From: Ilyobacter polytropus DSM 2926 | GTDB lineage: Bacteria; Fusobacteriota; Fusobacteriia; Fusobacteriales; Fusobacteriaceae | Assembly: GCF_000165505.1 (NCBI RefSeq) | Contig: NC_014632.1 | Location: forward strand, 868,001 to 932,000 | DNA: 64,000 bases | Reading direction: 5' to 3' | Shown: positions 1 through 64,000 of the stretch, piece after piece | Position numbering within the stretch: the stretch's first letter is position 1 | Layout of the letters: each line of letters begins with the position of its first letter | The notes under the pieces: generated by a model | What the model was told of the DNA's origin: nothing | Database searches by the model: none | Seen by the model: only the letters and a program-made list of their open reading frames with translations | Program-made: the position numbers and the translations under genes

Positions 1-16
1 ATCAGAGACATAAAAA

Positions 17-37
17 ATATGACCGGACATATGACCG
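17..37 (+). repeat. Direct repeat in the leader of the Crp-type gene
   Basis: The 9-mer ATATGACCG occurs twice, at 17-25 and 29-37, with starts 12 bases apart, just upstream of the ribosome-binding site of the first gene. It could be a binding site for that regulator or chance; nothing else in the window supports either reading. Confidence 0.3.
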
Positions 38-54
38 TAATCCAAAGGAGAATT

Positions 55-690
55 ATGGAAAACAGCAGAGAAATAGAAAAATTTATAAAAAAATATAAGC
101 TGGATAAATACTTAGAAGGCTATAACTACAGAGATATTGAGATTAAAGTACTTGAAAAGGGTTCATATCTAATGATGTCAGGTATGGATAAGAGAAAGCT
201 TTATCTTTTTGTAGATGGACTTTTAAAAGTAACTTTGTTATCTAGTGACGGTGATGAGATGCTTCTTGAACTAACTAAACCCTTTGATATTTTAGGGGAT
301 GTAGAGTTTCTTTTAGAGGAAGATGTCCATTATAACATCCAGATAAAAGAAAGAAGTACCTTTCTTGAGCTTGATTTTGACAAGGCGGTAAAAAACCTGA
401 AGTTTTATCAACTAATGGCAAAAACTCTGGCTAAAAAACTTCGAAATACTTCTAAAAAATATTCTGCAAAAAAACTTTGCAACAGTGAGGTACTTGTGGC
501 AAAGTTTATCCTTGAAAATAGAGAATATTTTTTAAGTACAATAAAGTACGGGGATATTTCAAAATTACTAGGACTTTCTGAACGGCAACTGAGAAGAATT
601 CTGAAAAAATTTGAAGATGAAAAGCTCATAAAGAGAAATGGGAGAAAAATAGAGATCCTAAACAAAAATGGAATAAAAAGATTAACATAA
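55..690 (+). CDS. Crp/Fnr-family transcriptional regulator
   Basis: A 211-residue protein with an N-terminal cyclic-nucleotide-binding-like beta-roll (about residues 20-110, with the effector-domain pattern LYLFVDGLLKV and FDILGDVEFLLEE) and a C-terminal winged helix (about 140-205, recognition helix near GLSERQLRRILKKF). This is the Crp/Fnr architecture, closest in feel to YeiL-type members. No N-terminal Fe-S cysteine cluster is seen, so it is probably not an oxygen sensor like FNR. I place the start at the ATG at 55, which has AAAGGAG at 44-50; an in-frame ATG at 19 lacks a site. It stands alone, followed by about 100 bases before an RNA methyltransferase gene. Regulon and ligand are unknown. 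Confidence 0.8.
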   Translation: MENSREIEKFIKKYKLDKYLEGYNYRDIEIKVLEKGSYLMMSGMDKRKLYLFVDGLLKVTLLSSDGDEMLLELTKPFDILGDVEFLLEEDVHYNIQIKERSTFLELDFDKAVKNLKFYQLMAKTLAKKLRNTSKKYSAKKLCNSEVLVAKFILENREYFLSTIKYGDISKLLGLSERQLRRILKKFEDEKLIKRNGRKIEILNKNGIKRLT

Positions 691-766
691 TAATGCATTC
701 TTTACTTATATCTGCATTTCATATATAATAAAATGAATGTTTTAAAATATAATAAAAGTATATCTA

Positions 767-785
767 TAGGAGAATAAAACTCCTA
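767..785 (+). other. Small hairpin ahead of the rsmB-like start
   Basis: TAGGAG (767-772) and CTCCTA (780-785) can form a 6-bp stem with a 7-base loop. It hides a perfect AGGAG that is not used by any obvious start; the working site GAGGTG lies further down at 798-803. It may be a leader structure or a decoy. Confidence 0.35.
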
Positions 786-810
786 ATATTTGATGAAGAG
801 GTGTAATAAT

Positions 811-2115
811 TTGAATGTAAAAAAGAGAATCATAAAACTTTTGGGAGAATTTGAAGATGGAAAATATTCTAATATCCTTTTAAATGAATATTTCAGAGAA
901 AACAATCTAAGCCGTGGGGAAAAGGCATTCATCACAGAGGTTTTTTACGGAGTTATAAGAAATATAATATTTTTAGACTATCAGATAGATAAGAGAGCTA
1001 CTAAAAAAGTTCACAGAAGATGGCTGAGAAATCTTCTGAGAATCTCCTACTACCAGGCTTATTTTATGAGAAGTGACGATGCAGGAGTGGCATGGGAAGC
1101 CACAGAGCTTGCAAAACAAAAATTGGGAGTATATGTGGGAAGATTTGCCAATGGTATCGTCAGATCTTTTATGAGAGAGATGGACCAAGAGGCTGAAAAC
1201 TTAAAATCCCAAGGAAAGATGGACATTTTATATTCATGTCCAAAATGGTTTTATGAGAAAATAGAAAAAGAGTATGGAGAAGAAACAGAAAAACTTCTGA
1301 AATCCTATAAAAAGATACCATATCTAAGTGTAAGGGTCAATAAACTGAAATATAACGAGGATGAATTTGAAGCTCTTCTTGAAAAAATGGGAATCAATAT
1401 AATGAAACAGATAGATTCTGTGTATTACTTAGATTCTGGGGCACTTATTGATTCTAAAGAGTTCAAAGAGGGTAAAATAACAGTCCAGGATGGATCCTCA
1501 TATCTGGCTGCTAAAATGCTAGGTGCCAGACCAGGAGACATAGTTCTTGATACATGCAGTGCACCTGGATCAAAGGCTGTAGTTCTGGCTGAACTAATGG
1601 AAAACAAGGGAGAGATAACAGCTCTTGACATACATCAGCATAAGATAAAACTTCTAGATGCCAACGCCAAAAATCTAGGGGCCAAAATAATAACAGGTGT
1701 AAAACTTGATGCAAGAAAAGTAAAAGAACAGGGAAAAAAGTTTGACAAGATACTGGTAGACGCACCATGCAGCGGTTATGGGGTACTACGTAAAAAACCA
1801 GAGGCCCTTTATAATAAAGATATGACAAATGTAGAGGAGCTTGCCAAACTCCAGTATGAGATACTTGAGTCGGCATCTAAATCTCTTAAAGAGGATGGAG
1901 AGCTGGTATACAGTACCTGTACTATTTTCAATGAGGAAAATACAGACAATGTCCAGCGTTTCCTGCAAAACAACCCTGAGTTTGAGGTTGTAGAGCTTGA
2001 GTTTCCTGATGGAGTAGAAGGTCATAAGGATATTTTAGGGGGACTTGTAATAGATTACAAAGAGGAGTTTCTAGACAGTTTTTACATCATAAAGTTTAGA
2101 AAGAGGATAGGATAA
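811..2115 (+). CDS. rsmB: 16S rRNA (cytosine-5)-methyltransferase RsmB-like
   Basis: SAM-dependent rRNA m5C methyltransferase of the RsmB/Sun family, expected to modify cytosine 967 of 16S rRNA. The first ~130 residues form the NusB-like RNA-binding domain (SRGEKAFITEVFYGVIRN). The catalytic domain shows motif I (DTCSAPGSKAVVLAE), the motif IV cysteine (DAPCSGYGVLRKKPE) and the motif VI catalytic cysteine (YSTCTI). Length about 434 residues matches the family. I choose the TTG at 811 because GAGGTG sits at 798-803, 7 bases upstream; an ATG at 793 has no properly spaced site. Its stop overlaps the next start (TAATG), so it is translationally coupled to another methyltransferase. Confidence 0.88.
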   Translation: MNVKKRIIKLLGEFEDGKYSNILLNEYFRENNLSRGEKAFITEVFYGVIRNIIFLDYQIDKRATKKVHRRWLRNLLRISYYQAYFMRSDDAGVAWEATELAKQKLGVYVGRFANGIVRSFMREMDQEAENLKSQGKMDILYSCPKWFYEKIEKEYGEETEKLLKSYKKIPYLSVRVNKLKYNEDEFEALLEKMGINIMKQIDSVYYLDSGALIDSKEFKEGKITVQDGSSYLAAKMLGARPGDIVLDTCSAPGSKAVVLAELMENKGEITALDIHQHKIKLLDANAKNLGAKIITGVKLDARKVKEQGKKFDKILVDAPCSGYGVLRKKPEALYNKDMTNVEELAKLQYEILESASKSLKEDGELVYSTCTIFNEENTDNVQRFLQNNPEFEVVELEFPDGVEGHKDILGGLVIDYKEEFLDSFYIIKFRKRIG

Positions 2116-2750
2116 TGTTAGAGGAATTAAGAGAAGCAAACAGTTATATAACTTCGAAAATAAAAGAAACAGATTCGGTTATTCTTGAAATGGAAAAATT
2201 TGCACAAGAGCAAAATGTTCCCATTGTCACCAAAGAGGTGGCAGAATACCTGAAGTTTATGGTGAAAATGAATAAAAGTAAAAATATCCTAGAGATAGGG
2301 ACAGCCATAGGTTATTCTGGGACTATAATGGCAAAAGCAGTAGAAGAGTATGGTGGGCATCTTACCACCATAGAGATTGATGAGGAGAGGTTTAACCAAG
2401 CCAAGGAAAATTTTGCCAAGGCCAAAGTAGATAATGTGACCCTCATTCTAGGAGACGGACTAGAAGAGATAAAAAAACTTCAAGGTGAATTTGATTTTAT
2501 ATTCATCGATGCAGCCAAGGGGAAGTATAAGGAGTTTTTTGAGGATTCATACAAACTTTTGTCTAAGGACGGGATTATTTTTATAGATAATATTATGTTT
2601 AGGGGCTATCTCTACAAAGAATACCCCAAAAGATTCAAAACTATAGTGAGAAAATTAAACGAGTTTATAGATTATCTTTATGAAAACTATCCAGGATTTA
2701 CCCTACTTCCTTTTGGAGACGGAATAGGTCTATTACAAGGGAAAAAATAA
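2115..2750 (+). CDS. trmR: O-methyltransferase, TrmR/YrrM type
   Basis: Class I SAM methyltransferase of the catechol-O-methyltransferase-like family (COG4122). The SAM motif is ILEIGTAIGYSGTIMA; the metal/catalytic region is FIFIDAAKGKY followed by IIFIDNIMFRG. Bacterial homologues such as Bacillus YrrM (TrmR) methylate 5-hydroxyuridine at the wobble position of tRNA. At 211 residues it has the normal length. The ATG at 2115 overlaps the TAA stop of the rsmB-like gene by one base, an RNA-modification pair. The tRNA substrate is inferred from family knowledge; other members methylate small catechols. Confidence 0.75.
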   Translation: MLEELREANSYITSKIKETDSVILEMEKFAQEQNVPIVTKEVAEYLKFMVKMNKSKNILEIGTAIGYSGTIMAKAVEEYGGHLTTIEIDEERFNQAKENFAKAKVDNVTLILGDGLEEIKKLQGEFDFIFIDAAKGKYKEFFEDSYKLLSKDGIIFIDNIMFRGYLYKEYPKRFKTIVRKLNEFIDYLYENYPGFTLLPFGDGIGLLQGKK

Positions 2751-2897
2751 GTTGTTTTAATCGAGACTAACAATTTTTTTGAAATTAAAGTATTTTCATC
2801 TGCATGGATTTATCATAGTACTTTGAATGGCAATAAGTGTATAAGAAGCTTTACTTTAAGCTGTGAATTTAAAACTTCTGAAAATTGTAGACTAAGC

Positions 2898-2926
2898 GGG
2901 AGATCAGTATTGATCCCCTTTTTTCT
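2898..2926 (+). terminator. Rho-independent terminator
   Basis: GGG-(A)-GATCA / GTAT loop / TGATC-CCC with one bulged base, followed by CTTTTTTCTTT. It ends the rsmB-trmR operon. Confidence 0.8.
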
Positions 2927-3044
2927 TTATGACAAGAAAAATTATTTTACCTTTTGTTATTGATGTTTTTTAAACTTTTTATCACATAGAAAACACAAAA
3001 TTTTAGTATAATTTATTGCTAAGAATACATTGTCGGAGGAATAT

Positions 3045-3227
3045 ATGAAAAAAATTATTTTAGCTTTTTTTACTGTTTTGGTGATGAGCGGATGTAGTTC
3101 TATAAGTGCTGAAGGAAGATACGGCAGTATTTCACTAAAAAATCAATCTTATTTTAATACTAAAAAATCAACTGGAAATGCTTATGGACATAATAATCCG
3201 AATAATCCTCACTATAAAAAATATTAA
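3045..3227 (+). CDS. Small predicted lipoprotein
   Basis: A 60-residue protein with a lipoprotein signal: positively charged start MKK, hydrophobic stretch, then lipobox VMSGC with Cys as the mature N-terminus. The mature part is short (about 40 residues), rich in Asn, Gly, Tyr and Lys, with no recognised domain. The ATG at 3045 is preceded by GGAGGA at 3035-3040; a TTG at 3030 overlaps that site and is unlikely. It is 14 bases ahead of a second small lipoprotein gene, so the two probably form one transcript. Function unknown. Confidence 0.65.
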   Translation: MKKIILAFFTVLVMSGCSSISAEGRYGSISLKNQSYFNTKKSTGNAYGHNNPNNPHYKKY

Positions 3228-3241
3228 ACAAGGAGAAATTT

Positions 3242-3454
3242 ATGAAAAAACTATTAATAATGCTGAGTATTCTATTGTTCACAGCCTGTATGAATAAACA
3301 AGTTGAAATGGGTGACCCTAATTTGGAACTAAAAAATGGAAAATTATATTATAAAGAGAAGCTTTTTACAGGAACTCTTACTCAAAAGATACCTTTGACC
3401 GATAAAAATATTGTTGAGATTCCCTATAAGAAAGGACTTATTACAACTGAGTAA
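3242..3454 (+). CDS. Small lipoprotein with a MORN-like fragment
   Basis: A 70-residue predicted lipoprotein: MKKLLIMLSILLFTAC gives the hydrophobic signal and lipobox FTAC. The mature sequence NGKLYYKEKLFTGTL ... EIPYKKGLI resembles one unit of the MORN_2 / YwqK-type repeats found in fusobacterial surface and antitoxin-like proteins, but there is only about one repeat. AAGGAG lies just before the ATG. It is cotranscribed with the preceding lipoprotein. It could be a relic of a longer YwqK-like gene; no other remnant is visible nearby. Confidence 0.65.
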   Translation: MKKLLIMLSILLFTACMNKQVEMGDPNLELKNGKLYYKEKLFTGTLTQKIPLTDKNIVEIPYKKGLITTE

Positions 3455-3491
3455 GTCTATCTCTATTCTGTTTTCTTTAATTGATATTTAT

Positions 3492-3531
3492 AAAAAGAGT
3501 GGACTTTTACGAACTAAAAATACTCTTTTTT
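3492..3531 (+). terminator. Rho-independent terminator
   Basis: AAAAAGAGT (3492-3500) pairs with ACTCTTTTT (3522-3530) across a 21-base loop and runs into T. It follows the two lipoprotein genes. Confidence 0.6.
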
Positions 3532-3623
3532 AAGTGCTGGGGGCTTGATTTTTTTATAAAAGAAAGTCAGTTGAAGAGAATTTATTGTTATACAAAAATT
3601 TTATATACAGGAGTTAAATTTTT

Positions 3624-5177
3624 ATGAGTATTTTAAACGTTAGTAATGTAAGCCACGGCTTTGGGTCTAGAGTAATTTTGGAAGATGCATCTTTCCGTCT
3701 GCTAAAAGGTGAACATGTGGGACTGGTAGGTGCCAATGGAGAGGGAAAGTCGACTTTCCTAAATATCATAACAGGTAAGCTCATGCCTGACGAAGGGGAT
3801 GTGAGCTGGTGCAACCATATAACAACTGGGTATCTAGACCAGTACAGCACTCTCGAAAAGGGGAAAAGTATAAGGGATATTTTAAAATCAGCTTTTTCCG
3901 CTATGTTTGAACTGGAAAAAGAGACAATGGAACTCTACGAAAAGATGGCAGATTGTACACCTGAAGAGATGGATGCTATCCTTGAAGAAGTAGGAGAGAT
4001 ACAGAGTATTTTAGAGAGTTCAGATTTTTATAACTTGGATTCTAAAATAGAAGAATATGCTGCAGGTCTTGGACTAATGGAGATTGGGTTGGATAGAGAC
4101 GTGTCTGAACTGTCTGGTGGTCAGAGAGCAAAGATTTTACTTGCAAAGGTACTTCTTGAAAATCCTATGATTCTTATACTAGATGAGCCTACTAACTTTT
4201 TGGATGAAAACCACATTGTCTGGCTGAAAAATTTCCTAAAAAATTATGAAAATGCCTTTATTCTGGTATCTCACGACATTCCTTTTCTAAATGAGGTTAC
4301 CAATGTTATATACCACATTGAAAAAGCTGTCCTCACAAGATATACAGGAGACTACTATCAGTTTAGGGATATGTATGAACTAAAGAAGCGTCAGATAGAG
4401 ATGGCCTATAAAAAGCAGCAGAAAGAGATAGCCAATTTAGAGGATTTTATTGCCAGAAATAAGGCCCGTGTTGCCACGACAAATATGGCAAAGGACAGAC
4501 AGAAAAAACTAGACCGTATGGAGATTATAGAGATAGCCAGGGAGAAACCAAAACCGATCTTTGGATTTAAAACTGCTCGTACTCCCTCTAGAGAGATTAT
4601 AGAGGTAAAGGATCTGGTTATAGGTTATGATGAGCCGCTGACAAGGGCTCTTAATTTCTCTATAGAGCGTAACCAGAAGATCGCCATAAGAGGTGTCAAT
4701 GGACTGGGGAAATCCACCTTACTGAATACTATTTTGGGAAAAATACAGCCTATCTGCGGAGAGGTAGAGCATGGACAGTTTCTGGAAATAGGTTATTTTA
4801 AGCAAGAGGAGAAAAGCAGCAACACTCCGGCCTTAAATGAATTTTGGGATGAATTTCCAAGCTTTACAAATGCTGAAGCCAGGGCTGCCTTGGCTAGATG
4901 TGGACTTACAAATGATCATATTACCAGTCAGATGAGAGTCTTATCTGGTGGAGAAAATGCAAAAGTAAGATTGGCCAAGATAATGAACAGAGAAATTAAC
5001 TTTTTAGTTTTAGATGAGCCTACAAATCACTTGGACATAGATGCCAAGGAGGAATTGAAGCGGGCTATTAAAGAATTCCAGGGGACGGTAGTTATGGTTA
5101 GCCATGAGCCTGATTTCTACATGGATATAGCCACGGAAATCTGGGATGTAGAAAATTGGACCACAAAGGTGGTATAG
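3624..5177 (+). CDS. ABC-F family ATPase
   Basis: Cytosolic duplicated ATPase without membrane segments. First nucleotide-binding domain: Walker A GANGEGKST, signature LSGGQRAK, Walker B ILILDEPTN. Then a charged linker (about residues 240-310, rich in Lys/Arg/Glu, with NKARVATTNMAKDRQKK) typical of the ABC-F P-site tRNA-interaction motif. Second domain: GVNGLGKST, LSGGENAKVRL, FLVLDEPTNHLD. ABC-F proteins bind the ribosomal E site and act in translation regulation or antibiotic protection. The 517-residue length and linker fit the housekeeping YbiT/YkpA-like branch better than a resistance factor; that is an inference. It stands alone with its own terminator. Confidence 0.88.
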   Translation: MSILNVSNVSHGFGSRVILEDASFRLLKGEHVGLVGANGEGKSTFLNIITGKLMPDEGDVSWCNHITTGYLDQYSTLEKGKSIRDILKSAFSAMFELEKETMELYEKMADCTPEEMDAILEEVGEIQSILESSDFYNLDSKIEEYAAGLGLMEIGLDRDVSELSGGQRAKILLAKVLLENPMILILDEPTNFLDENHIVWLKNFLKNYENAFILVSHDIPFLNEVTNVIYHIEKAVLTRYTGDYYQFRDMYELKKRQIEMAYKKQQKEIANLEDFIARNKARVATTNMAKDRQKKLDRMEIIEIAREKPKPIFGFKTARTPSREIIEVKDLVIGYDEPLTRALNFSIERNQKIAIRGVNGLGKSTLLNTILGKIQPICGEVEHGQFLEIGYFKQEEKSSNTPALNEFWDEFPSFTNAEARAALARCGLTNDHITSQMRVLSGGENAKVRLAKIMNREINFLVLDEPTNHLDIDAKEELKRAIKEFQGTVVMVSHEPDFYMDIATEIWDVENWTTKVV

Positions 5178-5206
5178 GGGCTAGGGGAAATTCCCTAGCT
5201 CTTTTA
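5178..5206 (+). terminator. Rho-independent terminator
   Basis: GCTAGGG (5180-5186) pairs with CCCTAGC (5193-5199) around GAAATT, extended by further weak pairs at 5178-5179, then CTTTT. It begins one base after the stop codon of the ABC-F gene. Confidence 0.85.
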
Positions 5207-5314
5207 TAACAAAAAAGAAACTATGTAAAATTACGATAAAAATGTTAATATATATGAATTCGGCTGTAAATCACTAAAAAAATGTAAGAGAAATTATAAA
5301 AAGTGAGGTAAATA

Positions 5315-5836
5315 ATGAAAATCAAAGCAGGAGATATAATAAAAGTCTCCAGAAAAAACAAGAAAAACTACCAGTATGGTTTATACATAGGACAGGAAGA
5401 GGTCATCTATTACTTAGAAACCCTTGAAATAAAGGGAAGGGTAACTAAAACTAGCCTAGAAGATTTCAGAAAGAAAAACGGGATCATTGAAGTTGTAGAT
5501 TTTCCAGCGACTAGAGAAGGAAGAAGCACAGTAGTAAAATCAGAGGAATTCATGAAAAAGAAAAATCTGATATCTGAGGGAACATGGCCTGAGTGGTTTA
5601 TTTCACAGTTTGATGAGTATGTATTGAGCACAATATGGGATACAATACAGAGAGCCAAAAGCAGATTAGACAAAATGGAAGAACCGGTATTTAACAATGG
5701 AGAACATTTTGTATGGTGGTGTAAGGTGGAGTTAAAGAGGAAAGAAAAAAAAGAGGGTAAATTAGACGAGTTTTTTAATCCTTCAACGCCACTGGCAAGA
5801 TTTCCTCTGTCTAAAAAACCATTACCAGTTAAATAG
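5315..5836 (+). CDS. LRAT/NlpC-fold protein lacking the catalytic triad
   Basis: A 173-residue cytosolic protein that lines up with the LRAT/H-Ras-like acyltransferase family (permuted NlpC/P60 fold). AGDIIKV near residue 5 matches the family start PGDxIxV; YGLYIG (21-26) matches the H-x-A/G-I-Y-V-G strand; TIQRAKSRL (110-118) matches the helix before the active site; NNGEHFVWW (127-135) matches NCEHFV. All three usual catalytic positions are changed: the first His is Gln20, the second is Tyr32 and the nucleophilic Cys is Gly129. It therefore looks like a pseudoenzyme. The tail is Lys/Pro-rich. It is monocistronic; function unknown. The fold call rests on motifs only. Confidence 0.6.
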   Translation: MKIKAGDIIKVSRKNKKNYQYGLYIGQEEVIYYLETLEIKGRVTKTSLEDFRKKNGIIEVVDFPATREGRSTVVKSEEFMKKKNLISEGTWPEWFISQFDEYVLSTIWDTIQRAKSRLDKMEEPVFNNGEHFVWWCKVELKRKEKKEGKLDEFFNPSTPLARFPLSKKPLPVK

Positions 5837-5921
5837 TATTTTTCAATCAACTAAAATCCACGAAAATTTAAAATTTAGCTCTGTCTATACCAAAACTGGT
5901 GAGATATAACCTAATTATATT

Positions 5922-5953
5922 AAAAAATCAGGGGGTCATCTCCCTGATTTTTT
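5922..5953. terminator. Bidirectional terminator
   Basis: A perfect 12-bp stem AAAAAATCAGGG / CCCTGATTTTTT with an 8-base loop. The A-run and T-run allow it to work on both strands between the convergent LRAT-like and DUF2188 genes. Confidence 0.9.
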
Positions 5954-5966
5954 AACGTACATAGCG

Positions 5967-6185
5967 TTAATTTTTATGTGGTTCGGTATGGCTATAGCAA
6001 TTTCCTGCTCTTATTTTACCATCTTTACCATGTATTTTAGTATTTGATTTTTGATGTCTTGCTATTTCTTCGGCGATCTCTATGGCTTCTTTTTGAGTTA
6101 AGGTAATTTTAGTTACTCTCTCGTTGCCTTCGCCTCTTACAGCCCACTTACCATTGTGTGGGACAACATGTTGATTTTTACCCAT
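5967..6185 (-). CDS. DUF2188 protein
   Basis: A 72-residue protein matching the DUF2188 family: HVVPHNGKWAVRGEGNERVT near the N-terminus, a helix TQKEAIEIAEEIARHQ, then IHGKDGKIRAGNCY. DUF2188 proteins are small, soluble, and of unknown function, widespread and often laterally transferred. The ATG is preceded on its strand by GGAGGGATATGAA. It is monocistronic and ends at the bidirectional terminator at 5922-5953. Confidence 0.85.
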   Translation of the reverse strand: MGKNQHVVPHNGKWAVRGEGNERVTKITLTQKEAIEIAEEIARHQKSNTKIHGKDGKIRAGNCYSHTEPHKN

Positions 6186-6341
6186 TTCATATCCCTCCTT
6201 GAACTAAAAGTGATAGCTTTATTTTTTCCAACTTCACAGTAGATTCGGCATAGGAGTATATAGATATTCTTCCTGTCTATAATATATTTTACACCTAGTT
6301 CTGGTATATTCCTCTTTAATACAGCGTTTTAATAATATTTT

Positions 6342-7282
6342 TTATTTCTGGTTTTTAGTTGAAAGACTGTGGAAAACCATTCCACCGGCGACAAATATTA
6401 TTCCTGTAAGGGATACTGGAGTTGGAAATACACCTCCTATAATAAAAAGTTCACCCATAAGAGAAAAAATAAGCTCTCCAGATTGTGTGGCCTCAACAAC
6501 TGCCATCTTTTGGCTGTCGCCTTTTGTAAGGTCTGTAGCCTTAAAAAATAGTATTGTTGCTATGACCCCTGAGCTAATGGCCACAATGAGAGATTGGATT
6601 ATCTGTGGTTTGCTAGGTGCCCCTATACTGGAAAATCCAAAGGCTGAAAGGATAATCCAAAAAGGAAGGCTAGCTACTGTCATTCCCAAAACTCTCTGGT
6701 AGGTATTTATCTCTCCCTTGCAGACTTCCATCATCTTCCTGTTGCCAAAAGGATAGGCAAAAGCCGCTATTATCACTGGAAAAACACCTCTTACTATCTC
6801 TTTTTTGCTTATAACAGACATCTGATCAGTCTGCATAATAAATACACCGATTAATATAAAAAGAGATATACTGAGACTTTTCACAGGAATTTTTCCTCTG
6901 ATTTTTTTGATACTGTCACCATCTGTTTTCTCTATATAAAACAGTGGGGAGAGCAAAGCCCCGGCAATAATAGTAGTCTGCCACGTGCTGGCTATAAGCC
7001 ATGATGGCCCCGATCTGGCAGCAAAGCAGAGGGGAGCGTAAAATATTCCAAATCCAATTGTGCTCCATTTTATCCACGTGACTATATTTGACTTCATATG
7101 CTCTATAAGAGGCTTGAGATCTCCCCTTATGAAAACAATAATATATAAAAATGGCACCATGAAAAAAAACCTCAGAGATGAACTCCAAACCCAGCTCCCT
7201 CCAGTTAGCTCCATAGATCTATTTAATATAAAAGAGGCTGAAAAAACAGAGATGCCAGGCCTCCTAAAAAAACCGATTTCAT
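6342..7282 (-). pseudogene. DMT/EmrE-like multidrug exporter, frameshifted near its start
   Basis: Polytopic membrane protein of the drug/metabolite transporter superfamily (multidrug-resistance efflux, EmrE-like, about 310 residues with ~10 helices). The open frame covers 6342-7214 (290 residues) and lacks the first helix. That helix is encoded directly upstream: ATG at 7282, preceded by AAGGAGGT (7291-7298, 8-base spacing), reads MKSVFLGGLASLFF and then hits a stop in the wrong frame. Adding one base to the six-T run (plus strand A-run 7241-7246) gives SASFILNRSMELTGG and joins the frames. So a one-base deletion or a sequencing error is likely. It is divergent from the XRE-cupin regulator, its probable controller. 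Confidence 0.72.
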
Positions 7283-7337
7283 ATATAGATACCTCCTTGA
7301 AATAAAAATCTAACTTACCAAAACATATTTATGTATG

Positions 7338-7389
7338 TTATAGCATATTTTTAAAGATTATAGCATACAAATGTATTTTATGATATAAT
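7338..7389 (+). promoter_or_regulatory. Promoter and putative operator of the XRE-cupin gene
   Basis: The 10-mer TTATAGCATA occurs at 7338-7347 and again at 7358-7367, exactly 20 bases (about two helical turns) apart on the same side of the helix. An extended -10, TGATATAAT, lies at 7381-7389, so the second repeat falls at the -35 position. This suits binding by the neighbouring regulator and repression of both divergent genes. Function is inferred from spacing and position. Confidence 0.55.
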
Positions 7390-7414
7390 TATTTGGATTA
7401 AAAGGGGTGAAAAA

Positions 7415-7987
7415 ATGAAAGAATTAAGTGAAGTTATAGGAAAAAATCTAAAAGAGATAAGAAAAAAACAGAATCTCAGCCTAGACGAAACCTCTAGACT
7501 CACAGGAGTAAGTAAGCCTATGCTAGGACAGATAGAAAGAGGCCAATCAAATCCCACTGTGTCCACTCTCTGGAAAATAGCTACGGGATTAAAAGTTCCA
7601 TTTTCAGAGTTTATGAAAAAGTCGACAGCGGACTATGAAATTGTTTCCTTAAAAAATATAGATCCCGTTTTGGAATGCGGAGAAGATATGAAAATTTACA
7701 CCATGTTTCCCTTTAATAATGAGGAAAATTTTGAGATTTTATATATTAAACTAGAATCGGGGGCTGTACACAAATCTCAAAAACACAGGGATGAAGTAAA
7801 GGAATATGTCTTTGTAATTGACGGGGTTCTCCATATGAAAATAGGGTCAGAGAATCTGACTATAAAAAAAGGAGAGGCTCTAAAATTCAAGGCAAATATA
7901 GATCATGAATACTCTAATCTGAATAAGGAAGAGTGTTTTTTTCAAAATATAATAGTATATCAGAACACACACCAAAATCAGGTCTGA
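7415..7987 (+). CDS. XRE-family regulator with C-terminal cupin
   Basis: A 190-residue DNA-binding protein: HTH_3/Xre domain at about residues 5-62 (IGKNLKEIRKKQNLSLDETS, then GVSKPMLGQIERGQSNPT) and a cupin_2 barrel at about 105-180 (AVHKSQKHRDEVKEYVFVIDG). This is the common HTH-cupin architecture of small-molecule-responsive regulators such as PuuR and SutR. The start ATG has AAGGGGTGA upstream. It is divergent from the EmrE-like exporter, and two direct repeats lie in its promoter, so it likely controls that gene and itself. The ligand cannot be told from sequence. Confidence 0.85.
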   Translation: MKELSEVIGKNLKEIRKKQNLSLDETSRLTGVSKPMLGQIERGQSNPTVSTLWKIATGLKVPFSEFMKKSTADYEIVSLKNIDPVLECGEDMKIYTMFPFNNEENFEILYIKLESGAVHKSQKHRDEVKEYVFVIDGVLHMKIGSENLTIKKGEALKFKANIDHEYSNLNKEECFFQNIIVYQNTHQNQV

Positions 7988-8034
7988 TAGACTAAAGTTT
8001 TATGGTCGGCTGTATAGGGAGGAAAACAAGAGAG

Positions 8035-8967
8035 ATGAATGATTCAAAAAAATATCTATATGTTATAAATTATCCGGCATACGAAGAGGAACTTTGCATG
8101 CTAGAGATGAGGGCCTTGTTTGACAGAGAGCCAGAGGACAAGGTTCTTATTTCTCAAATAAAATTTAATCCTTCCAATAGTATTTTTATTAAAAAAAGAC
8201 TGGAGATAATCTACGAAAAAGAGACCCTACAGGAAATTTTGGATTATTTGGAAAAAGATGAGATGCATCTAAAAGATTTTAAATGTGAATACCTAAGACT
8301 CCAAAAGGGGAATATAAGCTACGAAGAGAGAATCAAGAGTACGAGAGAGGTAGGTCTTAGAATAATCGGGAACTCAACTATGATAGAACCTGAAACTATT
8401 CTCGGAGTAACCAAGTATAATGATAAATGGTTTCTAGGGATAAATGAAAATAATGACTGCAAGTGGCATCTCCATGAAACGAAGCCATGCTCCTACTCAA
8501 ACTCTTTGAGTGTACGGACGGCAAGAGTATTGGTAAATATAGCATCAAAAGGTGATTCGAAGAAAAAAATAATAGATCCCTGCTGTGGGGTAGCAACTAC
8601 ACTGGTAGAAGGTCTTTCCATGGGGTATGATATTTTTGGCTATGAAATAAACCCGAAAATAGTAAAAAATGCAAAAATAAACCTTAAACACTTTGACCTG
8701 GAAACTAAAATCATGAAAAAAGATATGCATGAGATAAAAGAAAATTATGATGCCTCTATAATAGATATTCCCTATGGCCTATTCAGCCATACCACTGAAA
8801 AGGATCAGCAGGATATAATAAATACAGCCAGAAGAATTTCTAAGAGAATGGTTATGGTGTCCTTTGAAATTTTAGATGAAATGGTTTTGAACGCAGGCTT
8901 TGAGATAATAGACAGATGCACCGTCACCAAGGGAACCTTTAAAAGGTATATCCTAGTGTGCCAGTAA
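8035..8967 (+). CDS. Trm11/TrmG10-like RNA guanine-N2 methyltransferase
   Basis: A 310-residue protein whose C-terminal half is a SAM methyltransferase of the UPF0020/Trm11 group: motif I IIDPCCGVATTLVEGL (about residues 180-195), acidic turn FGYEINPKIVKNAKINL, and motif IV ASIIDIPYGLFS. The usual motif IV of this group is (D/N)PPY; here it reads DIPYG. The N-terminal ~150 residues show no motif I can name and may be a divergent RNA-binding region. The ATG at 8035 is chosen because AGGGAGGA (8016-8023) lies upstream; the in-frame ATG at 8002 would overlap that site. It follows the cupin regulator by about 50 bases and may be cotranscribed. Substrate (tRNA or rRNA) unknown. Confidence 0.7.
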   Translation: MNDSKKYLYVINYPAYEEELCMLEMRALFDREPEDKVLISQIKFNPSNSIFIKKRLEIIYEKETLQEILDYLEKDEMHLKDFKCEYLRLQKGNISYEERIKSTREVGLRIIGNSTMIEPETILGVTKYNDKWFLGINENNDCKWHLHETKPCSYSNSLSVRTARVLVNIASKGDSKKKIIDPCCGVATTLVEGLSMGYDIFGYEINPKIVKNAKINLKHFDLETKIMKKDMHEIKENYDASIIDIPYGLFSHTTEKDQQDIINTARRISKRMVMVSFEILDEMVLNAGFEIIDRCTVTKGTFKRYILVCQ

Positions 8968-8986
8968 TTCTTATAAAATTGGGATT

Positions 8987-9026
8987 AAATAGGTAGCATA
9001 CCTTGTAGGCATACTACCTATTTTTT
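8987..9026 (+). terminator. Rho-independent terminator
   Basis: AAATAGGTAG...CTACCTATTT stem with an inner AT pair and a loop of about 11 bases, followed by TTTTTT. It ends the Trm11-like transcript. Confidence 0.85.
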
Positions 9027-9138
9027 AATGCAAAAATTAAAATAAATAATTGCTGGATAAAATTAATATAGTTATAAATATTGATATATTAATAAGATCA
9101 TAAATGCATACTAAAAGGATAAGGGTGGAATAAAAAAG

Positions 9139-9167
9139 TTGACAAATAATAGTAAAAAGGTTATGCT
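9139..9167 (+). promoter_or_regulatory. Sigma70-type promoter of the SHOCT gene
   Basis: TTGACA at 9139-9144, a 17-base spacer, then TATGCT at 9162-9167, about 50 bases ahead of the start codon. Confidence 0.65.
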
Positions 9168-9217
9168 GAAATATAGGGTATAGGGGTATATTAATACTTT
9201 AAATATGGAGGTGTAAG

Positions 9218-9454
9218 ATGCGTCAGTTGTGTTTTGAATACTTTAATAGAGGCGGAATGTTTAGATGGATGGGAGGTGGACTTATGATGCTTTTTCCGAT
9301 ACTACTTATTGTACTGATTTTTTATTTTTTCAATAAGAATGACAAGAACAACAATATAGAAAATGTCACTCCCTTAGATATACTGAAGAAAAGATATGCA
9401 AGAGGAGAGATAACTAAGCAAGAGTTTGAAGATATGAAAAAAGATATACAGTAA
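9218..9454 (+). CDS. Small membrane protein with SHOCT domain
   Basis: A 78-residue protein. Residues about 15-40 form one transmembrane helix (GGLMMLFPILLIVLIFYFF). The C-terminal 30 residues match the SHOCT (short C-terminal) motif: PLDILKKRYARGEITKQEFEDMKKDI. SHOCT segments occur at the ends of many membrane and envelope proteins and are thought to mediate oligomerisation; the exact role is unknown. The ATG has GGAGGTG upstream. It is monocistronic with its own TTGACA promoter. Confidence 0.85.
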   Translation: MRQLCFEYFNRGGMFRWMGGGLMMLFPILLIVLIFYFFNKNDKNNNIENVTPLDILKKRYARGEITKQEFEDMKKDIQ

Positions 9455-9568
9455 AATTAAGCTTTTGAAAAATATAGCCGAATATACAGAAAGGACAGTA
9501 GCAGTCTGACCTAGTTTATTTGTAACAAGAGACATGAGAGTATAGAGGTTTTTTAATATTATGAAGAC

Positions 9569-9603
9569 TACAGAAGCGGCCTGTTAAGATGGCCGCTTCT
9601 GTA
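9569..9603. terminator. Strong hairpin between convergent genes
   Basis: A perfect 13-bp GC-rich stem: the core GAAGCGGCC pairs with GGCCGCTTC around a 9-base loop (9582-9590). The flanking T-tracts are short on both strands, so termination efficiency is uncertain. It lies between the SHOCT and YbjQ genes. Confidence 0.65.
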
Positions 9604-9628
9604 ATTTAAAAAAGATGGATTGTTTAAT

Positions 9629-10192
9629 CTATTGAGTGTTTTTAAGTTTTACTGCCGTACCATAGGCAAAAAGTTCTGCAGCACTTCCCACAACACTTGT
9701 TGTCATATAGCGGATGTTTATGACAGCATCGGCTCCTATTTCCTCAGCCTGTGCAAGCATCCTTTCTGCAGCTATTTCCCGTGCTTTTCCCATCATATCA
9801 GTGTATTCAGTCAATTCTCCTCCAAGGATGAGTTTTATTATAGCAGAAAGGTCTTTACCTAACCAGATGGCAAATACTGTATGTCCCTGAACTAATCCTA
9901 AAATTTCAGATACTTCAGAACCAGGGAGTACAACTGAGTTTGACATTAGAATTTTAGTTTTATGTTCATATGAGCCATTTGCCTTTTCCGGAGCTTTATA
10001 TTTTTTCTGACCTAATCCCACTGTGACAAGGACTATGAAAATTCCTCCCAACAGAGAAAAAACAGCTGTCCTCAACCATAAGGGGACAACGGGGTCTTCA
10101 GCAGTTATTACAGCCCATGGAATACCGGCAAATATAGAGGTGAAAAGTCCCAAAATAAAAAATATAGAACCGATATATCGAATTGTTTTCAT
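9629..10192 (-). CDS. YbjQ-family protein with N-terminal membrane segments
   Basis: A 187-residue protein: two predicted transmembrane segments (about residues 5-28 and 40-62), a short linker, then a YbjQ/UPF0145 domain (about 80-185) with ILGLVQGHTVFA, REIAAERMLAQAEEIGADAVINIRY and AAELFAYGTAVKL. YbjQ domains form pentameric rings; a heavy-metal-binding label is attached to the family but the role is not settled. Fusion to membrane segments is less usual than the free ~105-residue form. The ATG is preceded by GGAGGAGGATATT on its strand. Confidence 0.82.
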   Translation of the reverse strand: MKTIRYIGSIFFILGLFTSIFAGIPWAVITAEDPVVPLWLRTAVFSLLGGIFIVLVTVGLGQKKYKAPEKANGSYEHKTKILMSNSVVLPGSEVSEILGLVQGHTVFAIWLGKDLSAIIKLILGGELTEYTDMMGKAREIAAERMLAQAEEIGADAVINIRYMTTSVVGSAAELFAYGTAVKLKNTQ

Positions 10193-10230
10193 AATATCCT
10201 CCTCCTCTTATATAATTTACTATGAGACAT

Positions 10231-10265
10231 AAAAAACTCCTGTACAGAGTGCACAGAAGTTTTTA
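10231..10265 (-). terminator. Terminator of the DUF969-DUF979-pcp operon
   Basis: AAAACT(C)CTGT pairs with ACAG(A)AGTTTT, one mismatch, 9-base loop. On the minus strand it is followed by six T. Confidence 0.65.
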
Positions 10266-10287
10266 TGGTTAATTCTCAAAATTTTTT

Positions 10288-10929
10288 TTAAAATTCACGT
10301 CCTCCGGATATTTCAAGATCCTTTTCATTTTTTCCGATTGCAGAAATAGCAGCTTCAAGGCCCTGTGAAATAATATCTAGTCCCATAGAGGGAAGATTTT
10401 TTTTACCTATAACCTGTTGCGGGATATATGGCACATGGATAAAGCCACCTTTTTTCGCCACATTGGATTTTTCTATGTGATAAAGGAGACCGTACATGAT
10501 GTGGTTGCAGACGAAGGTTCCGGCAGTATTGGATACAGATGCAGGAATCCCAGTAGATTTGATAGCCTCTGTCATTGCCTTGATAGGAAGGTTGCTAAAA
10601 TAAGCACTGTCACCATCAGGATAGACTTTTTCATCGATGGGTTGATTTCCTTCGTTATCCTTGATCCTTGCATCGTCCAAATTAATGGCTATTCTTTCCA
10701 TGGAAATCTCATATCTTCCCCCAGCTTGTCCGACACAGATAACTGCATCAGGTTTATGCTTTTCTATTCCAGACATTAAAACATCGATGGATTTCTTAAA
10801 AACTGTGGGGATTTCCAGTTTAATAACCTCTATACTCTCTATAGTATCAGGTAAGAGTTTTATTGCTTCCCAGGCGGGATTTATTTTCTCTCCTCCAAAA
10901 GGATCAAAACCTGTAATTAATACTCTCAA
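10288..10929 (-). CDS. pcp: Pyroglutamyl-peptidase I
   Basis: Cytosolic cysteine peptidase (family C15) that removes N-terminal 5-oxoproline from peptides. Start [19 protein letters not shown] is the family signature. Catalytic residues are visible: Glu in [19 protein letters not shown], Cys in [17 protein letters not shown] and His in [12 protein letters not shown]. At 213 residues it is full length. The start codon is TTG at 10929, with AAGGAG on its strand 9 bases upstream. It is the last gene of a three-gene operon with two membrane proteins (DUF979, DUF969), a conserved pairing that suggests uptake of the substrate or export of 5-oxoproline. Confidence 0.93.
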
Positions 10930-10967
10930 TAATCTCAGCTCCTTAAATTTTTATAATTTTAAATTTA

Positions 10968-11882
10968 CTAGAATGCCCACAGGTACATAACAACAATATG
11001 AAGAAAAAGTAGTGCTAGTCCAACTGGGGCCTGAGCTGCGATTACACCATTTTTATTTTTCATTTCCATGATAGCTGCAGGAACTATATTAAAATTTGCC
11101 GCCATTGGAGTAAGAAGGGTACCACAATAACCTGCTGTAAGACCTAATACCCCTGCAATTGCAGGATTTGCACCGTGTGAAAAAACAAAGGGGATTCCGA
11201 TTCCAGCTGTAATTACGGCAAAGGCCGCAAAGGCGTTACCCATTATCATTGTGAAAAGAGCCATGGCAAGGCAGTATACTGTCACACCTGCCAAAATATT
11301 ATTTTCTGGAATAATTCCACTCATGATTTCAGAAATAACTGTTCCTACACCAGCAAGTGCGAAGAGAGCCCCCAACGATGCCAAAAGTTGTGGAAGTATT
11401 GTGGTAGATCCTATCTGTTGCAGCATTCTAGAGCTTTCATATCCTATATATTTTGGATTTTCTTTTGTTACAACAAGAGTAAAAATCAAGGAAATAATAG
11501 AACCTAAGCCTAAGCCTACTAATCCTCCTAAATCTGTAAACTGTGCAACAGCAAAGGCAATAAGTCCAATTGAGGTAGCCGGGAAAAATATTGAGTCACC
11601 AATTTTATGACTTCTTTCTTCTCTGTACTCTTCAGAGGATAATTCCTGGGAACCACACCCGACTTTATTAAAGGCTGTGAGTCCTCCCATTACGAAAATA
11701 AGTATGCCCACAATATGGGAAGGAATGTTTTTACCGGCCATGAAAATAACACCAAATATTATCCAAAAGATACCTGTTCCTATTTTAGTTTTGTGTTTTT
11801 TATCGGTAAGTGCATATGCACCCGTTGCAATGGCAACTAGTCCTGTGAGAAGATACATTATTTCTAGAATCATATTTTTCAT
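10968..11882 (-). CDS. DUF979 membrane protein (putative permease half)
   Basis: A 304-residue polytopic inner-membrane protein of the DUF979 family, with about 9 hydrophobic segments. Typical stretches are GTGIFWIIFGVIFMAGKNIP, AFAAFAVITAGIGIPF and GYCGTLLTPMAANFNIVPAA; the last resembles re-entrant loops of ion-coupled carboxylate transporters. Its start ATG overlaps the TGA of the DUF969 gene (ATGA, 11879-11882), and its GGAGGT site lies inside that gene. It always travels with DUF969, so the two probably form one heteromeric transporter. A link to pyroglutamate or its peptides is inferred from the pcp gene 38 bases downstream. Confidence 0.82.
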   Translation of the reverse strand: MKNMILEIMYLLTGLVAIATGAYALTDKKHKTKIGTGIFWIIFGVIFMAGKNIPSHIVGILIFVMGGLTAFNKVGCGSQELSSEEYREERSHKIGDSIFFPATSIGLIAFAVAQFTDLGGLVGLGLGSIISLIFTLVVTKENPKYIGYESSRMLQQIGSTTILPQLLASLGALFALAGVGTVISEIMSGIIPENNILAGVTVYCLAMALFTMIMGNAFAAFAVITAGIGIPFVFSHGANPAIAGVLGLTAGYCGTLLTPMAANFNIVPAAIMEMKNKNGVIAAQAPVGLALLFLHIVVMYLWAF

Positions 11883-12574
11883 TCTTTTACCTCCTTTTCC
11901 AACTGAGTATCTACATGAGCTTTTGAAAGGGTCATATCAGTCCAGTAATTTTGAACAAAGGATAATATAACAGAGATAAATGCCATAGGAATGGCAGCCT
12001 TAGAAACAGAGTAAGGTTCCACGATTATTCCGAGTTCCTGAAGTGTACCAACAATTAGAAGAACTCCACCAGATGCTACAAAAACATTTTGCCCGAAAAA
12101 GTTACCGTAGTTTTCCACAGCACAGGCCACACCTTTTAGTTTGTCATTTTCTTTTTCTGAAAGATTTCTACTCAACTTGTTTTCAGAGGCACTCTGTGCC
12201 ATAGGATGAATAAGAGGTCTGATAAATTGCACATGCCCCCCTAGTCTGACAGATAAGGCAGCAGCAAGAGTCCTTATAAGCATGTAAAAAGATAAGATTC
12301 TTCCGCTGGTGAGGCTATTCATTCCCTTGATAAAATGAGCCCCTCTTTCTTTTAGTCCATTTCTTTCAAGTATCCCTATAACTGGTAAAGTTAATAGAAA
12401 AAGAGTCATATATCTAGTTTTCACAAAAGCCTCTCCTAAAGTAGAAAGTATTGTCATGAAATCTACGCCAGATACAAGACAAGTTGTGACACCTGCAACT
12501 AATACAACAGCAATGGTGTCAAGTCTAAATGTGAAACCCAATACAATGATAAGAATTCCAATAAGCTTGATCAT
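11879..12574 (-). CDS. DUF969 membrane protein (putative permease half)
   Basis: A 231-residue inner-membrane protein of the DUF969 family with about 5-6 helices. Recognisable stretches are FTFRLDTIAVVLVAGVTT near the start, SVRLGGHVQFIRPLIHPMA and VENYGNFFGQNVFVASGG in the middle. It is the first gene of the DUF969-DUF979-pcp operon; overlap with the next gene is 4 bases. A TATAAT -10 lies on its strand at 12606-12601, 27 bases upstream. The function as half of a transporter is inferred from topology and gene pairing, not shown. Confidence 0.82.
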   Translation of the reverse strand: MIKLIGILIIVLGFTFRLDTIAVVLVAGVTTCLVSGVDFMTILSTLGEAFVKTRYMTLFLLTLPVIGILERNGLKERGAHFIKGMNSLTSGRILSFYMLIRTLAAALSVRLGGHVQFIRPLIHPMAQSASENKLSRNLSEKENDKLKGVACAVENYGNFFGQNVFVASGGVLLIVGTLQELGIIVEPYSVSKAAIPMAFISVILSFVQNYWTDMTLSKAHVDTQLEKEVKE

Positions 12575-12754
12575 AAATATTTCCCCCTTTTAATAAATTT
12601 ATTATACCCTCGGATCTTTATCATATATTATTTTTGATTATATTTTTGTAAGCTATTTTACATTAGAAAGATATATTTAAATTATAGTCTTAATACAACA
12701 CTATAGTTGCTTTTTTGGCATTAAGTGTTTACTAACAGAAAGTGAAATAAAACT

Positions 12755-12787
12755 AATTCTGTCAGAAAGAAATTAATTGACAGAATT
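12755..12787. repeat. Inverted repeat TGTCA-N-TGACA
   Basis: AATTCTGTCA (12755-12764) and TGACAGAATT (12778-12787) are exact inverse copies 13 bases apart. On the plus strand a T8 run follows four bases later, so it may be a second terminator hairpin; alternatively its TGTCA/TGACA halves could be a Crp/Fnr-type operator for the gene at 12938-13630. Confidence 0.5.
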
Positions 12788-12810
12788 TACTTTTTTTTAT
12801 CAAAAAATTA

Positions 12811-12865
12811 AAACAGACAACTTTTTGAGGAGCTCTTCTTGAACCCCAAAATCAGTTGCCTGTTT
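12811..12865 (-). terminator. Long terminator-like hairpin
   Basis: AAACAG(A)CAACT pairs with AGTTG(C)CTGTTT, with an inner TTTTG/CAAAA stem. On the minus strand it ends in CTGTTTTAATTTTTTG, so it probably terminates the Crp-like gene. Confidence 0.6.
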
Positions 12866-12937
12866 AAAATATATCTATTTAAATTTTGTATTTCTAGGAA
12901 ATAAAAGAGAAGGATTTAAACACAAAATTATAAATGA

Positions 12938-13630
12938 CTATCTGTTTTTCCTGATACTTTCTCTGTATTCTGCCAAATTTTCTACAGATTTTACAATTAT
13001 AAGTTTTCTTTTTATGATTATCAGCCCTTTTTCTTCTAGTTTTTTTAGGATATTCGTTATACCTATCCTAGAAACATTAATACCCTTTCCTATATCTTCA
13101 TGGGTGTAGCCTTCTATTTTTATATTTACAGTTGAATTTGGTTCCCTTATTTTGCATATTCTTAAAAGAAATTCAGTAAGTTTTTCCTCGCTGGAATAGA
13201 ATTTATTAAACCCTGATTGTATAAGAGAAAGGTTGTACTTTCGACTCATACTGTGCATAAAATAGTTGTAATATTCAGGCTTGTCTTTGAGGATATTATT
13301 TATTTTGCATTTTTCTATTTTCCAGAGAGTACTATCTTCTAAAAAATGTAGGGTATAATTCTGACTGACTTCTGAGAAAATTTCAAATTCTCCTAAAATT
13401 TCTCCTGGATATAATCTATAAATCATCTGCTCTTCTCCGCCTATGTCACAGATGGAAATATTAACTGCTCCAGTTTTGACAACATAGAGATAGTCTTCAA
13501 TATCTCTGGATATTATAGATCCCTTTGGATATTTTTCAACTTTTCCACATGGACCTAGGATTTCCAAAAAAAATTGTCTCATATTGTTTTGTTTATTTAA
13601 ATCAAATAATTCTGTATATTTTGTATTCAT
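12938..13630 (-). CDS. Crp/Fnr-family transcriptional regulator
   Basis: A 230-residue protein: cNMP-binding-like domain at about residues 25-145 (VEKYPKGSIISRD, YVVKTGAVNISI, MIYRLYPGEILGEFEIF) and a Crp-type winged helix at about 165-225 (EGYTHEDIGKGINVSRIGITNILKKLEEKGLI). Cysteines are few and not clustered as in FNR. The phosphate-binding cassette is changed relative to CRP, so cAMP binding is doubtful. On its strand the ATG has AGGAG 7 bases upstream. It is divergent from arsR with 290 bases between them, including an inverted repeat at 13769-13798 that could be its own operator. Effector unknown. Confidence 0.82.
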   Translation of the reverse strand: MNTKYTELFDLNKQNNMRQFFLEILGPCGKVEKYPKGSIISRDIEDYLYVVKTGAVNISICDIGGEEQMIYRLYPGEILGEFEIFSEVSQNYTLHFLEDSTLWKIEKCKINNILKDKPEYYNYFMHSMSRKYNLSLIQSGFNKFYSSEEKLTEFLLRICKIREPNSTVNIKIEGYTHEDIGKGINVSRIGITNILKKLEEKGLIIIKRKLIIVKSVENLAEYRESIRKNR

Positions 13631-13768
13631 TTTTTTCTCCTGATTTTAGAAAGTTATTTTAATATTACTACAAAGGCTATTACAAATCAATGCTTTATGT
13701 GGTACAAGCAGAATAAAAGAATTGGGTCTTTTCCAAATCATCTGTAAATAATAATTATAAAAACTATA

Positions 13769-13798
13769 TTTACTATAATTTCAGGTACTTATAGTAAA
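13769..13798. repeat. Inverted repeat in the crp-arsR divergent region
   Basis: TTTACTATAA (13769-13778) and TTATAGTAAA (13789-13798) are exact inverse copies with a 10-base spacer (centre to centre 20 bases). Position between two divergent regulator genes suggests an operator. No T-tract follows, so a terminator is unlikely. Confidence 0.45.
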
Positions 13799-13879
13799 TG
13801 TTTGTAGACCTGTTTTTTAGTCTTAGCTGTAATATAAAAATTTTTTTATAAAAAGTACTTGCTTTATATGATATTTTGG

Positions 13880-13903
13880 TATAATATGATTTCATAATCA
13901 TAT
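13880..13903 (+). promoter_or_regulatory. arsR promoter -10 overlapped by an ArsR-type operator
   Basis: TATAAT at 13880-13885 runs directly into the perfect palindrome ATATGATT-TCAT-AATCATAT at 13884-13903, 17 bases before the arsR start. The same half-sites recur before acr3. A repressor bound here would block the promoter. Confidence 0.75.
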
Positions 13904-13920
13904 ATAAAAGGGGTTATGTT

Positions 13921-14241
13921 ATGGAGATAATGGATATATTAAAATTAATTTCTGACAACAACAGAATGAGAATACTAAATATATTATATAAAAAGGACAA
14001 AATTTGTGTATGTGTTTTAGAAGATATATTAGGATTAAATCAATCTAATCTTTCAAGACATCTCAATAAATTAAAAAAGGCAGGAATAATTGTAGGGGAA
14101 AAAAGATCCCAGTGGGTTGATTATGAGATATCTGAAAAATTTCTTCAGGAAAATCAATTTGTAAGAGAAATCTTAGAGACAAGGCTGACTGGAGAAATAT
14201 TTTTAAGGGATTTAGAAAATCTAAAATGTTCAACATGTTAA
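13921..14241 (+). CDS. arsR: ArsR-family metal-responsive repressor
   Basis: A 106-residue ArsR/SmtB winged-helix repressor. The helix carrying KICVCVLEDIL (Cys29, Cys31) matches the ELCVCDL metalloid site of the classical ArsR; the recognition helix is LNQSNLSRHLNKLKKAGII. The C-terminus adds a second pair, Cys103 and Cys106 (CSTC). It should release DNA on binding As(III)/Sb(III) or a related thiophile. The start has AAAGGGGTT about 5 bases upstream. It leads a cluster with acr3 and a CoA-disulfide reductase, and identical 20-bp palindromes precede arsR and acr3. Confidence 0.9.
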   Translation: MEIMDILKLISDNNRMRILNILYKKDKICVCVLEDILGLNQSNLSRHLNKLKKAGIIVGEKRSQWVDYEISEKFLQENQFVREILETRLTGEIFLRDLENLKCSTC

Positions 14242-14309
14242 TATGTGTGTAATTAGACATGGACTTATAAATACTGTGTCTAAATTATAATAAAATTTTT
14301 TAACATTAT

Positions 14310-14329
14310 ATATGATTATTTAATCATAT
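14310..14329 (+). promoter_or_regulatory. Second ArsR-type operator, before acr3
   Basis: ATATGATT-ATTT-AATCATAT, with the same 8-base half-sites and 4-base spacer as the arsR operator, ends 14 bases before the acr3 start. It indicates separate or internal control of the exporter by ArsR. Confidence 0.75.
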
Positions 14330-14343
14330 TGAGGAGGAGAAAG

Positions 14344-15399
14344 ATGAAAAAGGAAACTGGAATTAATTTTTTTGAAAAATATCTTACAGTTTGGGTGATA
14401 CTCTGTATGATAGTTGGGGTGTTAATAGGTAAATATCTACCTCAAATACCAGCGTCTTTGGGGAAATTGGAATATGCAAATATATCTATGCCAATAGCAG
14501 TGCTTATATGGCTTATTATCTATCCTATGATGCTTAAGATTGACTTTAAGAGTATCGTAAATGCCACTAAAAATTTAAAAGGGTTAGCCATAACGACTAG
14601 CATAAACTGGTTGATAAAACCCTTTACAATGTATGCTTTGGCAGTGTTTTTTTTAAAGGGTATATTCAGCGGGCTTATTTCTGCAGAACTTGCCGATGAG
14701 TATGTTACAGGTGCAGTTCTACTAGGAGCAGCACCGTGTACAGCCATGGTATTTGTATGGAGCAAGCTAACTAAAGGGGATACAGCTTATACCCTAGTAC
14801 AGGTAGCTGTAAACGATCTTATTCTGTTAGTTGCTTTTGTTCCGATAGTGGGACTGCTTTTAGGAGTTTCAAATGTTACAGTACCTTATGCAACTTTGTT
14901 TTTGTCAGTGGTTCTATTTGTGGTAACACCTCTCATTGCGGCGTGGATTACGAGAAAATCTGTAGTTGCCAATAAGGGCTTGGATTATCTGGAAAATACA
15001 TTTATTAAAAAGTTTGATAAGAGTACCATGGTGGGCTTGCTGTTGACACTTGTTATTATATTTTCTTTTCAGGGAGATAAGTTACTTACTAACCCTATGG
15101 ATATAGCACTTATTGCGGTTCCTCTTACTATACAGACATTCTTAATATTTGTTTTGGCCTATGTTTGGGCAAAAAAGTGGGATATGCCCCATGAAGTTGC
15201 GTCTCCAGGAGCCATGATTGGTGCAAGTAACTTCTTTGAATTAGCAGTTGCAGTTGCAATATCTCTGTTTGGTATCAATTCAGGTGTAACTTTAGCAACT
15301 GTAGTGGGGCTTTTGGTAGAAGTTCCAGTTATGTTAATTTTAGTAAAAATATCAAATTCAACAAGAAAACATTTTGAGACCAAGGCATCGATTGCATAA
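14344..15399 (+). CDS. acr3: Acr3-type arsenite efflux transporter
   Basis: A 351-residue inner-membrane protein with about 10 helices, of the Acr3 (BASS superfamily) arsenite permease family. The key loop GAAPCTAMVFVWSKLTKGD carries the essential cysteine; the start FFEKYLTVWVILCMIVGVLIG and ASPGAMIGASNFFELAVAVA are family hallmarks. It exports As(OH)3/arsenite driven by the proton gradient. I take the ATG at 14344, after GGAGGAGA; an upstream in-frame codon at 14329 overlaps the operator. No ArsC arsenate reductase gene is in the window, so the cluster handles trivalent metalloid as such or uses the adjacent thiol enzyme. Confidence 0.92.
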   Translation: MKKETGINFFEKYLTVWVILCMIVGVLIGKYLPQIPASLGKLEYANISMPIAVLIWLIIYPMMLKIDFKSIVNATKNLKGLAITTSINWLIKPFTMYALAVFFLKGIFSGLISAELADEYVTGAVLLGAAPCTAMVFVWSKLTKGDTAYTLVQVAVNDLILLVAFVPIVGLLLGVSNVTVPYATLFLSVVLFVVTPLIAAWITRKSVVANKGLDYLENTFIKKFDKSTMVGLLLTLVIIFSFQGDKLLTNPMDIALIAVPLTIQTFLIFVLAYVWAKKWDMPHEVASPGAMIGASNFFELAVAVAISLFGINSGVTLATVVGLLVEVPVMLILVKISNSTRKHFETKASIA

Positions 15400-15422
15400 A
15401 AGATTATTTCGGGGAGGATGTA

Positions 15423-17054
15423 ATGAAGATAGTAATAATTGGGTCTGTAGCAGCTGGAACATCAGTGGCGGCAAAAGCTAGAAGAAATAACGAAGAATGT
15501 GAGATAACCATATATGAAAAGGACAGCGATATAAGTTATTCAGGTTGCGGGCTTCCGTATTATATAGGGGATAGTGAAATAGAAAGAGATGTTCTGACAC
15601 CTAGAACAGATAAATGGTTTGAAAAAAGATTTAATATGGATCTAAAAATAGGACACGAAGTATTATCTATAAATAAAGACAATAAAACCCTTGTTGTAAA
15701 GAACCTTAATACAGGAGAGGAATTTGAAGATAATTATGACAAGCTGGTAATAGCTACTGGTGCTTCACCTATAAAACCCCCTATAGCCGGTATAGATGGA
15801 AAGAATGTATTCTTTTTGAGAAATGTTAAATCTGCAGATAATATAATAGAATATATAGCATCTAATTCTCCTAAAAAAGCTGTCATTATAGGGGCCGGAT
15901 ATATAGGTTTAGAACTTTTGGAAAACTTGGAAAATCTCGGTATAGAGGTCACTGTAGTAGAAAGAGAAGATAGAGCTATGTCTAAGATGGACAAAGATAT
16001 GGCAGTATATTTAGAGGACTACCTGACCAAAAAAGGAGTAAACCTTATTTTGGGAGAGGAAGTCACTAAAATAAACGAAAAATCTGTAGAGACAGCAACA
16101 GGGAAAAAAATAGATGCTGATTTTGCAGTAGTATGCACAGGGGTTAGACCAAATTCTAAACTAGCCAGTGGTATAGGGGTAGAGGTATATCCAAATGGTG
16201 CAGTAAAAGTAAATCATAAGTTAGAAACAAATATAGACGATGTATACGCCGTAGGTGATGTGGCTATGGCATGGTCAATAATAAACGGAGAACCAATGTA
16301 TGTACCACTTGGATCTACTGCAAATAAGATGGGAAGAATTTGTGGAGATGTAATCACAGGGGGACACCTTAGGTTTAAAGGGATTCTCGGAACAGGTATA
16401 TTTAAAGTATTTGACATGGCAGTGGCATCTACAGGTATGACAGAGGAACAGGCATTAGAAAGAGGTTATGATGTTGAAGTCATTCATAATATAAAACCCA
16501 ATCAGACTGCATATTTTGAAACAAGTAGAGAGATGGTAATAAAAGCTGTTGCCGATCGAAAAAGCGGGAAACTACTAGGAGTACAAATACTAGGAGAAAA
16601 CGGAGTAGATAAAAGAATGGATGTATTTGTGGCACTTATGAGTACCGGAGCCACTGTAGATGAGTTTTTCCATCTTGATTTAGCATATGCGCCTCCATTT
16701 TCTACTACAAAAGATCCTGTAATGTATACTGGAATGATATTAGAAAATGCTATCTACGGGAAAAATAAGATCTTATCAGTAAAAGAACTTATGGAAAATA
16801 GAGAATGTTATACTGTTATCGACGTAAGGGCTAGCAAACAATATGACGCCGCTCATATTCCAGGGGCAATTAATATTCCTCTTGGAGATTTGAGATCAGA
16901 GGCTCTAAAACTTGATAAAAATAAGAAATATGTTGTTCATTGCAATAAAGGAGTGACAGGAAATGCCGCTCAAAATGTAATGTTAAACCTTGGTTTTGAT
17001 TGTTATAACCTTTCAGGTGGATACAAAAATTATTCTGTACAAACAAAGAACTAG
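15423..17054 (+). CDS. CoA-disulfide reductase-like flavoprotein fused to rhodanese
   Basis: A 543-residue fusion. Residues 1-~450 form an FAD/NAD(P)H oxidoreductase of the CoA-disulfide reductase/NADH oxidase group: FAD motif IIGSVAAGTSVAAKARR, redox Cys42 in SYSGCGLPYYIG, NAD motif AVIIGAGYIGLELLENL, and YAVGDVA. Residues ~455-543 form a rhodanese domain with active Cys507 (VVHCNKGVTG). Known CoADR-rhodanese fusions reduce CoA disulfides or polysulfides and persulfides with NADH. It follows acr3 by 23 bases and is probably cotranscribed, an uncommon partner for an arsenic operon; persulfide or thiol handling during metalloid stress is an inference. Confidence 0.88.
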   Translation: MKIVIIGSVAAGTSVAAKARRNNEECEITIYEKDSDISYSGCGLPYYIGDSEIERDVLTPRTDKWFEKRFNMDLKIGHEVLSINKDNKTLVVKNLNTGEEFEDNYDKLVIATGASPIKPPIAGIDGKNVFFLRNVKSADNIIEYIASNSPKKAVIIGAGYIGLELLENLENLGIEVTVVEREDRAMSKMDKDMAVYLEDYLTKKGVNLILGEEVTKINEKSVETATGKKIDADFAVVCTGVRPNSKLASGIGVEVYPNGAVKVNHKLETNIDDVYAVGDVAMAWSIINGEPMYVPLGSTANKMGRICGDVITGGHLRFKGILGTGIFKVFDMAVASTGMTEEQALERGYDVEVIHNIKPNQTAYFETSREMVIKAVADRKSGKLLGVQILGENGVDKRMDVFVALMSTGATVDEFFHLDLAYAPPFSTTKDPVMYTGMILENAIYGKNKILSVKELMENRECYTVIDVRASKQYDAAHIPGAINIPLGDLRSEALKLDKNKKYVVHCNKGVTGNAAQNVMLNLGFDCYNLSGGYKNYSVQTKN

Positions 17055-17077
17055 CTGCCATTGGCAGCTAGTTCTTT
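17045..17077 (+). terminator. Hairpin overlapping the end of the CoADR gene
   Basis: A perfect 15-bp stem with a 3-base loop, core CTAGCTGCC-ATT-GGCAGCTAG. The TAG stop (17052-17054) lies inside the stem. The downstream T-tract is short, so it may be a terminator or a 3'-end stabiliser. Confidence 0.7.
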
Positions 17078-17111
17078 GCATTTAATCAAAAATGTCTAGT
17101 TGCCAATTATT

Positions 17112-17132
17112 AAATATCAATGTATGATATTT
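17112..17132. repeat. Palindrome upstream of the DUF1847 gene
   Basis: AAATATCA-ATGTA-TGATATTT, exact 8-bp arms with a 5-base spacer, 42 bases before the start. It differs from the two ArsR palindromes in half-site order and may be an operator for another regulator. Confidence 0.4.
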
Positions 17133-17174
17133 ATGGAAGAGAAAATATGTCTTATAAAGGGAGTGAAATAATTC

Positions 17175-17810
17175 ATGTATACCTGCGGAATTTGTAAAGT
17201 CCATGCATGCAGGACAGGGGACAGAGAGAAGATGCCGAAAAACTGTCCTTGTCTAGAAAAAGATCAGGATGTTATTGATAAAAGTAAAGAACTGTATAAA
17301 AATGAAGAAAATGCCAAGATAGCTTACCAGTCTGCCTTGATTGAGTCATGGGGATACTGTCAGAAGACCAGAATAGAGGAGACCATGGAATTTGCCAAGA
17401 GGTGTGGCTACAAGAGTATAGGGGTTGCATTTTGTGTAGGGCTCCACAGAGAAATGAGACTTTTACATAATATTCTTACAGCCAACGGATTTGACGTAAA
17501 CTCAGTGGTATGTAAAAGTGGAAGTATTCCAAAAGAAGAGTTAAACATAAAAGAAGAGCAAAAAGTCCGTCCATGCACTTATGAACCCATGTGTAATCCC
17601 ATTGGTCAGGCATTATATCTAAATAAGGCAAAAACTGATTTTAACATTCTTCTTGGACTGTGTGTGGGACATGATTCACTGGTTATAAAACATCTAGATG
17701 CTCCTGTGACTGTACTGGCTGCAAAAGACAGGGTACTTGGACACAATCCACTGGCAGCGATTTATCTGTCAGAGGGTTACTATGGCAAAAAACTTTATCC
17801 AGAGAAATAA
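17175..17810 (+). CDS. DUF1847 cysteine-rich protein
   Basis: A 211-residue DUF1847 protein. The N-terminal segment is cysteine-rich (CGICKVHAC and NCPC within the first 35 residues), followed by further conserved cysteines in YCQKTRIEE, AFCVGLHREM, RPCTYEPMCNPIGQA and LGLCVGHDSLV, so metal or Fe-S binding is likely. Such proteins occur mainly in anaerobes and are not characterised. The start has GGGAGTGA upstream. It lies between the CoADR-rhodanese gene and a C_GCAxxG_C_C redox protein, so it belongs by context to a thiol/metal module. Confidence 0.82.
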   Translation: MYTCGICKVHACRTGDREKMPKNCPCLEKDQDVIDKSKELYKNEENAKIAYQSALIESWGYCQKTRIEETMEFAKRCGYKSIGVAFCVGLHREMRLLHNILTANGFDVNSVVCKSGSIPKEELNIKEEQKVRPCTYEPMCNPIGQALYLNKAKTDFNILLGLCVGHDSLVIKHLDAPVTVLAAKDRVLGHNPLAAIYLSEGYYGKKLYPEK

Positions 17811-17902
17811 TTTATTAAGTTTGGGCCTTTTTTAGTCGAGATCAGACGTCGGTTCTGAGAGAGTATAGTAAAATAAATTGAGAAATAAAAAGGAGTGAAA
17901 AA

Positions 17903-18331
17903 ATGACAAGAACAGAAAAAGCTGTTGGAAACTTTGGAGATTATAATTGTTGTCAGGCAACAATAAGTGCTTTTGCAGAGGAATTGGATTTGGACATGAA
18001 AACTGCCTTGAAAATTTCATCAGGATTTGGTGGAGGACTTTCTAAAGCAGAGGTATGCGGGGCTGTAAGTGGAATTTGCATGGCCCTCGGTCTTAAATAT
18101 GGATCTGCAGATGCTGGAGATTTGGAGACAAAGAAAGAGGTAAAAGAATTAGTAAAAACATTCATGGATAAGTTTATTGAGAAAAATGGGGCCTGCACAT
18201 GTAAGGGTTTGTTGGGATATGACAAATCAACAGAGGAAGGAGCTAAAGTTGTGGAAGAAAAAGAACTTACACAAAAGCTCTGTCCAGGGTTTATAGAGGA
18301 TGCTATAAAAATAGCAGAGGATATGATTTAG
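17903..18331 (+). CDS. C_GCAxxG_C_C family redox protein
   Basis: A 142-residue protein of the C_GCAxxG_C_C family (DUF5714/probable redox-active). The name motif is present: NCCQATISAF, then VCGAVSGICMALGLKYG, later ACTCKGLLGYD and a C-terminal LCPGFIEDA. These clustered cysteines may bind a metal or form disulfides. The GGFGGGLSKAEVCGAV core is highly typical. AAGGAGTGA precedes the ATG. It has its own terminator and follows the DUF1847 gene by about 90 bases. Molecular role is not established. Confidence 0.87.
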   Translation: MTRTEKAVGNFGDYNCCQATISAFAEELDLDMKTALKISSGFGGGLSKAEVCGAVSGICMALGLKYGSADAGDLETKKEVKELVKTFMDKFIEKNGACTCKGLLGYDKSTEEGAKVVEEKELTQKLCPGFIEDAIKIAEDMI

Positions 18332-18373
18332 GTTGTATTTCCAATTAAGTGTAGATTATATTTTTAGCCGTTT

Positions 18374-18400
18374 ATGGGGTTCCAAATGGAACCCCTTTTA
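18374..18400 (+). terminator. Rho-independent terminator
   Basis: GGGGTTCC-AAAT-GGAACCCC, perfect 8-bp stem, then TTTT. It closes the metal/redox gene cluster. Confidence 0.9.
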
Positions 18401-18528
18401 AAATTCACGAATTTAAAGATTTTCAACTACTTTACATTGAATTTCATAATAAGAATTTAAAAAATAAAGTTTAGGAAGGATTTTAGTAAAAGAAAAGGTA
18501 AATGAAAAGAAAAAGGAGGAATAAAAAA

Positions 18529-19620
18529 ATGAAAATTGGATTGGTAATTTTATTATTTTTATTTTTTATAGGATGTTCCCAAATTGATAGTTATAATAAA
18601 ACAAGTGAAAATCACAGCGAATATATGATAAAGTCAGATCCAAATGAACAATTTGAGTATTATAATAGAGGATTAATAAAATATTTTTCAGGAGATATTA
18701 TCGGTTCGAGAAAAGATTATGACAAAACAATACAGTTGGATCCAGAATTTAAATACGCATATGACAATAGAGGTATATCTAAAGGGGATTTGGGAGATTT
18801 CGAGGGAGCTGTAGAAGATTTTGACAAGGCGATAGAATTGGATCCCAAATTTATATATGCATACAGTAATAGAGGTTTCACAAAAACGAAATTAGGGGAC
18901 TTAGAAGGTGCTATAGCGGACTATGATAAAGCAATAAAATTGAATCCAAAATTTAAACTAGCATATTTTAATAGAGGAAATGCAAAGTATTTCTCTGATG
19001 ATTACAAAGGTGCAATAAATGATTACAGTAAAGTGATAAATATAGATCCAAAATCTCAAGTTGCATATAACAATAGAGGACTAGCAAAATGGGAGTTGGG
19101 AGAATATAAAAGTTCTATAGAGGATTATAATAAGGCCATAAGATTAGATCCAAAATACAAACTTTCGTATAATAATAGAGGTTTTACAAAAGCCCAATTA
19201 AAAGATTATAAAGGTGCGATAAATGATTATAATAAAACAATAGAATTGGATCCTGATTTTGTACTAGCATATAGTAATAGAGGGATGGCAAAACTAAAAC
19301 TACAAGACTATAATGGTGCGATGGAAGATTATAATAAAGTAATAGAGTCAGATCCAGACTATGAAGTTGCCTATTATAGAAGGGGATTAGTAAAAACCAA
19401 ATTAAGAGATTATCACGGGGCACTAGAAGATTATAATAAAGTAATAAAATTAGATCCGAATTTTAAACAGGCATATTATAATAGAGGAATAATAAAAACT
19501 AAACTAGGAGATTTTGACGGAGCACTGGAGGATTTTGGTAAAACAATAAAATTGGACCCAAATGATAAAGATGCAAAGGAAATGCATAAAAAATTTCAGC
19601 TTACTGTAAGTGAAAAATAA
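18529..19620 (+). CDS. TPR-repeat lipoprotein
   Basis: A 363-residue predicted lipoprotein: signal MKIGLVILLFLFFIGC with lipobox FIGC, a short linker, then nine consecutive 34-residue tetratricopeptide repeats from about residue 39 to 344 (pattern AYxNRGxxKxxLGDxxGAxxDYxKxIxLDP) and a short tail. TPR arrays are protein-binding superhelices; here it would sit on a membrane face in the periplasm. The ATG at 18529 has AAGGAGGA at 18513-18520; an upstream ATG at 18502 would add a basic run with no good site. The 102-base repeat period is visible in DNA. It is monocistronic; partner unknown. Confidence 0.87.
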   Translation: MKIGLVILLFLFFIGCSQIDSYNKTSENHSEYMIKSDPNEQFEYYNRGLIKYFSGDIIGSRKDYDKTIQLDPEFKYAYDNRGISKGDLGDFEGAVEDFDKAIELDPKFIYAYSNRGFTKTKLGDLEGAIADYDKAIKLNPKFKLAYFNRGNAKYFSDDYKGAINDYSKVINIDPKSQVAYNNRGLAKWELGEYKSSIEDYNKAIRLDPKYKLSYNNRGFTKAQLKDYKGAINDYNKTIELDPDFVLAYSNRGMAKLKLQDYNGAMEDYNKVIESDPDYEVAYYRRGLVKTKLRDYHGALEDYNKVIKLDPNFKQAYYNRGIIKTKLGDFDGALEDFGKTIKLDPNDKDAKEMHKKFQLTVSEK

Positions 19621-20129
19621 AAATTATCATTGATTTTTAGGGTGATATAATAGTTTTTATGCTTTTTAAAATTATATGATTGCGTAAAGTTTGGAAATAA
19701 AAAAGGAAAAGATTTATTAAATAAAGAGTAGGATAGTATAGAGGTCTTGTTAAGGCCTCTATTTTTTTATTGGAATAAGTGATCAACTTTTCTATTTATT
19801 TTATTTAAATTAGAAAAATAGCAATTATATTACTTTGCTGCTTGAGAGATAAAACTTAAAAAGATTCAATGTGATTCTATATAAAGACCAGGTATATACA
19901 TAGGTAAAAAAATAATAAAAAGGAAATTAAGTGTTTTATTTTGGTTCGTTTTGATTTTGTGGTATATATTTTATTATGATTCAAGGTTAAGTAGTATTTT
20001 TCAATGAAAAAATAAATAATTAATAGAAAGGATATCAAAAAGGATTTATACGAGTATTTATGTATTGCTATAAATTTTTATGTTTTTGAAACAGAATAAA
20101 CTTTCATCATAAATTGGGGGGTGAGAGAG
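19621..20129. other. Intergenic region, about 500 bases
   Basis: Apart from the terminator at 19737-19769 no gene, RNA or clear promoter is visible. The stretch before the GGDEF gene was searched by eye for a c-di-GMP riboswitch and none was recognised. Confidence 0.5.
19737..19769 (+). terminator. Rho-independent terminator
   Basis: TAGAGG-TCTT-GTT-AAGG-CCTCTA, a 10-bp stem with one G-T pair and a 3-base loop, then seven T. Confidence 0.88.
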
Positions 20130-21434
20130 TTGATATTGTTGACAACAATGGACTCTACATTTGCATCTAAGAATAAAAAAATGTTAAAAGATATAGGATA
20201 CAAAAGTCTGCTTGCACGTTCTTCTGAAGAATCAATCAGTTTACTGGAAATGAATGACGAAATAAAACTGGCTATTATAGACATAGATACCGTCGAAGAT
20301 GTACTTTCTCTTGTTAATCATATTAAGTCTAAAATTTTTATCCCGGTGATATACACCACGGTTGATAAAAAGATTCCAATAAATCTGTATAATGATTTTT
20401 ATCACAGCTGTCTTCCAAAAGATAGCAACGAGTTTTTATTAGAGAACTTATTGGAAGCAGCCCTAAAACTATTCAGCGGGATCAGAGATTGTAGAATAAA
20501 ATGCTCACTAAATAAGAATAATGAGAATTTGGAGAGAAGAGAACAATACAGGGCTATTTTTGAAAATGATCAAGTTGTAATGATGATTATAAATCCTGAA
20601 ACTAAAAAAATAGTTGATGTAAACTTCGCTGCCACAAGATTTTACGGCTGGAGTAGAGAGGAAATGACTAAAATGTCGCTGTCAGACATTAGTCTTATCA
20701 ATGAAGATTTACTAGAAAAAAAGTTTAACCTTGTAAAATCTCAAAAGAAAAATTACTTTACAGTAAAAAATAGGATAAGGAATGGAGATGTCATAGATAT
20801 TGAAGTTTATTCAGGCCCCATAAAAATAGAGGGAAAAAACTTAGTGTTTGAGATAATAAAGAATGTAACACATCGCAAAGAATTCGAAAATATGATTAAG
20901 AAGTTAGCCTATTATGATGTACTGACTGATCTGCCAAACAGAAAGTCATTTTCAGCTCATCTTACAGAGTCAATAAAAAAAAGTGAGCTTAATAACTCTA
21001 AAATAGTACTGATTAATTTAGATATCGATTATTTTAAGGATGTAAATGATAGTTTTGGACAGCATGTCGGGGATAGTCTTTTAGTGGAGGTAGCTAGGAG
21101 GTTAGAAAAAAGTATCAGGGAATCCAATCAGGTGTATCGTAAAGGCGGAGACGAGTTTGCAATAATCATCAATGAAACTTTGAACCAAAATGAAGTATCT
21201 AAAATTTGTGACAGACTTTTATCTCAGTTAAAAAAGCCTGTTAATATTGAGGGACATCAAATTTTTGTGACAGGCAGTATAGGGGTATCAATTTATCCAG
21301 AGGACGGTACTGATAGCGAAACTCTTCTTAAAAATTCGGATTTAGCAATGTATAAGTCAAAAGAAAAAGGTAAAAACACCTATCACTTTTTTTCTGAAAA
21401 AATAGACTTAGAAAAAAACTTAAGAGAGAAATAG
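20130..21434 (+). CDS. REC-like/PAS/GGDEF protein, cut off from an EAL domain by a frameshift
   Basis: About 434 residues: a receiver-like N-terminal domain (about 1-120, LAIIDID), a PAS domain (about 145-255, YRAIFENDQVVMMIINPETK) and a GGDEF domain (about 265-425) with intact RKGGDEFAII. The I-site RxxD is RESN, so product inhibition may be lost. The TTG at 20130 is preferred because the G-rich site GGGGGGTGAG lies just upstream. The frame ends in LEKNLREK and a stop at 21434. One added base in the AAA run at 21429-21431 would continue into IASNLRQALLKKELQLYF, the normal GGDEF-EAL linker and EAL start. So this and the next gene are probably one broken bifunctional c-di-GMP enzyme, unless the base is a sequencing error. 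Confidence 0.8.
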   Translation: MILLTTMDSTFASKNKKMLKDIGYKSLLARSSEESISLLEMNDEIKLAIIDIDTVEDVLSLVNHIKSKIFIPVIYTTVDKKIPINLYNDFYHSCLPKDSNEFLLENLLEAALKLFSGIRDCRIKCSLNKNNENLERREQYRAIFENDQVVMMIINPETKKIVDVNFAATRFYGWSREEMTKMSLSDISLINEDLLEKKFNLVKSQKKNYFTVKNRIRNGDVIDIEVYSGPIKIEGKNLVFEIIKNVTHRKEFENMIKKLAYYDVLTDLPNRKSFSAHLTESIKKSELNNSKIVLINLDIDYFKDVNDSFGQHVGDSLLVEVARRLEKSIRESNQVYRKGGDEFAIIINETLNQNEVSKICDRLLSQLKKPVNIEGHQIFVTGSIGVSIYPEDGTDSETLLKNSDLAMYKSKEKGKNTYHFFSEKIDLEKNLREK

Positions 21435-21457
21435 CGAGTAACCTTAGGCAAGCTCTT

Positions 21458-22234
21458 TTGAAAAAAGAGTTGCAACTTTATTTTCAACCTAAAGTCGATT
21501 TAAAAAAGAGTGAAATAATGGGATCTGAATGTCTTGTCCGTTGGATCAAAGATGGAAAACTATATAAGTCACCTGGAGAGTTTATACCTGTGGCTGAGAC
21601 CTCTGGACTGATTTTGGACTTGGATAAATATGTTTTGTCAGAAGCATGCAGACAGATCGAAATATGGGAAAGCTCTAATATGAATGGGCAAAAGATTTCG
21701 GTCAATATTTCAGGTGTACATTTTAAACAGAAACGGATTATCGATACTTCAAAGAGTGTTCTTAATAGATTTAAAATACCTAAAGGGTCTGTTGAGTTAG
21801 AAATCACCGAAGGAATATTTTTGGAAGACATAGAAGAAGCTGCAGATACATTAATAGAGTTAAAAGCTTTGGGGTTTGGAATTTCCATAGATGACTTTGG
21901 GACAGGGTACTCATCTTTCAAGTATTTGAGCCGATTGCCTATAAATCGAATAAAAATAGATAAAAGTTTTATTGAAAATATAGGTAATATAGAAAATGAT
22001 ATTGCTATAACCAAAATGATAATATCAATGGGGAAACTTCTTAATCTAAATGTTATAGCAGAAGGAGTCGAGACAAAAGAGCAGCTGAATTTACTTATTG
22101 AAAATGGATGTACAGAGGTTCAGGGATATTATTTTGGAAAACCTATGCCTCTAAAAGAATATGAAAAATTCTACCGAATAAATAAGGATAAAATTGATGT
22201 ACTTTACTTTCAAAAGTTATTTAAGATTGGTTAG
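21458..22234 (+). CDS. EAL-domain c-di-GMP phosphodiesterase (3' part of a split GGDEF-EAL gene)
   Basis: A 258-residue EAL domain. Motifs: YFQPKVDL, SECLVRW (the EAL signature reads ECL, Glu kept), SVNISGVHFKQ, LEITEG, SIDDFGTGYSSFKYL and KIDKSFI, EGVETKEQL, QGYYFGKPMPL. All metal and catalytic residues appear intact, so hydrolysis of c-di-GMP to pGpG is possible. The only start is TTG at 21458 with no ribosome-binding site, and the open frame continues upstream to 21398, which fits a frameshift remnant of the preceding gene rather than an independent gene. Confidence 0.75.
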   Translation: MKKELQLYFQPKVDLKKSEIMGSECLVRWIKDGKLYKSPGEFIPVAETSGLILDLDKYVLSEACRQIEIWESSNMNGQKISVNISGVHFKQKRIIDTSKSVLNRFKIPKGSVELEITEGIFLEDIEEAADTLIELKALGFGISIDDFGTGYSSFKYLSRLPINRIKIDKSFIENIGNIENDIAITKMIISMGKLLNLNVIAEGVETKEQLNLLIENGCTEVQGYYFGKPMPLKEYEKFYRINKDKIDVLYFQKLFKIG

Positions 22235-22304
22235 AAAAATCATTTAAATTTAACTTATCTAATGGGAGTATTCATTAAAAACTAAGTTTTGAAAGGAACT
22301 TTTT

Positions 22305-23099
22305 ATGAAAATCAAATCAAAAAAAGCATCTATAATTGTGACATGGTACTTAATAATTTCGTTTATATGGATATTTTTTTATGATCAAATCATATATGTA
22401 GAGGCTCAGAATATTAAGTACTATAAATCATTTCAGATTTTTAAATGGATATTTTTTATCTTAATAACATCTCTTTTTCTGTATGAGTTAATAAAAAGAA
22501 GCCATTCAGAAATTGAAACTTTAAATAACGAGCAAGAGGATAGTCTTAGAGATTTAAAATCCCGTCTCAATGAACTTGAAAAAGTAGCGTATGTAGATTA
22601 TTTGACAAAATTGGCTACAAGAAGATTTCTTATGGAGAAATGTGAATTGTTGTTCGAAAGTGCAAAAAGATCAGAAATCACTTTAACTCTCTTAATGTTC
22701 GACATAGATTATTTCAAAAAATATAATGACAGATATGGGCATGTCGAAGGAGACCGTATTTTAAGAATAATAGGAAATCTACTAAAAAAGAATTTCAAAG
22801 GGAAAACAAATGCTATCGGAAGGTATGGCGGAGAGGAGTTTTTAATTGTTTTGCCCCATACAGATTTAAGAACATCAATATCCTTGGTAGAAAAATTTCA
22901 AAAGAAGTTGAAAATCTGTTTTCTTGAACATGGAGACTCACCTTTTGGTGAAATAACGGTTAGTATTGGAGTAAAAAGCGGTAAAATTTCAGAGTATGAA
23001 AGCGTAGATGATTTAGTCAGAAAAGTTGATGAAGAACTTTACAGAGCTAAAGAATCTGGAAGAAATAAATATAGTTTTTCTGAAAAAGACAATAGATAA
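22305..23099 (+). CDS. Membrane diguanylate cyclase
   Basis: A 264-residue protein with two transmembrane helices (about residues 8-28 and 43-63) enclosing a short periplasmic loop, a coiled-coil (about 68-95), then a GGDEF domain with DYLTKLATRRF, LMFDIDYFKKYNDRYGH and the active motif RYGGEEFLIVLP. It makes c-di-GMP from two GTP. The I-site position lacks RxxD. The start has AAAGGAAC upstream. It follows the split GGDEF-EAL gene by 70 bases, so both may be in one transcript. Confidence 0.9.
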   Translation: MKIKSKKASIIVTWYLIISFIWIFFYDQIIYVEAQNIKYYKSFQIFKWIFFILITSLFLYELIKRSHSEIETLNNEQEDSLRDLKSRLNELEKVAYVDYLTKLATRRFLMEKCELLFESAKRSEITLTLLMFDIDYFKKYNDRYGHVEGDRILRIIGNLLKKNFKGKTNAIGRYGGEEFLIVLPHTDLRTSISLVEKFQKKLKICFLEHGDSPFGEITVSIGVKSGKISEYESVDDLVRKVDEELYRAKESGRNKYSFSEKDNR

Positions 23100-23147
23100 T
23101 ATTTTTAAACACGATTTAAATTAGGGTATCTATCAATAGATGATTTT

Positions 23148-23172
23148 AAGAGAGGCTCAGTCTCTCTTTTTA
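23148..23172 (+). terminator. Rho-independent terminator
   Basis: AAGAGAG (23148-23154) pairs with CTCTCTT (23162-23168), 7-base loop, then T-rich tail. It ends the c-di-GMP genes. Confidence 0.75.
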
Positions 23173-23205
23173 TTGTAAACTTTAATTTTATGATTATATT
23201 CAAAT

Positions 23206-23255
23206 AAAAAAAAGGGAACCAACGGATTTTTAAATCCAGTTACTTCCCTAAAAAA
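23206..23255 (-). terminator. Terminator of the tRNA operon
   Basis: On the minus strand GGGAA pairs with TTCCC, with inner GTT/AAC and GGATTT/AAATCC stems, followed by eight T. Confidence 0.82.
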
Positions 23256-23266
23256 TTCATATATAA

Positions 23267-23355
23267 TGGCGATGGAGGTGGGATTTGAACCCACGGGGCT
23301 GTTACACCTTACACGCGTTCCAGGCGTGCTCCTTAGGCCACTCGGACACTCCACC
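23267..23355 (-). tRNA. tRNA-Ser (GGA)
   Basis: An 89-base class II tRNA on the minus strand. The acceptor strand GGTGGAG (from 23355) pairs with CTCCATC, followed by discriminator G and an encoded CCA (23269-23267). The anticodon loop within CGCCTGGAACGCG gives anticodon GGA. The T arm is GTGGG-TTCAAAT-CCCAC, and a long variable arm is present as expected for serine. It is separated by 7 bases from the upstream tRNA-Leu and shares its promoter. Confidence 0.96.
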
Positions 23356-23362
23356 AAGTTTG

Positions 23363-23448
23363 TGGTACCTGAGAAGGGACTTGAACCCTTAAGGACCGAA
23401 GTCCGGGGGATTTTGAGTCCCCTGCGTCTACCATTCCGCCACTCAGGC
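23363..23448 (-). tRNA. tRNA-Leu (CAA)
   Basis: An 86-base class II tRNA on the minus strand. Acceptor GCCTGAG (from 23448) pairs with CTCAGGT, then A and an encoded CCA (23365-23363). The anticodon arm GGGGA-CTCAAAA-TCCCC gives CAA. The variable arm CCGGACTTCGGTCC forms the long class II stem. It is first in a two-tRNA transcript. Confidence 0.96.
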
Positions 23449-23463
23449 ATTTGTTACCTCAAT

Positions 23464-23492
23464 AATATAGACTATTTGAAATTATTTGTCAA
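23464..23492 (-). promoter_or_regulatory. Promoter of the tRNA-Leu/tRNA-Ser operon
   Basis: Read on the minus strand: perfect TTGACA (23492-23487), a 17-base spacer and TATATT (23469-23464), ending 15 bases before the mature tRNA-Leu 5' end. Confidence 0.85.
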
Positions 23493-23642
23493 CAGATTTT
23501 TTGTTATTTTACCCGTGAAGAGTTTAGGACTACCTTTTTTCAGTCGTAATCTTGATTTTAGATGAACTACTTCATTGTTAAGTTTGTTTTATAAAATTAT
23601 ATTTATAGAAGTTTCTTTTGATGATAGATATAATAAAATATT

Positions 23643-23680
23643 AAAAATAGGTGCATCTTTTATAGAGATGCACCTAAAAA
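23643..23680 (-). terminator. Rho-independent terminator
   Basis: TAGGTGCATCT pairs perfectly with AGATGCACCTA (23648-23658 and 23666-23676). On the minus strand it runs into TTTTTAA, ending the DUF2202 gene. Confidence 0.82.
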
Positions 23681-23716
23681 TTAAATTACAATTTTTTTGT
23701 ACACTCTTGAATATGT

Positions 23717-24199
23717 TTATTTATTTCTTGTTAGCTGTCTTTCAAAAGCTCTTAAATGCTTTTCTGAACTATTTTTAAGTTTTATAAACACCATCTTAAT
23801 GTCTTCTGGAAGTTCGTTTCCCAAAAGTTTTTCATACATAGCAATATTGGCAATTTCAGATGAAACCCCAATACGATAAGCTTCTTCTAGACTGTCAGGC
23901 AAAACCACAGTATTTTTTGTTATAACAGGATAGTCCACATTGTATTTTTCAAGAAGTGGCTCGAGATATTTTATATGTCTTTTTTCTGCTTCTATGATAT
24001 TTACAAAGGGTCTTATTTTACCGTATTTTGAAATTATTTTATCATATTCTGCTTTTGCCATGAGTTCGTCTTCCATAGAATATGTAAGAGCTTGTTCTAT
24101 ACTAAGGGAATTCATACTATCTGTTCTAGAAGCACCAACATTAGAAAAAGCAGTAATTGAAATAACCATTAATCCCAATACAAGAGTTTTTATTTTCAT
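23717..24199 (-). CDS. Secreted DUF2202 ferritin-like protein
   Basis: A 160-residue protein with an N-terminal signal peptide (MKIKTLVLGLMVISITAF, cleavage likely after NVGA) and a DUF2202 four-helix ferritin-like domain. Metal-ligand-type residues recur on the helices: ALTYSMEDELMAKAEYDKI, EAEKRHIKYLEPLL, GVSSEIANIAMYEKLL and NSSEKHLRAFERQL. A periplasmic di-iron or metal-binding role is possible but untested. The ATG at 24199 is preceded on its strand by AGGAGGTGG; the longer frame from 24223 would include that site as codons. Monocistronic. Confidence 0.82.
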   Translation of the reverse strand: MKIKTLVLGLMVISITAFSNVGASRTDSMNSLSIEQALTYSMEDELMAKAEYDKIISKYGKIRPFVNIIEAEKRHIKYLEPLLEKYNVDYPVITKNTVVLPDSLEEAYRIGVSSEIANIAMYEKLLGNELPEDIKMVFIKLKNSSEKHLRAFERQLTRNK

Positions 24200-24442
24200 T
24201 TTATTTCCACCTCCTGATTCCATACTAAATAATACTTTTTAATTGTGACAGAATTGTTACAGAAAATTATTGTACAATATAATTATATCTTATCAGTAAA
24301 TTTTATAAAATTCTTTCACTGGAATTATATTTTGAAATTTGTTTACCGATTTAGTAAAATTCTGAGAAGTTTAAGCTACTTAAATTCTTTGTTGGAAAAA
24401 AATTTGATTAATAGATAAAAAATATGATATTCTAGTACTACG

Positions 24443-24476
24443 AACAGGTTAAAAAACATATGTATTTTAACCTGTT
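24443..24476. promoter_or_regulatory. 34-base near-perfect palindrome before the OFA transporter gene
   Basis: AACAGGTTAAAA (24443-24454) and TTTTAACCTGTT (24465-24476) are exact inverse copies; between them A-ACATATGT-A extends the symmetry with a single A/A mismatch. It ends 11 bases before the AGGAG of the next gene. It could be an operator in the leader or an attenuating hairpin. Confidence 0.6.
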
Positions 24477-24498
24477 AATATTGAGATAGGAGTTGTTT

Positions 24499-25692
24499 AT
24501 GAAAAAAAGAGAATTTTATATTGTGAGCGGTCTTGTAATGTTTCTCTGTATGGGAACTATCTATTCATGGAGTGTTTTTCAAAAGCCTTTAGTAGAGGCA
24601 TTGAAACTGACTTATGGCAAGAATATATCACCAACTATGGCAAGTATGCCATACACAGTATTCTTATTCTGTTATGCTTTTTCGATGCCTGTAGCTGGGA
24701 GGTTTATAAAAAAGGTAAACCCAAAAGCTCTTGCAATAGGTGGGTCATTGGCGATATCTTTTGCCTGGATATTAGCTGGATTTGCTGACAGCATCCACTT
24801 TATTATAGCTACTTATGGTATTATTGGCGGTATAGGGGTAGGGATTGTGTACGGAATACCTATGGCAGTAGTTACTGAGTGGTTTCCTGATAAAAAAGGA
24901 TTTGCTGTGGGACTTACACTTCTTGGATTTGGATTATCTCCTTTTATCACTGCACCACTTGCCAACAAATTAATACAAACCTTTGGAGTTTTTCCTAGTT
25001 TCAAAATACTAGGTGTATCATTTGCAGTTATACTGAGTCTGTTATCCTTGACTCTTAAATTTCCAGATAAAAAAGAGGATAACAAAACAATAAGTGATAA
25101 CATAATGCTCGAGCTTACTCCAAGAGAGATGATGAAAACGACGACATTTTATACAATGTGGTGTTGTTTTGTGATCGGTACTTTTTCTGGACTGATGATT
25201 ATTGGTTTATCTAGTACCTATGCACAAGAAATTGTAAATTTAAATCCTGCTAAAGCGGCTATGTTTACATCCTTTTTTGCAATTTTTAACGGGATAGGTC
25301 GACCGATCTTTGGTGCACTTACAGACAAGCTTGGAACAAAAAAGACCATCACTTTGTCATATTTACTGATAATAACTGCAGGAGTACTTTCTTTACTATT
25401 TAAGGGGAATATATTTATATTCGGACTTTCCTTTGCAATTATGTGGTTAAACCTAGGTGGGTGGCTAGCAATTGTTCCAGCCTCTACAGTTAATTTATTT
25501 GGAAAAAGTCATTATAGTGCAAATTATGGTATTCTTTTTACGGCCTATGGTATAGGGGCTTTATCCCAAGGATTCGTAGGAGGATATATCGACGAGGCTT
25601 TTGGTTCTTATTTTTATATTTTCTATCCTGTAATAGCAGCATGTGTGATCGGACTGATTATTTCTAATAAATTTATAGGTGAAAATAAATAA
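24499..25692 (+). CDS. OFA-family MFS transporter
   Basis: A 397-residue 12-helix major facilitator of the oxalate/formate antiporter (OFA) family. Start YIVSGLVMFLCMGTIYSWSV is the family signature; loop 2-3 has PVAGRFIKKVNPKALAIGG, and GIGVGIVYGIPMAVVTEWFP and FGALTDKLGTKKTITLSY follow. OFA members exchange small carboxylates such as oxalate, formate, pyruvate or lactate; the substrate here cannot be told. The ATG at 24499 has AGGAG 6 bases upstream. Monocistronic, with a 34-base palindrome in its leader that probably regulates it. Confidence 0.88.
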   Translation: MKKREFYIVSGLVMFLCMGTIYSWSVFQKPLVEALKLTYGKNISPTMASMPYTVFLFCYAFSMPVAGRFIKKVNPKALAIGGSLAISFAWILAGFADSIHFIIATYGIIGGIGVGIVYGIPMAVVTEWFPDKKGFAVGLTLLGFGLSPFITAPLANKLIQTFGVFPSFKILGVSFAVILSLLSLTLKFPDKKEDNKTISDNIMLELTPREMMKTTTFYTMWCCFVIGTFSGLMIIGLSSTYAQEIVNLNPAKAAMFTSFFAIFNGIGRPIFGALTDKLGTKKTITLSYLLIITAGVLSLLFKGNIFIFGLSFAIMWLNLGGWLAIVPASTVNLFGKSHYSANYGILFTAYGIGALSQGFVGGYIDEAFGSYFYIFYPVIAACVIGLIISNKFIGENK

Positions 25693-25794
25693 AGACCTTT
25701 TTTCTATAGAGGTTATTATAATATATGAATTAGAACTTAATAAATTGTTTGATTTACTGAAAATAAAATAAATAACGATAAGATAGACTAAATA

Positions 25795-25839
25795 AAAAAG
25801 GTGGCAGCAGTAGGATAATCTACTGAAGTCACCTTTTTT
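25795..25839. terminator. Bidirectional terminator
   Basis: AAAAAAGGTG...CACCTTTTTT with an inner CAGTAG/CTACTG stem, symmetric A and T runs, between the convergent OFA and carbonic anhydrase genes. Confidence 0.85.
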
Positions 25840-25859
25840 ATCTTTTGTAAATTTAAAAT

Positions 25860-26495
25860 TTAAACTTCATAATTAAGTGGAATAATCCCATCTTTTTTCC
25901 ATTTTTCAAGAGGGTATTCGATCTCTTTAATCTTTCCGTTCCTGATATCTAAGATCCATCCGTGAATCTTTGGATATTTTCCAGAAACTATTTTGTTTTT
26001 TACAAAGGGTATTTTAAAAACATGCATTAGCTGTTCCAAAACATTTAATTCTGTGATTCTGTCCAATCTATCATCAAGATTTTCAATTTTTTCAAGTTCT
26101 TCTCTATTTTGTATGATTAGTTTTTTTATAGGCATCAACCAATTTCCAGTAAGATCTGTACATCCCTCATTTTTATAGGCTGATTTTATTCCACCACATT
26201 CATAATGACCTGAGACTATAATATGTTCAACTTCGAGACTTTCCACAGCATATTCTATAACAGAAAGAAGATTCATATCATTTGAAAATACCTGATTGGC
26301 TATATTTCTGTGTATAAAAAAGTTACCTGGTTCAGATTTTGTAAATGTGTCTATTGGCATTCTACTGTCTGAACAGCCTATGTATAAAAAAGGAGGTTTT
26401 TGCCCACTGGACAATTTTTCAAAGTAGTCTCTATCAGAGTCTACTTTTTCTTTTACCCAATCACTATTTTTTTTAACCAAATCTTTATATCTCAT
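25860..26495 (-). CDS. Beta-carbonic anhydrase
   Basis: A 211-residue cytosolic beta-class carbonic anhydrase that interconverts CO2 and bicarbonate. Zinc ligands are Cys41 (IGCSDSRMP, with the Asp43-Arg45 dyad), His97 and Cys100 (GHYECGGIKSA). Length and order fit the plant/CynT-like branch. No signal peptide. In an organism with biotin- and CO2-linked decarboxylation metabolism, bicarbonate supply is a plausible role. Monocistronic; the start ATG is followed upstream by an AT-rich 195-base region with no clear promoter. Confidence 0.93.
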   Translation of the reverse strand: MRYKDLVKKNSDWVKEKVDSDRDYFEKLSSGQKPPFLYIGCSDSRMPIDTFTKSEPGNFFIHRNIANQVFSNDMNLLSVIEYAVESLEVEHIIVSGHYECGGIKSAYKNEGCTDLTGNWLMPIKKLIIQNREELEKIENLDDRLDRITELNVLEQLMHVFKIPFVKNKIVSGKYPKIHGWILDIRNGKIKEIEYPLEKWKKDGIIPLNYEV

Positions 26496-26690
26496 ATTTT
26501 TTTCCTTTTATTAATTTATTGGTTTCATTTTTTAAACTTTGGAGTGTATAATTATATACATCTATGCCTATAGCAATATAATTATAAGTTATTTTTATTA
26601 TTATATATATAATTGGTATTTCTTTCAACTAAATTCTTGTAAGGAAGAAGAAATTATTATATTATAAAAAAAATAGGAGGGGAAAATTTT

Positions 26691-27809
26691 ATGGATAAAA
26701 TTACAGTTGTTTCATGTGAAAAAGTAAAAAATGGATATAAAATAACTCTGGAGGATTCACCCCTATACCAAGACGGTAAGGGTGGTCAGTTAGGAGACAG
26801 AGGGAGTATAGCGAACAAAAATATCCTGTCCGTAGAAAAAAATTATATACTTGTAGATGGAGAAGTTCAGTTAGGAGAAAACGATCTTTTTATAGATTAT
26901 GACAGAAGAAAAGATATAGAGGTACAACACACTGCTCAGCACCTATTCTCGGCTATAGCTTACAATGAGTATTCTTTGAATACAGTTGGCTTCAGAATGG
27001 CAGAAGAGTATTCCACAGTGGACTTAGACTCAAAGGATCTCACAGAAGAAAATATAAAAGGCATCGAAAAAATGGTTAATAATGCTATCAAAAGTTCTAT
27101 TCCTGTAGAAACCTCAATAGTTAAAAGAGAAGAGGTTATGACCTTAGAAGGAATGAGGAAAACAGTGAGTGAGAAGGTTACTGGTGACGTCAGGATAGTA
27201 AAGATAGGCGACTTAGATACAAATGCCTGTGGAGGTTTTCACGTAAATAATATTTGTGAGCTGCAAATATTCAAAATCCTGTCATGGGAAAAAATAAAAG
27301 GAAATTATACAAGATTTTATTATATAGCAGGAAACAGAGCTATAGAGGATTATTATGGTAAAAATAAACTAATAGGGAAATTATGCCAAACTCTTAGCTG
27401 CAGGGAAAATGAAATAATAACCATGATAGATAAGATGGTTTCTGATAAAAAATCTTCAGAACTAGAACTTCGTTCCATTACACAAAATTATGCAAAAATT
27501 TTAGCTAAAGATCTTATGAACAATTCAGAAAATATAAATGGAAAGAAACTTATATTTTACCCGGAAAACAGTTTAGTCTCAAACTTTCTTCCAAAATATA
27601 TAGATATTTCAAAGTATATTTTGATTTTTGGAGATTCAGGACAGTTTACAATCACTTCTGAAAATATAAATTGTAAAGATTTTTTTAGTTTTTTAAAAAC
27701 AACAGGACAGATAAAAGGTGGGGGAAATGAATCAAGAGTCAATTTAAAAGGTGACATATCAAGAGATCTTATTTTTCAACAGTTGAAAGTATATTTATCT
27801 AAGTTGTAA
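26691..27809 (+). CDS. AlaX-type alanyl-tRNA editing protein with DHHA1 domain
   Basis: A 372-residue trans-editing hydrolase that removes Ser or Gly wrongly attached to tRNA-Ala. An N-terminal beta domain (about 1-70) is followed by the editing domain with zinc ligands His80 and His84 (HTAQHLFSA), Cys180 and His184 (NACGGFHV). A C-terminal DHHA1 domain ends in the GGG motif (IKGGGNESRVNLKG, about 340-353). This is the longer AlaX class seen in clostridia and fusobacteria. AATAGGAGGGG precedes the ATG. RlmN follows with its own promoter at the gene's end. Confidence 0.9.
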   Translation: MDKITVVSCEKVKNGYKITLEDSPLYQDGKGGQLGDRGSIANKNILSVEKNYILVDGEVQLGENDLFIDYDRRKDIEVQHTAQHLFSAIAYNEYSLNTVGFRMAEEYSTVDLDSKDLTEENIKGIEKMVNNAIKSSIPVETSIVKREEVMTLEGMRKTVSEKVTGDVRIVKIGDLDTNACGGFHVNNICELQIFKILSWEKIKGNYTRFYYIAGNRAIEDYYGKNKLIGKLCQTLSCRENEIITMIDKMVSDKKSSELELRSITQNYAKILAKDLMNNSENINGKKLIFYPENSLVSNFLPKYIDISKYILIFGDSGQFTITSENINCKDFFSFLKTTGQIKGGGNESRVNLKGDISRDLIFQQLKVYLSKL

Positions 27810-27832
27810 CTTTGTCTATTTTGTGGTATGAT
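27804..27832 (+). promoter_or_regulatory. Putative promoter of rlmN
   Basis: TTGTAA (27804-27809, overlapping the alaX stop), 17-base spacer, TATGAT (27827-27832), 33 bases before the rlmN start. Confidence 0.5.
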
Positions 27833-27864
27833 ATACCCCGATTGATTAATATTTGGAGGTAATT

Positions 27865-28914
27865 ATGGAGAGTACAACAAATCTCTTAAATTTAAATTTA
27901 AAAGAGTTAGAAGATTTTATTGTTTCTATCGGAATGAAGAAGTTTAATGGTAAGCAGATATTCGACTGGCTTCATGGAAAAATAATAAGAAATATAGACG
28001 ATATGACAAATATCTCTAAAAAGAACAGAGAACTTCTGCAGTCTAAAAGCTACATTCCTTTTTTAAACGTTGTAAAACACAAAACTTCTAAGATAGATTA
28101 CACTGAAAAGTTTGTTTTTAAATTAGAGGATGGAAATACAATAGAAACAGTTCTTTTAAAGCATAAAGAGAGAAATACTCTTTGTATTTCATCACAAGTG
28201 GGATGTCCTGTAAAATGTAGTTTTTGTGCTACGGGATTAGATGGTTTTGTGAGAAATCTAAATGTACATGAAATCTTAAATCAGGTATATACAGTACAGA
28301 GAAGATTTTTCAAAAGTGAAGGAAAGAATATAACAAATGTTGTTTTTATGGGCATGGGAGAACCAATGTTAAACATTGAAAATGTCATTAAAGCAGTGGA
28401 TATTCTTTCAGATGAAAATGGTATGAATATTTCAAAGAGAAGAATAACTATCTCTACTTCAGGTATTATTCCTGGAATCGAAAAGCTTCTACAGGAAAAA
28501 ATACCAGTAGAACTTGCAATATCTCTTCATGCAATAACAAACGAGAAGAGAGATGCTTTGATACCTATAAACAGAAAATATCCTTTAGAGGATCTATATA
28601 CAATACTAAATGAATACCAAAAGATTACAAAGCGAAGGATAACTTTTGAATATGTTCTTATTGACAAGCTGAACGTAACACAAAGTGATGCAGATAGACT
28701 TGCTGAATTTATGCATAGTTTTGACCATGTTTTGAACCTTATCCCTTATAATCCAGTTCCTGGAAACGATTACGAGAGACCAGCTCCTGAAAAGATAAAG
28801 AAATTTTATAATTATCTTTTAAATGAGAGAAAGGTTAATGTAACTTTAAGACATGAAAAAGGTTCTGATATAGATGGTGCTTGCGGGCAGCTAAGACAGA
28901 GCATCAAGAAATAA
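27865..28914 (+). CDS. rlmN: Dual-specificity RNA methyltransferase RlmN
   Basis: A 349-residue radical-SAM enzyme that methylates C2 of A2503 in 23S rRNA and A37 of some tRNAs. The [4Fe-4S] motif CxxxCxxC is at Cys114, Cys118 and Cys121 ([13 protein letters not shown]); [23 protein letters not shown] and LAISLHA are family motifs; the second catalytic cysteine lies in IDGACGQLR near the end. The ATG at 27865 has GGAGGT 4 bases upstream; an upstream TTG at 27853 is inside that site. Monocistronic with terminator. Confidence 0.95.
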
Positions 28915-28920
28915 ATTTAT

Positions 28921-28947
28921 TCCCCCTAATTTAAAGGGGGATTTTTT
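28921..28947 (+). terminator. Rho-independent terminator
   Basis: CCCCCT (28922-28927) pairs with AGGGGG (28935-28940), 7-base AT loop, then ATTTTTT. Confidence 0.88.
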
Positions 28948-29002
28948 ATGCTTATATTTATCTAAAAAAATTAAAAATTTTAAAGAGGTACGCTGTCCTT
29001 TA

Positions 29003-29031
29003 TTGTTTACTTATTCTGTTTATGTTAAAAT
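29003..29031 (+). promoter_or_regulatory. Promoter of the class A PBP gene
   Basis: TTGTTT (29003-29008), 17-base spacer, TAAAAT (29026-29031) with an extended TGT just before it; 30 bases ahead of the start codon. Confidence 0.65.
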
Positions 29032-29060
29032 GTAAATATAAAATTATAAAGAGGATGATT

Positions 29061-31214
29061 ATGAAAGATAATATGAAAAAAATATTTAAAGTCTCTATTT
29101 TATTTGCTTTTTTATCCATTATTGTTGTAGGGTTAATATCTTTTTCACTTATATATAGTGCTTATAAAAGTCTACCAGATGTAGGGAAGCTTGTGGAATC
29201 ATATACGCCTTCTGTACCCACAATTATATTTGACAGCAACGATGAGGTAATAGATTCAATATACCGTGAGAGGCGTGATACTGCGACGATTTCAGAAATA
29301 CCTGAAAATGTAAAAAATGCCTTTGTAGCAATTGAAGACAGAAGATTTTATACACATCATGGCCTAGACCCCCTTAGACTTGGAAGAGCGATAGCTGTCA
29401 ACATCTCTCAGGGAAGAGCGGCTCAGGGAGCTAGTACAATCACTCAGCAGCTGGCAAAAAATGCTTTTCTGACTCATGAAAAAAAACTTACCAGAAAAGT
29501 AAAGGAAGCCCTGATAACCTTAGAGATTGAAAGAAGTTACACAAAAGATGAAATTTTGGAAAAATATCTAAATGAGATATATTTTGGTGCAGGATCATAT
29601 GGTATAAAAACTGCAGCAAGATCTTTTTTTGAAAAAGATGTAGAAGATCTAAATCTTGCAGAGGGAGCTATGCTAGCAGGAATGCCAAATAGACCATCTC
29701 TCTATAACCCAAGAAAAAATTTAGAACAGTCTTTGAGAAGAACTAAGTTAATTTTGAATCAAATGAAAAAATTTAATTATATTACTGAAGATGAGTATAA
29801 CAGGGCTTTAAAACAAAAATTCCTTCTTGAAAAGGATCTTCCAGAAAATTATATCGCAGATGACTACACCTCTGTGATAAAAGAGAAAAATAGCAGGAAA
29901 TCTCTTAATTCACCTGATTTTACTGATATAGTTGAAAAAAGAATATTTGAAATGTTTGATGAAAATACAATTTATGAGGGCGGACTGAAAGTTTATACTT
30001 CCCTTGATCTGCAGATGCAAAAGGCTGCTATTGAAACTTTTAATAATTACAAGTTGCTAAAAGAAGATCCAAAGTTACAGGGAGCACTTATAACTATAGA
30101 TTCAAACAACGGTTATGTAAAAAGCATAATAGCTGGGAAAAACTTTAAAACAGGAAATTTCAACAGAGCAACTATGGCAAAAAGACAGGTAGGGTCTTCA
30201 TTTAAACCTTTTGTATATTTTACTGCTTTAAAGAAAGGGATTCCTATGAATGCAGTTGTAGAGGACTCTGAGATAGAATATAAAGACTGGAAACCCCAGA
30301 ATTACGGAGGTTACTTTTCAGGGAATATTACTGTTTTGCAAGCTATGGAAAAATCTGTTAATATTGTTGCAATAAAGCTTCTAGAAAAAGTAGGAGTGAA
30401 AAGTGTTATAAATACATTTAGAAAAACAGGGGTAGATGTAGATATACCGTATAATCTTTCTATTGCTCTAGGGACAATGAGCATGAGTCCACTAGACCTC
30501 GCTACAGCTTATATACCTTTTTCTAACGGAGGTTATAAGGTTAAACCTATATTTATATCAAAAGTTCTAGATAGATATGGAAATGTCCTTTACGAATCAC
30601 CTGTAGAGAAGGAAAAAATATTTGCCAGTGACAACGTGTCTTTAATCGTTCATATGATGAAAAATGTAGTTGCCAACGGTTCAGGAAGAAGAGCCCGTGT
30701 TACTGATAAGGACGGAAACTTCGTGGAGCAGGGAGGTAAAACAGGAACAACCAATGATTATAGATCTGCCTGGTTTGCAGGAATTACTCCTGAGTATGTC
30801 ACAACTCTTTATATAGGTTATGATGATAATTCACCGATGAAAAAAGCCACAGGTGGAGGAGCAGCTGCACCTCTTTGGGGAGAATATTATCAGGCAATGA
30901 TAAATAAAGATGCCTATACACCTGGGGAATTTCAGTTTATGGAAGACCATATAGAGAATGGGAATCTCATAACTGCAAATATTGATTCTAAGACTGGATT
31001 ACTTGGGGATTCCTCTAGCATATCCATAAGAAAAGGACTTTTCAAGCGAGGACAGGTTCCTGTAGAAAATAATAGCAGTTATTCCAAAGGACTTGAAAGT
31101 TTCTTTATAGGAGATGTTACACTTACAGATGAACTTTCAGCAGATGAGCTAAACGAGATAAAAAATCATCCTGATTTAGAAGAGGAGAAAATAATCTCCA
31201 GTGATCTTTTTTAA
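29061..31214 (+). CDS. Class A penicillin-binding protein (PBP1A-like)
   Basis: A 717-residue bifunctional peptidoglycan synthase anchored by one N-terminal helix (about residues 10-32). The GT51 glycosyltransferase domain (about 60-230) has the catalytic Glu in VAIEDRRFYTHHGLD, then GASTITQQLAKN and LNEIYFGAGSYGIKTAA. The transpeptidase domain (about 320-620) has SxxK in GSSFKPF, SxN in KSVN and KTG in GGKTGTTNDYRSAWFAG. The C-terminal ~70 residues are a variable tail. The ATG at 29061 has AGAGGATGATT ahead; the longer frame to 29022 overlaps the promoter. Monocistronic. Confidence 0.93.
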   Translation: MKDNMKKIFKVSILFAFLSIIVVGLISFSLIYSAYKSLPDVGKLVESYTPSVPTIIFDSNDEVIDSIYRERRDTATISEIPENVKNAFVAIEDRRFYTHHGLDPLRLGRAIAVNISQGRAAQGASTITQQLAKNAFLTHEKKLTRKVKEALITLEIERSYTKDEILEKYLNEIYFGAGSYGIKTAARSFFEKDVEDLNLAEGAMLAGMPNRPSLYNPRKNLEQSLRRTKLILNQMKKFNYITEDEYNRALKQKFLLEKDLPENYIADDYTSVIKEKNSRKSLNSPDFTDIVEKRIFEMFDENTIYEGGLKVYTSLDLQMQKAAIETFNNYKLLKEDPKLQGALITIDSNNGYVKSIIAGKNFKTGNFNRATMAKRQVGSSFKPFVYFTALKKGIPMNAVVEDSEIEYKDWKPQNYGGYFSGNITVLQAMEKSVNIVAIKLLEKVGVKSVINTFRKTGVDVDIPYNLSIALGTMSMSPLDLATAYIPFSNGGYKVKPIFISKVLDRYGNVLYESPVEKEKIFASDNVSLIVHMMKNVVANGSGRRARVTDKDGNFVEQGGKTGTTNDYRSAWFAGITPEYVTTLYIGYDDNSPMKKATGGGAAAPLWGEYYQAMINKDAYTPGEFQFMEDHIENGNLITANIDSKTGLLGDSSSISIRKGLFKRGQVPVENNSSYSKGLESFFIGDVTLTDELSADELNEIKNHPDLEEEKIISSDLF

Positions 31215-31363
31215 AGCTAAATATACTGAAGAAGTTACCTATCTTTGATGGACACATATAGAAAAAAATGTTATAATTTTTAAATATTGTTTTATAGAAA
31301 AATCTGATTCCAGTTGCTAGAATACATAAATAGTCTTTTAGTAAGATGTTTCAGAGTGTAGAT

Positions 31364-31396
31364 AAAAAGGGCTAGGCAATGGGGCTTAGCCTTTTT
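31364..31396 (+). terminator. Rho-independent terminator
   Basis: AAAAAGGGCTA pairs with TAGCCTTTTT with one bulge, loop about 12 bases, then T-rich. It lies 150 bases after the PBP gene. Confidence 0.68.
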
Positions 31397-31442
31397 AAAT
31401 TTTTATTTAAACATTTACAAGTATATTTTATCGGAGGTAAAG

Positions 31443-31910
31443 ATGAGTAATAACGACATTATGAGAGGATTTAGGTATGCTCTAGATATTAAAGATTCAG
31501 AGATGGTAGAAGCATTTAAAATTTCGGGTTATGAACTCACAGTGGAGGATTTAAAAAACTTTTTAAAAAAAGACAGTGAAGAAGGGCAGGTTAAATGTAA
31601 CGATCGTATTATGACTTTGTTCCTAGACGGCTTTATTACTTTGAAAAGAGGTAAAAAAGAACCTAAAGAGGGAGAAGTCAAAAAGCCTGAAAAAAAACTT
31701 ACTAACAACATGATATTGAAAAAAATGCAGATATCCCTTAACTTAAGAAGTGATGATATGTTGAAAATATTCAAGGCAGCAGGACTAGAACTTTCAAATT
31801 CTGAATTATCGGCTTTGTTTAGAAATAAAAGTCATAAAAACTACATGGAATGTGGCGATAAATTTATGAGAAATTTTTTAAAAGGACTTACGATAACATA
31901 TAGAGGGTAG
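31443..31910 (+). CDS. YehS-like DUF1456 protein
   Basis: A 155-residue protein with two copies of the DUF1456 module of about 65 residues: NNDIMRGFRYALDIKDSEM ... FLDGFITLKRG and NNMILKKMQISLNLRSDDM ... FLKGLTITYRG, joined by a Lys/Glu/Pro-rich linker (about 70-85). This is the YehS family, small cytosolic proteins of unknown function found in many Gram-negative bacteria. GGAGGTAAAG precedes the ATG. Monocistronic. Confidence 0.88.
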   Translation: MSNNDIMRGFRYALDIKDSEMVEAFKISGYELTVEDLKNFLKKDSEEGQVKCNDRIMTLFLDGFITLKRGKKEPKEGEVKKPEKKLTNNMILKKMQISLNLRSDDMLKIFKAAGLELSNSELSALFRNKSHKNYMECGDKFMRNFLKGLTITYRG

Positions 31911-31944
31911 TTGAAAGGGTAAATTATAATTAAAAAGGCTATAT

Positions 31945-31981
31945 AAAAACAGAGGGAAGTAACTTGTATCCCTCTGTTTTT
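31945..31981. terminator. Bidirectional terminator at the edge of the polysaccharide locus
   Basis: A perfect 13-bp stem AAAAACAGAGGGA / TCCCTCTGTTTTT with an 11-base loop. It stops both the YehS gene and the minus arm of the polysaccharide locus. Confidence 0.92.
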
Positions 31982-31989
31982 ATATTATG

Positions 31990-33342
31990 TTAATATGCTC
32001 CTTTTCGGTTTAATACATACTTAATAGTTTGAAGTAAAAGGACTATATCTAGCCACAAAGACCAGTTCCGTATATAATATAAGTCTGATGCAATTCTCTC
32101 TTCATAGTCTTCCACATCTGAACGTCCGTGGGACTGCCACATTCCTGTTATCCCAGGTTTTATTTGAAATACTTTTTTTCCAATCTCATAACCATAGTGC
32201 AGTTCGAGTTCTTTTTTAACAATTGGTCTAGGCCCCACAATGCTCATTTCACCTTTTAAAACATTTATAAATTGTGGAAATTCATCTAGGGAGCTTTCCC
32301 GAAGGAATTTACCAATTGGAGTAATTCGTGGATCATCTTTTAGTTTGAAATTATTGTAATATTCCTCTCTTTTCTTTTCGTCTTTCAACATCTCCTGGAG
32401 TCTCTCTTCTGCATCGGCATACATGGTTCTAAATTTATATATTTTAAATTCCTTTAGGTCTTTTCCTATCCTGGTATGCTTAAAGAAAAGAGGACCGCCA
32501 TCTTTTTTAATTTTTTTAGAAAAAATAACTATTAATATTCCTAGAATCAAGATTCCACCAAGACTTAATAAAACATCCATAATTCGTTTTATGAAATTTC
32601 TGAACTTTGAATGTATTTGCTGAGTGGCGGTTATAAGGAGCAAACCGTCATAATCCTGGATCTGAGAATTTAAGTTGAATATTCCATTATTGTCAGGTAT
32701 AAATTTCAATTTTTTGATATGCCCGTCTAAGTCATTGCTTATTTTTCTCCAGTTTAAATCTTTTAGGTCCGTCCCAGGAAGTGCAACTATAACCTGATCT
32801 ATAGGGTTAGTTTTTAGAAAATCAAGTAATTCACTGTATTTACAAACTACCTGACTTTCAGGCACATCACACTGATCACTTATTTGAACAAAACCTATAA
32901 GCTTGTACATAGAGGAGTGATGAATTTTTATTAGTTTGGCAAAGTGTTTTGCAGTAATTCCAGTACCAATAACCAATATTTTTTTCTTGAGGTATTTCCA
33001 GAAATGATTTTTAATAAAATTGGTGAAAAAGATATTGAAAAAAATAAATATAGTACTAAGAAATAGATAAAACCAGACATATTGAAAACCTAAGAATACA
33101 AAGTCAGTTATAACTATTATAACAAAAAATTCAGAGTGAAGCTGAAGTTGCTTTTTTAGGTCTTCCCAGACCAAAATATTATTTAAAGAGTAAGTCCCGT
33201 TGAAAATATTTAACACGAAATAGATAAAAAAAGTGTAAATAATAAAATTATTTTCTACATTAAAGATATAATTTAGGAAAAAATAAAATAAAATTTGGGC
33301 TGTGATTAAAAAAATATTTAACATAGTCTTAATTATAATCAC
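31990..33342 (-). CDS. Initiating undecaprenyl-phosphate sugar-1-phosphate transferase (WbaP/WcaJ type)
   Basis: A 450-residue polyprenyl glycosylphosphotransferase that starts repeat-unit assembly by moving a sugar phosphate to undecaprenyl phosphate. Four or five N-terminal helices (about 5-110) precede a nucleotide-binding-like domain (about 130-240) and the bacterial sugar transferase domain (about 260-450) with KRIMDVLLSLGGILILG, KIYKFRTMYADAEERL, LRESSLDEFPQFINVLKGEM, SIVGPRPI and PGITGMWQ. I choose GTG at 33342 with GGGAGGG 6 bases upstream. It is the last gene of the minus arm and ends at a strong terminator. The sugar (often Gal, Glc or fucosamine) is not predictable. Confidence 0.9.
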   Translation of the reverse strand: MIIIKTMLNIFLITAQILFYFFLNYIFNVENNFIIYTFFIYFVLNIFNGTYSLNNILVWEDLKKQLQLHSEFFVIIVITDFVFLGFQYVWFYLFLSTIFIFFNIFFTNFIKNHFWKYLKKKILVIGTGITAKHFAKLIKIHHSSMYKLIGFVQISDQCDVPESQVVCKYSELLDFLKTNPIDQVIVALPGTDLKDLNWRKISNDLDGHIKKLKFIPDNNGIFNLNSQIQDYDGLLLITATQQIHSKFRNFIKRIMDVLLSLGGILILGILIVIFSKKIKKDGGPLFFKHTRIGKDLKEFKIYKFRTMYADAEERLQEMLKDEKKREEYYNNFKLKDDPRITPIGKFLRESSLDEFPQFINVLKGEMSIVGPRPIVKKELELHYGYEIGKKVFQIKPGITGMWQSHGRSDVEDYEERIASDLYYIRNWSLWLDIVLLLQTIKYVLNRKGAY

Positions 33343-33441
33343 ACAAATCCCTCCCACCCTTATAAAAGTTTAAATAACTTTGCATAAAAAACGAACCACA
33401 ATTTTTTGTAGTTTTAATATTCTTGTTAAAGTTAATTTAAA

Positions 33442-34377
33442 TTATTTTCTAAGATAAGTTTTAGTCCATTTAAAATATTTGTAAAGGTTATGTTTTTTTA
33501 AAAAATAACCAATTTTTCCAATGAGATCCAAATCATAATATTTTTTGAACTCGTAAGTAATACTGTCATTTAAATTGAGGTCATCAGTTAAATTTAGTTT
33601 ATTTTCGTAGAGTTCTGTTTTATATTTAGATCCGGAACTTGTACAGTGAGTTGAAGTTTCACCAAAACCTATATTTTGAAGTTTTGATTTTACTGGATAT
33701 ACTGTGTACATATTTTTCCTGGCTTGAGAATAGCATGATCTTATTGCCCAAGAATCCAGTTTTCCAATTTTTTGTAGTTTTAACATTTCTAAAAGATCGC
33801 TACCACCTTTTTTAAATTTTTCAACTAAATTGGGACTAGAAATAAACTCATGGTAATCAGATAGATACCAGTCGTGTTTTTCCCACCTATCTTTCCAGGT
33901 ACCCCATCCCCAGCTACACCCTCTATAGGATAGATATACATCGTATTTGTAATTTCTGTCTATTTCAATAGGAGGGCCGTATCCTGTTACTGTCCATATT
34001 GAGTCATTTTTTTCATAAAGATCCAGAGCCTCGTTCATATATTCTAAAAAATCATTTGCTAGCACAAGGTCGTCTTCTAAAACTATAACTTTTCCGTATC
34101 GATCGATTATCTTACTGACACCAGATATGACAGAATGAGCAAGTCCGTTGTTTTCCCTTGACTCAAAAATTTCAATATTCTTAAATCCAGATAATTTATT
34201 GAGTATAGCTCTTGTTTCTTTTACTTTTTCTGCTTGCTCTGGCGATTTTGGAGCATCTGAAAAAATAAACAATAGACTCTCTTTAGCAAGTTTATTTTTT
34301 TTGAGAGATTCTAAAAGCCCAGCCGTTTCCTTGGGGCGGTTATATACAAATAAAGCTATAGGAGCTAGATCTTTCAT
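33442..34377 (-). CDS. Family 2-like glycosyltransferase
   Basis: A 311-residue soluble or peripherally bound glycosyltransferase. It begins PIALFVYNRPKETAGLLESL and has the nucleotide/metal site VIVLEDDLVLANDFLEYMN (EDD in place of DXD) and SYRGCSWGWGTWKDRWEKHDW, a motif typical of this polysaccharide-locus group. The C-terminus is basic and aromatic. The ATG at 34377 follows GAGGAGG; the in-frame TTG at 34392 is part of that site. It lies between the GT4 gene and the initiating transferase, 21 bases from the former. Acceptor and donor unknown. Confidence 0.82.
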   Translation of the reverse strand: MKDLAPIALFVYNRPKETAGLLESLKKNKLAKESLLFIFSDAPKSPEQAEKVKETRAILNKLSGFKNIEIFESRENNGLAHSVISGVSKIIDRYGKVIVLEDDLVLANDFLEYMNEALDLYEKNDSIWTVTGYGPPIEIDRNYKYDVYLSYRGCSWGWGTWKDRWEKHDWYLSDYHEFISSPNLVEKFKKGGSDLLEMLKLQKIGKLDSWAIRSCYSQARKNMYTVYPVKSKLQNIGFGETSTHCTSSGSKYKTELYENKLNLTDDLNLNDSITYEFKKYYDLDLIGKIGYFLKKHNLYKYFKWTKTYLRK

Positions 34378-34398
34378 AATAAACCTCCTCAAGAAAAC

Positions 34399-35511
34399 TT
34401 ATTTAACAGAAGAAGTTATGATTCTGTCTACTCTGTTTACAAAATCCTCTGCTTTATAATTGTTTACTGCTTTTTCATAATTGTATTTCTGAAATAATCT
34501 TAATTTTTTTTCTGTATTATAAATGGCAGTAGAAATCGAAGATGGTTTTTTCTTGATGCACTCTATTCCATTTATGTCTTTTTCAAAGATATCTCCTATT
34601 CCTCCCTGGTTTGTTGTTATTATGGCACATGCATTTGTCATGGCCTCTAGTATAGAGATAGGCTGGCCTTCGATTGGATAGTATGTTGGCAGCAAAAAGA
34701 TGTCACTTTTTAAAAGTAATTTTCTTTTTTCTTCTCCAGCGACTACTCCAAGATAATTTACTCTGTCCTTATGTTTTTCAATAAGTTCAAAGACATCTTT
34801 TTCAAGGTTTTTTTCAATGTTTCCGGCCAAATCTAAATCAAAGTCAATTTTTTTTTCTTCTAGATATCTCAAAGAGTTTAAAAGATCTAAGATCCCTTTT
34901 TCCTCCATAAGGTTACTGAGATAAAGGAGTTTTAACTTTCCCTTGTCCCGGTTTAATTTTTTTTCTATCTCTTCTTTTGATGACTGTACATCGTTTGGTA
35001 CACCGTTATGACAGATAAAAATCTTTTCTGGTGGAAGGATCTCTTGAAACATCCATTTCAAACTTTCTCCTAAAACAATTCCTCCCTTTGATTTTTTTAT
35101 GAAAAATTTCATTGATTTTTTTTTAAGAGGACCTACATCGTTATAGGTATAGCCTAGCTGTCCACCGTGACTGTGTAGAAAGTAAGGAGTTTTTTTTATT
35201 ATACATGACAACATATAGGGGGAATATCTCATAAAACCTACAAAACTGTGACCAGGTGTAATATAAACTAAATTATATTTATTTCTGAAAAGTTTTATAA
35301 GTTCCCCTGCCATATGTTTAATTGCAATAAAAAATTTTTCGAAGGATATTTTCTTTTGATCTTTTGTACTTTGAATTTTTGAAAGTAAAGCGGTATTTAT
35401 ATGGTCCATTTCATAGCCCTTTTCACATAGCCCACGGAAAAGAATATCATTTGCCATACTCATCCCATGGACTGGTTCAGGAAAGGGTCCTATCATCAGT
35501 ATTTTTTTCAT
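34399..35511 (-). CDS. Family 4 glycosyltransferase
   Basis: A 370-residue GT-B enzyme. N-terminal domain: ILMIGPFPEPVHGMSMAND, then VYITPGHSFVG and FLHSHGGQLG. C-terminal nucleotide-sugar domain: LLYLSNLMEEKGILDLLNS (start of Glycos_transf_1), DIFLLPTYYPIEGQPISILE with the E-x7-E pair, and IITTNQGGIGDIFE. It presumably adds one sugar to the lipid-linked repeat unit. GTCAGGTG lies upstream of the ATG on its strand. It is 18 bases from the fucose synthase gene, consistent with a GDP-fucose-using enzyme, which is inference. Confidence 0.88.
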   Translation of the reverse strand: MKKILMIGPFPEPVHGMSMANDILFRGLCEKGYEMDHINTALLSKIQSTKDQKKISFEKFFIAIKHMAGELIKLFRNKYNLVYITPGHSFVGFMRYSPYMLSCIIKKTPYFLHSHGGQLGYTYNDVGPLKKKSMKFFIKKSKGGIVLGESLKWMFQEILPPEKIFICHNGVPNDVQSSKEEIEKKLNRDKGKLKLLYLSNLMEEKGILDLLNSLRYLEEKKIDFDLDLAGNIEKNLEKDVFELIEKHKDRVNYLGVVAGEEKRKLLLKSDIFLLPTYYPIEGQPISILEAMTNACAIITTNQGGIGDIFEKDINGIECIKKKPSSISTAIYNTEKKLRLFQKYNYEKAVNNYKAEDFVNRVDRIITSSVK

Positions 35512-35529
35512 ATTAACACCTGACTTTTT

Positions 35530-36459
35530 TTAGTCTTTATTTTCGAGATACCATTTATAAACCTCTCTTATCCCTTCTTCTAGCTCAATCTGATGTCGCC
35601 ACCCAGTAGCGTGTATTTTCGCAACATCTAGGGATCTTCTCGGAGTTCCATCGGGTTTTGTTGTATCAAAAACAACTTCACCTTCATAACCGACAACTTT
35701 TTTTATTAGATGAACCAAATTATTTAATTCAATCTCGATGCCGGTCCCTATGTTGATGTGTCCTTCTTCAGAATAATTATTCATGAGATGTATCAGAGCA
35801 TCAGTGAGGTCTTCTACAAATAAAAATTCTCTGGTAGGTTTACCTGTACCCCAAACAACAACTTCTTTACTACCATTTTTCTTACCGTCATGGAATTTTC
35901 TTATTAATGCAGGCATAACATGTGAAGTTTTCAGGTCAAAATTGTCCTTTGGTCCATAGAGGTTAGTTGGCATCGCACAGATAAAATCATCACCATACTG
36001 ACGTCTGTAGGATTTGCATAGCTCTATTCCAGAAATTTTTGCTATTGCATATGCTTTATTTGTAGGCTCAAGCTCACCAGTGAGAAGGTATTCCTCTTTT
36101 ATAGGCTGCCCTGCAAATTTTGGATAGATGCAGGCACTTCCTAAAAATAATAATTTTTTAACTCCATATTTATGAGCCGAATTTATAACATTGGCTTCTA
36201 TCATCAGATTATCATAGATAAACTCAGCAGGATATGTATTGTTAGCGTGTATGCCTCCTACTTTTGCAGCGATTAAAAATACATATTCAGGTCTTTCTTT
36301 TTCAAAGAATTTTTCTACTTGATCCTGTTTTCTTAGGTCTAATTCACTGAAATCCTTTGTGACAATATTTTTATAATTTTTACTTTTTAAATTATTTAAC
36401 AGAGACGACCCAACTAAACCATTGTGCCCAGCAAGATATATTTTTGAATTTAGTTCCAT
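35530..36459 (-). CDS. fcl: GDP-L-fucose synthase
   Basis: A 309-residue SDR enzyme (WcaG/Fcl) that epimerises and reduces GDP-4-keto-6-deoxymannose to GDP-L-fucose with NADPH. Motifs: KIYLAGHNGLVGSSLL (GxxGxxG), LFLGSACIYPKFAGQPIKEE, catalytic Tyr-Lys in NKAYAIAKISGIELC, PTNLYGPKDNFD, and REFLFVEDLTDALIHLM. Full length. It is directly downstream of gmd in the same transcript (53-base gap), giving the complete two-step route from GDP-mannose. GDP-mannose synthesis genes are not in the window. Confidence 0.95.
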   Translation of the reverse strand: MELNSKIYLAGHNGLVGSSLLNNLKSKNYKNIVTKDFSELDLRKQDQVEKFFEKERPEYVFLIAAKVGGIHANNTYPAEFIYDNLMIEANVINSAHKYGVKKLLFLGSACIYPKFAGQPIKEEYLLTGELEPTNKAYAIAKISGIELCKSYRRQYGDDFICAMPTNLYGPKDNFDLKTSHVMPALIRKFHDGKKNGSKEVVVWGTGKPTREFLFVEDLTDALIHLMNNYSEEGHINIGTGIEIELNNLVHLIKKVVGYEGEVVFDTTKPDGTPRRSLDVAKIHATGWRHQIELEEGIREVYKWYLENKD

Positions 36460-36512
36460 AATTAACCCCCTATAAACTTTTGGTGAATTTATTTATTAAA
36501 TCAATATTTCTA

Positions 36513-37622
36513 TTAAAAATTCCATTTTTTAATGAATTCTTCATGTCCCATTCTTATGATATGGTCTTTTTCGACAAAATCTAAATCGTGCTCAACCATT
36601 ATTTTTACAAGATCTTCAAATGAAGTTTTTCTCGGATTCCATCCTAAAGTAGTTTTAGCTTTAGTTGGATCTCCAAGAAGAGTTTCTACTTCTGCCGGAC
36701 GGAAATATTTTGGATCTACCTCTATCAAAACTTCTTCGGTTTCTTTTGAAAACCCTTTTTCATTTAATCCTTCTCCACGCCAATCGATCTCTATACCAAC
36801 TTCATGAAAGGCAAGTGTTGCAAACTCTCTAACTGAGTGCTGTTCTCCGGTGGCTATTACAAAATCTTCAGGCTTGTCGTGCTGGAGTATCATCCACATA
36901 CACTCAACATAATCCTTGGCATATCCCCAGTCTCTCAGAGAGTTTAGGTTTCCAAGATATAGTTTTTTCTGATATCCCTTTGCTATTCTGGCAGCAGCTA
37001 AGGTTATTTTTCTGGTTACAAAGGTTTCACCTCTTCGTTCAGACTCGTGGTTGAACAGTATACCGTTTGCAACAAACATATCATAAGATTCCCGGTAATT
37101 TTTTGTTATCCAAAAACCATATTGCTTTGCAACAGCATAAGGAGATCTTGGGTAAAATGGAGTAGTTTCTTTTTGAGGTATCTCCTGCACCTTTCCATAA
37201 AGCTCAGATGTAGATGCCTGATAGATTTTTGTCTTTTCAGTCATTCCTAGAAGCCTAACAGCCTCTAATACTCTGAGGGTTCCTACTGCATCTGAGTCAG
37301 CTGTATACTCAGGAACTTCAAATGAAACTTTTACATGGGACTGAGCCGCAAGATTATATATCTCATCAGGCTGTACCATCTGTATAATCCTGATAAGGTT
37401 ACTAGAATCAGTCATATCTCCATAGTAAAGTTCTATATTTCGTTCTTTACGCATATCCTCTATAGCTTCCTCTAGGTATAGATGCTCGATCCGTTTTGTA
37501 TTAAAAGAAGAAGATCTTCTCATTATACCGTGTACCTCATATCCTTTATCTAATAAAAATTCGGCTAAAAATGAACCGTCTTGCCCTGTTATTCCAGTTA
37601 TTAGAGCGACTTTTTTTTGCAT
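36513..37622 (-). CDS. gmd: GDP-mannose 4,6-dehydratase
   Basis: A 369-residue SDR dehydratase. Motifs: [58 protein letters not shown], catalytic Tyr-Lys in [30 protein letters not shown] and [11 protein letters not shown]. It turns GDP-mannose into GDP-4-keto-6-deoxymannose, used by the next gene for GDP-fucose. The ATG follows GGAGGTTATT on its strand. It is in the minus arm between a WbuB-like transferase and fcl. Confidence 0.96.
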
Positions 37623-37666
37623 AATAACCTCCTTGTTTAGAAGCGCGTAAAGTCTTCCTGTATTTT

Positions 37667-38890
37667 TTAAGTGAGTAGGTTGCGGATTTTTTTCTCTAAA
37701 TTATTCATTACATTTTCATATTTATAGTTTTCTATAACATGTTTTCTAGCTTTTCTGCCTTTTTCCTCTCTCAGATTGCAACTTCGGATCTCAATTATCT
37801 TTTCTAGACAGCGGTCATAGTTGTTTTCATCTAAGACGTATCCCAAGTCATTGTTGTAAATCTCAAGATAAACTGATGAATTTTTATTGGCCAAACAAAG
37901 GAGAGGACGACCTGTGGCTTTTATCCCCATAACTTTTGAAGGCATGAAACTGTCCACCTCATTTTTCTTTTGAGGAAGAATGTGTAGGTCAGCAAGATTT
38001 AAAAAATCATTCAGCCTTGATTTGGGCTGGAGAGGAAGTAAAATTGTATTTTTTAAATTTTTTAAAGCACTATGAACATACTCTTTCTTGTTTCCGTCAC
38101 CTGCAATTACAAATTTAATATCCTGCTCAGAGGGTATTTTTTTTATTGTTTCTATGAGGATATCCCAGTCCTCTTTTTTTCCTATATTCCCAGAATACAT
38201 AACTACAAACTCATTGTCCTTTATTCCAAGTTCTTTTCTATATGGACTCTTAGGAATGGGATAGAGAAAATCTACATCGGCCCAGTTGGGCAAAAGAAAC
38301 TGTTTCTCCTTAGAAGCTCCCCTAGTGTCGAACTTCATAATCATTCCCTCGCTTATTGTACTCACCATATCAAACTTGGAAAAAAGTTTTTTTTCGATAA
38401 AGTGAAGGGAATTTTTAACACTTTTGATTTTTCCAAGATTTTTCATCATTTCAAGTCCTGCATCGATTTCAAAATCCTGAACATGTACCCAGATTTTTAG
38501 CTGCGGAGATTTCTTTTTTAGTTTTATAGCCAAATTAAGCAGGAATATATTTGGAAGAATTACCATAACCATGTCAAATTTTTCTTTATGGCACACAGAT
38601 AAGGCCTTGCGATAAAAGTCCCAATAGTGAAAAAGCCGATTTGCAGGATTGACCTTCGAAGGAACATACTGCTTAACCCTTGTTATTTCTACATTGTTTA
38701 CAGTTTCTTCTAGAATTCCATTTTTTTGAGAATAAGACTCTTCTATTTTCCATTCGGGATAATAAGGATATCCAGTAATCACTTTTACTTCAAAATGTTT
38801 TGAAAGATACTCACACATCTCAGTTGTATAAAGTCCAGTTGAGGAAATCTCTGGAAAGTAATTTAATCCTATTACACATATTTTTTTCAT
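37667..38890 (-). CDS. WbuB-like family 4 glycosyltransferase
   Basis: A 407-residue GT-B transferase resembling WbuB-type N-acetylfucosaminyl/fucosyl transferases. The N-terminal domain begins [20 protein letters not shown], with [26 protein letters not shown] and [17 protein letters not shown]; the C-terminal domain has [32 protein letters not shown] and [20 protein letters not shown]. The ATG at 38890 follows AAGGAGGT on its strand; the longer frame to 38977 adds a non-homologous stretch. It is first in the minus arm, just ahead of gmd and fcl. Confidence 0.87.
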
Positions 38891-39179
38891 AGGAGACCTC
38901 CTTAAACAATTTGATAAAAAAATAAAATCTATAAAGATTTTACACTTGTTTAATCTAAATGTTAAAAACATCCTCATTACTTATACAGATAAAGCACTAT
39001 CATAATCTTCTACTAAAGGAGATCTAAAAACCCTTTTTTTTAAAATATCCATAATTAATTTTTATGACTTAAAGACTAGAGACTTTACTATAATTAAAAT
39101 TTAAAGAGGAAATCATAGGCAATTACGAAAATAAATTATAATCTTTATATAATCAATCAAATTAATCAGAGGTGATTTT
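38891..39179. other. Divergent control region of the two polysaccharide arms
   Basis: No gene. Several -10-like TATAAT hexamers face right (39089-39094, 39137-39142, 39148-39153) but none has a convincing TTGACA partner at 16-18 bases, so the start points cannot be fixed by eye. All genes on either side read away from this region. Confidence 0.5.
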
Positions 39180-40649
39180 ATGCTATTTAATTCCCTTGAA
39201 TTTATGATGTTTTTTATATTGGTGGTCACAGGTTATTTTTTATTACCCTATAGATTTAGATGGGGATTATTGTTAGCTTCTAGTTATTATTTTTACGGAA
39301 GTTGGAATTCAAAGTATCTTATTTTGATTATCATATCTACATTAATTGATTATTTTGCAGGAATTATGATGGGAAATGAAGAGAAAAAAGAAAAAAGAAA
39401 AAAATACTTATATTTAAGCTTGGCCAGTAATTTGGGGATGCTGTTTGTATTTAAATATTTTAATTTTTTTATCGGGAATGTTAACAGTATTTTCAACTAT
39501 ATAAAACTTGATTTTACAGCACCGGGACTGAGGCTTCTTCTTCCTGTGGGTATTTCATTTTACACATTTCAGACTTTGAGTTATACCTTTGATGTGTATA
39601 GGGGTACAAGAGAGGCCGAAAAGCATCTGGGGATATTTGCAACTTATGTTGCTTTTTTCCCGCAACTGGTTGCAGGGCCTATAGAAAGCTCTACAAATTT
39701 ACTTCCGCAATTTAGGAAAAAAACGGATTTTGATTATATCAGAATGACAGAAGGACTAAAATTAATGGTTTGGGGATTATTCAAAAAAGTAGTCGTTGCA
39801 GACAGGACAGCATTAATAGTAGATAGGATTTATAATGATGTAAACAGTTTTGAAGGTCTTACACTACTTATAGCCTCTGTTTTTTTTGGTTTTCAGATAT
39901 ACTGCGATTTTTCAGGTTATTCTGATATTGCTATTGGATCGGCCAAGGTTATGGGCTTTGATCTGATTGAAAACTTCAAAACTCCGTATTACTCAAAATC
40001 TATTTCTGAATTCTGGAGAAGATGGCATATATCTTTGGGGAAATGGTTTAAAGATTATCTATATATATCTTTAGGGGGAAACAGAGTATCGAAAGTCAAA
40101 TTTTATAGAAATCTTATGATTGTATTTTTAGTGAGCGGACTCTGGCACGGTGCTAGCTGGAATTTTGTAATATGGGGTGCTCTTCACGGTATCTACATCG
40201 TGGTAGATATTTATACAAAAGCTAATAGAAAACAATTTTATGAAAAAATTAAACTGACTAAATTTCCAACCTTGATGAAATTTATACACGTAGGTTGCAC
40301 TTTTTCATTGGTTACCTTTTCGTGGATTTTTTTTAGAGCCAATACACTTAAAGACGCTTTATATGTAATAACCCATACTTTTAGCAGCATGGAAAGTTAC
40401 ACTACATTCAACGGAATATATCAGGCTTTAGATGCTTTAAATGCAGGTAAGATAGGCTTTATAATTACTCTTTTATCCATAGGGATTATGGAAATTTTTC
40501 ACCTTAGATCAAGAAGTAAAAAAATATCTGATGTATTGAAGAAAAGGCCACTTTACTTAAGATGGGGTGTTTATTATTCTTTGATGCTTTGGATAATTAT
40601 GTTTGGAGTATTTGAAGGTGCCAGCGAGTTTATATATTTTCAGTTTTAG
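39180..40649 (+). CDS. MBOAT O-acyltransferase (AlgI-like)
   Basis: A 489-residue polytopic inner-membrane acyltransferase of the MBOAT family, similar to AlgI/DltB-type proteins. Typical stretches: SYYFYGSWNSKYLILIIIST near the start, LLPVGISFYTFQTLSYTFDV, FFPQLVAGPIESSTNLLPQF, IYCDFSGYSDIAIGSAKVMG, EFWRRWHISLGKWFKDYLYI and the catalytic-histidine region LVSGLWHGASWNFVIWGALH. It would carry acetyl groups across the membrane to O-acetylate the polysaccharide. AGAGGTGATTTT precedes the ATG. It is first in the plus arm and pairs with the SGNH gene 14 bases downstream. Confidence 0.92.
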   Translation: MLFNSLEFMMFFILVVTGYFLLPYRFRWGLLLASSYYFYGSWNSKYLILIIISTLIDYFAGIMMGNEEKKEKRKKYLYLSLASNLGMLFVFKYFNFFIGNVNSIFNYIKLDFTAPGLRLLLPVGISFYTFQTLSYTFDVYRGTREAEKHLGIFATYVAFFPQLVAGPIESSTNLLPQFRKKTDFDYIRMTEGLKLMVWGLFKKVVVADRTALIVDRIYNDVNSFEGLTLLIASVFFGFQIYCDFSGYSDIAIGSAKVMGFDLIENFKTPYYSKSISEFWRRWHISLGKWFKDYLYISLGGNRVSKVKFYRNLMIVFLVSGLWHGASWNFVIWGALHGIYIVVDIYTKANRKQFYEKIKLTKFPTLMKFIHVGCTFSLVTFSWIFFRANTLKDALYVITHTFSSMESYTTFNGIYQALDALNAGKIGFIITLLSIGIMEIFHLRSRSKKISDVLKKRPLYLRWGVYYSLMLWIIMFGVFEGASEFIYFQF

Positions 40650-40663
40650 GGGAGGTGATTTAA

Positions 40664-41602
40664 TTGAAAATCAATGTCAAGGAGAGCATTATATTTACAG
40701 GTATATTTATTTTTATAATATACTCGATATCTATGTTTATGAATTCAAAAATTTCACCTTTTGGCTATAACGAAAAGAGATATCCAAAGATTCAAGAGGC
40801 AACTAAACAGTCAGATCTTCTTATTTTGGGTAGCTCTCAAGCTTATAGTGGTTTTAATCCAAGAATTTTTGATACAAATCTTGGTATTCACACATACAAC
40901 TTAGGTACTCCTGCAGAGGTTCCTGTGATAACTTATTATAGATTTGAAGAGGCAATGAAAAAATCCAATCCCAAAGTAGTAATAGTGGATATTTATTTCA
41001 GAATTCTACGGTATGATGTGAATTTTCAGTATATTCCCCAGTGGATAAAAAGTGTTTCTAGGGAAACAAAGGAAAAAATGCTTAAGGAACTTCCTTTAAA
41101 GGACAGATTAAAGGTGATTTTTAATATAACAGGCATGGATAAAAACATGAGTGAATATATTAGAAATTTTGCTAAAGAAAGAGCAGCCGGTCACAAAGGC
41201 TTTGTATCGGTAAAGACAAAAGCAAGTCTAGAAAGTCTAGAGGAAGAAAACAGATTTGCAAATTACACCTTTGAAACCAATCACTATGTAATGAAAAATA
41301 TAGAGTATTTGGATAAAATAATCGACAGCAGCAAAAAAAAGGGAATAAAGGTAATCTTTGTTACAACGCCTCTTCCAAAAAGTTCTGTGGAAAAAATAGA
41401 GAATTACATTGAAATTCATAATTTTATAGAGGACCATTTGAGAAAAAAAGGAGTAGATTATTATGATTTCAATGTTTTAAAAAATCCTGTTTTTGTTGAT
41501 ACAGAAGATTTTGAAGACGGCAATCATCTAAATTATTACGGAGCTGCCAAAATAAGTGAATATATGTCTAAGGAAATATTAAAAAAGGAAATGTTTGAAT
41601 AA
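40664..41602 (+). CDS. Membrane-anchored SGNH/DltD-like protein
   Basis: A 312-residue protein with one N-terminal helix (about residues 8-26) and an extracytoplasmic SGNH-hydrolase-like domain: nucleophile region LLILGSSQAYSGFNP (Ser57/58) and the Asp-x-x-His pair FEDGNHLN (Asp285, His288). VIVDIYFRI and KVIFVTTPLPKSS are core strands. Such proteins transfer acyl groups handed over by an MBOAT partner, like AlgJ/AlgX or DltD. The start is TTG at 40664 with GGAGGTGA upstream. Adjacency to the MBOAT gene supports a two-protein O-acetylation system. Confidence 0.8.
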   Translation: MKINVKESIIFTGIFIFIIYSISMFMNSKISPFGYNEKRYPKIQEATKQSDLLILGSSQAYSGFNPRIFDTNLGIHTYNLGTPAEVPVITYYRFEEAMKKSNPKVVIVDIYFRILRYDVNFQYIPQWIKSVSRETKEKMLKELPLKDRLKVIFNITGMDKNMSEYIRNFAKERAAGHKGFVSVKTKASLESLEEENRFANYTFETNHYVMKNIEYLDKIIDSSKKKGIKVIFVTTPLPKSSVEKIENYIEIHNFIEDHLRKKGVDYYDFNVLKNPVFVDTEDFEDGNHLNYYGAAKISEYMSKEILKKEMFE

Positions 41603-41668
41603 ATTGTTATTTTAACTGTAAGAATAAAACGAAATACTGATTTATATAACTATTGTGAGGTGAAAACT

Positions 41669-42439
41669 ATGAAAGCGGTTATCCTAGCTGGTGGATTTGG
41701 AACAAGGCTTAGTGAGGCGACTCATCTGATACCAAAACCTATGGTTGAGGTAGGTGGAAAGCCGGTATTGTGGCATATAATGAAAACTTATTCTCACTAT
41801 GGGATAAATGAGTTTGTAATATGCCTTGGATATAAGGGGTATATAATTAAAGAGTGGTTTGCAAATTATTTTTTGCACAGTAGTGATGTGATGATAGATC
41901 TGTGGGACAACAGTATAGAGATTTTAGACAATCACTCAGACCACTGGAAGGTGACCCTTGTGGATACGGGACTTCACACAATGACTGCAGGAAGGGTAAA
42001 GAGGATACAAAAGTATATAGGGGAAGAAACTTTTTTGCTTACATACGGAGACGGTGTAGGAGATATAGATATTCATAAATCTCTAGAACATCACAAGAAA
42101 ACCAAAAGGGCTCTGACTGTCACTGCCTACAAGCCACAAGGTAAGTTTGGGTCTCTTGAACTTGATAATGAGGGGAATGTCCTTTCGTTTACTGAAAAGC
42201 CCAAAGGTGACGGCATGTGGATAAATGCAGGATATTTTGTCTGTGAACCTACTATCTTTGACTATCTTGGGGGAGATGACATGATGTTAGAAAAAGAACC
42301 CCTTGAAAAATTGGCAAAAGAAAATTTGATGACTTCATATGTGCATGATGGATTCTGGAAACCTATGGATACCTTAAAGGATAATAATGACTTGAATGAA
42401 TTGTGGAATTCAGGAAAGGCTCCTTGGAAGGTATGGTGA
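41669..42439 (+). CDS. rfbF: Glucose-1-phosphate cytidylyltransferase
   Basis: A 256-residue nucleotidyltransferase that makes CDP-glucose from CTP and glucose-1-phosphate. Motifs: KAVILAGGFGTRLSEATHLI, PKPMVEVGGKPVLWHI, GINEFVICLGYKGYIIKEWF, TYGDGVGDIDI and AGYFVCEPTIFDYL. Length equals RfbF/DdhA. The ATG at 41669 has GAGGTG 6 bases upstream; the in-frame GTG at 41660 lies in that site. It opens the CDP-sugar subcluster rfbF-rfbG-epimerase-reductase-epimerase. Confidence 0.94.
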   Translation: MKAVILAGGFGTRLSEATHLIPKPMVEVGGKPVLWHIMKTYSHYGINEFVICLGYKGYIIKEWFANYFLHSSDVMIDLWDNSIEILDNHSDHWKVTLVDTGLHTMTAGRVKRIQKYIGEETFLLTYGDGVGDIDIHKSLEHHKKTKRALTVTAYKPQGKFGSLELDNEGNVLSFTEKPKGDGMWINAGYFVCEPTIFDYLGGDDMMLEKEPLEKLAKENLMTSYVHDGFWKPMDTLKDNNDLNELWNSGKAPWKVW

Positions 42440-42466
42440 TTTTTATATTATTGTAACGGAGGTACT

Positions 42467-43549
42467 ATGGAACTATACAATGATGTGTATAGGGGAAAAA
42501 CGGTTCTTGTAACTGGTCATACAGGATTTAAAGGATCATGGCTTTCCATATGGCTAAGAGAGATGGGAGCCACAGTAATCGGATATGCCTTAGACCCCTA
42601 TACAGATAGGGACAATTTTGTGTTAAGTCATTTAGATGAAAAAATTATAGATATCAGAGGAGACATAAGAGACGGTGAAAAACTTGCCTCTGTATTTAAA
42701 AAATATAAACCTGAAATAGTGTTTCACCTGGCAGCACAGCCTATAGTAAGGCTTTCCTATGAAATACCTGTGGAAACATATGAGGTAAATGTAATGGGAA
42801 CTATAAAACTCTTGGAATGTATAAGAAATACAGATGAAACAAAGGTTGGGGTAATGATAACCACAGATAAATGCTATGAGAATAAAGAGCAAATTTGGGG
42901 ATATAGAGAAAGTGATTCTTTTGGAGGTTATGATCCATATTCCTCATCAAAAGGGGCCTGTGAAATTGCTATTAATTCCTGGAGAAGATCTTTTTTTAAT
43001 CCATGTGATTATAAAAATCACGGGAAGGCAATTTCTAGTGTAAGAGCGGGAAATGTCATAGGAGGGGGAGACTGGACCAAAGACAGAATCATACCTGACT
43101 GCATAAAAGCTATAGAGAATAATCAGGCTATAGAGATTCGAAATCCAAAATCAATCAGACCATGGGAGCATGTCTTAGAGCCTTTGAGTGGCTATCTATT
43201 ACTCGGGCAGAAAATGTGGGAGAATCCGACTGCTTACTCTGAAGGATGGAACTTCGGACCTGATCCAGATTCTATAGTGGATGTAATGAATGTAGCAGAA
43301 AAACTAATAAAAATATACGGAAAGGGAAGTATAGAGGATGTTTCTTCTGAAAATGATCTCCATGAGGCTAAACTTTTATTATTAGATATTACAAAGGCCA
43401 GACTGAGACTTGGTTGGAGTCCGACTCTTGATTTTTATGAATCCCTTGAAATGACTGTAGAGTGGTATAGAAATTATCAAAATGAAAATATATATAGCCT
43501 TTGTGTGAAACAGATAGAAACCTTTATAACAAAGGGGAGGTTAAAATGA
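42467..43549 (+). CDS. rfbG: CDP-glucose 4,6-dehydratase
   Basis: A 360-residue SDR dehydratase forming CDP-4-keto-6-deoxyglucose. Motifs: KTVLVTGHTGFKGSWLSIWL, EIVFHLAAQPIVRLSYEIPV, MITTDKCYENKEQIWGYRE, catalytic YSSSKGACE preceded by DPYSS, RAGNVIGGGDW and IRPWEHVLEPLSGYL. All are RfbG/DdhB hallmarks. GGAGG precedes the ATG. Its stop overlaps the next start (ATGA, 43546-43549), so the two are translationally coupled. Confidence 0.94.
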   Translation: MELYNDVYRGKTVLVTGHTGFKGSWLSIWLREMGATVIGYALDPYTDRDNFVLSHLDEKIIDIRGDIRDGEKLASVFKKYKPEIVFHLAAQPIVRLSYEIPVETYEVNVMGTIKLLECIRNTDETKVGVMITTDKCYENKEQIWGYRESDSFGGYDPYSSSKGACEIAINSWRRSFFNPCDYKNHGKAISSVRAGNVIGGGDWTKDRIIPDCIKAIENNQAIEIRNPKSIRPWEHVLEPLSGYLLLGQKMWENPTAYSEGWNFGPDPDSIVDVMNVAEKLIKIYGKGSIEDVSSENDLHEAKLLLLDITKARLRLGWSPTLDFYESLEMTVEWYRNYQNENIYSLCVKQIETFITKGRLK

Positions 43550-44088
43550 AATTTACCGAAACAGAGATAAAAGGTCTTTTCATAATAGAAGACTTCCATG
43601 TGGAAGATGAAAGAGGAAGTTTTACAAAAACATACAACAGAAGTCTTTTTAAAAATAATAAACTCAAGGGGAAATTTAAAGAAAGCTTTTATTCTGTATC
43701 TAAAAGAGATGTAATAAGAGGAATGCACTTTCAGCTTCCCCCACACGATCAGGATAAAATGGTGTATGTTACCAGAGGTAAAATTATAGATGTAATTTTA
43801 GATCTTAGAAAAAAATCTAAGACATATGGACAAGTGTTTTCAATAGAGCTTTCAGAAGAGAAAAGAAATTCATTATATATACCCAAGGGGTGTGCTCATG
43901 GTTTTAAATCTTTAGAGGATGATTCAACTGTTGTCTATGATGTAACGACAGTTCACAGTCCAGAAAGTGATTCAGGAATAAGATGGGACAGTTTTGGATA
44001 TGATTGGAAGACAAATATTCCTTTAATGTCTGAGAAAGATAAAAATCTTATGGAATTTAGTGAATTTAAAAAGAAAAATCCATTTTAA
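43546..44088 (+). CDS. RmlC-like 3,5-epimerase (first copy)
   Basis: A 180-residue cupin of the dTDP-4-dehydrorhamnose 3,5-epimerase family. The catalytic His is in IRGMHFQLPPHDQDKMVYVT; YIPKGCAHGFKSLEDDSTVVY is the second core motif; GIRWDSFGYDWK is the C-terminal signature. In this context the substrate should be CDP- rather than dTDP-4-keto-6-deoxyglucose. ATG at 43546 follows GGGGAGG and overlaps the rfbG stop. A second, divergent RmlC-like gene lies at 45028. No RmlA, RmlB or RmlD is in the window, which argues against rhamnose. Confidence 0.85.
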   Translation: MKFTETEIKGLFIIEDFHVEDERGSFTKTYNRSLFKNNKLKGKFKESFYSVSKRDVIRGMHFQLPPHDQDKMVYVTRGKIIDVILDLRKKSKTYGQVFSIELSEEKRNSLYIPKGCAHGFKSLEDDSTVVYDVTTVHSPESDSGIRWDSFGYDWKTNIPLMSEKDKNLMEFSEFKKKNPF

Positions 44089-44107
44089 TACATAGGAGGC
44101 TGCTTAG

Positions 44108-45004
44108 ATGAAAAAAGCTATTATAACAGGGGGAACAGGTTTTGTAGGCTCCAATCTTTCAAGAGAGTTATTGAGGCAAGGGTGGGAGGTTTCTATAATT
44201 GCACAAAAAAAATTTGGCTATAAAAATATTGAAGATATAAGAGATAAAGTTAATATTTTTGAATACGAAGGAGATATAGATCAACTTATAAATTTTTTTC
44301 AAAACACCAACGCCAATGTAGTTTTTCACCTTGCATCTGTATTTATCTCAGAACACAAATCAGAAGAGGTCGATCTTCTCATTGACAGTAACTTGAAATT
44401 TGGAGCACAGATTTTAGAAGCTATGAAAAAATCAAAAACAAAGCTTATTATAAATACAGGAACCTCTTGGCAGCACTATCACAGTGATGCTTATAATCCT
44501 GTGTGTCTTTATGCCGCCACAAAGGAAGCTTTTGAAAAGTTAATAGAATATTATATAGCAGGAGAAGGAATAAGAGGAATTACTTTAAAATTATTTGATA
44601 CCTATAGTGAGACGGACACCAGACCAAAGCTTATCAACCTTCTTCACAAATTCTCACTTGAGAAAACTCAACTGGATATGAGCCCTGGAGATCAAGTAAT
44701 TGACTTAGTTCATGTTGATGATGTGGTAAATGCCTTTATAAAAGCATACGAATATATATCTGAAAATAAAGAAATTCAATATGAAAAATACGCAGTAAGT
44801 TCAGGGAGAGAGGTAAAGCTTAAAGAACTGATAGAGCTTTATGAAAAGGTTTCGGGAGAAAAAATACTTGTGAAATGGGGAGGGCGTACATACAGAAAAA
44901 GAGAGGTTATGAAGCTATGGAGAAATTTTAAAACACTTCCTGGATGGACCTGTAACATATCCCTTGAAGAAGGCCTTAAAAGAGTCTCACATCCAAATAA
45001 ATAA
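44108..45004 (+). CDS. NAD-dependent epimerase/reductase, CDP-abequose/paratose-synthase-like
   Basis: A 298-residue extended SDR. Motifs: AIITGGTGFVGSNLSREL, VVFHLASVFISEHKSEEV, NTGTSWQHYHSDAYNP, catalytic Tyr-Lys LYAATKEAFEKLIEYY, FDTYSETDTRPKLINLL and DQVIDLVHVDDVVNAF. It resembles RfbJ/RfbS-type enzymes that reduce C4 of CDP-4-keto sugars. Because no DdhC/DdhD genes for 3-deoxygenation are present, the product is more likely a 6-deoxyhexose than a 3,6-dideoxyhexose. It lies between two RmlC-like genes; AGGAGG site upstream. Confidence 0.8.
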   Translation: MKKAIITGGTGFVGSNLSRELLRQGWEVSIIAQKKFGYKNIEDIRDKVNIFEYEGDIDQLINFFQNTNANVVFHLASVFISEHKSEEVDLLIDSNLKFGAQILEAMKKSKTKLIINTGTSWQHYHSDAYNPVCLYAATKEAFEKLIEYYIAGEGIRGITLKLFDTYSETDTRPKLINLLHKFSLEKTQLDMSPGDQVIDLVHVDDVVNAFIKAYEYISENKEIQYEKYAVSSGREVKLKELIELYEKVSGEKILVKWGGRTYRKREVMKLWRNFKTLPGWTCNISLEEGLKRVSHPNK

Positions 45005-45027
45005 AATAGAAATTAAAGGTGATGAAT

Positions 45028-45576
45028 ATGGAAAAATTTGTTTTAGAGAAAGAATTAGCTAAAGATTTGAAATTGATTAAAATGACCTCTTTTAAAGATA
45101 TGAGAGGGGAGTATATCAAAAGTTATAGCTATAGAGACCTTTCTTCTTTGGGGATAGACACTAAATTTTTGGAGGATAACTATCTTATATCAAAAAAAGG
45201 CAGTATAAGAGGCTTACATTATCAAAGAGATAACCCTGAAGCCAAATTGATACGTTGTCTCGAAGGAAGTATAATGGATATCGTTGTAGATCTACGGAAG
45301 GATTCTGATACTTATAAAAAGGTGTTTAAGATAAGGCTTTCTCGAGGGGATGATTTGCTTTTTTCAATTCCAGACGGATTTGCTCATGGATTTATAAGTT
45401 TGACTGATTCTACTGTACTGTACAAAAGTTCTAACTATTATTATCCAAAGGATCAGTATGGAGTTTCTATTTTTTCTTCAGAAATTGGTCTAGATAAGAT
45501 ATTAGAAGAAGAAAATATAGAAAATGTAATAGTAACTGAAAAAGATAAGTCACATGCAAAAATTAGAGATATATAG
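45028..45576 (+). CDS. RmlC-like 3,5-epimerase (second copy)
   Basis: A 182-residue cupin of the RmlC family, clearly different from the copy at 43546. The catalytic His is in SIRGLHYQRDNPEAKLIRCL; core motif IPDGFAHGFISLTDSTVLYK. The C-terminal part after SNYYYPKDQYGVSI departs from normal RmlC and lacks the W-D-P type motif. It may be a 3- or 5-epimerase, or a 3,4-ketoisomerase-like relative. I choose the ATG at 45028 with AAAGGTGA 5 bases upstream. It ends the CDP-sugar subcluster. Confidence 0.75.
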   Translation: MEKFVLEKELAKDLKLIKMTSFKDMRGEYIKSYSYRDLSSLGIDTKFLEDNYLISKKGSIRGLHYQRDNPEAKLIRCLEGSIMDIVVDLRKDSDTYKKVFKIRLSRGDDLLFSIPDGFAHGFISLTDSTVLYKSSNYYYPKDQYGVSIFSSEIGLDKILEEENIENVIVTEKDKSHAKIRDI

Positions 45577-45647
45577 GGTAGATAAAAAGTATATGTTAAA
45601 TTGGGGAACAAATATTTTTATTGTTTTTCTTTAAGGCGGGGATGATT

Positions 45648-46592
45648 ATGGAAAGTGAAAGTTTAATAAGTGTAATAATACCTTTTTATAATATAGGAGA
45701 TTACATAAAAAAGACTGTGCAAAGCCTGGAATCTCAAACTTATAAAAAATTTGAAGTCATATTTGTGAATGATGGTTCTACAGACAGGAGTTTAAAAATT
45801 TTGAAAGCAGAACTAAAAGAAGTAACTTTTGATTATAAGATTATAATTTTACCGGAAAACAAAGGTTTAAGTAATGCCCGAAATAGAGGGGTATCATCTT
45901 CAAAAGGGGAATATATATATTTTCTAGATGCTGACGATTATTTGGAAAATAATGCATTTGAAAAAGTCATGGAAATGTTTAAAGCTCATAATACAGACGC
46001 TGTATTCTTCCAATTTAAGCGTGTCGACGAGAATGGAAATGTGTTGAAGAATTATAATGAATCATTTAAAGATGTAAATAAAATTGAATCGAGTAGAGAT
46101 ATTTTATTTAAATATATAAATCTAGAAATTTTTATATGTTCATGTAGCATAGTTTATAGAAAAAAGACTATAAATAACTTATTTTTTAATGAAATTAGTT
46201 ATATAGAGGATCAGGATTTTAACATAAGAGCTCTTATTAATTCCAATAAAGTGGGGTATATAAATTCTCAAATTTTTAATTATTGTCAAAGAGAAGGGTC
46301 CTTGATGAACAGAAAGTTTAATTTGAATATATTGGATAAAATAAAACTTTTTGATATTTTTTATCAAGAGTATGAGGTAAAAGATAAAGAGTTGAGTGAA
46401 CTTTTTTTAAAAAGAAGAGCTAAAGAAGTGTTATGGATAACCCGAGCTTATATAAAAGAAGAAAAAAAAATAAAAGCAGGAGAGATAAAAAAATATATAG
46501 AAAAAAATTTTCCTTCTTTATATGTAAGGATAGTCCAAACTTCTAAAATAAACAGAAAAAATTTAATTCGTTTTAAGAGAAGCGCTATGTGA
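45648..46592 (+). CDS. Family 2 glycosyltransferase (copy A of a paralogous pair)
   Basis: A 314-residue GT-A enzyme. Start ISVIIPFYNIGDYIKKTVQS, LESQTYKKFEVIFVNDGSTD (first Asp motif), NARNRGVSSSKGEYIYFLDADD (DAD in the DXD position), YIEDQDFNIRALINS (ED base region). The C-terminal ~100 residues are Lys-rich. It is closely related to the gene at 48370 through the whole length, e.g. both have F-K-R-V/I-DENG, YNE and LKRR-K-EILWITR-YIK. The ATG at 45648 follows AAGGCGGGGA. Two membrane-protein paralogs separate the two copies. Confidence 0.87.
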   Translation: MESESLISVIIPFYNIGDYIKKTVQSLESQTYKKFEVIFVNDGSTDRSLKILKAELKEVTFDYKIIILPENKGLSNARNRGVSSSKGEYIYFLDADDYLENNAFEKVMEMFKAHNTDAVFFQFKRVDENGNVLKNYNESFKDVNKIESSRDILFKYINLEIFICSCSIVYRKKTINNLFFNEISYIEDQDFNIRALINSNKVGYINSQIFNYCQREGSLMNRKFNLNILDKIKLFDIFYQEYEVKDKELSELFLKRRAKEVLWITRAYIKEEKKIKAGEIKKYIEKNFPSLYVRIVQTSKINRKNLIRFKRSAM

Positions 46593-46811
46593 TTATTAAA
46601 ATAAAAAAAATTCCGATTAAATTTTAAATACCTTAGAAGCATCATTTATCTAATTAAATTTTTAAAACAAGAAAAAAATAATATTTACACTTACTACTAC
46701 TACTTTTTCAAATAAATTAAGAAGAATAATTATGAGAATAAATGAGAAATTAATTTTTTAAGAACTGTTGAAAATAATTTTTATAAGTTAATGTAAGGAG
46801 GTGGAAATACG

Positions 46812-47516
46812 ATGGAGAAGTTTTCATTATCAGTTTCTGTATATTCAAAAAAAATTAAAATAATCCATTATCTTTTTTTATTGTTATTTTTTATGAATTT
46901 ATTATCTATATTTTTCAAATATATTTTGGGGCATCCTCATGTGTATGGTTTCGTTCCTCTGTTTGATTTTGATTCTGAAAATAATATACCGACTTATTTT
47001 TCATCTATTATTTTATTGATCTCTGCAGTCCTTTTAAAAATAATTGCAATTTTCAAGAAGAGTATAAGTGATGATTTTCATTTAAACTGGTCCGTATTAT
47101 CTTTTATATTTTTGTGGATGTCTGTGGATGAGTTATCAAAAATCCACGAGCTCTTATCTGGACCGATAAAGAATTTGTTTGATTTACCTAGGATATTCAA
47201 TTATGCCTGGGTTATTTTGGGTACTTTATTTATTCTGATTTTATTTATATTTTATTATAAATTTTTATTGAATTTGCCAAAAAAAACTATGTTTTATTTT
47301 GTAGTAGCTGGATTAGTCTTTGTGACTGGAGCCATAGGAGTAGAAACCATAAGTGGCTACTATAGATATGTTTCAGTTGAAAAAGACTTTGTATATATAA
47401 TTATGATAACAATTGAAGAATCTTTTGAAATGCTCGGTGTTATAATTTTCATAAATGGACTATTTCAATATGCCGAAGATAATATTTCAAGAATCAAGTT
47501 GAAATTTGAACCGTGA
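46812..47516 (+). CDS. Unknown polytopic membrane protein (copy A)
   Basis: A 234-residue protein with six or seven hydrophobic segments and no family I can name. Its relative at 47593 shares GHPxVYGxV, LFDFDSE, NIPTYFSS (residues about 40-65), the acidic/His motif MSVDELSKIHE (Asp106, Glu107, His112, Glu113), GAIGVE (Glu178) and IEESFEMLG (Glu202, Glu203, Glu206). Conserved charged residues inside or next to membrane segments suggest an enzyme or transporter rather than a passive protein. AAGGAGGTGG precedes the ATG. It is preceded by 219 bases without a gene. Confidence 0.65.
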   Translation: MEKFSLSVSVYSKKIKIIHYLFLLLFFMNLLSIFFKYILGHPHVYGFVPLFDFDSENNIPTYFSSIILLISAVLLKIIAIFKKSISDDFHLNWSVLSFIFLWMSVDELSKIHELLSGPIKNLFDLPRIFNYAWVILGTLFILILFIFYYKFLLNLPKKTMFYFVVAGLVFVTGAIGVETISGYYRYVSVEKDFVYIIMITIEESFEMLGVIIFINGLFQYAEDNISRIKLKFEP

Positions 47517-47592
47517 TTTTCATATAAATTAATAATAAAAAATATCAGATAGTGTGCCTCTATACTATCTAAAAATATTGAGGTGATCTATT

Positions 47593-48300
47593 ATGGAAAA
47601 AAAATCATTTTCAATTTTAATTTCTTTTAAAAAAGTTTTTAAAATAATTATATGTATGTTTTTAATCTTACTTTTTTTTAATATAATTACAGGTTATTTT
47701 AAATTTATACTAGGACATCCTTATGTGTATGGAATGGTTCGATTATTTGATTTTGATTCTGAAAGCAATATACCTACATATTTTTCTTCATTTATTTTAC
47801 TGTTTTCTGCTGTACTTCTTCAAATAATAGCTCTATTTGAAAAAAATAAAGGAAATATATTTTCTTACAAATGGTCCTTTCTCTCGCTTGTTTTTTTATT
47901 TTTATCCATTGATGAAGCTTCGAGTACTCATGAATTATTTATACTTCCATTGAGGGAAAAATTCAATTTATCTGGTATATTTTATTATTCCTGGATTATA
48001 TTGGGAATTATATTTGTTTTATTATTGCTTATATTTTATTATCGGTTTTTATTTGAACTGCCAAAAGAGACTCGAAATAAGTTTGTTATTGCTGGAATAG
48101 TATATCTAACGGGAGCGATAGCTTTTGAGATGATAGGAGGGTACTATATTGACTTAAATCCGGGAAAAACTCTTATATACGCCTTGATTACATCATTTGA
48201 AGAATCCCTGGAAATGTTAGGAGTAATTATTTTTATTAATTCGCTACTACACTATATTGAGAAAAAAAAATTTGAAATTAATTTAAGTTTTAGACGTTGA
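47593..48300 (+). CDS. Unknown polytopic membrane protein (copy B)
   Basis: A 235-residue tandem paralog of the preceding gene, 76 bases downstream, similar along its whole length. It keeps GHPYVYG, LFDFDSESNIPTYFSS, LSIDEASSTHE (Asp107, Glu108, His113, Glu114), GAIAFE (Glu179) and FEESLEMLG (Glu203, Glu204, Glu207). The loops differ more than the motifs. GAGGTG precedes the ATG. The pair is flanked by paralogous glycosyltransferases on both sides, so the block may act as a unit in polysaccharide assembly; function unknown. Confidence 0.65.
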   Translation: MEKKSFSILISFKKVFKIIICMFLILLFFNIITGYFKFILGHPYVYGMVRLFDFDSESNIPTYFSSFILLFSAVLLQIIALFEKNKGNIFSYKWSFLSLVFLFLSIDEASSTHELFILPLREKFNLSGIFYYSWIILGIIFVLLLLIFYYRFLFELPKETRNKFVIAGIVYLTGAIAFEMIGGYYIDLNPGKTLIYALITSFEESLEMLGVIIFINSLLHYIEKKKFEINLSFRR

Positions 48301-48369
48301 TGTTATTTTAGCTGGTTTGTTTTATCTCATATAACTATAAAACAAATATTGTGAATGGTAGGGGATATA

Positions 48370-49374
48370 ATGAAGAAAGACAGAATGATAAGTATAATAA
48401 TCCCTTTCTATAATGTGGGTAATTATGTGAAAGAAACAATTAAAAGTCTTGAATCACAGATTTATAGGGAGTTTGAGGTTATATTTGTAAATGATGCATC
48501 TACAGACAAAAGTTTAGAAATTGTGAAAAATAATCTGAAAAATGTAACATTTGACTATAAAATAATAGACATGCAAAAAAATACAGGTCCCAGTGCTGCT
48601 AGAAACAAGGGACTTTCAGAGGCAAAAGGAAAATATATATTTTTTTTAGATTCAGATGATATTTTATCAAAAGACATGATGGAAAAAGTTATGTGCAAAT
48701 TTTTATATGATGATCCAGATCTTGTTTTTTTTAAATTTAAAAGAATAGATGAAAATGGAAGAATAATTCAAAATTATAATGAAATATTTGATGATGTTGA
48801 AAAAATAAAAAAATCCAGAGATATTATAAAAAAGTACATAGACCTAGGGATATTTCTATTTACAGGGAACGTAGTTTATAAAAAAGAGTTATTGAAAGAT
48901 ATTTATTTCAATGAAAATAATATTTATTGTTATTATGTAGAGGATCAGGAATTTATCATAAGAGTATTGCTAAAATCAACTAAAGTAGGATATATAAATC
49001 TTGATTTGATCGGGTATGTCCAAAGAGAAGGCTCGATAATGAATAGTCAATTCAATTTGAAAAGATTTAATAAAGTAAGGGTTTTCAACGATTTTTATGA
49101 GCAATATAGTGAAATAGATATTGAACTTGGTAGATTATTTCTTAAAAGACGTAATAAAGAGATTTTGTGGATTACAAGGTCCTATATAAAAAGTGTATCA
49201 GATCAAAAAAATATACATATTAGTAGATCTATAAAGGAAAATATTTTAACCATAGAGACAAGATCTTATTTGAAATGGAAATATCTAAGAGAAATGGAAG
49301 CAAAACATAAAATTCAGATTTTTCTCTTGAAATATTTTCCTTACTTATACGTAAGAATTTCAAAAATAATTTAA
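48370..49374 (+). CDS. Family 2 glycosyltransferase (copy B of a paralogous pair)
   Basis: A 334-residue GT-A enzyme: ISIIIPFYNVGNYVKETIKS, EVIFVNDASTDKSL, SAARNKGLSEAKGKYIFFLD then SDD, and YVEDQEFIIRVLLK. Related end-to-end to the gene at 45648 but with a longer C-terminus. ATG at 48370 follows TAGGGGA; an ATG at 48355 is less well placed. It is the right-hand partner of the GT2-membrane protein-membrane protein-GT2 block. Confidence 0.87.
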   Translation: MKKDRMISIIIPFYNVGNYVKETIKSLESQIYREFEVIFVNDASTDKSLEIVKNNLKNVTFDYKIIDMQKNTGPSAARNKGLSEAKGKYIFFLDSDDILSKDMMEKVMCKFLYDDPDLVFFKFKRIDENGRIIQNYNEIFDDVEKIKKSRDIIKKYIDLGIFLFTGNVVYKKELLKDIYFNENNIYCYYVEDQEFIIRVLLKSTKVGYINLDLIGYVQREGSIMNSQFNLKRFNKVRVFNDFYEQYSEIDIELGRLFLKRRNKEILWITRSYIKSVSDQKNIHISRSIKENILTIETRSYLKWKYLREMEAKHKIQIFLLKYFPYLYVRISKII

Positions 49375-49394
49375 GGGGACGAGGGAGGACATAG

Positions 49395-50687
49395 ATGAAT
49401 TACAACATAGTAATTTTAGGAGCAGGAATATCAGGAATTTCAACGGCTTATCATTTAAAAGAGGAGGGTATAAATTCAGTAATCTTTGAAAAAAATTCTT
49501 CTTGGGGAGGGATGTTAGATAATTTTGAGATTGACGGATTTAGATTTGATAGGTTTGTACATCTTTCTTTTGCTGTAGATGAGCATGTAAAGGAAATATT
49601 TTCAAAATCTACAGATTTTTACACTCATGTACCTGATCCATTTAATTACTATAAGGGATATTGGGTAAAGCATCCAGCTCAGAACAACCTTTATCCACTG
49701 CCGGAAAAAGAAAAAACAGCTATACTAGAAGATTTTAAAAAAAGAGAAAATAAAGATGTATCTGAAATAAAAAATTATGAGGAGTGGCTTAGAGTTCAGT
49801 TCGGAGATTATTTTGCTGAAAATTTTCCAATGGCATATACGAGAAAATACTGGACGGTAGATGCGAAAAAGTTAGAAACAAAGTGGGTTGGTAAAAGGAT
49901 CTACCTTCCTTCTGTAAAGGAGATTGAAGAAGGGTGTAAAACAAATGAAACCCCAGTAACTTATTATGCTAAAGAGATGAGATATCCTAAAACAGGAGGA
50001 TATAAATCATTTTTAACTTCTATGGTTGAGGGGATAGACATTAGACAAAAGAAAGAAGTAATAAAAATAAACTTAGGTAAACATAAAATATATTTTTCAG
50101 ACGGTACTCAATGCAAGTATAAAAAACTGGTATCGAGTCTACCATTACCTGAAATATGTAAAATTATAGAAGATATACCAGAAAAAGTAGTTTCAGCTTC
50201 TAAGGAACTTCTGTGCACTTCTGGATATCTTGTGTCTTTGGGATTTAATAAACCCGATATACCTAAAAATCTTTGGTTTTATATCTACGATGAAGATATA
50301 CTCAGCGCCAGAGTGTATTCACCTAGCCTAAAATCACCTGAAAATGCTCCTGAAGGATGCAGTTCTATTCAAGCTGAAATTTATTTTTCAAATGAAAAGA
50401 AGTTTAACCTTTCAGAAGATGAGATTCTAGATAATATGGTAAAAAAACTTATAGAGATGAAAGTTTTTAAAGAGGAGGATTTGATTTTAAAGGATATAAG
50501 AAGAGAAGAGTATGCAAATGTTGTTTTTAAACACAACATTTATGAAAACAGAAAAATTGTTCTAGATTTTCTAAAAGAAGCAAATATAAAGCCTATAGGA
50601 AGATTTGGGGAATGGAAATATTTGTGGAGTGACCAGAGTCTTATAAGTGGTCAGATGGCTGCAGAAAAAATCATAAAAGAGTTATAA
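49395..50687 (+). CDS. FAD-dependent UGM/protoporphyrinogen-oxidase-like protein
   Basis: A 430-residue flavoprotein: dinucleotide motif NIVILGAGISGISTAYHLKE at the N-terminus, then VIFEKNSSWGGMLDNFEI and FDRFVHLSFA, and WVKHPAQNNLYPLP, a stretch typical of the UDP-galactopyranose-mutase-like/amine-oxidase-like proteins of polysaccharide loci. The C-terminus closes the FAD site (GRFGEWKYLWSDQSLISGQM). A sugar ring-contracting mutase or sugar-nucleotide oxidoreductase role is possible; it is not a clear UGM by sequence. GGGGACGAGGGAGG lies upstream of the ATG. Confidence 0.75.
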   Translation: MNYNIVILGAGISGISTAYHLKEEGINSVIFEKNSSWGGMLDNFEIDGFRFDRFVHLSFAVDEHVKEIFSKSTDFYTHVPDPFNYYKGYWVKHPAQNNLYPLPEKEKTAILEDFKKRENKDVSEIKNYEEWLRVQFGDYFAENFPMAYTRKYWTVDAKKLETKWVGKRIYLPSVKEIEEGCKTNETPVTYYAKEMRYPKTGGYKSFLTSMVEGIDIRQKKEVIKINLGKHKIYFSDGTQCKYKKLVSSLPLPEICKIIEDIPEKVVSASKELLCTSGYLVSLGFNKPDIPKNLWFYIYDEDILSARVYSPSLKSPENAPEGCSSIQAEIYFSNEKKFNLSEDEILDNMVKKLIEMKVFKEEDLILKDIRREEYANVVFKHNIYENRKIVLDFLKEANIKPIGRFGEWKYLWSDQSLISGQMAAEKIIKEL

Positions 50688-50743
50688 ATTTTAATATAAC
50701 TTGTATCAACAGGAATTTATTTCATTATTTAGGAGTGGTTTTT

Positions 50744-51865
50744 ATGAATATTGAAAAAAATGACATATTCAAATATAAAAATAACTTTAAGAAATACAGC
50801 CATGTAAAATCCTGGTTGAATTTTGGAGATCCCAATTATAAAAGTAAACCGCATCTGACAATTGCTATACCTACATATAAAAGGCCTGAAATGTTAAAAG
50901 AAGCCATTGACAGTGCTCTTAATCAAAAAGATTTTGACGATTATGAAATCATTGTTGTAGACAATGATTCAGAGTGTATTTCTAAAATAAGTAAAACAGA
51001 GGAATTGATTAAAAGCTATAATAATCCAAAGATATTATATTATAAAAATGATGAAAATCTTGGTATTTACGGGAACTGGAACAGATGCATTGAACTTGCG
51101 AGAGGTAAGTGGTATACAATGCTTCATGATGATGATCTTTTGCTAGAAGACTTCTTAAAGGAAGTATTTAAGCTAATAAAAAATACTCCTGAAATATCAT
51201 GTGTTAAAGCTAGACATTATATTTATGATCAGAGAATAGATGCAAAGAAAAAAAAGTTTAAGGAAAAACTCAAAAATTTACGGGGTAAGGTACAAAGATA
51301 CAATGAGCTTGATTTTTTAATATCAAATCCAATAGGTGGACCTGTGGGAATTGTAATGGAAAGAGAGAAAGCTGTGGCTATAGGGGGGTTCAACGAAGAG
51401 TATTATCCCTCTAGTGACTATGTATTTTTTACAAATTATTGTACAAAATATAATATTTATTATTATAATAAAGTTTTGTGTTTTTATAGAATATCAAAAA
51501 ATGAAAGTTTGAACAACGGTACCATGATAAAGGCTACAAGGGTTCATTACGATGTTATTAATATCTTGAGAGGAAAAAATAACTTCAGAAATTTTTTCTT
51601 TAAAGAATATTCACTTTATTTTTCTTTAAGGGCTTTGAAAGAGATAAAGTCGCTTTGGAGGGTAGAGGTTAAAAAAGAAGAGATGCAATTTTTAGGGGAT
51701 AATCCAAGATTAAATCCTCTAGTATACTACTTCTATTTCATATTTAAAGGGTTATGGATTTTAAAAAGATCTATTCCACTCAGACCTTTTAAGAAAAAAA
51801 GAACATTTAAAAATATTATTTCCCGGGTGAAGAATCTGAAATTTTCTTTATTAAAGTTGAAATAA
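50744..51865 (+). CDS. Family 2 glycosyltransferase, related to the gene at 62512
   Basis: A 373-residue GT-A enzyme with an N-terminal extension of about 38 residues before LTIAIPTYKRPEMLKEAIDS. Core motifs: NQKDFDDYEIIVVDND, WNRCIELARGKWYTMLHDDD (DDD at the DXD position) and SNPIGGPVGIVMEREKAVAI. It is strongly similar to the gene at 62512 over its whole length, including the extension, so the two arose by duplication. ATG at 50744 follows AGGAGTGG. Confidence 0.87.
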   Translation: MNIEKNDIFKYKNNFKKYSHVKSWLNFGDPNYKSKPHLTIAIPTYKRPEMLKEAIDSALNQKDFDDYEIIVVDNDSECISKISKTEELIKSYNNPKILYYKNDENLGIYGNWNRCIELARGKWYTMLHDDDLLLEDFLKEVFKLIKNTPEISCVKARHYIYDQRIDAKKKKFKEKLKNLRGKVQRYNELDFLISNPIGGPVGIVMEREKAVAIGGFNEEYYPSSDYVFFTNYCTKYNIYYYNKVLCFYRISKNESLNNGTMIKATRVHYDVINILRGKNNFRNFFFKEYSLYFSLRALKEIKSLWRVEVKKEEMQFLGDNPRLNPLVYYFYFIFKGLWILKRSIPLRPFKKKRTFKNIISRVKNLKFSLLKLK

Positions 51866-51917
51866 AATCTAAAATCGCATACATAGTTAGAAATACTAAT
51901 TAAAGAGTAGGTGCCTT

Positions 51918-53351
51918 ATGTCTCTAAAAGCTGAACTTAAATCAGGACTTATAATAAACTTTATAGCAAGATATTCTGGAGTTTTAATACAGATAGTTAT
52001 TCTAGGTATCTTATCAAGGTTACTGACCCCAAAAGAATTTGGATTTGTTGCTGTTATCATGGTATTTCTCACTTTTTTTGAAATGATAAGCAGCATGGGA
52101 ATCGGACCTGCAGTGATACAGGAAAAGACTCTTTCAGAAGAGGATAACTCTACAATATTTAATTTAACTATTATTTTAGGGTTATTATTTGGAATTTCAT
52201 TTTATTTTTTTTCATTTGTAATAGCTGAATTTTATCAAAATAATGAGTATATAAGCGTTGGAAAATATTTATCGTTAATTGTCTTTTTAAGTTCACTTAA
52301 TATTGTCCCGCTATCTTTGCTAAAAAAATCAAAAGAGTTTAAAAAAATAGCTATGATAGGAGTTAGCGGTAATCTTATATCAGGGTCTATAGCGGTTTAT
52401 TTAGCATTCGGTGGGATGGGGTATTTTGTGTTGATCTTGAGACCGATTATAGGCTCTATATACGTTTTTATACTTACTTATAGGATATCTAGACTTAGAT
52501 TTAGATTTATTTTTAATTTGGAAACATTGAAAAAAATAGCACAATTCTCAATTTTTCAGTCACTGGCGGATATTTTATATTATTTCACAAAAAATCTGGA
52601 CAATATATTGATCAGTAAAATAATCGGTATAGAGGCATTGGGATTTTATGATAAGGCTTATAAACTGATGGTTTATGCAGTACAAAATCTGACTAGTGTC
52701 ATGAATCCTGTACTTTTGCCGGTTTTTTCAAGTTATAAAGATGATAGTGATCTGATTTATAATTCCTATTCCAAACTCAGTAAAATATTGACATTGTTTG
52801 GCTTGCCGCTGTCAGTATATCTTTATTTTACTGGTGAAGAAATAATCTATATTATTTTTGGAAACCAGTGGGGGCAGAGTGTTCCAATATTTAAAATACT
52901 TGCTTTAAGCGTCTGGATGCAATTAATATTAATAAGTTGTGGATCAATATTTCAAGTATCAGGAAGATCCGATCTATTATTCGTAAACGGGATTGTTTCT
53001 TCTGTTATCTTAGTCTGTGGAATCTCTTATGGCCTAATCAAGAAAGATCTTATTTTAGTAGCTGTGGGTGTTTTAGTAGCTTTTTTTATAACTATTATTT
53101 TTAGCTATTGGATGATGTTTAATAAAATTTTCAAAAAGAATTTTTCAATATTTTTTAAAGAGTTAATAACTCCATTTTTAATTTCTGTTATTGTTTTTAT
53201 TTGTTTGTATTTAACAACTAGATTCTTACATATAAAAAATCATTATGAAACGTTAATTATAAAAAGTTTTTCAACTTTGATTGGGTTTTTATGTGGAATT
53301 TATATAACCAAAGAATACAAACTTCTAATAAAGGTTTTGTTTAAAAAATAG
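51918..53351 (+). CDS. wzx: Wzx-type polysaccharide flippase
   Basis: A 477-residue, roughly 14-helix member of the MOP/WzxC-like polysaccharide transporter family, which flips lipid-linked repeat units to the periplasmic face. The start LKAELKSGLIINFIARYSGV is the family opening (K-x-G-x8-R), with SRLLTPKEFGFVAVIMVFL, MGIGPAVIQEKTLSEEDNST and LDNILISKIIGIEALGFYDK later. TAGGTG lies ahead of the ATG. With the Wzy-like polymerase and Wzz/kinase genes it defines a Wzy-dependent pathway. Confidence 0.92.
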   Translation: MSLKAELKSGLIINFIARYSGVLIQIVILGILSRLLTPKEFGFVAVIMVFLTFFEMISSMGIGPAVIQEKTLSEEDNSTIFNLTIILGLLFGISFYFFSFVIAEFYQNNEYISVGKYLSLIVFLSSLNIVPLSLLKKSKEFKKIAMIGVSGNLISGSIAVYLAFGGMGYFVLILRPIIGSIYVFILTYRISRLRFRFIFNLETLKKIAQFSIFQSLADILYYFTKNLDNILISKIIGIEALGFYDKAYKLMVYAVQNLTSVMNPVLLPVFSSYKDDSDLIYNSYSKLSKILTLFGLPLSVYLYFTGEEIIYIIFGNQWGQSVPIFKILALSVWMQLILISCGSIFQVSGRSDLLFVNGIVSSVILVCGISYGLIKKDLILVAVGVLVAFFITIIFSYWMMFNKIFKKNFSIFFKELITPFLISVIVFICLYLTTRFLHIKNHYETLIIKSFSTLIGFLCGIYITKEYKLLIKVLFKK

Positions 53352-53395
53352 TTAACCGGGGGAGATTTAACTCTAAAATTAAGGGGTGGTTATAA

Positions 53396-54478
53396 ATGAA
53401 GATAAATACAATATTTTTGACTAAATCAACCCAAAGCGGGGGAGTTCAGACCCTAATAAAGACAATAGAAAAAGAGGTCTTGAAAGCGGGCTTAAAAGTA
53501 AACGAAATTTATCATAAAAATCCATGGACAGAACTTTATAGAGAAATAGATGGCGTAAACTATATAAAATTAAATACAGCTTTTGAAAATAAATCTTTTA
53601 CTGCTAACTTTATTTTAAATATCTACTATGCCAGAAAAAAACTAAAAGAAACTGTTGAGGAAAAAGATAAAATCATAATTTATAGTCCAAATTATTTATT
53701 GTTTATTCCATTTAAAATATTAAAAAATAATCAAGTAATCTTAGTTCAGACTAACAAAATGGATGTATACTTTACCAAGAAAGCTAGGATTGTGTTTAAA
53801 TTATTGAGTAAATATATAAACTTTTTCGCTATATTTACAGAATATGATAAAAAAAGACTGGATAAAATTTTTCCAAAATTGATTTTTACTTTGAAAGATA
53901 GAATAAGATATATTCCGAGGGCATGTACTATAGAACCTGCAAAAGGTCCTCATAAATATGGAAAAAATCTTGTATTTATCGGGAGAATTATGGAAGACCA
54001 GAAAAATTTTGTAGGTCTTATAGAAGTTATGAAACATCTCCCTAAAAATTTTAAGTTGAATATATACGGCAACGGATCAGAAAATGAAATAAATACTTTA
54101 ATTGATAAAATAAAAGACTATGACAACATTAAGTTTTGTGGTGCAACTAAAAATGTAAAAAAAGTATTGAATGAAAATAATATATTTTTGATGACCTCTT
54201 TTTATGAAGGGTTTGCAAATACTCTGGTAGAGGCAAGGAGCCAAGGGCTACCTATTGTAGCATATGATACTTTTGAATCATTAAAATGGATAGTCTGTGA
54301 CGGTAAAAGTGGATATGTAATTCCATTAGGGGAAAGCCAAAAATTTGCCGATGCTATTAAAGAGGTAGTCAGTTCAGAAGAGAGATACGGTGAAATAAGT
54401 AAAAATGCCCTTAAAATGTCAGAAAGTACAGAATATAATAAAATAATGAAAAAATGGATGGATATTTTGACTTGTTAA
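53396..54478 (+). CDS. Family 4 glycosyltransferase
   Basis: A 360-residue GT-B enzyme. N-terminal part INTIFLTKSTQSGGVQTLIK; C-terminal domain with KNLVFIGRIMEDQKNFVGLI, FKLNIYGNGSENE, FLMTSFYEGFANTLVEARSQ (E-x7-E region) and GLPIVAYDTFES. It should use a nucleotide sugar to extend the repeat unit. AAGGGGTGG precedes the ATG. It lies between wzx and the secreted beta-helix gene. Confidence 0.88.
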   Translation: MKINTIFLTKSTQSGGVQTLIKTIEKEVLKAGLKVNEIYHKNPWTELYREIDGVNYIKLNTAFENKSFTANFILNIYYARKKLKETVEEKDKIIIYSPNYLLFIPFKILKNNQVILVQTNKMDVYFTKKARIVFKLLSKYINFFAIFTEYDKKRLDKIFPKLIFTLKDRIRYIPRACTIEPAKGPHKYGKNLVFIGRIMEDQKNFVGLIEVMKHLPKNFKLNIYGNGSENEINTLIDKIKDYDNIKFCGATKNVKKVLNENNIFLMTSFYEGFANTLVEARSQGLPIVAYDTFESLKWIVCDGKSGYVIPLGESQKFADAIKEVVSSEERYGEISKNALKMSESTEYNKIMKKWMDILTC

Positions 54479-54524
54479 AATTTCTATATTTTGTAATTTA
54501 TATTAAAAAAGGTGGGTGTTGCAA

Positions 54525-56603
54525 ATGGAATATTTTATTAATAATAAATATTTTAAATCTATAGTTACTTTTATTTTTTTTATTACTTTTAGTATTAGTT
54601 CTGTGTCAGCGGACTTCTTTGTTTCTCCTGAAGGAAGTGATCTAAATCCAGGTACTAAAGAAAAACCATTTAAAACACCTGAAAAAGCAAGAGATATCAT
54701 TCGGGAAAAAAACTTGAATAAAAAAGAAACTGTGGTAATTTGGTTTTTTGGAGGCCGTTATTTCCGAAAAGAAAGTTTTAAACTGAAAGAAAAAGACTCA
54801 GGAATTAAGAATTATCAGATAGTATACAAGGCTGTACCTGGAGAAAAAGTCTACTGGGACGGTGGGGATGTTCTGAATAAATATGAGCCTATCTTAGACA
54901 AGGAAATCTTAAATAGAATTAGTTCAAGGAATAGAAAAAATATTTTCCAAATAACACTGGATAAATCTCAAGGGGAAAACATGGGTAGTTATGGTCCTAG
55001 AGGATTTGGACGAACGCAGTTCCCGGCCCCAGCAGAACTATTTATAAATGGGATCCCGCAAACTATTGCAAGGTGGCCTAATAACGGAAGAGTACCCCTT
55101 GGTCAAGTTGTAGATACAGGAAGTACACCACGATGGGGAGATTCAACTTATAGAGGAGCAGTTTTCAAATATGAGATTTTTCGACCTGAATTATGGACTA
55201 AAGCCAAAGACATGTATATAGGAGGAATCTTCAGTGAGAGTTACGCAGATGACTCAATAAAGGTTTCTGAAATAGATATAAATAAAAAGACTATCAAAAT
55301 GTCAGAACCGCATCTCTATGGATTTAACAACAAACCATATACAAGCTGGTATGCTTCAAATCTTCTTGAGGAGATAGATATTCCCAGAGAATATTATATA
55401 GATAAAGAAGCTAAAAAAATATATTTTTATCCTATTTCGGGTGATATTAAATTAATTCAACTTTCTCAGTTGGAAACCCCTTTGGTTGTTATGGAAAATG
55501 CATCATATATCAAGTTTGAAAATATTATTTTTGAAAATTCTAGAGGAAATGGAATAGAAATAAAAAACGGAAGAAATAATACAATAGCAGGATGTATCAT
55601 AAGACAAATAGGGGGAATCGGTGCAGATGTATCCGGAGGGATGAATCACTCGATTATTAGCAGTGATATCTATTATACAGGAGCCGGAGGAGTATCTCTT
55701 TCAGGAGGAGACCGTAAATCTCTCACACCATCTAACCATATGGTAAAAAACAGTGATATTCATAATGTTAATAGATGGTATAAAACTTACAGACCTTGTG
55801 TGAATTTAAAAGGAGTAGGACAAAAAGTAATAAACAATCACCTACATGATGTTCCAGGCCAGGCAATTCTGTTTTATGGGAATGATCATTTGATAGAGTA
55901 CAATGAGATAGATAACTGTGTGACAGATATGTCAGATATGGCTGCGATTTATACAGGAAGAGATCCGAGCGTAATGGGACATGTTATCAGGTATAATTTT
56001 TTCCATCATTTAGAGAATAAATTAGGATCAGGACACGGAGTCCAAGCTATATATTTTGATGATGATGACTTATACACAGGTATAATTTTCGGAAATGTTT
56101 TTTACAAAGCCGGAAGTAATGCAGTTATTCACTTTAACGGTGGTGGTAGTTCATCCATAGGAAACAATATTTTTATTGATTGTCCAAAAGTTATATGGGG
56201 AGGAGAGCGTGAACGGGTGCTTTCTGCCATCAGAAAGATGCATGATACAAGGTACAAAAATGTTCAAAAGAGAATATTTGAAAATGTAGATATAAGAAAA
56301 GAGCCTTTTAAAAGCAGATATCCTTACCTCTTGAAATCTTATGAAAGTGAATACAATATAGGAACCCCAATGTGGAATAATGTTGTGATATCAAGTGAAG
56401 AAAAAGAAAAGATGAGTCAGTTTGTAAATCCTGAAAAAATGAATTTCAAACTGAAGAAAAATTCTGAAATTTTAAAATTAAGATCAGAAAAAGTAGTAGA
56501 TCCTGTTTATGGACTTGATAATGAGAAAATTAAATTTAAAGATATTCCTTTTGAAAAAATCGGGATCTATAAAGACAGGTATAGGGGTGCATTTATTTAT
56601 TAG
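54525..56603 (+). CDS. Secreted right-handed beta-helix protein, possible polysaccharide lyase
   Basis: A 692-residue protein with a signal sequence (YFKSIVTFIFFITFSISSVS, cleavage likely after SVSA) and the start FFVSPEGSDLNPGTKEKPF common to secreted beta-helix enzymes. Residues about 330-560 form repeated turns with N-x-I/V and G-N patterns (NNTIAGCIIRQIGG, NHSIISSDIY, IFGNVFYKAG). Such proteins in polysaccharide loci are lyases, hydrolases or epimerases that trim the polymer in the periplasm. Catalytic residues cannot be assigned. The ATG at 54525 follows AAAGGTGG at 54508-54515. Confidence 0.78.
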   Translation: MEYFINNKYFKSIVTFIFFITFSISSVSADFFVSPEGSDLNPGTKEKPFKTPEKARDIIREKNLNKKETVVIWFFGGRYFRKESFKLKEKDSGIKNYQIVYKAVPGEKVYWDGGDVLNKYEPILDKEILNRISSRNRKNIFQITLDKSQGENMGSYGPRGFGRTQFPAPAELFINGIPQTIARWPNNGRVPLGQVVDTGSTPRWGDSTYRGAVFKYEIFRPELWTKAKDMYIGGIFSESYADDSIKVSEIDINKKTIKMSEPHLYGFNNKPYTSWYASNLLEEIDIPREYYIDKEAKKIYFYPISGDIKLIQLSQLETPLVVMENASYIKFENIIFENSRGNGIEIKNGRNNTIAGCIIRQIGGIGADVSGGMNHSIISSDIYYTGAGGVSLSGGDRKSLTPSNHMVKNSDIHNVNRWYKTYRPCVNLKGVGQKVINNHLHDVPGQAILFYGNDHLIEYNEIDNCVTDMSDMAAIYTGRDPSVMGHVIRYNFFHHLENKLGSGHGVQAIYFDDDDLYTGIIFGNVFYKAGSNAVIHFNGGGSSSIGNNIFIDCPKVIWGGERERVLSAIRKMHDTRYKNVQKRIFENVDIRKEPFKSRYPYLLKSYESEYNIGTPMWNNVVISSEEKEKMSQFVNPEKMNFKLKKNSEILKLRSEKVVDPVYGLDNEKIKFKDIPFEKIGIYKDRYRGAFIY

Positions 56604-56652
56604 ATTTATATCAATAACTTGTATATGTAAATTTTAAATCATTATAAAATTG

Positions 56653-56710
56653 AGAGGCTTGATTTGTTTCATTTGGTTTTAAAAACTTCGATGAATCTAA
56701 GCCTCTTTTT
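56653..56710 (+). terminator. Rho-independent terminator inside the plus arm
   Basis: AGAGGCTT-G-ATT pairs with AAT-C-T-AAGCCTCT across a long loop, followed by TTTTT. It divides the biosynthetic genes from the wzz-kinase-TolC-HlyD group. Confidence 0.75.
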
Positions 56711-56847
56711 ATATTATTTTATCAAAAGTTAGTAGTTTTAATTTTTTGGATATAAATCTGAATATTATTATAGAAGGATTTTAAAAAGAAAATTGGTAAG
56801 TTATCATTAAGTAATAATTTAAAAAAAATTGCTGAAGGTGATGTGAA

Positions 56848-57606
56848 ATGCAAGATAATAATAAGAAAGAAAGAGAAAAAAATGAAATAAGAAAAGAAAT
56901 TGACATGGTCGAGCTGTTTATGATTGTTAAACAAAACTGGAAAGTTCTTTTCAGGACAATTTTTATAATGGTGGCCTTGGGCTTTACCTATTCTTACTAT
57001 AAGGCGGATACTTATAAGGCAGAAGTTATACTTATGGTTTCAGGTAGTAATCTTATATCACCAGATAGGTTGGAAAATTCTCAAGTTTCTTTGAATCAAA
57101 AGCTTGTTTCAACTTATACAGAAATTGCCCAGAGTTCTAGTATAATGCGTGATGTTGTACAAAAGTTAGATTTGAAAAATTCTCCAGAGTCTTTGGCAAG
57201 GAAAGTCGAAGTTGCGCCAGTGGGGATGACAGAATTGATAAAGATCAGCTATGAAGACGAAAATCCACAGAAGGCTGCTCTTATTGTAAATCATGTTTCA
57301 GAAGAGTTTATGATAAAAATCAAGTCAGTTATGCGTTTTGATAACCTAAAAATCATAGAAAGTTCTCGAGTTCCAGTAAATCCAGAGTCTAAAAAAACTA
57401 AATTGATAATTGCAATTTCAATGATTATAGGTATTCTTCTAGGAATTTTTGAAGTAATGTGGGGAGAATATTATCAAAATAAAATAAAAAATCCAGAAGA
57501 TATAGAGAGGCTTTTGGATTGTCAGGTACTCGCAAATGTTCCAGATTATTCTACAGTAAAATTAGATAAAAAATCCAATGAATTAAAAAAAGTCAAAAAA
57601 CGTTAA
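56848..57606 (+). CDS. wzz: Wzz/CpsC-like chain-length determinant
   Basis: A 252-residue inner-membrane co-polymerase. Two transmembrane helices (about residues 35-55 and 182-202) flank a periplasmic domain of about 125 residues. It opens with VELFMIVKQNWKVLFRTIF (Wzz signature) and has the Pro-rich segment SRVPVNPESKKTKLI before the second helix. The cytosolic tail (about 205-252, YYQNKIKNPEDIERLL) would dock the separate kinase encoded next. This split layout is typical of CpsC/CpsD rather than a single-chain Wzc. AAGGTGATG site upstream. Confidence 0.88.
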   Translation: MQDNNKKEREKNEIRKEIDMVELFMIVKQNWKVLFRTIFIMVALGFTYSYYKADTYKAEVILMVSGSNLISPDRLENSQVSLNQKLVSTYTEIAQSSSIMRDVVQKLDLKNSPESLARKVEVAPVGMTELIKISYEDENPQKAALIVNHVSEEFMIKIKSVMRFDNLKIIESSRVPVNPESKKTKLIIAISMIIGILLGIFEVMWGEYYQNKIKNPEDIERLLDCQVLANVPDYSTVKLDKKSNELKKVKKR

Positions 57607-57662
57607 AATCAGGAGTTGAGTAAAATAACTTCTTGATTATTTACTAGATAGGAGGTTTTCCA

Positions 57663-58364
57663 ATGAGGAGAAGAAAACTAGTATTTTTTGATAGAGATAA
57701 AGAACATATTGCAGAAGCAATTAGAATACTTAGAACCAACTTATATTTTACAGAATCTAAAGACAGAAAAGTAGTACTGGTGACAAGCTCTATACCAAAA
57801 GAGGGGAAAAGTACTATAGCAGCAAATTATGCCCTGAGTGTAGCCATAAGCGGCGAGAAAGTGATTTTAGTGGATTGTGATATAAGAAGACCAAGAGTAG
57901 TTGACAGTTTTGGGATAAAAGCCAATTATGGTCTTGAAGAGGTTTTAAGGGGAAAGAAAAATTTAGAAGATGTTATTTTACATAATGTGGAACGGAATTT
58001 AGATCTCCTCCCAGCAACAAGTTTTGGTGAGAATGTTACGGAACTATTTCTGGGGAAAAAAATAGTAGAGATTTTGGATGGACTAAAGGAAAAATACAAT
58101 CTTATAGTTCTGGATACGCCTCCTCTTACTGTGGCAACTGACGCCGCACTTTTATCAACATATGCAGATGGAGTAGTATATGTAGTTGGCTATGATATGG
58201 TTTTTAAAAAAGAACTTCTAAGCGGAAAAAAATTACTTGAAAAAGCAGGAGCAAATATATACGGGGTAGTAGTAAATAAAGTAAGTATAAACGGTTATTC
58301 AATGGGAAACTATGGACACTATAGTTCTAATTACAAATATTATGACGAATATAAAAAGCGCTGA
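57663..58364 (+). CDS. BY-kinase, CpsD/CapB-like tyrosine autokinase
   Basis: A 233-residue cytosolic P-loop tyrosine kinase. Walker A is in TSSIPKEGKSTIAANYA, Walker A' in VILVDCDIRRPRVVDSFG, Walker B in LIVLDTPPLTVATDAAL. The C-terminus carries the tyrosine cluster NYGHYSSNYKYYDEYKKR, the usual autophosphorylation tail. With the preceding Wzz-like protein it controls polymer length and export. AGGAGGT precedes the ATG. Start EHIAEAIRILRTNLYFTES is the family signature. Confidence 0.93.
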   Translation: MRRRKLVFFDRDKEHIAEAIRILRTNLYFTESKDRKVVLVTSSIPKEGKSTIAANYALSVAISGEKVILVDCDIRRPRVVDSFGIKANYGLEEVLRGKKNLEDVILHNVERNLDLLPATSFGENVTELFLGKKIVEILDGLKEKYNLIVLDTPPLTVATDAALLSTYADGVVYVVGYDMVFKKELLSGKKLLEKAGANIYGVVVNKVSINGYSMGNYGHYSSNYKYYDEYKKR

Positions 58365-58477
58365 AATTAATTTTTTAATTGTTTAAAAAGAATATATTTT
58401 AATTTTACTTCAATAAAAGGATGTTTTTAACTGGGGAGTTTAAGGTAAGTTTAACTAACTTAAGGGAGGTAGGTATA

Positions 58478-59728
58478 ATGAATAAAAAGAAATTTATTGT
58501 CGCAGCTCTACTTGCTGTTTTTGCAAGAGGTTACGCTGAAGATATGACTTTGAATGATGTGCTAGATAGATTAGAGAAAAGTAATCGAGAGATAATGGTA
58601 CAGGATATGGAAATCGAATCATTAGATTTGCAGAAGAAAAAGCAGTTTAAAAATATGCTTCCAAGTGCTTCAATTGATTGGTCAAATGATTTTGTAGACG
58701 TTACCGATGAAGATCAGAATGACTTTGGAAGTGGGGATAGTACCTCTGAGGTAGGTGTCAGCATTCCGTTATTTCGAGGAGGAACTTTATACAATCAATA
58801 TAAAAAATCAACTTTGGACAAAGAAAACTCCAAGTATGAAAGAAATCTTGTAAGTTATGAAGTTCAAGAAACTGCAATTGCTACTTATTTTGAAGTTTTG
58901 AATAAGAGAAAACAGGCGGAAATAAGCCGTATGGTACAAAATTCTCTAAGTAAACAAGAGGAAAGACTAAGATCTCTTTATAAAAGTAATAAAATGATTC
59001 CTAAATCTGAACTTTTAAAAGTTCAGGCAGATTTGATATTGACTAAATCTGAATTAACCAGAGAAATAAAAGAGCAAAGATCTGCTGAAGAGACTTTGTT
59101 AGTGTTGCTTGATATGCCATTTAATTCAGATGTTACTTTTACAGAGGATTTGTCTGAAGAGCTAAAAATAGATATGTTTGATATTGATGTAGACTTGGAA
59201 AGAGCCTTGAAATATGGAAGTAAAATAAAGCAAGAGGACATTATATTGGAGAATTCTGGTATTGATGTAAAAATAGCAAAAGGAGAGCTTTATCCTACCT
59301 TGGACGCTTCTGCTAGTTTTAGATTGGATAGCGTTGATGATGATGAGAGTGAATATCAAGTATCTCTTAGCGCCTCTTGGGAGATTTTTTCCTGGGGAAG
59401 TACTTTAGATGACATAAAACAAAAGAAAATCAATTATAATCAAGCAATGACTAACTATAAAAATGCAGTGGATACTATTGCATTAGAGGTTAGAAATCAA
59501 TATAGGGAAATGGAAATATTAAGTGAGGAAGTTTATTCTCAAAAGATTAATTTGCAGTTGGAAGAGGAAAATATGAGAATCGATAAATTAAGATATGAGA
59601 ATGGAATAATAAGTACATATGATTATTTAGATTCGGTAAGCGGACTTAGTACAGCTCAGGAAAGATATTATTCTCTACAGAGAGACCTGTTGCTGGCTAT
59701 AAGAATATATGAAAATTTATTAAGATAG
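58478..59728 (+). CDS. TolC-like outer-membrane efflux protein
   Basis: A 416-residue protein with signal peptide (MNKKKFIVAALLAVFARGYA, cleavage before ED) and two outer-membrane efflux (OEP) repeats of long helices: DMTLNDVLDRLEKSNREIMV, IPLFRGGTLYNQYKKSTLDK, VQETAIATYFEVLNKRKQAE, and in the second half ASWEIFSWGSTLDDIKQKKI with NQYREMEILSEEV. It would form a trimeric tunnel through the outer membrane. The ATG at 58478 follows GGGAGGTAGGT; an ATG at 58421 lacks a signal peptide. It is 12 bases ahead of the HlyD-like gene and lies inside a polysaccharide locus. Confidence 0.87.
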   Translation: MNKKKFIVAALLAVFARGYAEDMTLNDVLDRLEKSNREIMVQDMEIESLDLQKKKQFKNMLPSASIDWSNDFVDVTDEDQNDFGSGDSTSEVGVSIPLFRGGTLYNQYKKSTLDKENSKYERNLVSYEVQETAIATYFEVLNKRKQAEISRMVQNSLSKQEERLRSLYKSNKMIPKSELLKVQADLILTKSELTREIKEQRSAEETLLVLLDMPFNSDVTFTEDLSEELKIDMFDIDVDLERALKYGSKIKQEDIILENSGIDVKIAKGELYPTLDASASFRLDSVDDDESEYQVSLSASWEIFSWGSTLDDIKQKKINYNQAMTNYKNAVDTIALEVRNQYREMEILSEEVYSQKINLQLEEENMRIDKLRYENGIISTYDYLDSVSGLSTAQERYYSLQRDLLLAIRIYENLLR

Positions 59729-59740
59729 GGGAAGAGTTGT

Positions 59741-61102
59741 ATGAAGAGGAAAAATTGGATAATACTCATAATAATTTTAATAATTCTTGCCACCAGGAAT
59801 ATGGATTTTGTAAAAGATATTAAAAATCTGAGTTTTCGTAAAAAAGATGATAAAAATATTGCTCCTGTTGTAAGAATAGAAAAATTAAAAAAAGGAAGTA
59901 TGAATGGAGACCTCTTATTTCAAGGTGTCGTTGTGCCAAAAGAGACAATTCCTCTTTATGTTAATGTGCCTGTAACAGTTGAAAATATTTTAGTTAAAAG
60001 TGGTAGTCTTGTAAATTCAGGTGATTCGTTACTAGAATTCAGTGCTTCTATTAAAAGTGAGCTAGAAAGAAGTCTGGAAGAAGTAAATTTGGATTTGAAC
60101 AACATAGATCTTGAATTAAGAGACTTGACATCGGGATCACTCAAATTGGAATTAGAAAATAAAACTTTAGAGATAAGAAGTTTGAAGGCAGAGATCAATG
60201 CCATGGAAAGAGCTCTTAAAGTTTTAAAATTTGAGTCGAGAACACTGAGAGAACAGGCAGATGCTAAGATGAGATTGTTTGAAAACGACGGAATATCATC
60301 AATAGAGGCAAATGCTGCGGAAACCAATGCAGATAAAAAAGAAGCCGAGTTTACAGATCAAATCTCTAGTCTTGATATTTCAAGACAACAATATGAACTT
60401 CTACTTTTGAGCTACGAAAGGCTTAAAAGAGAGTTGAATCTTAAAAGAATAACGCTTAAAAGTAGAAGAAGGAAAATTTTACTTGAAAAAAGGGACTTAG
60501 AGGCTAAATTAAATAATGTAAATGAACCTTTAAAGTCTCCAATCAATGGTTTAGTAGCTGAAATTTTTGTAGAAGAGGGAATTCCTGTTGCAAGAGGGAA
60601 AAAACTGATTTCAGTAGTACCAGAAGGCAGCTACATGATAAAAGTTGATGTGCCATTGTATATAGCCTCGATGATAGAAAAAGGACAAAAAGCTAAAGTG
60701 ACCCTGAGTGACAATAAAAGTGATCAATCCTACGAAGGAGTAGTAGAAAAGGTTGCACAAGGAGCTAGTGTAGTTGAGACTAAAAACTATGAAGATAAAG
60801 TTGTGGAAGTTTATGTAGATGTAGAAAAAACTGAAGGATTAAAATTGGGTTATTATACTACAGTGAGTATAGAGGAAGGAAAGTCTGGAGATTTATTAAC
60901 ACTTAATTCTTTTTCAGTTTTAGAAGATGAAGGAAAACCTTTTGTATATATTTTTGAAGATGGAATGGCTAAAAAAAGATATATAAAAACAGGAAAAGTA
61001 GATTCTTTTAGAATTGAAGTTCTAGATTTACCAGAAGGGACGCCTATAGTGGTAAATCCCTTTGAAGTGTATGACAATAAAAAAATTGTTGCTGAAAATT
61101 AA
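59741..61102 (+). CDS. HlyD-like periplasmic adaptor
   Basis: A 453-residue membrane-fusion protein: one N-terminal helix (about residues 5-22), a barrel-sandwich/lipoyl half (VPVTVENILVKSGSLVNSGD, about 75-100), a long coiled-coil hairpin (about 105-265), the second lipoyl half (SPINGLVAEIFVEEGIPVAR), and beta-barrel and membrane-proximal domains. The long hairpin suits docking to a TolC tip. No ABC, RND or MFS pump gene is adjacent, so the inner-membrane partner is either elsewhere or the polysaccharide machinery itself. GGGGAAGAG precedes the ATG. Confidence 0.87.
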   Translation: MKRKNWIILIIILIILATRNMDFVKDIKNLSFRKKDDKNIAPVVRIEKLKKGSMNGDLLFQGVVVPKETIPLYVNVPVTVENILVKSGSLVNSGDSLLEFSASIKSELERSLEEVNLDLNNIDLELRDLTSGSLKLELENKTLEIRSLKAEINAMERALKVLKFESRTLREQADAKMRLFENDGISSIEANAAETNADKKEAEFTDQISSLDISRQQYELLLLSYERLKRELNLKRITLKSRRRKILLEKRDLEAKLNNVNEPLKSPINGLVAEIFVEEGIPVARGKKLISVVPEGSYMIKVDVPLYIASMIEKGQKAKVTLSDNKSDQSYEGVVEKVAQGASVVETKNYEDKVVEVYVDVEKTEGLKLGYYTTVSIEEGKSGDLLTLNSFSVLEDEGKPFVYIFEDGMAKKRYIKTGKVDSFRIEVLDLPEGTPIVVNPFEVYDNKKIVAEN

Positions 61103-61138
61103 GAGTTTATTTACAAGTTTAATATTTTTATTTATAAA

Positions 61139-61187
61139 TAGATCCTTGGGATAATGTTTCTTTTGAAGGCATTAAACCAAGGGTCTA
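61139..61187 (+). other. Hairpin between the HlyD-like and Wzy-like genes
   Basis: TAGATCCTTGG pairs with CCAAGGGTCTA (one G-T pair), with an inner AATG/CATT. No T-run follows on the plus strand, so it may be a processing or attenuation element rather than a terminator. Confidence 0.45.
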
Positions 61188-61274
61188 TATTCTATAAATA
61201 CAGCTTTTTGTTTGTACAATTTTGAGAGTAATATTTTTTGTTTTGAATATTCTCTTTGCATTGGGGTGAAAACA

Positions 61275-62432
61275 ATGAAAAAATTATCTATAAATTATAA
61301 TGCAAATAAAAGAATGGTTTTATTGTTGATCGTATTAATTATAACCAATTACTCTTTTAATCTAATATTTAATTACACATATCTTTTACCACTAAATTTG
61401 TTTATTTTAATGTTATTTTATATTTCAATGCATTTTTTATTTCCACATAAGTTTCAATTATTAAGGGAAGATATGTGTATGTTTGCAATAATTATATTTT
61501 GTTTAGCACATTCTATTATTTTCGAAACATATGATTATACTTTCCTGGTTTTGGGAATGTCTTTTATTCCATACTTTTTTTCAAGATTTATTGTATTAGA
61601 GGATAGAGACGTAGATTTTATCATCAAGATGTTATATGTTATAGGAATAATACTTTTAGGAGTATACTATCACTATGTTGGTTTACATGCTGTAGAAAAT
61701 AGGTTTAGAGTCGACGGAAGACACCCTGTGGCTATTGCAGCAGATTTTGGATTAGCGGCCATTATTTTTTCATATGTTTTATTTACAACTAAAAATTTCT
61801 TTGTTAAGTTACTTAGTTTTTGTCTTTTAATTTCAACTTTTTACCTAACTGTATTTGTGCTAGCAACAAGAGGAGCCAGCTTTACAGGATTGATGGCTAT
61901 AACCCTACTTTATTTTATGCTTAGCGACAAAAGTATTAAAGACAGGTTGAAAAGTATAATAATAATAGCAATAGTCATAGGATGTTTTATCTATACTATA
62001 AATCACGAGGCCTTTATAAAACAGTACCCTATGTTAGAAAGATTTACTTTAGAAGGAATGCTCAAAGACCCTTCACTTGTAGGAAGTAGAAGATATACAG
62101 GGAGAACAGATTTGATGGTTAAAAGCCTTAGGATGATAATGGAAAAACCATTCTTAGGGTACGGTCTAGGTTCAGTTTATTCCCATAACATTATTTTGGA
62201 ATGGACGGCATCTTTAGGTTTAATTGGATTGTTTCCATTTCTTCTTTTTATTTTTTCAATATTTAGTAAATTATTTAGACGAATTAAATATAATCCCAGG
62301 TTTGCACTGTTTTTCACCTTAATGATTTACGTTTTTGTGCTTAGAATGGTCAGTTTTGCCATGGTTTCTCATAAAGCATTTTTTGCACTGGCAGGAGTTT
62401 TCTTGTCTTATCATGATACACCAAAAGAATAG
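61275..62432 (+). CDS. wzy: O-antigen ligase/polymerase family protein (Wzy-like)
   Basis: A 385-residue polytopic protein with about 10-11 helices and the Wzy_C signature: a periplasmic loop (about 230-300) with LVGSRRYTGRTDLMVKSLRM, then KPFLGYGLGSVYSHNIILEW. It also has the Arg-rich ENRFRVDGRHPVAIAADFGL. This superfamily includes O-antigen ligase and Wzy polymerase; inside a Wzx/Wzz locus the polymerase role is more likely. ATG at 61275 follows GGGGTGA; an ATG at 61212 has no site. Low sequence conservation is normal for the family. Confidence 0.82.
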   Translation: MKKLSINYNANKRMVLLLIVLIITNYSFNLIFNYTYLLPLNLFILMLFYISMHFLFPHKFQLLREDMCMFAIIIFCLAHSIIFETYDYTFLVLGMSFIPYFFSRFIVLEDRDVDFIIKMLYVIGIILLGVYYHYVGLHAVENRFRVDGRHPVAIAADFGLAAIIFSYVLFTTKNFFVKLLSFCLLISTFYLTVFVLATRGASFTGLMAITLLYFMLSDKSIKDRLKSIIIIAIVIGCFIYTINHEAFIKQYPMLERFTLEGMLKDPSLVGSRRYTGRTDLMVKSLRMIMEKPFLGYGLGSVYSHNIILEWTASLGLIGLFPFLLFIFSIFSKLFRRIKYNPRFALFFTLMIYVFVLRMVSFAMVSHKAFFALAGVFLSYHDTPKE

Positions 62433-62511
62433 TACGAGTAATCGTAAGATGAAAAATATTCTGAAGTGAATATAGTTTGAGAAAAGATGGCTTAATTAAG
62501 GAGGAATTTAT

Positions 62512-63573
62512 ATGAGTGACCTTTTAAAATATGAAAACAATTTTTCAAAAATAAATCATTTTGATTTAAAGTTATCTCATGGTGATTTAAATTATAATAA
62601 AACTCCATTGGTAACTATAGCAATTCCAACATATAAAAGGGCAAATCTTTTGAAACAAGCTTTAGATAGTGCCTTAAATCAAAAAGGTTTTTCAGATTAT
62701 GAGGTTATCGTAATTGATGATGAAAATGATCCTGGTAATGAGACAGAAACTCAAAAACTTATTAAAAAATATAATGATCCTAAACTTTTATACTATAGAT
62801 ACGAAGGAAAGAGCACTCTTGGAATGGCAGGGGCTTGGAATAAGTGTCTTGAAATGGCAAGGGGTAAATGGTATTCAATGCTTCACGATGATGATCTACT
62901 TAAAGAAAACTTTTTAGATGAGATGATGCAGATTTTAAATTCCAACCCAAATATTTCTTTTTTAAAAGCTCAGCATGACCATATTGATGAAAGAGACTTG
63001 TCTGATTTGAATTATGAATACCGATCTGGCACTGTTGAGAAAATGTTTGAAAAAAAAGTGGAAAAATTTTCTGAGATAGACTACATTCTTTTGAATCCAA
63101 TAGGAGGACCTGTTGGAATAATCTTAGATAGAGAAAAAGCTATTAAACTAGGTGGATTCAATGAAAAAACATATCCAGCAATTGATTATGCTTTTTTTAC
63201 AAAATACTGTCTAGAATATGATACATATTATTATCATAAAAATCTTTGTTCATATAGAATAGCTCAAAATATCTCTTTAAAAAATGGAGTTTTGATGAAT
63301 TGTGCAAAAATACATTATGATATAATAAATGATTTAATGTCAAAAAATATCCCAAGAAAAATATTTTTTAAAAAATATCCTGCATATTACTACCTGAAGG
63401 CAGCAAAGCATATAAAAGAATTTTGGGGAGTAGAAGTCACAGAAGAAGAGATTAAATTTTTAGAAAAAGACAAAAATTTGAGTATATTTTGGATGGGAAC
63501 ATATGGTGTTTTTAAAAGGTTGTGGAGGATAAAAAAAATGATCTTTAGCAAATACCCTGTTCAAGAAGTATGA
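62512..63573 (+). CDS. Family 2 glycosyltransferase, related to the gene at 50744
   Basis: A 353-residue GT-A enzyme. The N-terminal extension is followed by VTIAIPTYKRANLLKQALDS, NQKGFSDYEVIVIDDEND, WNKCLEMARGKWYSMLHDDD and LNPIGGPVGIILDREKAIKL. It matches the gene at 50744 throughout, with the same extension and same C-terminal KxxKEFWGVEV pattern. AAGGAGG precedes the ATG. It is the last gene of the polysaccharide locus before the terminator at 63610. Confidence 0.87.
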   Translation: MSDLLKYENNFSKINHFDLKLSHGDLNYNKTPLVTIAIPTYKRANLLKQALDSALNQKGFSDYEVIVIDDENDPGNETETQKLIKKYNDPKLLYYRYEGKSTLGMAGAWNKCLEMARGKWYSMLHDDDLLKENFLDEMMQILNSNPNISFLKAQHDHIDERDLSDLNYEYRSGTVEKMFEKKVEKFSEIDYILLNPIGGPVGIILDREKAIKLGGFNEKTYPAIDYAFFTKYCLEYDTYYYHKNLCSYRIAQNISLKNGVLMNCAKIHYDIINDLMSKNIPRKIFFKKYPAYYYLKAAKHIKEFWGVEVTEEEIKFLEKDKNLSIFWMGTYGVFKRLWRIKKMIFSKYPVQEV

Positions 63574-63609
63574 GTTTTTATATTTATAATTTTGAATAAT
63601 TAAATAAAT

Positions 63610-63670
63610 AATTCCTTCTATAATGATTATTAGATATTTTTTTAATAAGATCAATAGAAGGAATTTTTTT
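63610..63670 (+). terminator. Rho-independent terminator of the polysaccharide locus
   Basis: AATTCCTTCTA (63610-63620) pairs perfectly with TAGAAGGAATT (63655-63665), with an inner TTATTA/TAATAA stem, then seven T. Confidence 0.85.
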
Positions 63671-63804
63671 ATTGGTTGGTAAAATTTTGAGTTAATTCAA
63701 AAAATGATAAAATAATTTTTGAAAAAAATAACGTTAAAACTGCATATTTTGGTGGTTTTAAATCATCTTTAAAAAATAGAAAGAATAATTTTCTTCAAAA
63801 ATTA

Positions 63805-63833
63805 TTGACTTTGAATTTTTTTCTATGTAAAAT
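63805..63833 (+). promoter_or_regulatory. Promoter of the carboxyltransferase gene
   Basis: TTGACT (63805-63810), 17-base spacer, TAAAAT (63828-63833), a good sigma70-type match 90 bases before the start. Confidence 0.72.
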
Positions 63834-63922
63834 ATAAGTAGAAGGTAATATGATTACATTAAAATCAAAGCTGATAATTTATAAATCAAGATTGTTTCTT
63901 TTGTGTTATAGGAGGTAATAAA

Positions 63923-64000
63923 ATGGGAAAATTAAAAATAACTGAGACCTGTCTGAGAGATGGACACCAGTCACTTATAGCTACAAGATTAAAAACATCA
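63923..64000 (+). CDS. oadA: Oxaloacetate decarboxylase alpha / pyruvate carboxylase B (5' end only)
   Basis: Only the first 26 residues are in the window. They read GKLKITETCLRDGHQSL then IATRLKTS, the unmistakable start of the carboxyltransferase TIM barrel shared by oxaloacetate decarboxylase alpha, pyruvate carboxylase subunit B and methylmalonyl-CoA transcarboxylase 5S; RDGHQSL carries a metal-site Asp. The enzyme moves CO2 between oxaloacetate and biotin. GGAGG lies 7 bases before the ATG at 63923. Which of the three it is depends on the missing C-terminus and neighbours; the sodium-pumping decarboxylase is favoured by the fusobacterial context. Confidence 0.82.
   Translation, partial: MGKLKITETCLRDGHQSLIATRLKTS

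Follow-up and report, generated by a model that had tools for sequence, protein, structure and literature searches.

The polysaccharide locus and its TolC-HlyD pair

Here we analysed a 64,000-nucleotide stretch of the Ilyobacter polytropus DSM 2926 genome, referred to as the window. The genome comprises 3,132,314 bp in 3 contigs and is 99.99% complete. A Wzz-type co-polymerase, a bacterial tyrosine kinase (BY-kinase), a TolC-family protein and an HlyD-family adaptor follow one another on the plus strand, and open reading frames and Pfam matches confirmed the order and positions that an initial annotation had given for these four genes (Table 1). The 12-base gap it reported between TolC and HlyD is exact. 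The initiating transferase, Wzx and Wzy-like protein that it placed in the locus were also recovered with Pfam, so the Wzx, Wzy-type protein, Wzz and BY-kinase of a Wzx/Wzy pathway are all present in the window, with the Wzy_C match just above its cut-off. The window also encodes a TolC-family protein and an HlyD-fold adaptor, as in MacAB-TolC exporters.

Table 1 Features of the polysaccharide locus, in window coordinates.
Feature	Position	Strand	Details
Initiating sugar transferase	31990..33357	-	PF02397 E 1.3e-63
Wzx-type flippase	51918..53351	+	PF13440 E 7.5e-74
Wzz/CpsC-type chain-length co-polymerase	56848..57606	+	252 aa, without fused kinase; PF02706 E 5e-14
CpsD/CapB-type bacterial tyrosine kinase (BY-kinase)	57663..58364	+	233 aa; AAA_31 E 4.5e-12
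TolC-family outer-membrane factor (OEP)	58421-59728 (ORF); 58478..59728 likelier	+	PF02321 E 7e-40
HlyD-family periplasmic adaptor	59741..61102	+	PF13437 E 4e-14
Wzy_C-type polymerase/ligase, first gene past HlyD	61212..62432	+	PF04932 32.5 bits, cut-off 31.7 (marginal)
GT2 glycosyltransferase	62512..63573	+	PF00535

The C-terminus of the BY-kinase is rich in Tyr (YSMGNYGHYSSNYKYYDEYKKR), and its Cetobacterium somerae homolog is named a CpsD/CapB family tyrosine-protein kinase in RefSeq. For TolC, the downstream start is more likely than the first one in the reading frame, judging by the predicted signal peptide (MNKKKFIVAALLAVFARGYA/ED...) and the resulting length of 416 aa, which matches TolC of the sister genome (L048). 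Between a beta-helix gene and Wzz lies a possible stem (agaggctt / aagcctct, with a long loop) followed by T's at 56653-56709; the terminator scan did not call it, the loop being too long, and it may mark a separate transcription unit. Elsewhere in the window, positions 39180-41602 encode what looks like a polymer O-acetylation pair, an MBOAT acyltransferase and then a protein with a weak match to DUF1574. Two neighbouring membrane proteins of 234-235 aa, paralogues of each other (46812-47516 and 47593-48300), have no Pfam family.

The HlyD-family protein contains an N-terminal transmembrane anchor, a split lipoyl domain and a long alpha-hairpin whose helices span about residues 101-181 and 187-261. 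In an AlphaFold model built from an alignment of four sequences, pLDDT is mostly above 85 for the hairpin and poor for the rest (overall 58). The hairpin helices are ~75-80 residues each in the model, or ~110-120 Å at 1.5 Å per residue. By fold and profile searches, the nearest solved folds are EmrA, MacA and HlyD. Other adaptors have a known TolC-docking motif at the hairpin tip that includes Leu, Ser and Arg. In the adaptor alignment, the Leu and Ser are invariant or nearly so and the Arg is not retained; the hairpin is shorter at two loci (L075, L078).

The six-gene module across Fusobacteriota

Relatives of HlyD were searched in 98 Fusobacteriota genomes, with neighbouring genes annotated by phmmer and Pfam. 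The full order is Wzz, kinase, CpsB/CapC phosphatase (PF19567), TolC, HlyD and a MacB/FtsX-type permease, and there are 22 complete loci with all six genes in this order plus a 23rd (L054) that is alike but truncated by a contig end. The Wzz-kinase-TolC-HlyD order, whose conservation the initial annotation had proposed to check, is therefore co-conserved, mostly with the phosphatase inserted between kinase and TolC. Wzz and the kinase of the module are separate proteins, though a few relatives have them fused. The kinase was recovered from 28 of the 98 genomes, the module HlyD clade from 27, and both from 26 (kinase alone in two, HlyD alone in one, neither in 69; Fisher p 3e-20, with genomes treated as independent and phylogeny uncorrected). 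Three genera are mixed for this trait, and in each of them the genomes with the kinase are also those with HlyD (8/12, 3/12 and 3/7 have both). The exceptions to co-occurrence are G061 (81% complete and fragmented), G047 (78% complete) and G097, in which the kinase match is weak (33% identity).

In a tree of 40 adaptors, which contains several long branches, the module HlyDs group into a single clade of 34 rows (support 100/99) separate from the MacA type. TolC and HlyD distances are correlated over 36 loci (r 0.95), indicating co-divergence, though part of this value comes from shared ancestry and the inclusion of three MacA-type loci. Both families are common, this genome alone encoding some eight OEP proteins, which would allow an ordinary efflux pair to land in a polysaccharide locus by chance. 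This explanation has next to no chance of being correct and was rejected, as the order is conserved in more than 20 loci and the co-occurrence extends over 26 genomes.

While the module stays constant, the sugar genes differ among relatives. For example, the RefSeq annotation of Cetobacterium somerae NZ_CP092520.1 independently gives the six module genes in the same sequence, and after them come a sugar transferase, a pyruvyl transferase and an O-antigen polymerase. The replicon that carries this full module (L115) is 0.7 Mb long and annotated as a plasmid. The O-antigen-style sugar genes of the window, recognised by sequence, raise the alternative that the product is an LPS O-antigen, joined to lipid A-core by a WaaL-type enzyme and exported over the Lpt bridge, with TolC-HlyD doing something else such as clearing stalled intermediates. 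Candidate ligases are two other Wzy_C proteins, of 570-591 aa, encoded elsewhere in the genome. However, canonical O-antigen loci are not known to contain a BY-kinase, CpsB-type phosphatase and TolC-HlyD. Here these genes are locked together over many loci, and the module is unchanged as the sugar genes around it vary, so we consider an O-antigen product unlikely.

The window locus is a shortened copy of the module with neither phosphatase nor permease, and a second, complete locus in the same genome (L047) carries both. In the Ilyobacter-like genus, the second locus (L047, L049, L051) has an extra small gene between HlyD and the permease; the L047 product is 149 aa and resembles a GxxExxY-type protein by sequence. 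Partial copies retain TolC-HlyD with or without the kinase. At L066, HlyD does not adjoin a TolC gene, and at L071 and L073 there are TolC-HlyD pairs with no recognised polysaccharide genes in the stretch inspected. Two Cetobacterium genomes (G008 and G011; L104, L105) have the phosphatase and an ATPase-less permease close together, with no kinase or TolC-HlyD clade, and thus the phosphatase and permease may also act independently of the rest. In genome G044 (L070/L113), the TolC gene is split into frames of 280 and 114 aa and there is no member of the short-permease clade; this is possibly a decaying copy of the module.

The gene 3' of HlyD in most relatives encodes a permease of 302-382 aa with MacB_PCD and FtsX domains by Pfam, and its nearest solved relatives are MacB permeases. 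This permease clade is found in 25 of the 27 genomes with the module HlyD. The permease is missing from the window copy and from those at L048, L050, L053, L070, L072, L075 and L076, and all of these genomes except that of L070 (G044) have one elsewhere. For this genome, it is at G000:C1:433235-434332 (in L047), and in G003 and G021 it lies together with the phosphatase on another contig (L101, L102). The initial annotation had stated that the pair has no pump gene. None was found in the window or the 16 kb downstream, so the statement is right locally; it is incomplete for the genome and the family, as the permease lies in the second locus and in most relatives.

No ATPase domain was found in the 302-382 aa permeases. 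A phmmer search with the ATPase of the genome's own MacAB-like locus (L100) found no adjacent ATPase at any module locus, and the same query matches the adjacent ATPases in MacAB-like loci. In or near the module genomes it matched only larger ABC proteins of 517-581 aa, at L052, L102 and window positions 3624-5177. The permease segment that matches the ATPase-coupling helix of MacB is largely retained, and an ATPase supplied in trans is therefore possible. A consistently paired RND or ABC pump had been named by the initial annotation as evidence against its reading. What was found amounts to half of such evidence, a permease with no accompanying ATPase gene, unlike the ordinary MacAB-TolC loci inspected.

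Ordinary efflux with a linked pump was considered and rejected. Distant HlyD relatives mostly adjoin a MacAB-type ATPase and/or permease (L077, L080-L083, L143, L144, L146-L149 and L151) and one adjoins a 1033-aa, RND-sized protein (L145), whereas the module clade has no ATPase; none of the distant relatives inspected adjoins Wzz or the kinase. Outside the Fusobacteriota, a pattern scan of genome contigs for the module returned only Cetobacterium and two weak matches, and a plasmid search only Cetobacterium. Adaptor profile searches gave matches of up to 157 bits in 398 genomes from the phylum of a Paenibacillaceae MAG and up to 86 bits in 296 genomes from the phylum of a Cytophagales MAG. Nine strong matches from the 398-genome set were inspected, and none is the module or lies beside Wzz or a kinase; seven adjoin a MacB-type ATPase and permease, one a 1033-aa RND-size protein, and one neither. 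Within this limited coverage of contigs, plasmids and samples of two other phyla, no counterpart was found outside the Fusobacteriota.

Outer-membrane polysaccharide export proteins

The initial annotation reported no gene resembling Wza in the locus, and this absence extends to the genome. A whole-genome search with PF02563 (OPX/Wza) gave nothing above the cut-off (best 13.2 bits, E 0.28, in a 71-aa frame), and the five SLBB proteins are all RnfC/PduS- or NuoF/HydB-like by sequence, placing them in electron transfer or metabolism. As far as the PF02563 and SLBB profiles reach, a hidden Wza is ruled out. With no PF02563 match above the cut-off, the genome likewise has no short OPX protein beside a barrel gene.

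The same PF02563 search recovered OPX proteins in six of the 98 Fusobacteriota genomes at 40-68 bits, and its sensitivity is therefore adequate for this phylum. Their distribution has no association with the kinase or the module HlyD. Two of the six were inspected in detail (G041 and G054) and have a lipoprotein-like OPX protein of ~340-350 aa no more than two genes away from a protein of 674-691 aa that resembles a fused Wzc. G059 has the same gene sizes as the OPX locus of G054, and in both genomes the OPX locus and the module are on different contigs. The OPX-containing proteins of G062 and G087 (L110, L111) are ~820-1000 aa and unlike Wza.

Profile searches are blind to unknown families, so the true exit could be a divergent Wza-like or other barrel protein elsewhere, with TolC-HlyD as an accessory. 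This is very improbable given the recovery of OPX in the other six genomes, the metabolic character of the SLBB proteins and the lack of any co-conserved candidate in the loci inspected. A further alternative is that TolC-HlyD, with or without the permease, is a MacAB-like exporter of some other cargo (a peptide, glycolipid or lipid) whose link with polysaccharide genes is no more than shared inheritance or regulation. Its nearest solved relatives are the drug and macrolide exporters EmrA and MacA/MacB, the MacB-like coupling segment means that an ATPase in trans could still drive the permease, and no polysaccharide genes were recognised around the pairs at L071 and L073 in the stretch inspected. 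Speaking against such a role are the tight presence/absence linkage to the kinase across the 98 genomes, the position within a Wzz-kinase unit with no ATPase, and a genome that by PF02563 and SLBB searches has no OPX exit for Wzy polymers. We judge another cargo to be unlikely; it and an O-antigen product are the chief alternatives to polymer export by the module.

A proposed route for the polymer

The reading we favour, with moderate confidence, is that polymer made by Wzx/Wzy exits through a conduit of TolC and HlyD that descends from an exporter like MacAB-TolC and is coupled to the Wzz/kinase machinery. The exit through TolC that the initial annotation suggested has partial support from the genomic observations: Wza is missing from this genome and rare in the phylum, and TolC-HlyD is conserved together with Wzz and the kinase in the place expected for Wza. 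Lipid-linked repeats would be flipped by Wzx and polymerised on the periplasmic face by the Wzy protein, with Wzz controlling the process and kinase/phosphatase cycling as a switch. HlyD, anchored in the inner membrane, would cross the periplasm with its long hairpin and dock on TolC. The growing polymer, which we infer to be the cargo, would then pass from Wzy/Wzz into the HlyD tunnel, entering from the periplasm, and leave through TolC; the conduit may dock to Wzz. The periplasm is both the site of Wzy polymerisation and the compartment from which MacAB-TolC draws its substrates, and a MacAB-derived conduit would therefore fit a Wzy product. At the inner membrane, the permease probably serves HlyD as a collar or gate, possibly energised by an ATPase in trans. 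For the window copy, the permease would be supplied by the second locus of the same genome. Several observations count against export by the module. These are the O-antigen-like sugar genes of the window, given that an LPS O-antigen would need no TolC route, the lack of a phosphatase and permease in the window copy, the separate phosphatase-permease pairs (L104, L105), the HlyD with no TolC (L066), the pairs away from polysaccharide genes (L071, L073) and the variable hairpin length (L075, L078).

As in the Gram-positive CpsB-CpsC-CpsD unit, a single operon encodes a CpsD-type kinase, a CpsB/CapC-type phosphatase (PF19567) and a Wzz-like protein that is not fused to the kinase; the module adds the outer-membrane export genes required by a two-membrane cell. 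Compared with the Wza/OPX-dependent Wzx/Wzy capsule pathway (E. coli group 1 type), the initiating sugar transferase, Wzx, Wzy, Wzz-type co-polymerase and BY-kinase are alike, and the outer-membrane component is likewise encoded beside the kinase. However, there is no OPX gene in the genome and TolC-HlyD is found instead, and Wzz and the kinase are separate as in Gram-positive CpsC/CpsD. The module shares with MacAB-TolC the TolC protein, HlyD-fold adaptor, MacB/FtsX-fold permease and coupling-helix-like segment, but it contains no ATPase domain or gene, lies within a polysaccharide/tyrosine-kinase operon, and has an adaptor of a distinct clade with a long hairpin that is closest to EmrA in the fold search. 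Synthase-dependent export (AlgE/BcsC/PgaA type) is defined by a synthase together with a barrel of 16-18 strands and a TPR protein; the window locus has Wzx and Wzy instead.

According to a 2022 study (PMC9601211), polysaccharides have three routes across the outer membrane, namely Wza-type OPX, OPX combined with a barrel, and barrels linked to a synthase, and the two that serve Wzx/Wzy polymers use an OPX protein. The EpsY/EpsX OPX/beta-barrel translocon (mBio 2022, PMC9601211) departs from Wza within a Wzx/Wzy pathway, as the module does, and in both, different proteins form the pore in the outer membrane and the part in the periplasm. EpsY/EpsX needs an OPX protein (PF02563), whereas the module has none and its outer part is of the TolC family. 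We found no description of a TolC-HlyD route for Wzy polymers in the open-licence literature. The parts of the module are familiar and their combination appears to be undescribed. More tentatively, and at slightly less than even odds, an OPX-free TolC conduit (TolC, long-hairpin HlyD and a motorless MacB-type permease) set on a Gram-positive-style CpsBCD kinase unit, and powered by polymerisation or kinase cycling in place of an ATPase of its own, may constitute a fourth outer-membrane route.

Fusobacteriaceae with a CpsD-type kinase are mostly without OPX, yet they consistently have the TolC-HlyD module. If the module exports polymer, it would be an additional outer-membrane route beyond those in PMC9601211, and polysaccharide export by it, if shown, would define a new class. 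It would also show how a one-membrane capsule control unit was adapted to a two-membrane cell and offer a case of a MacB-type permease working without its own ATPase. These findings suggest that the capsule or slime genes of a group of anaerobic Fusobacteriaceae without Wza include an undescribed exit for long sugar chains from a double-membraned cell.
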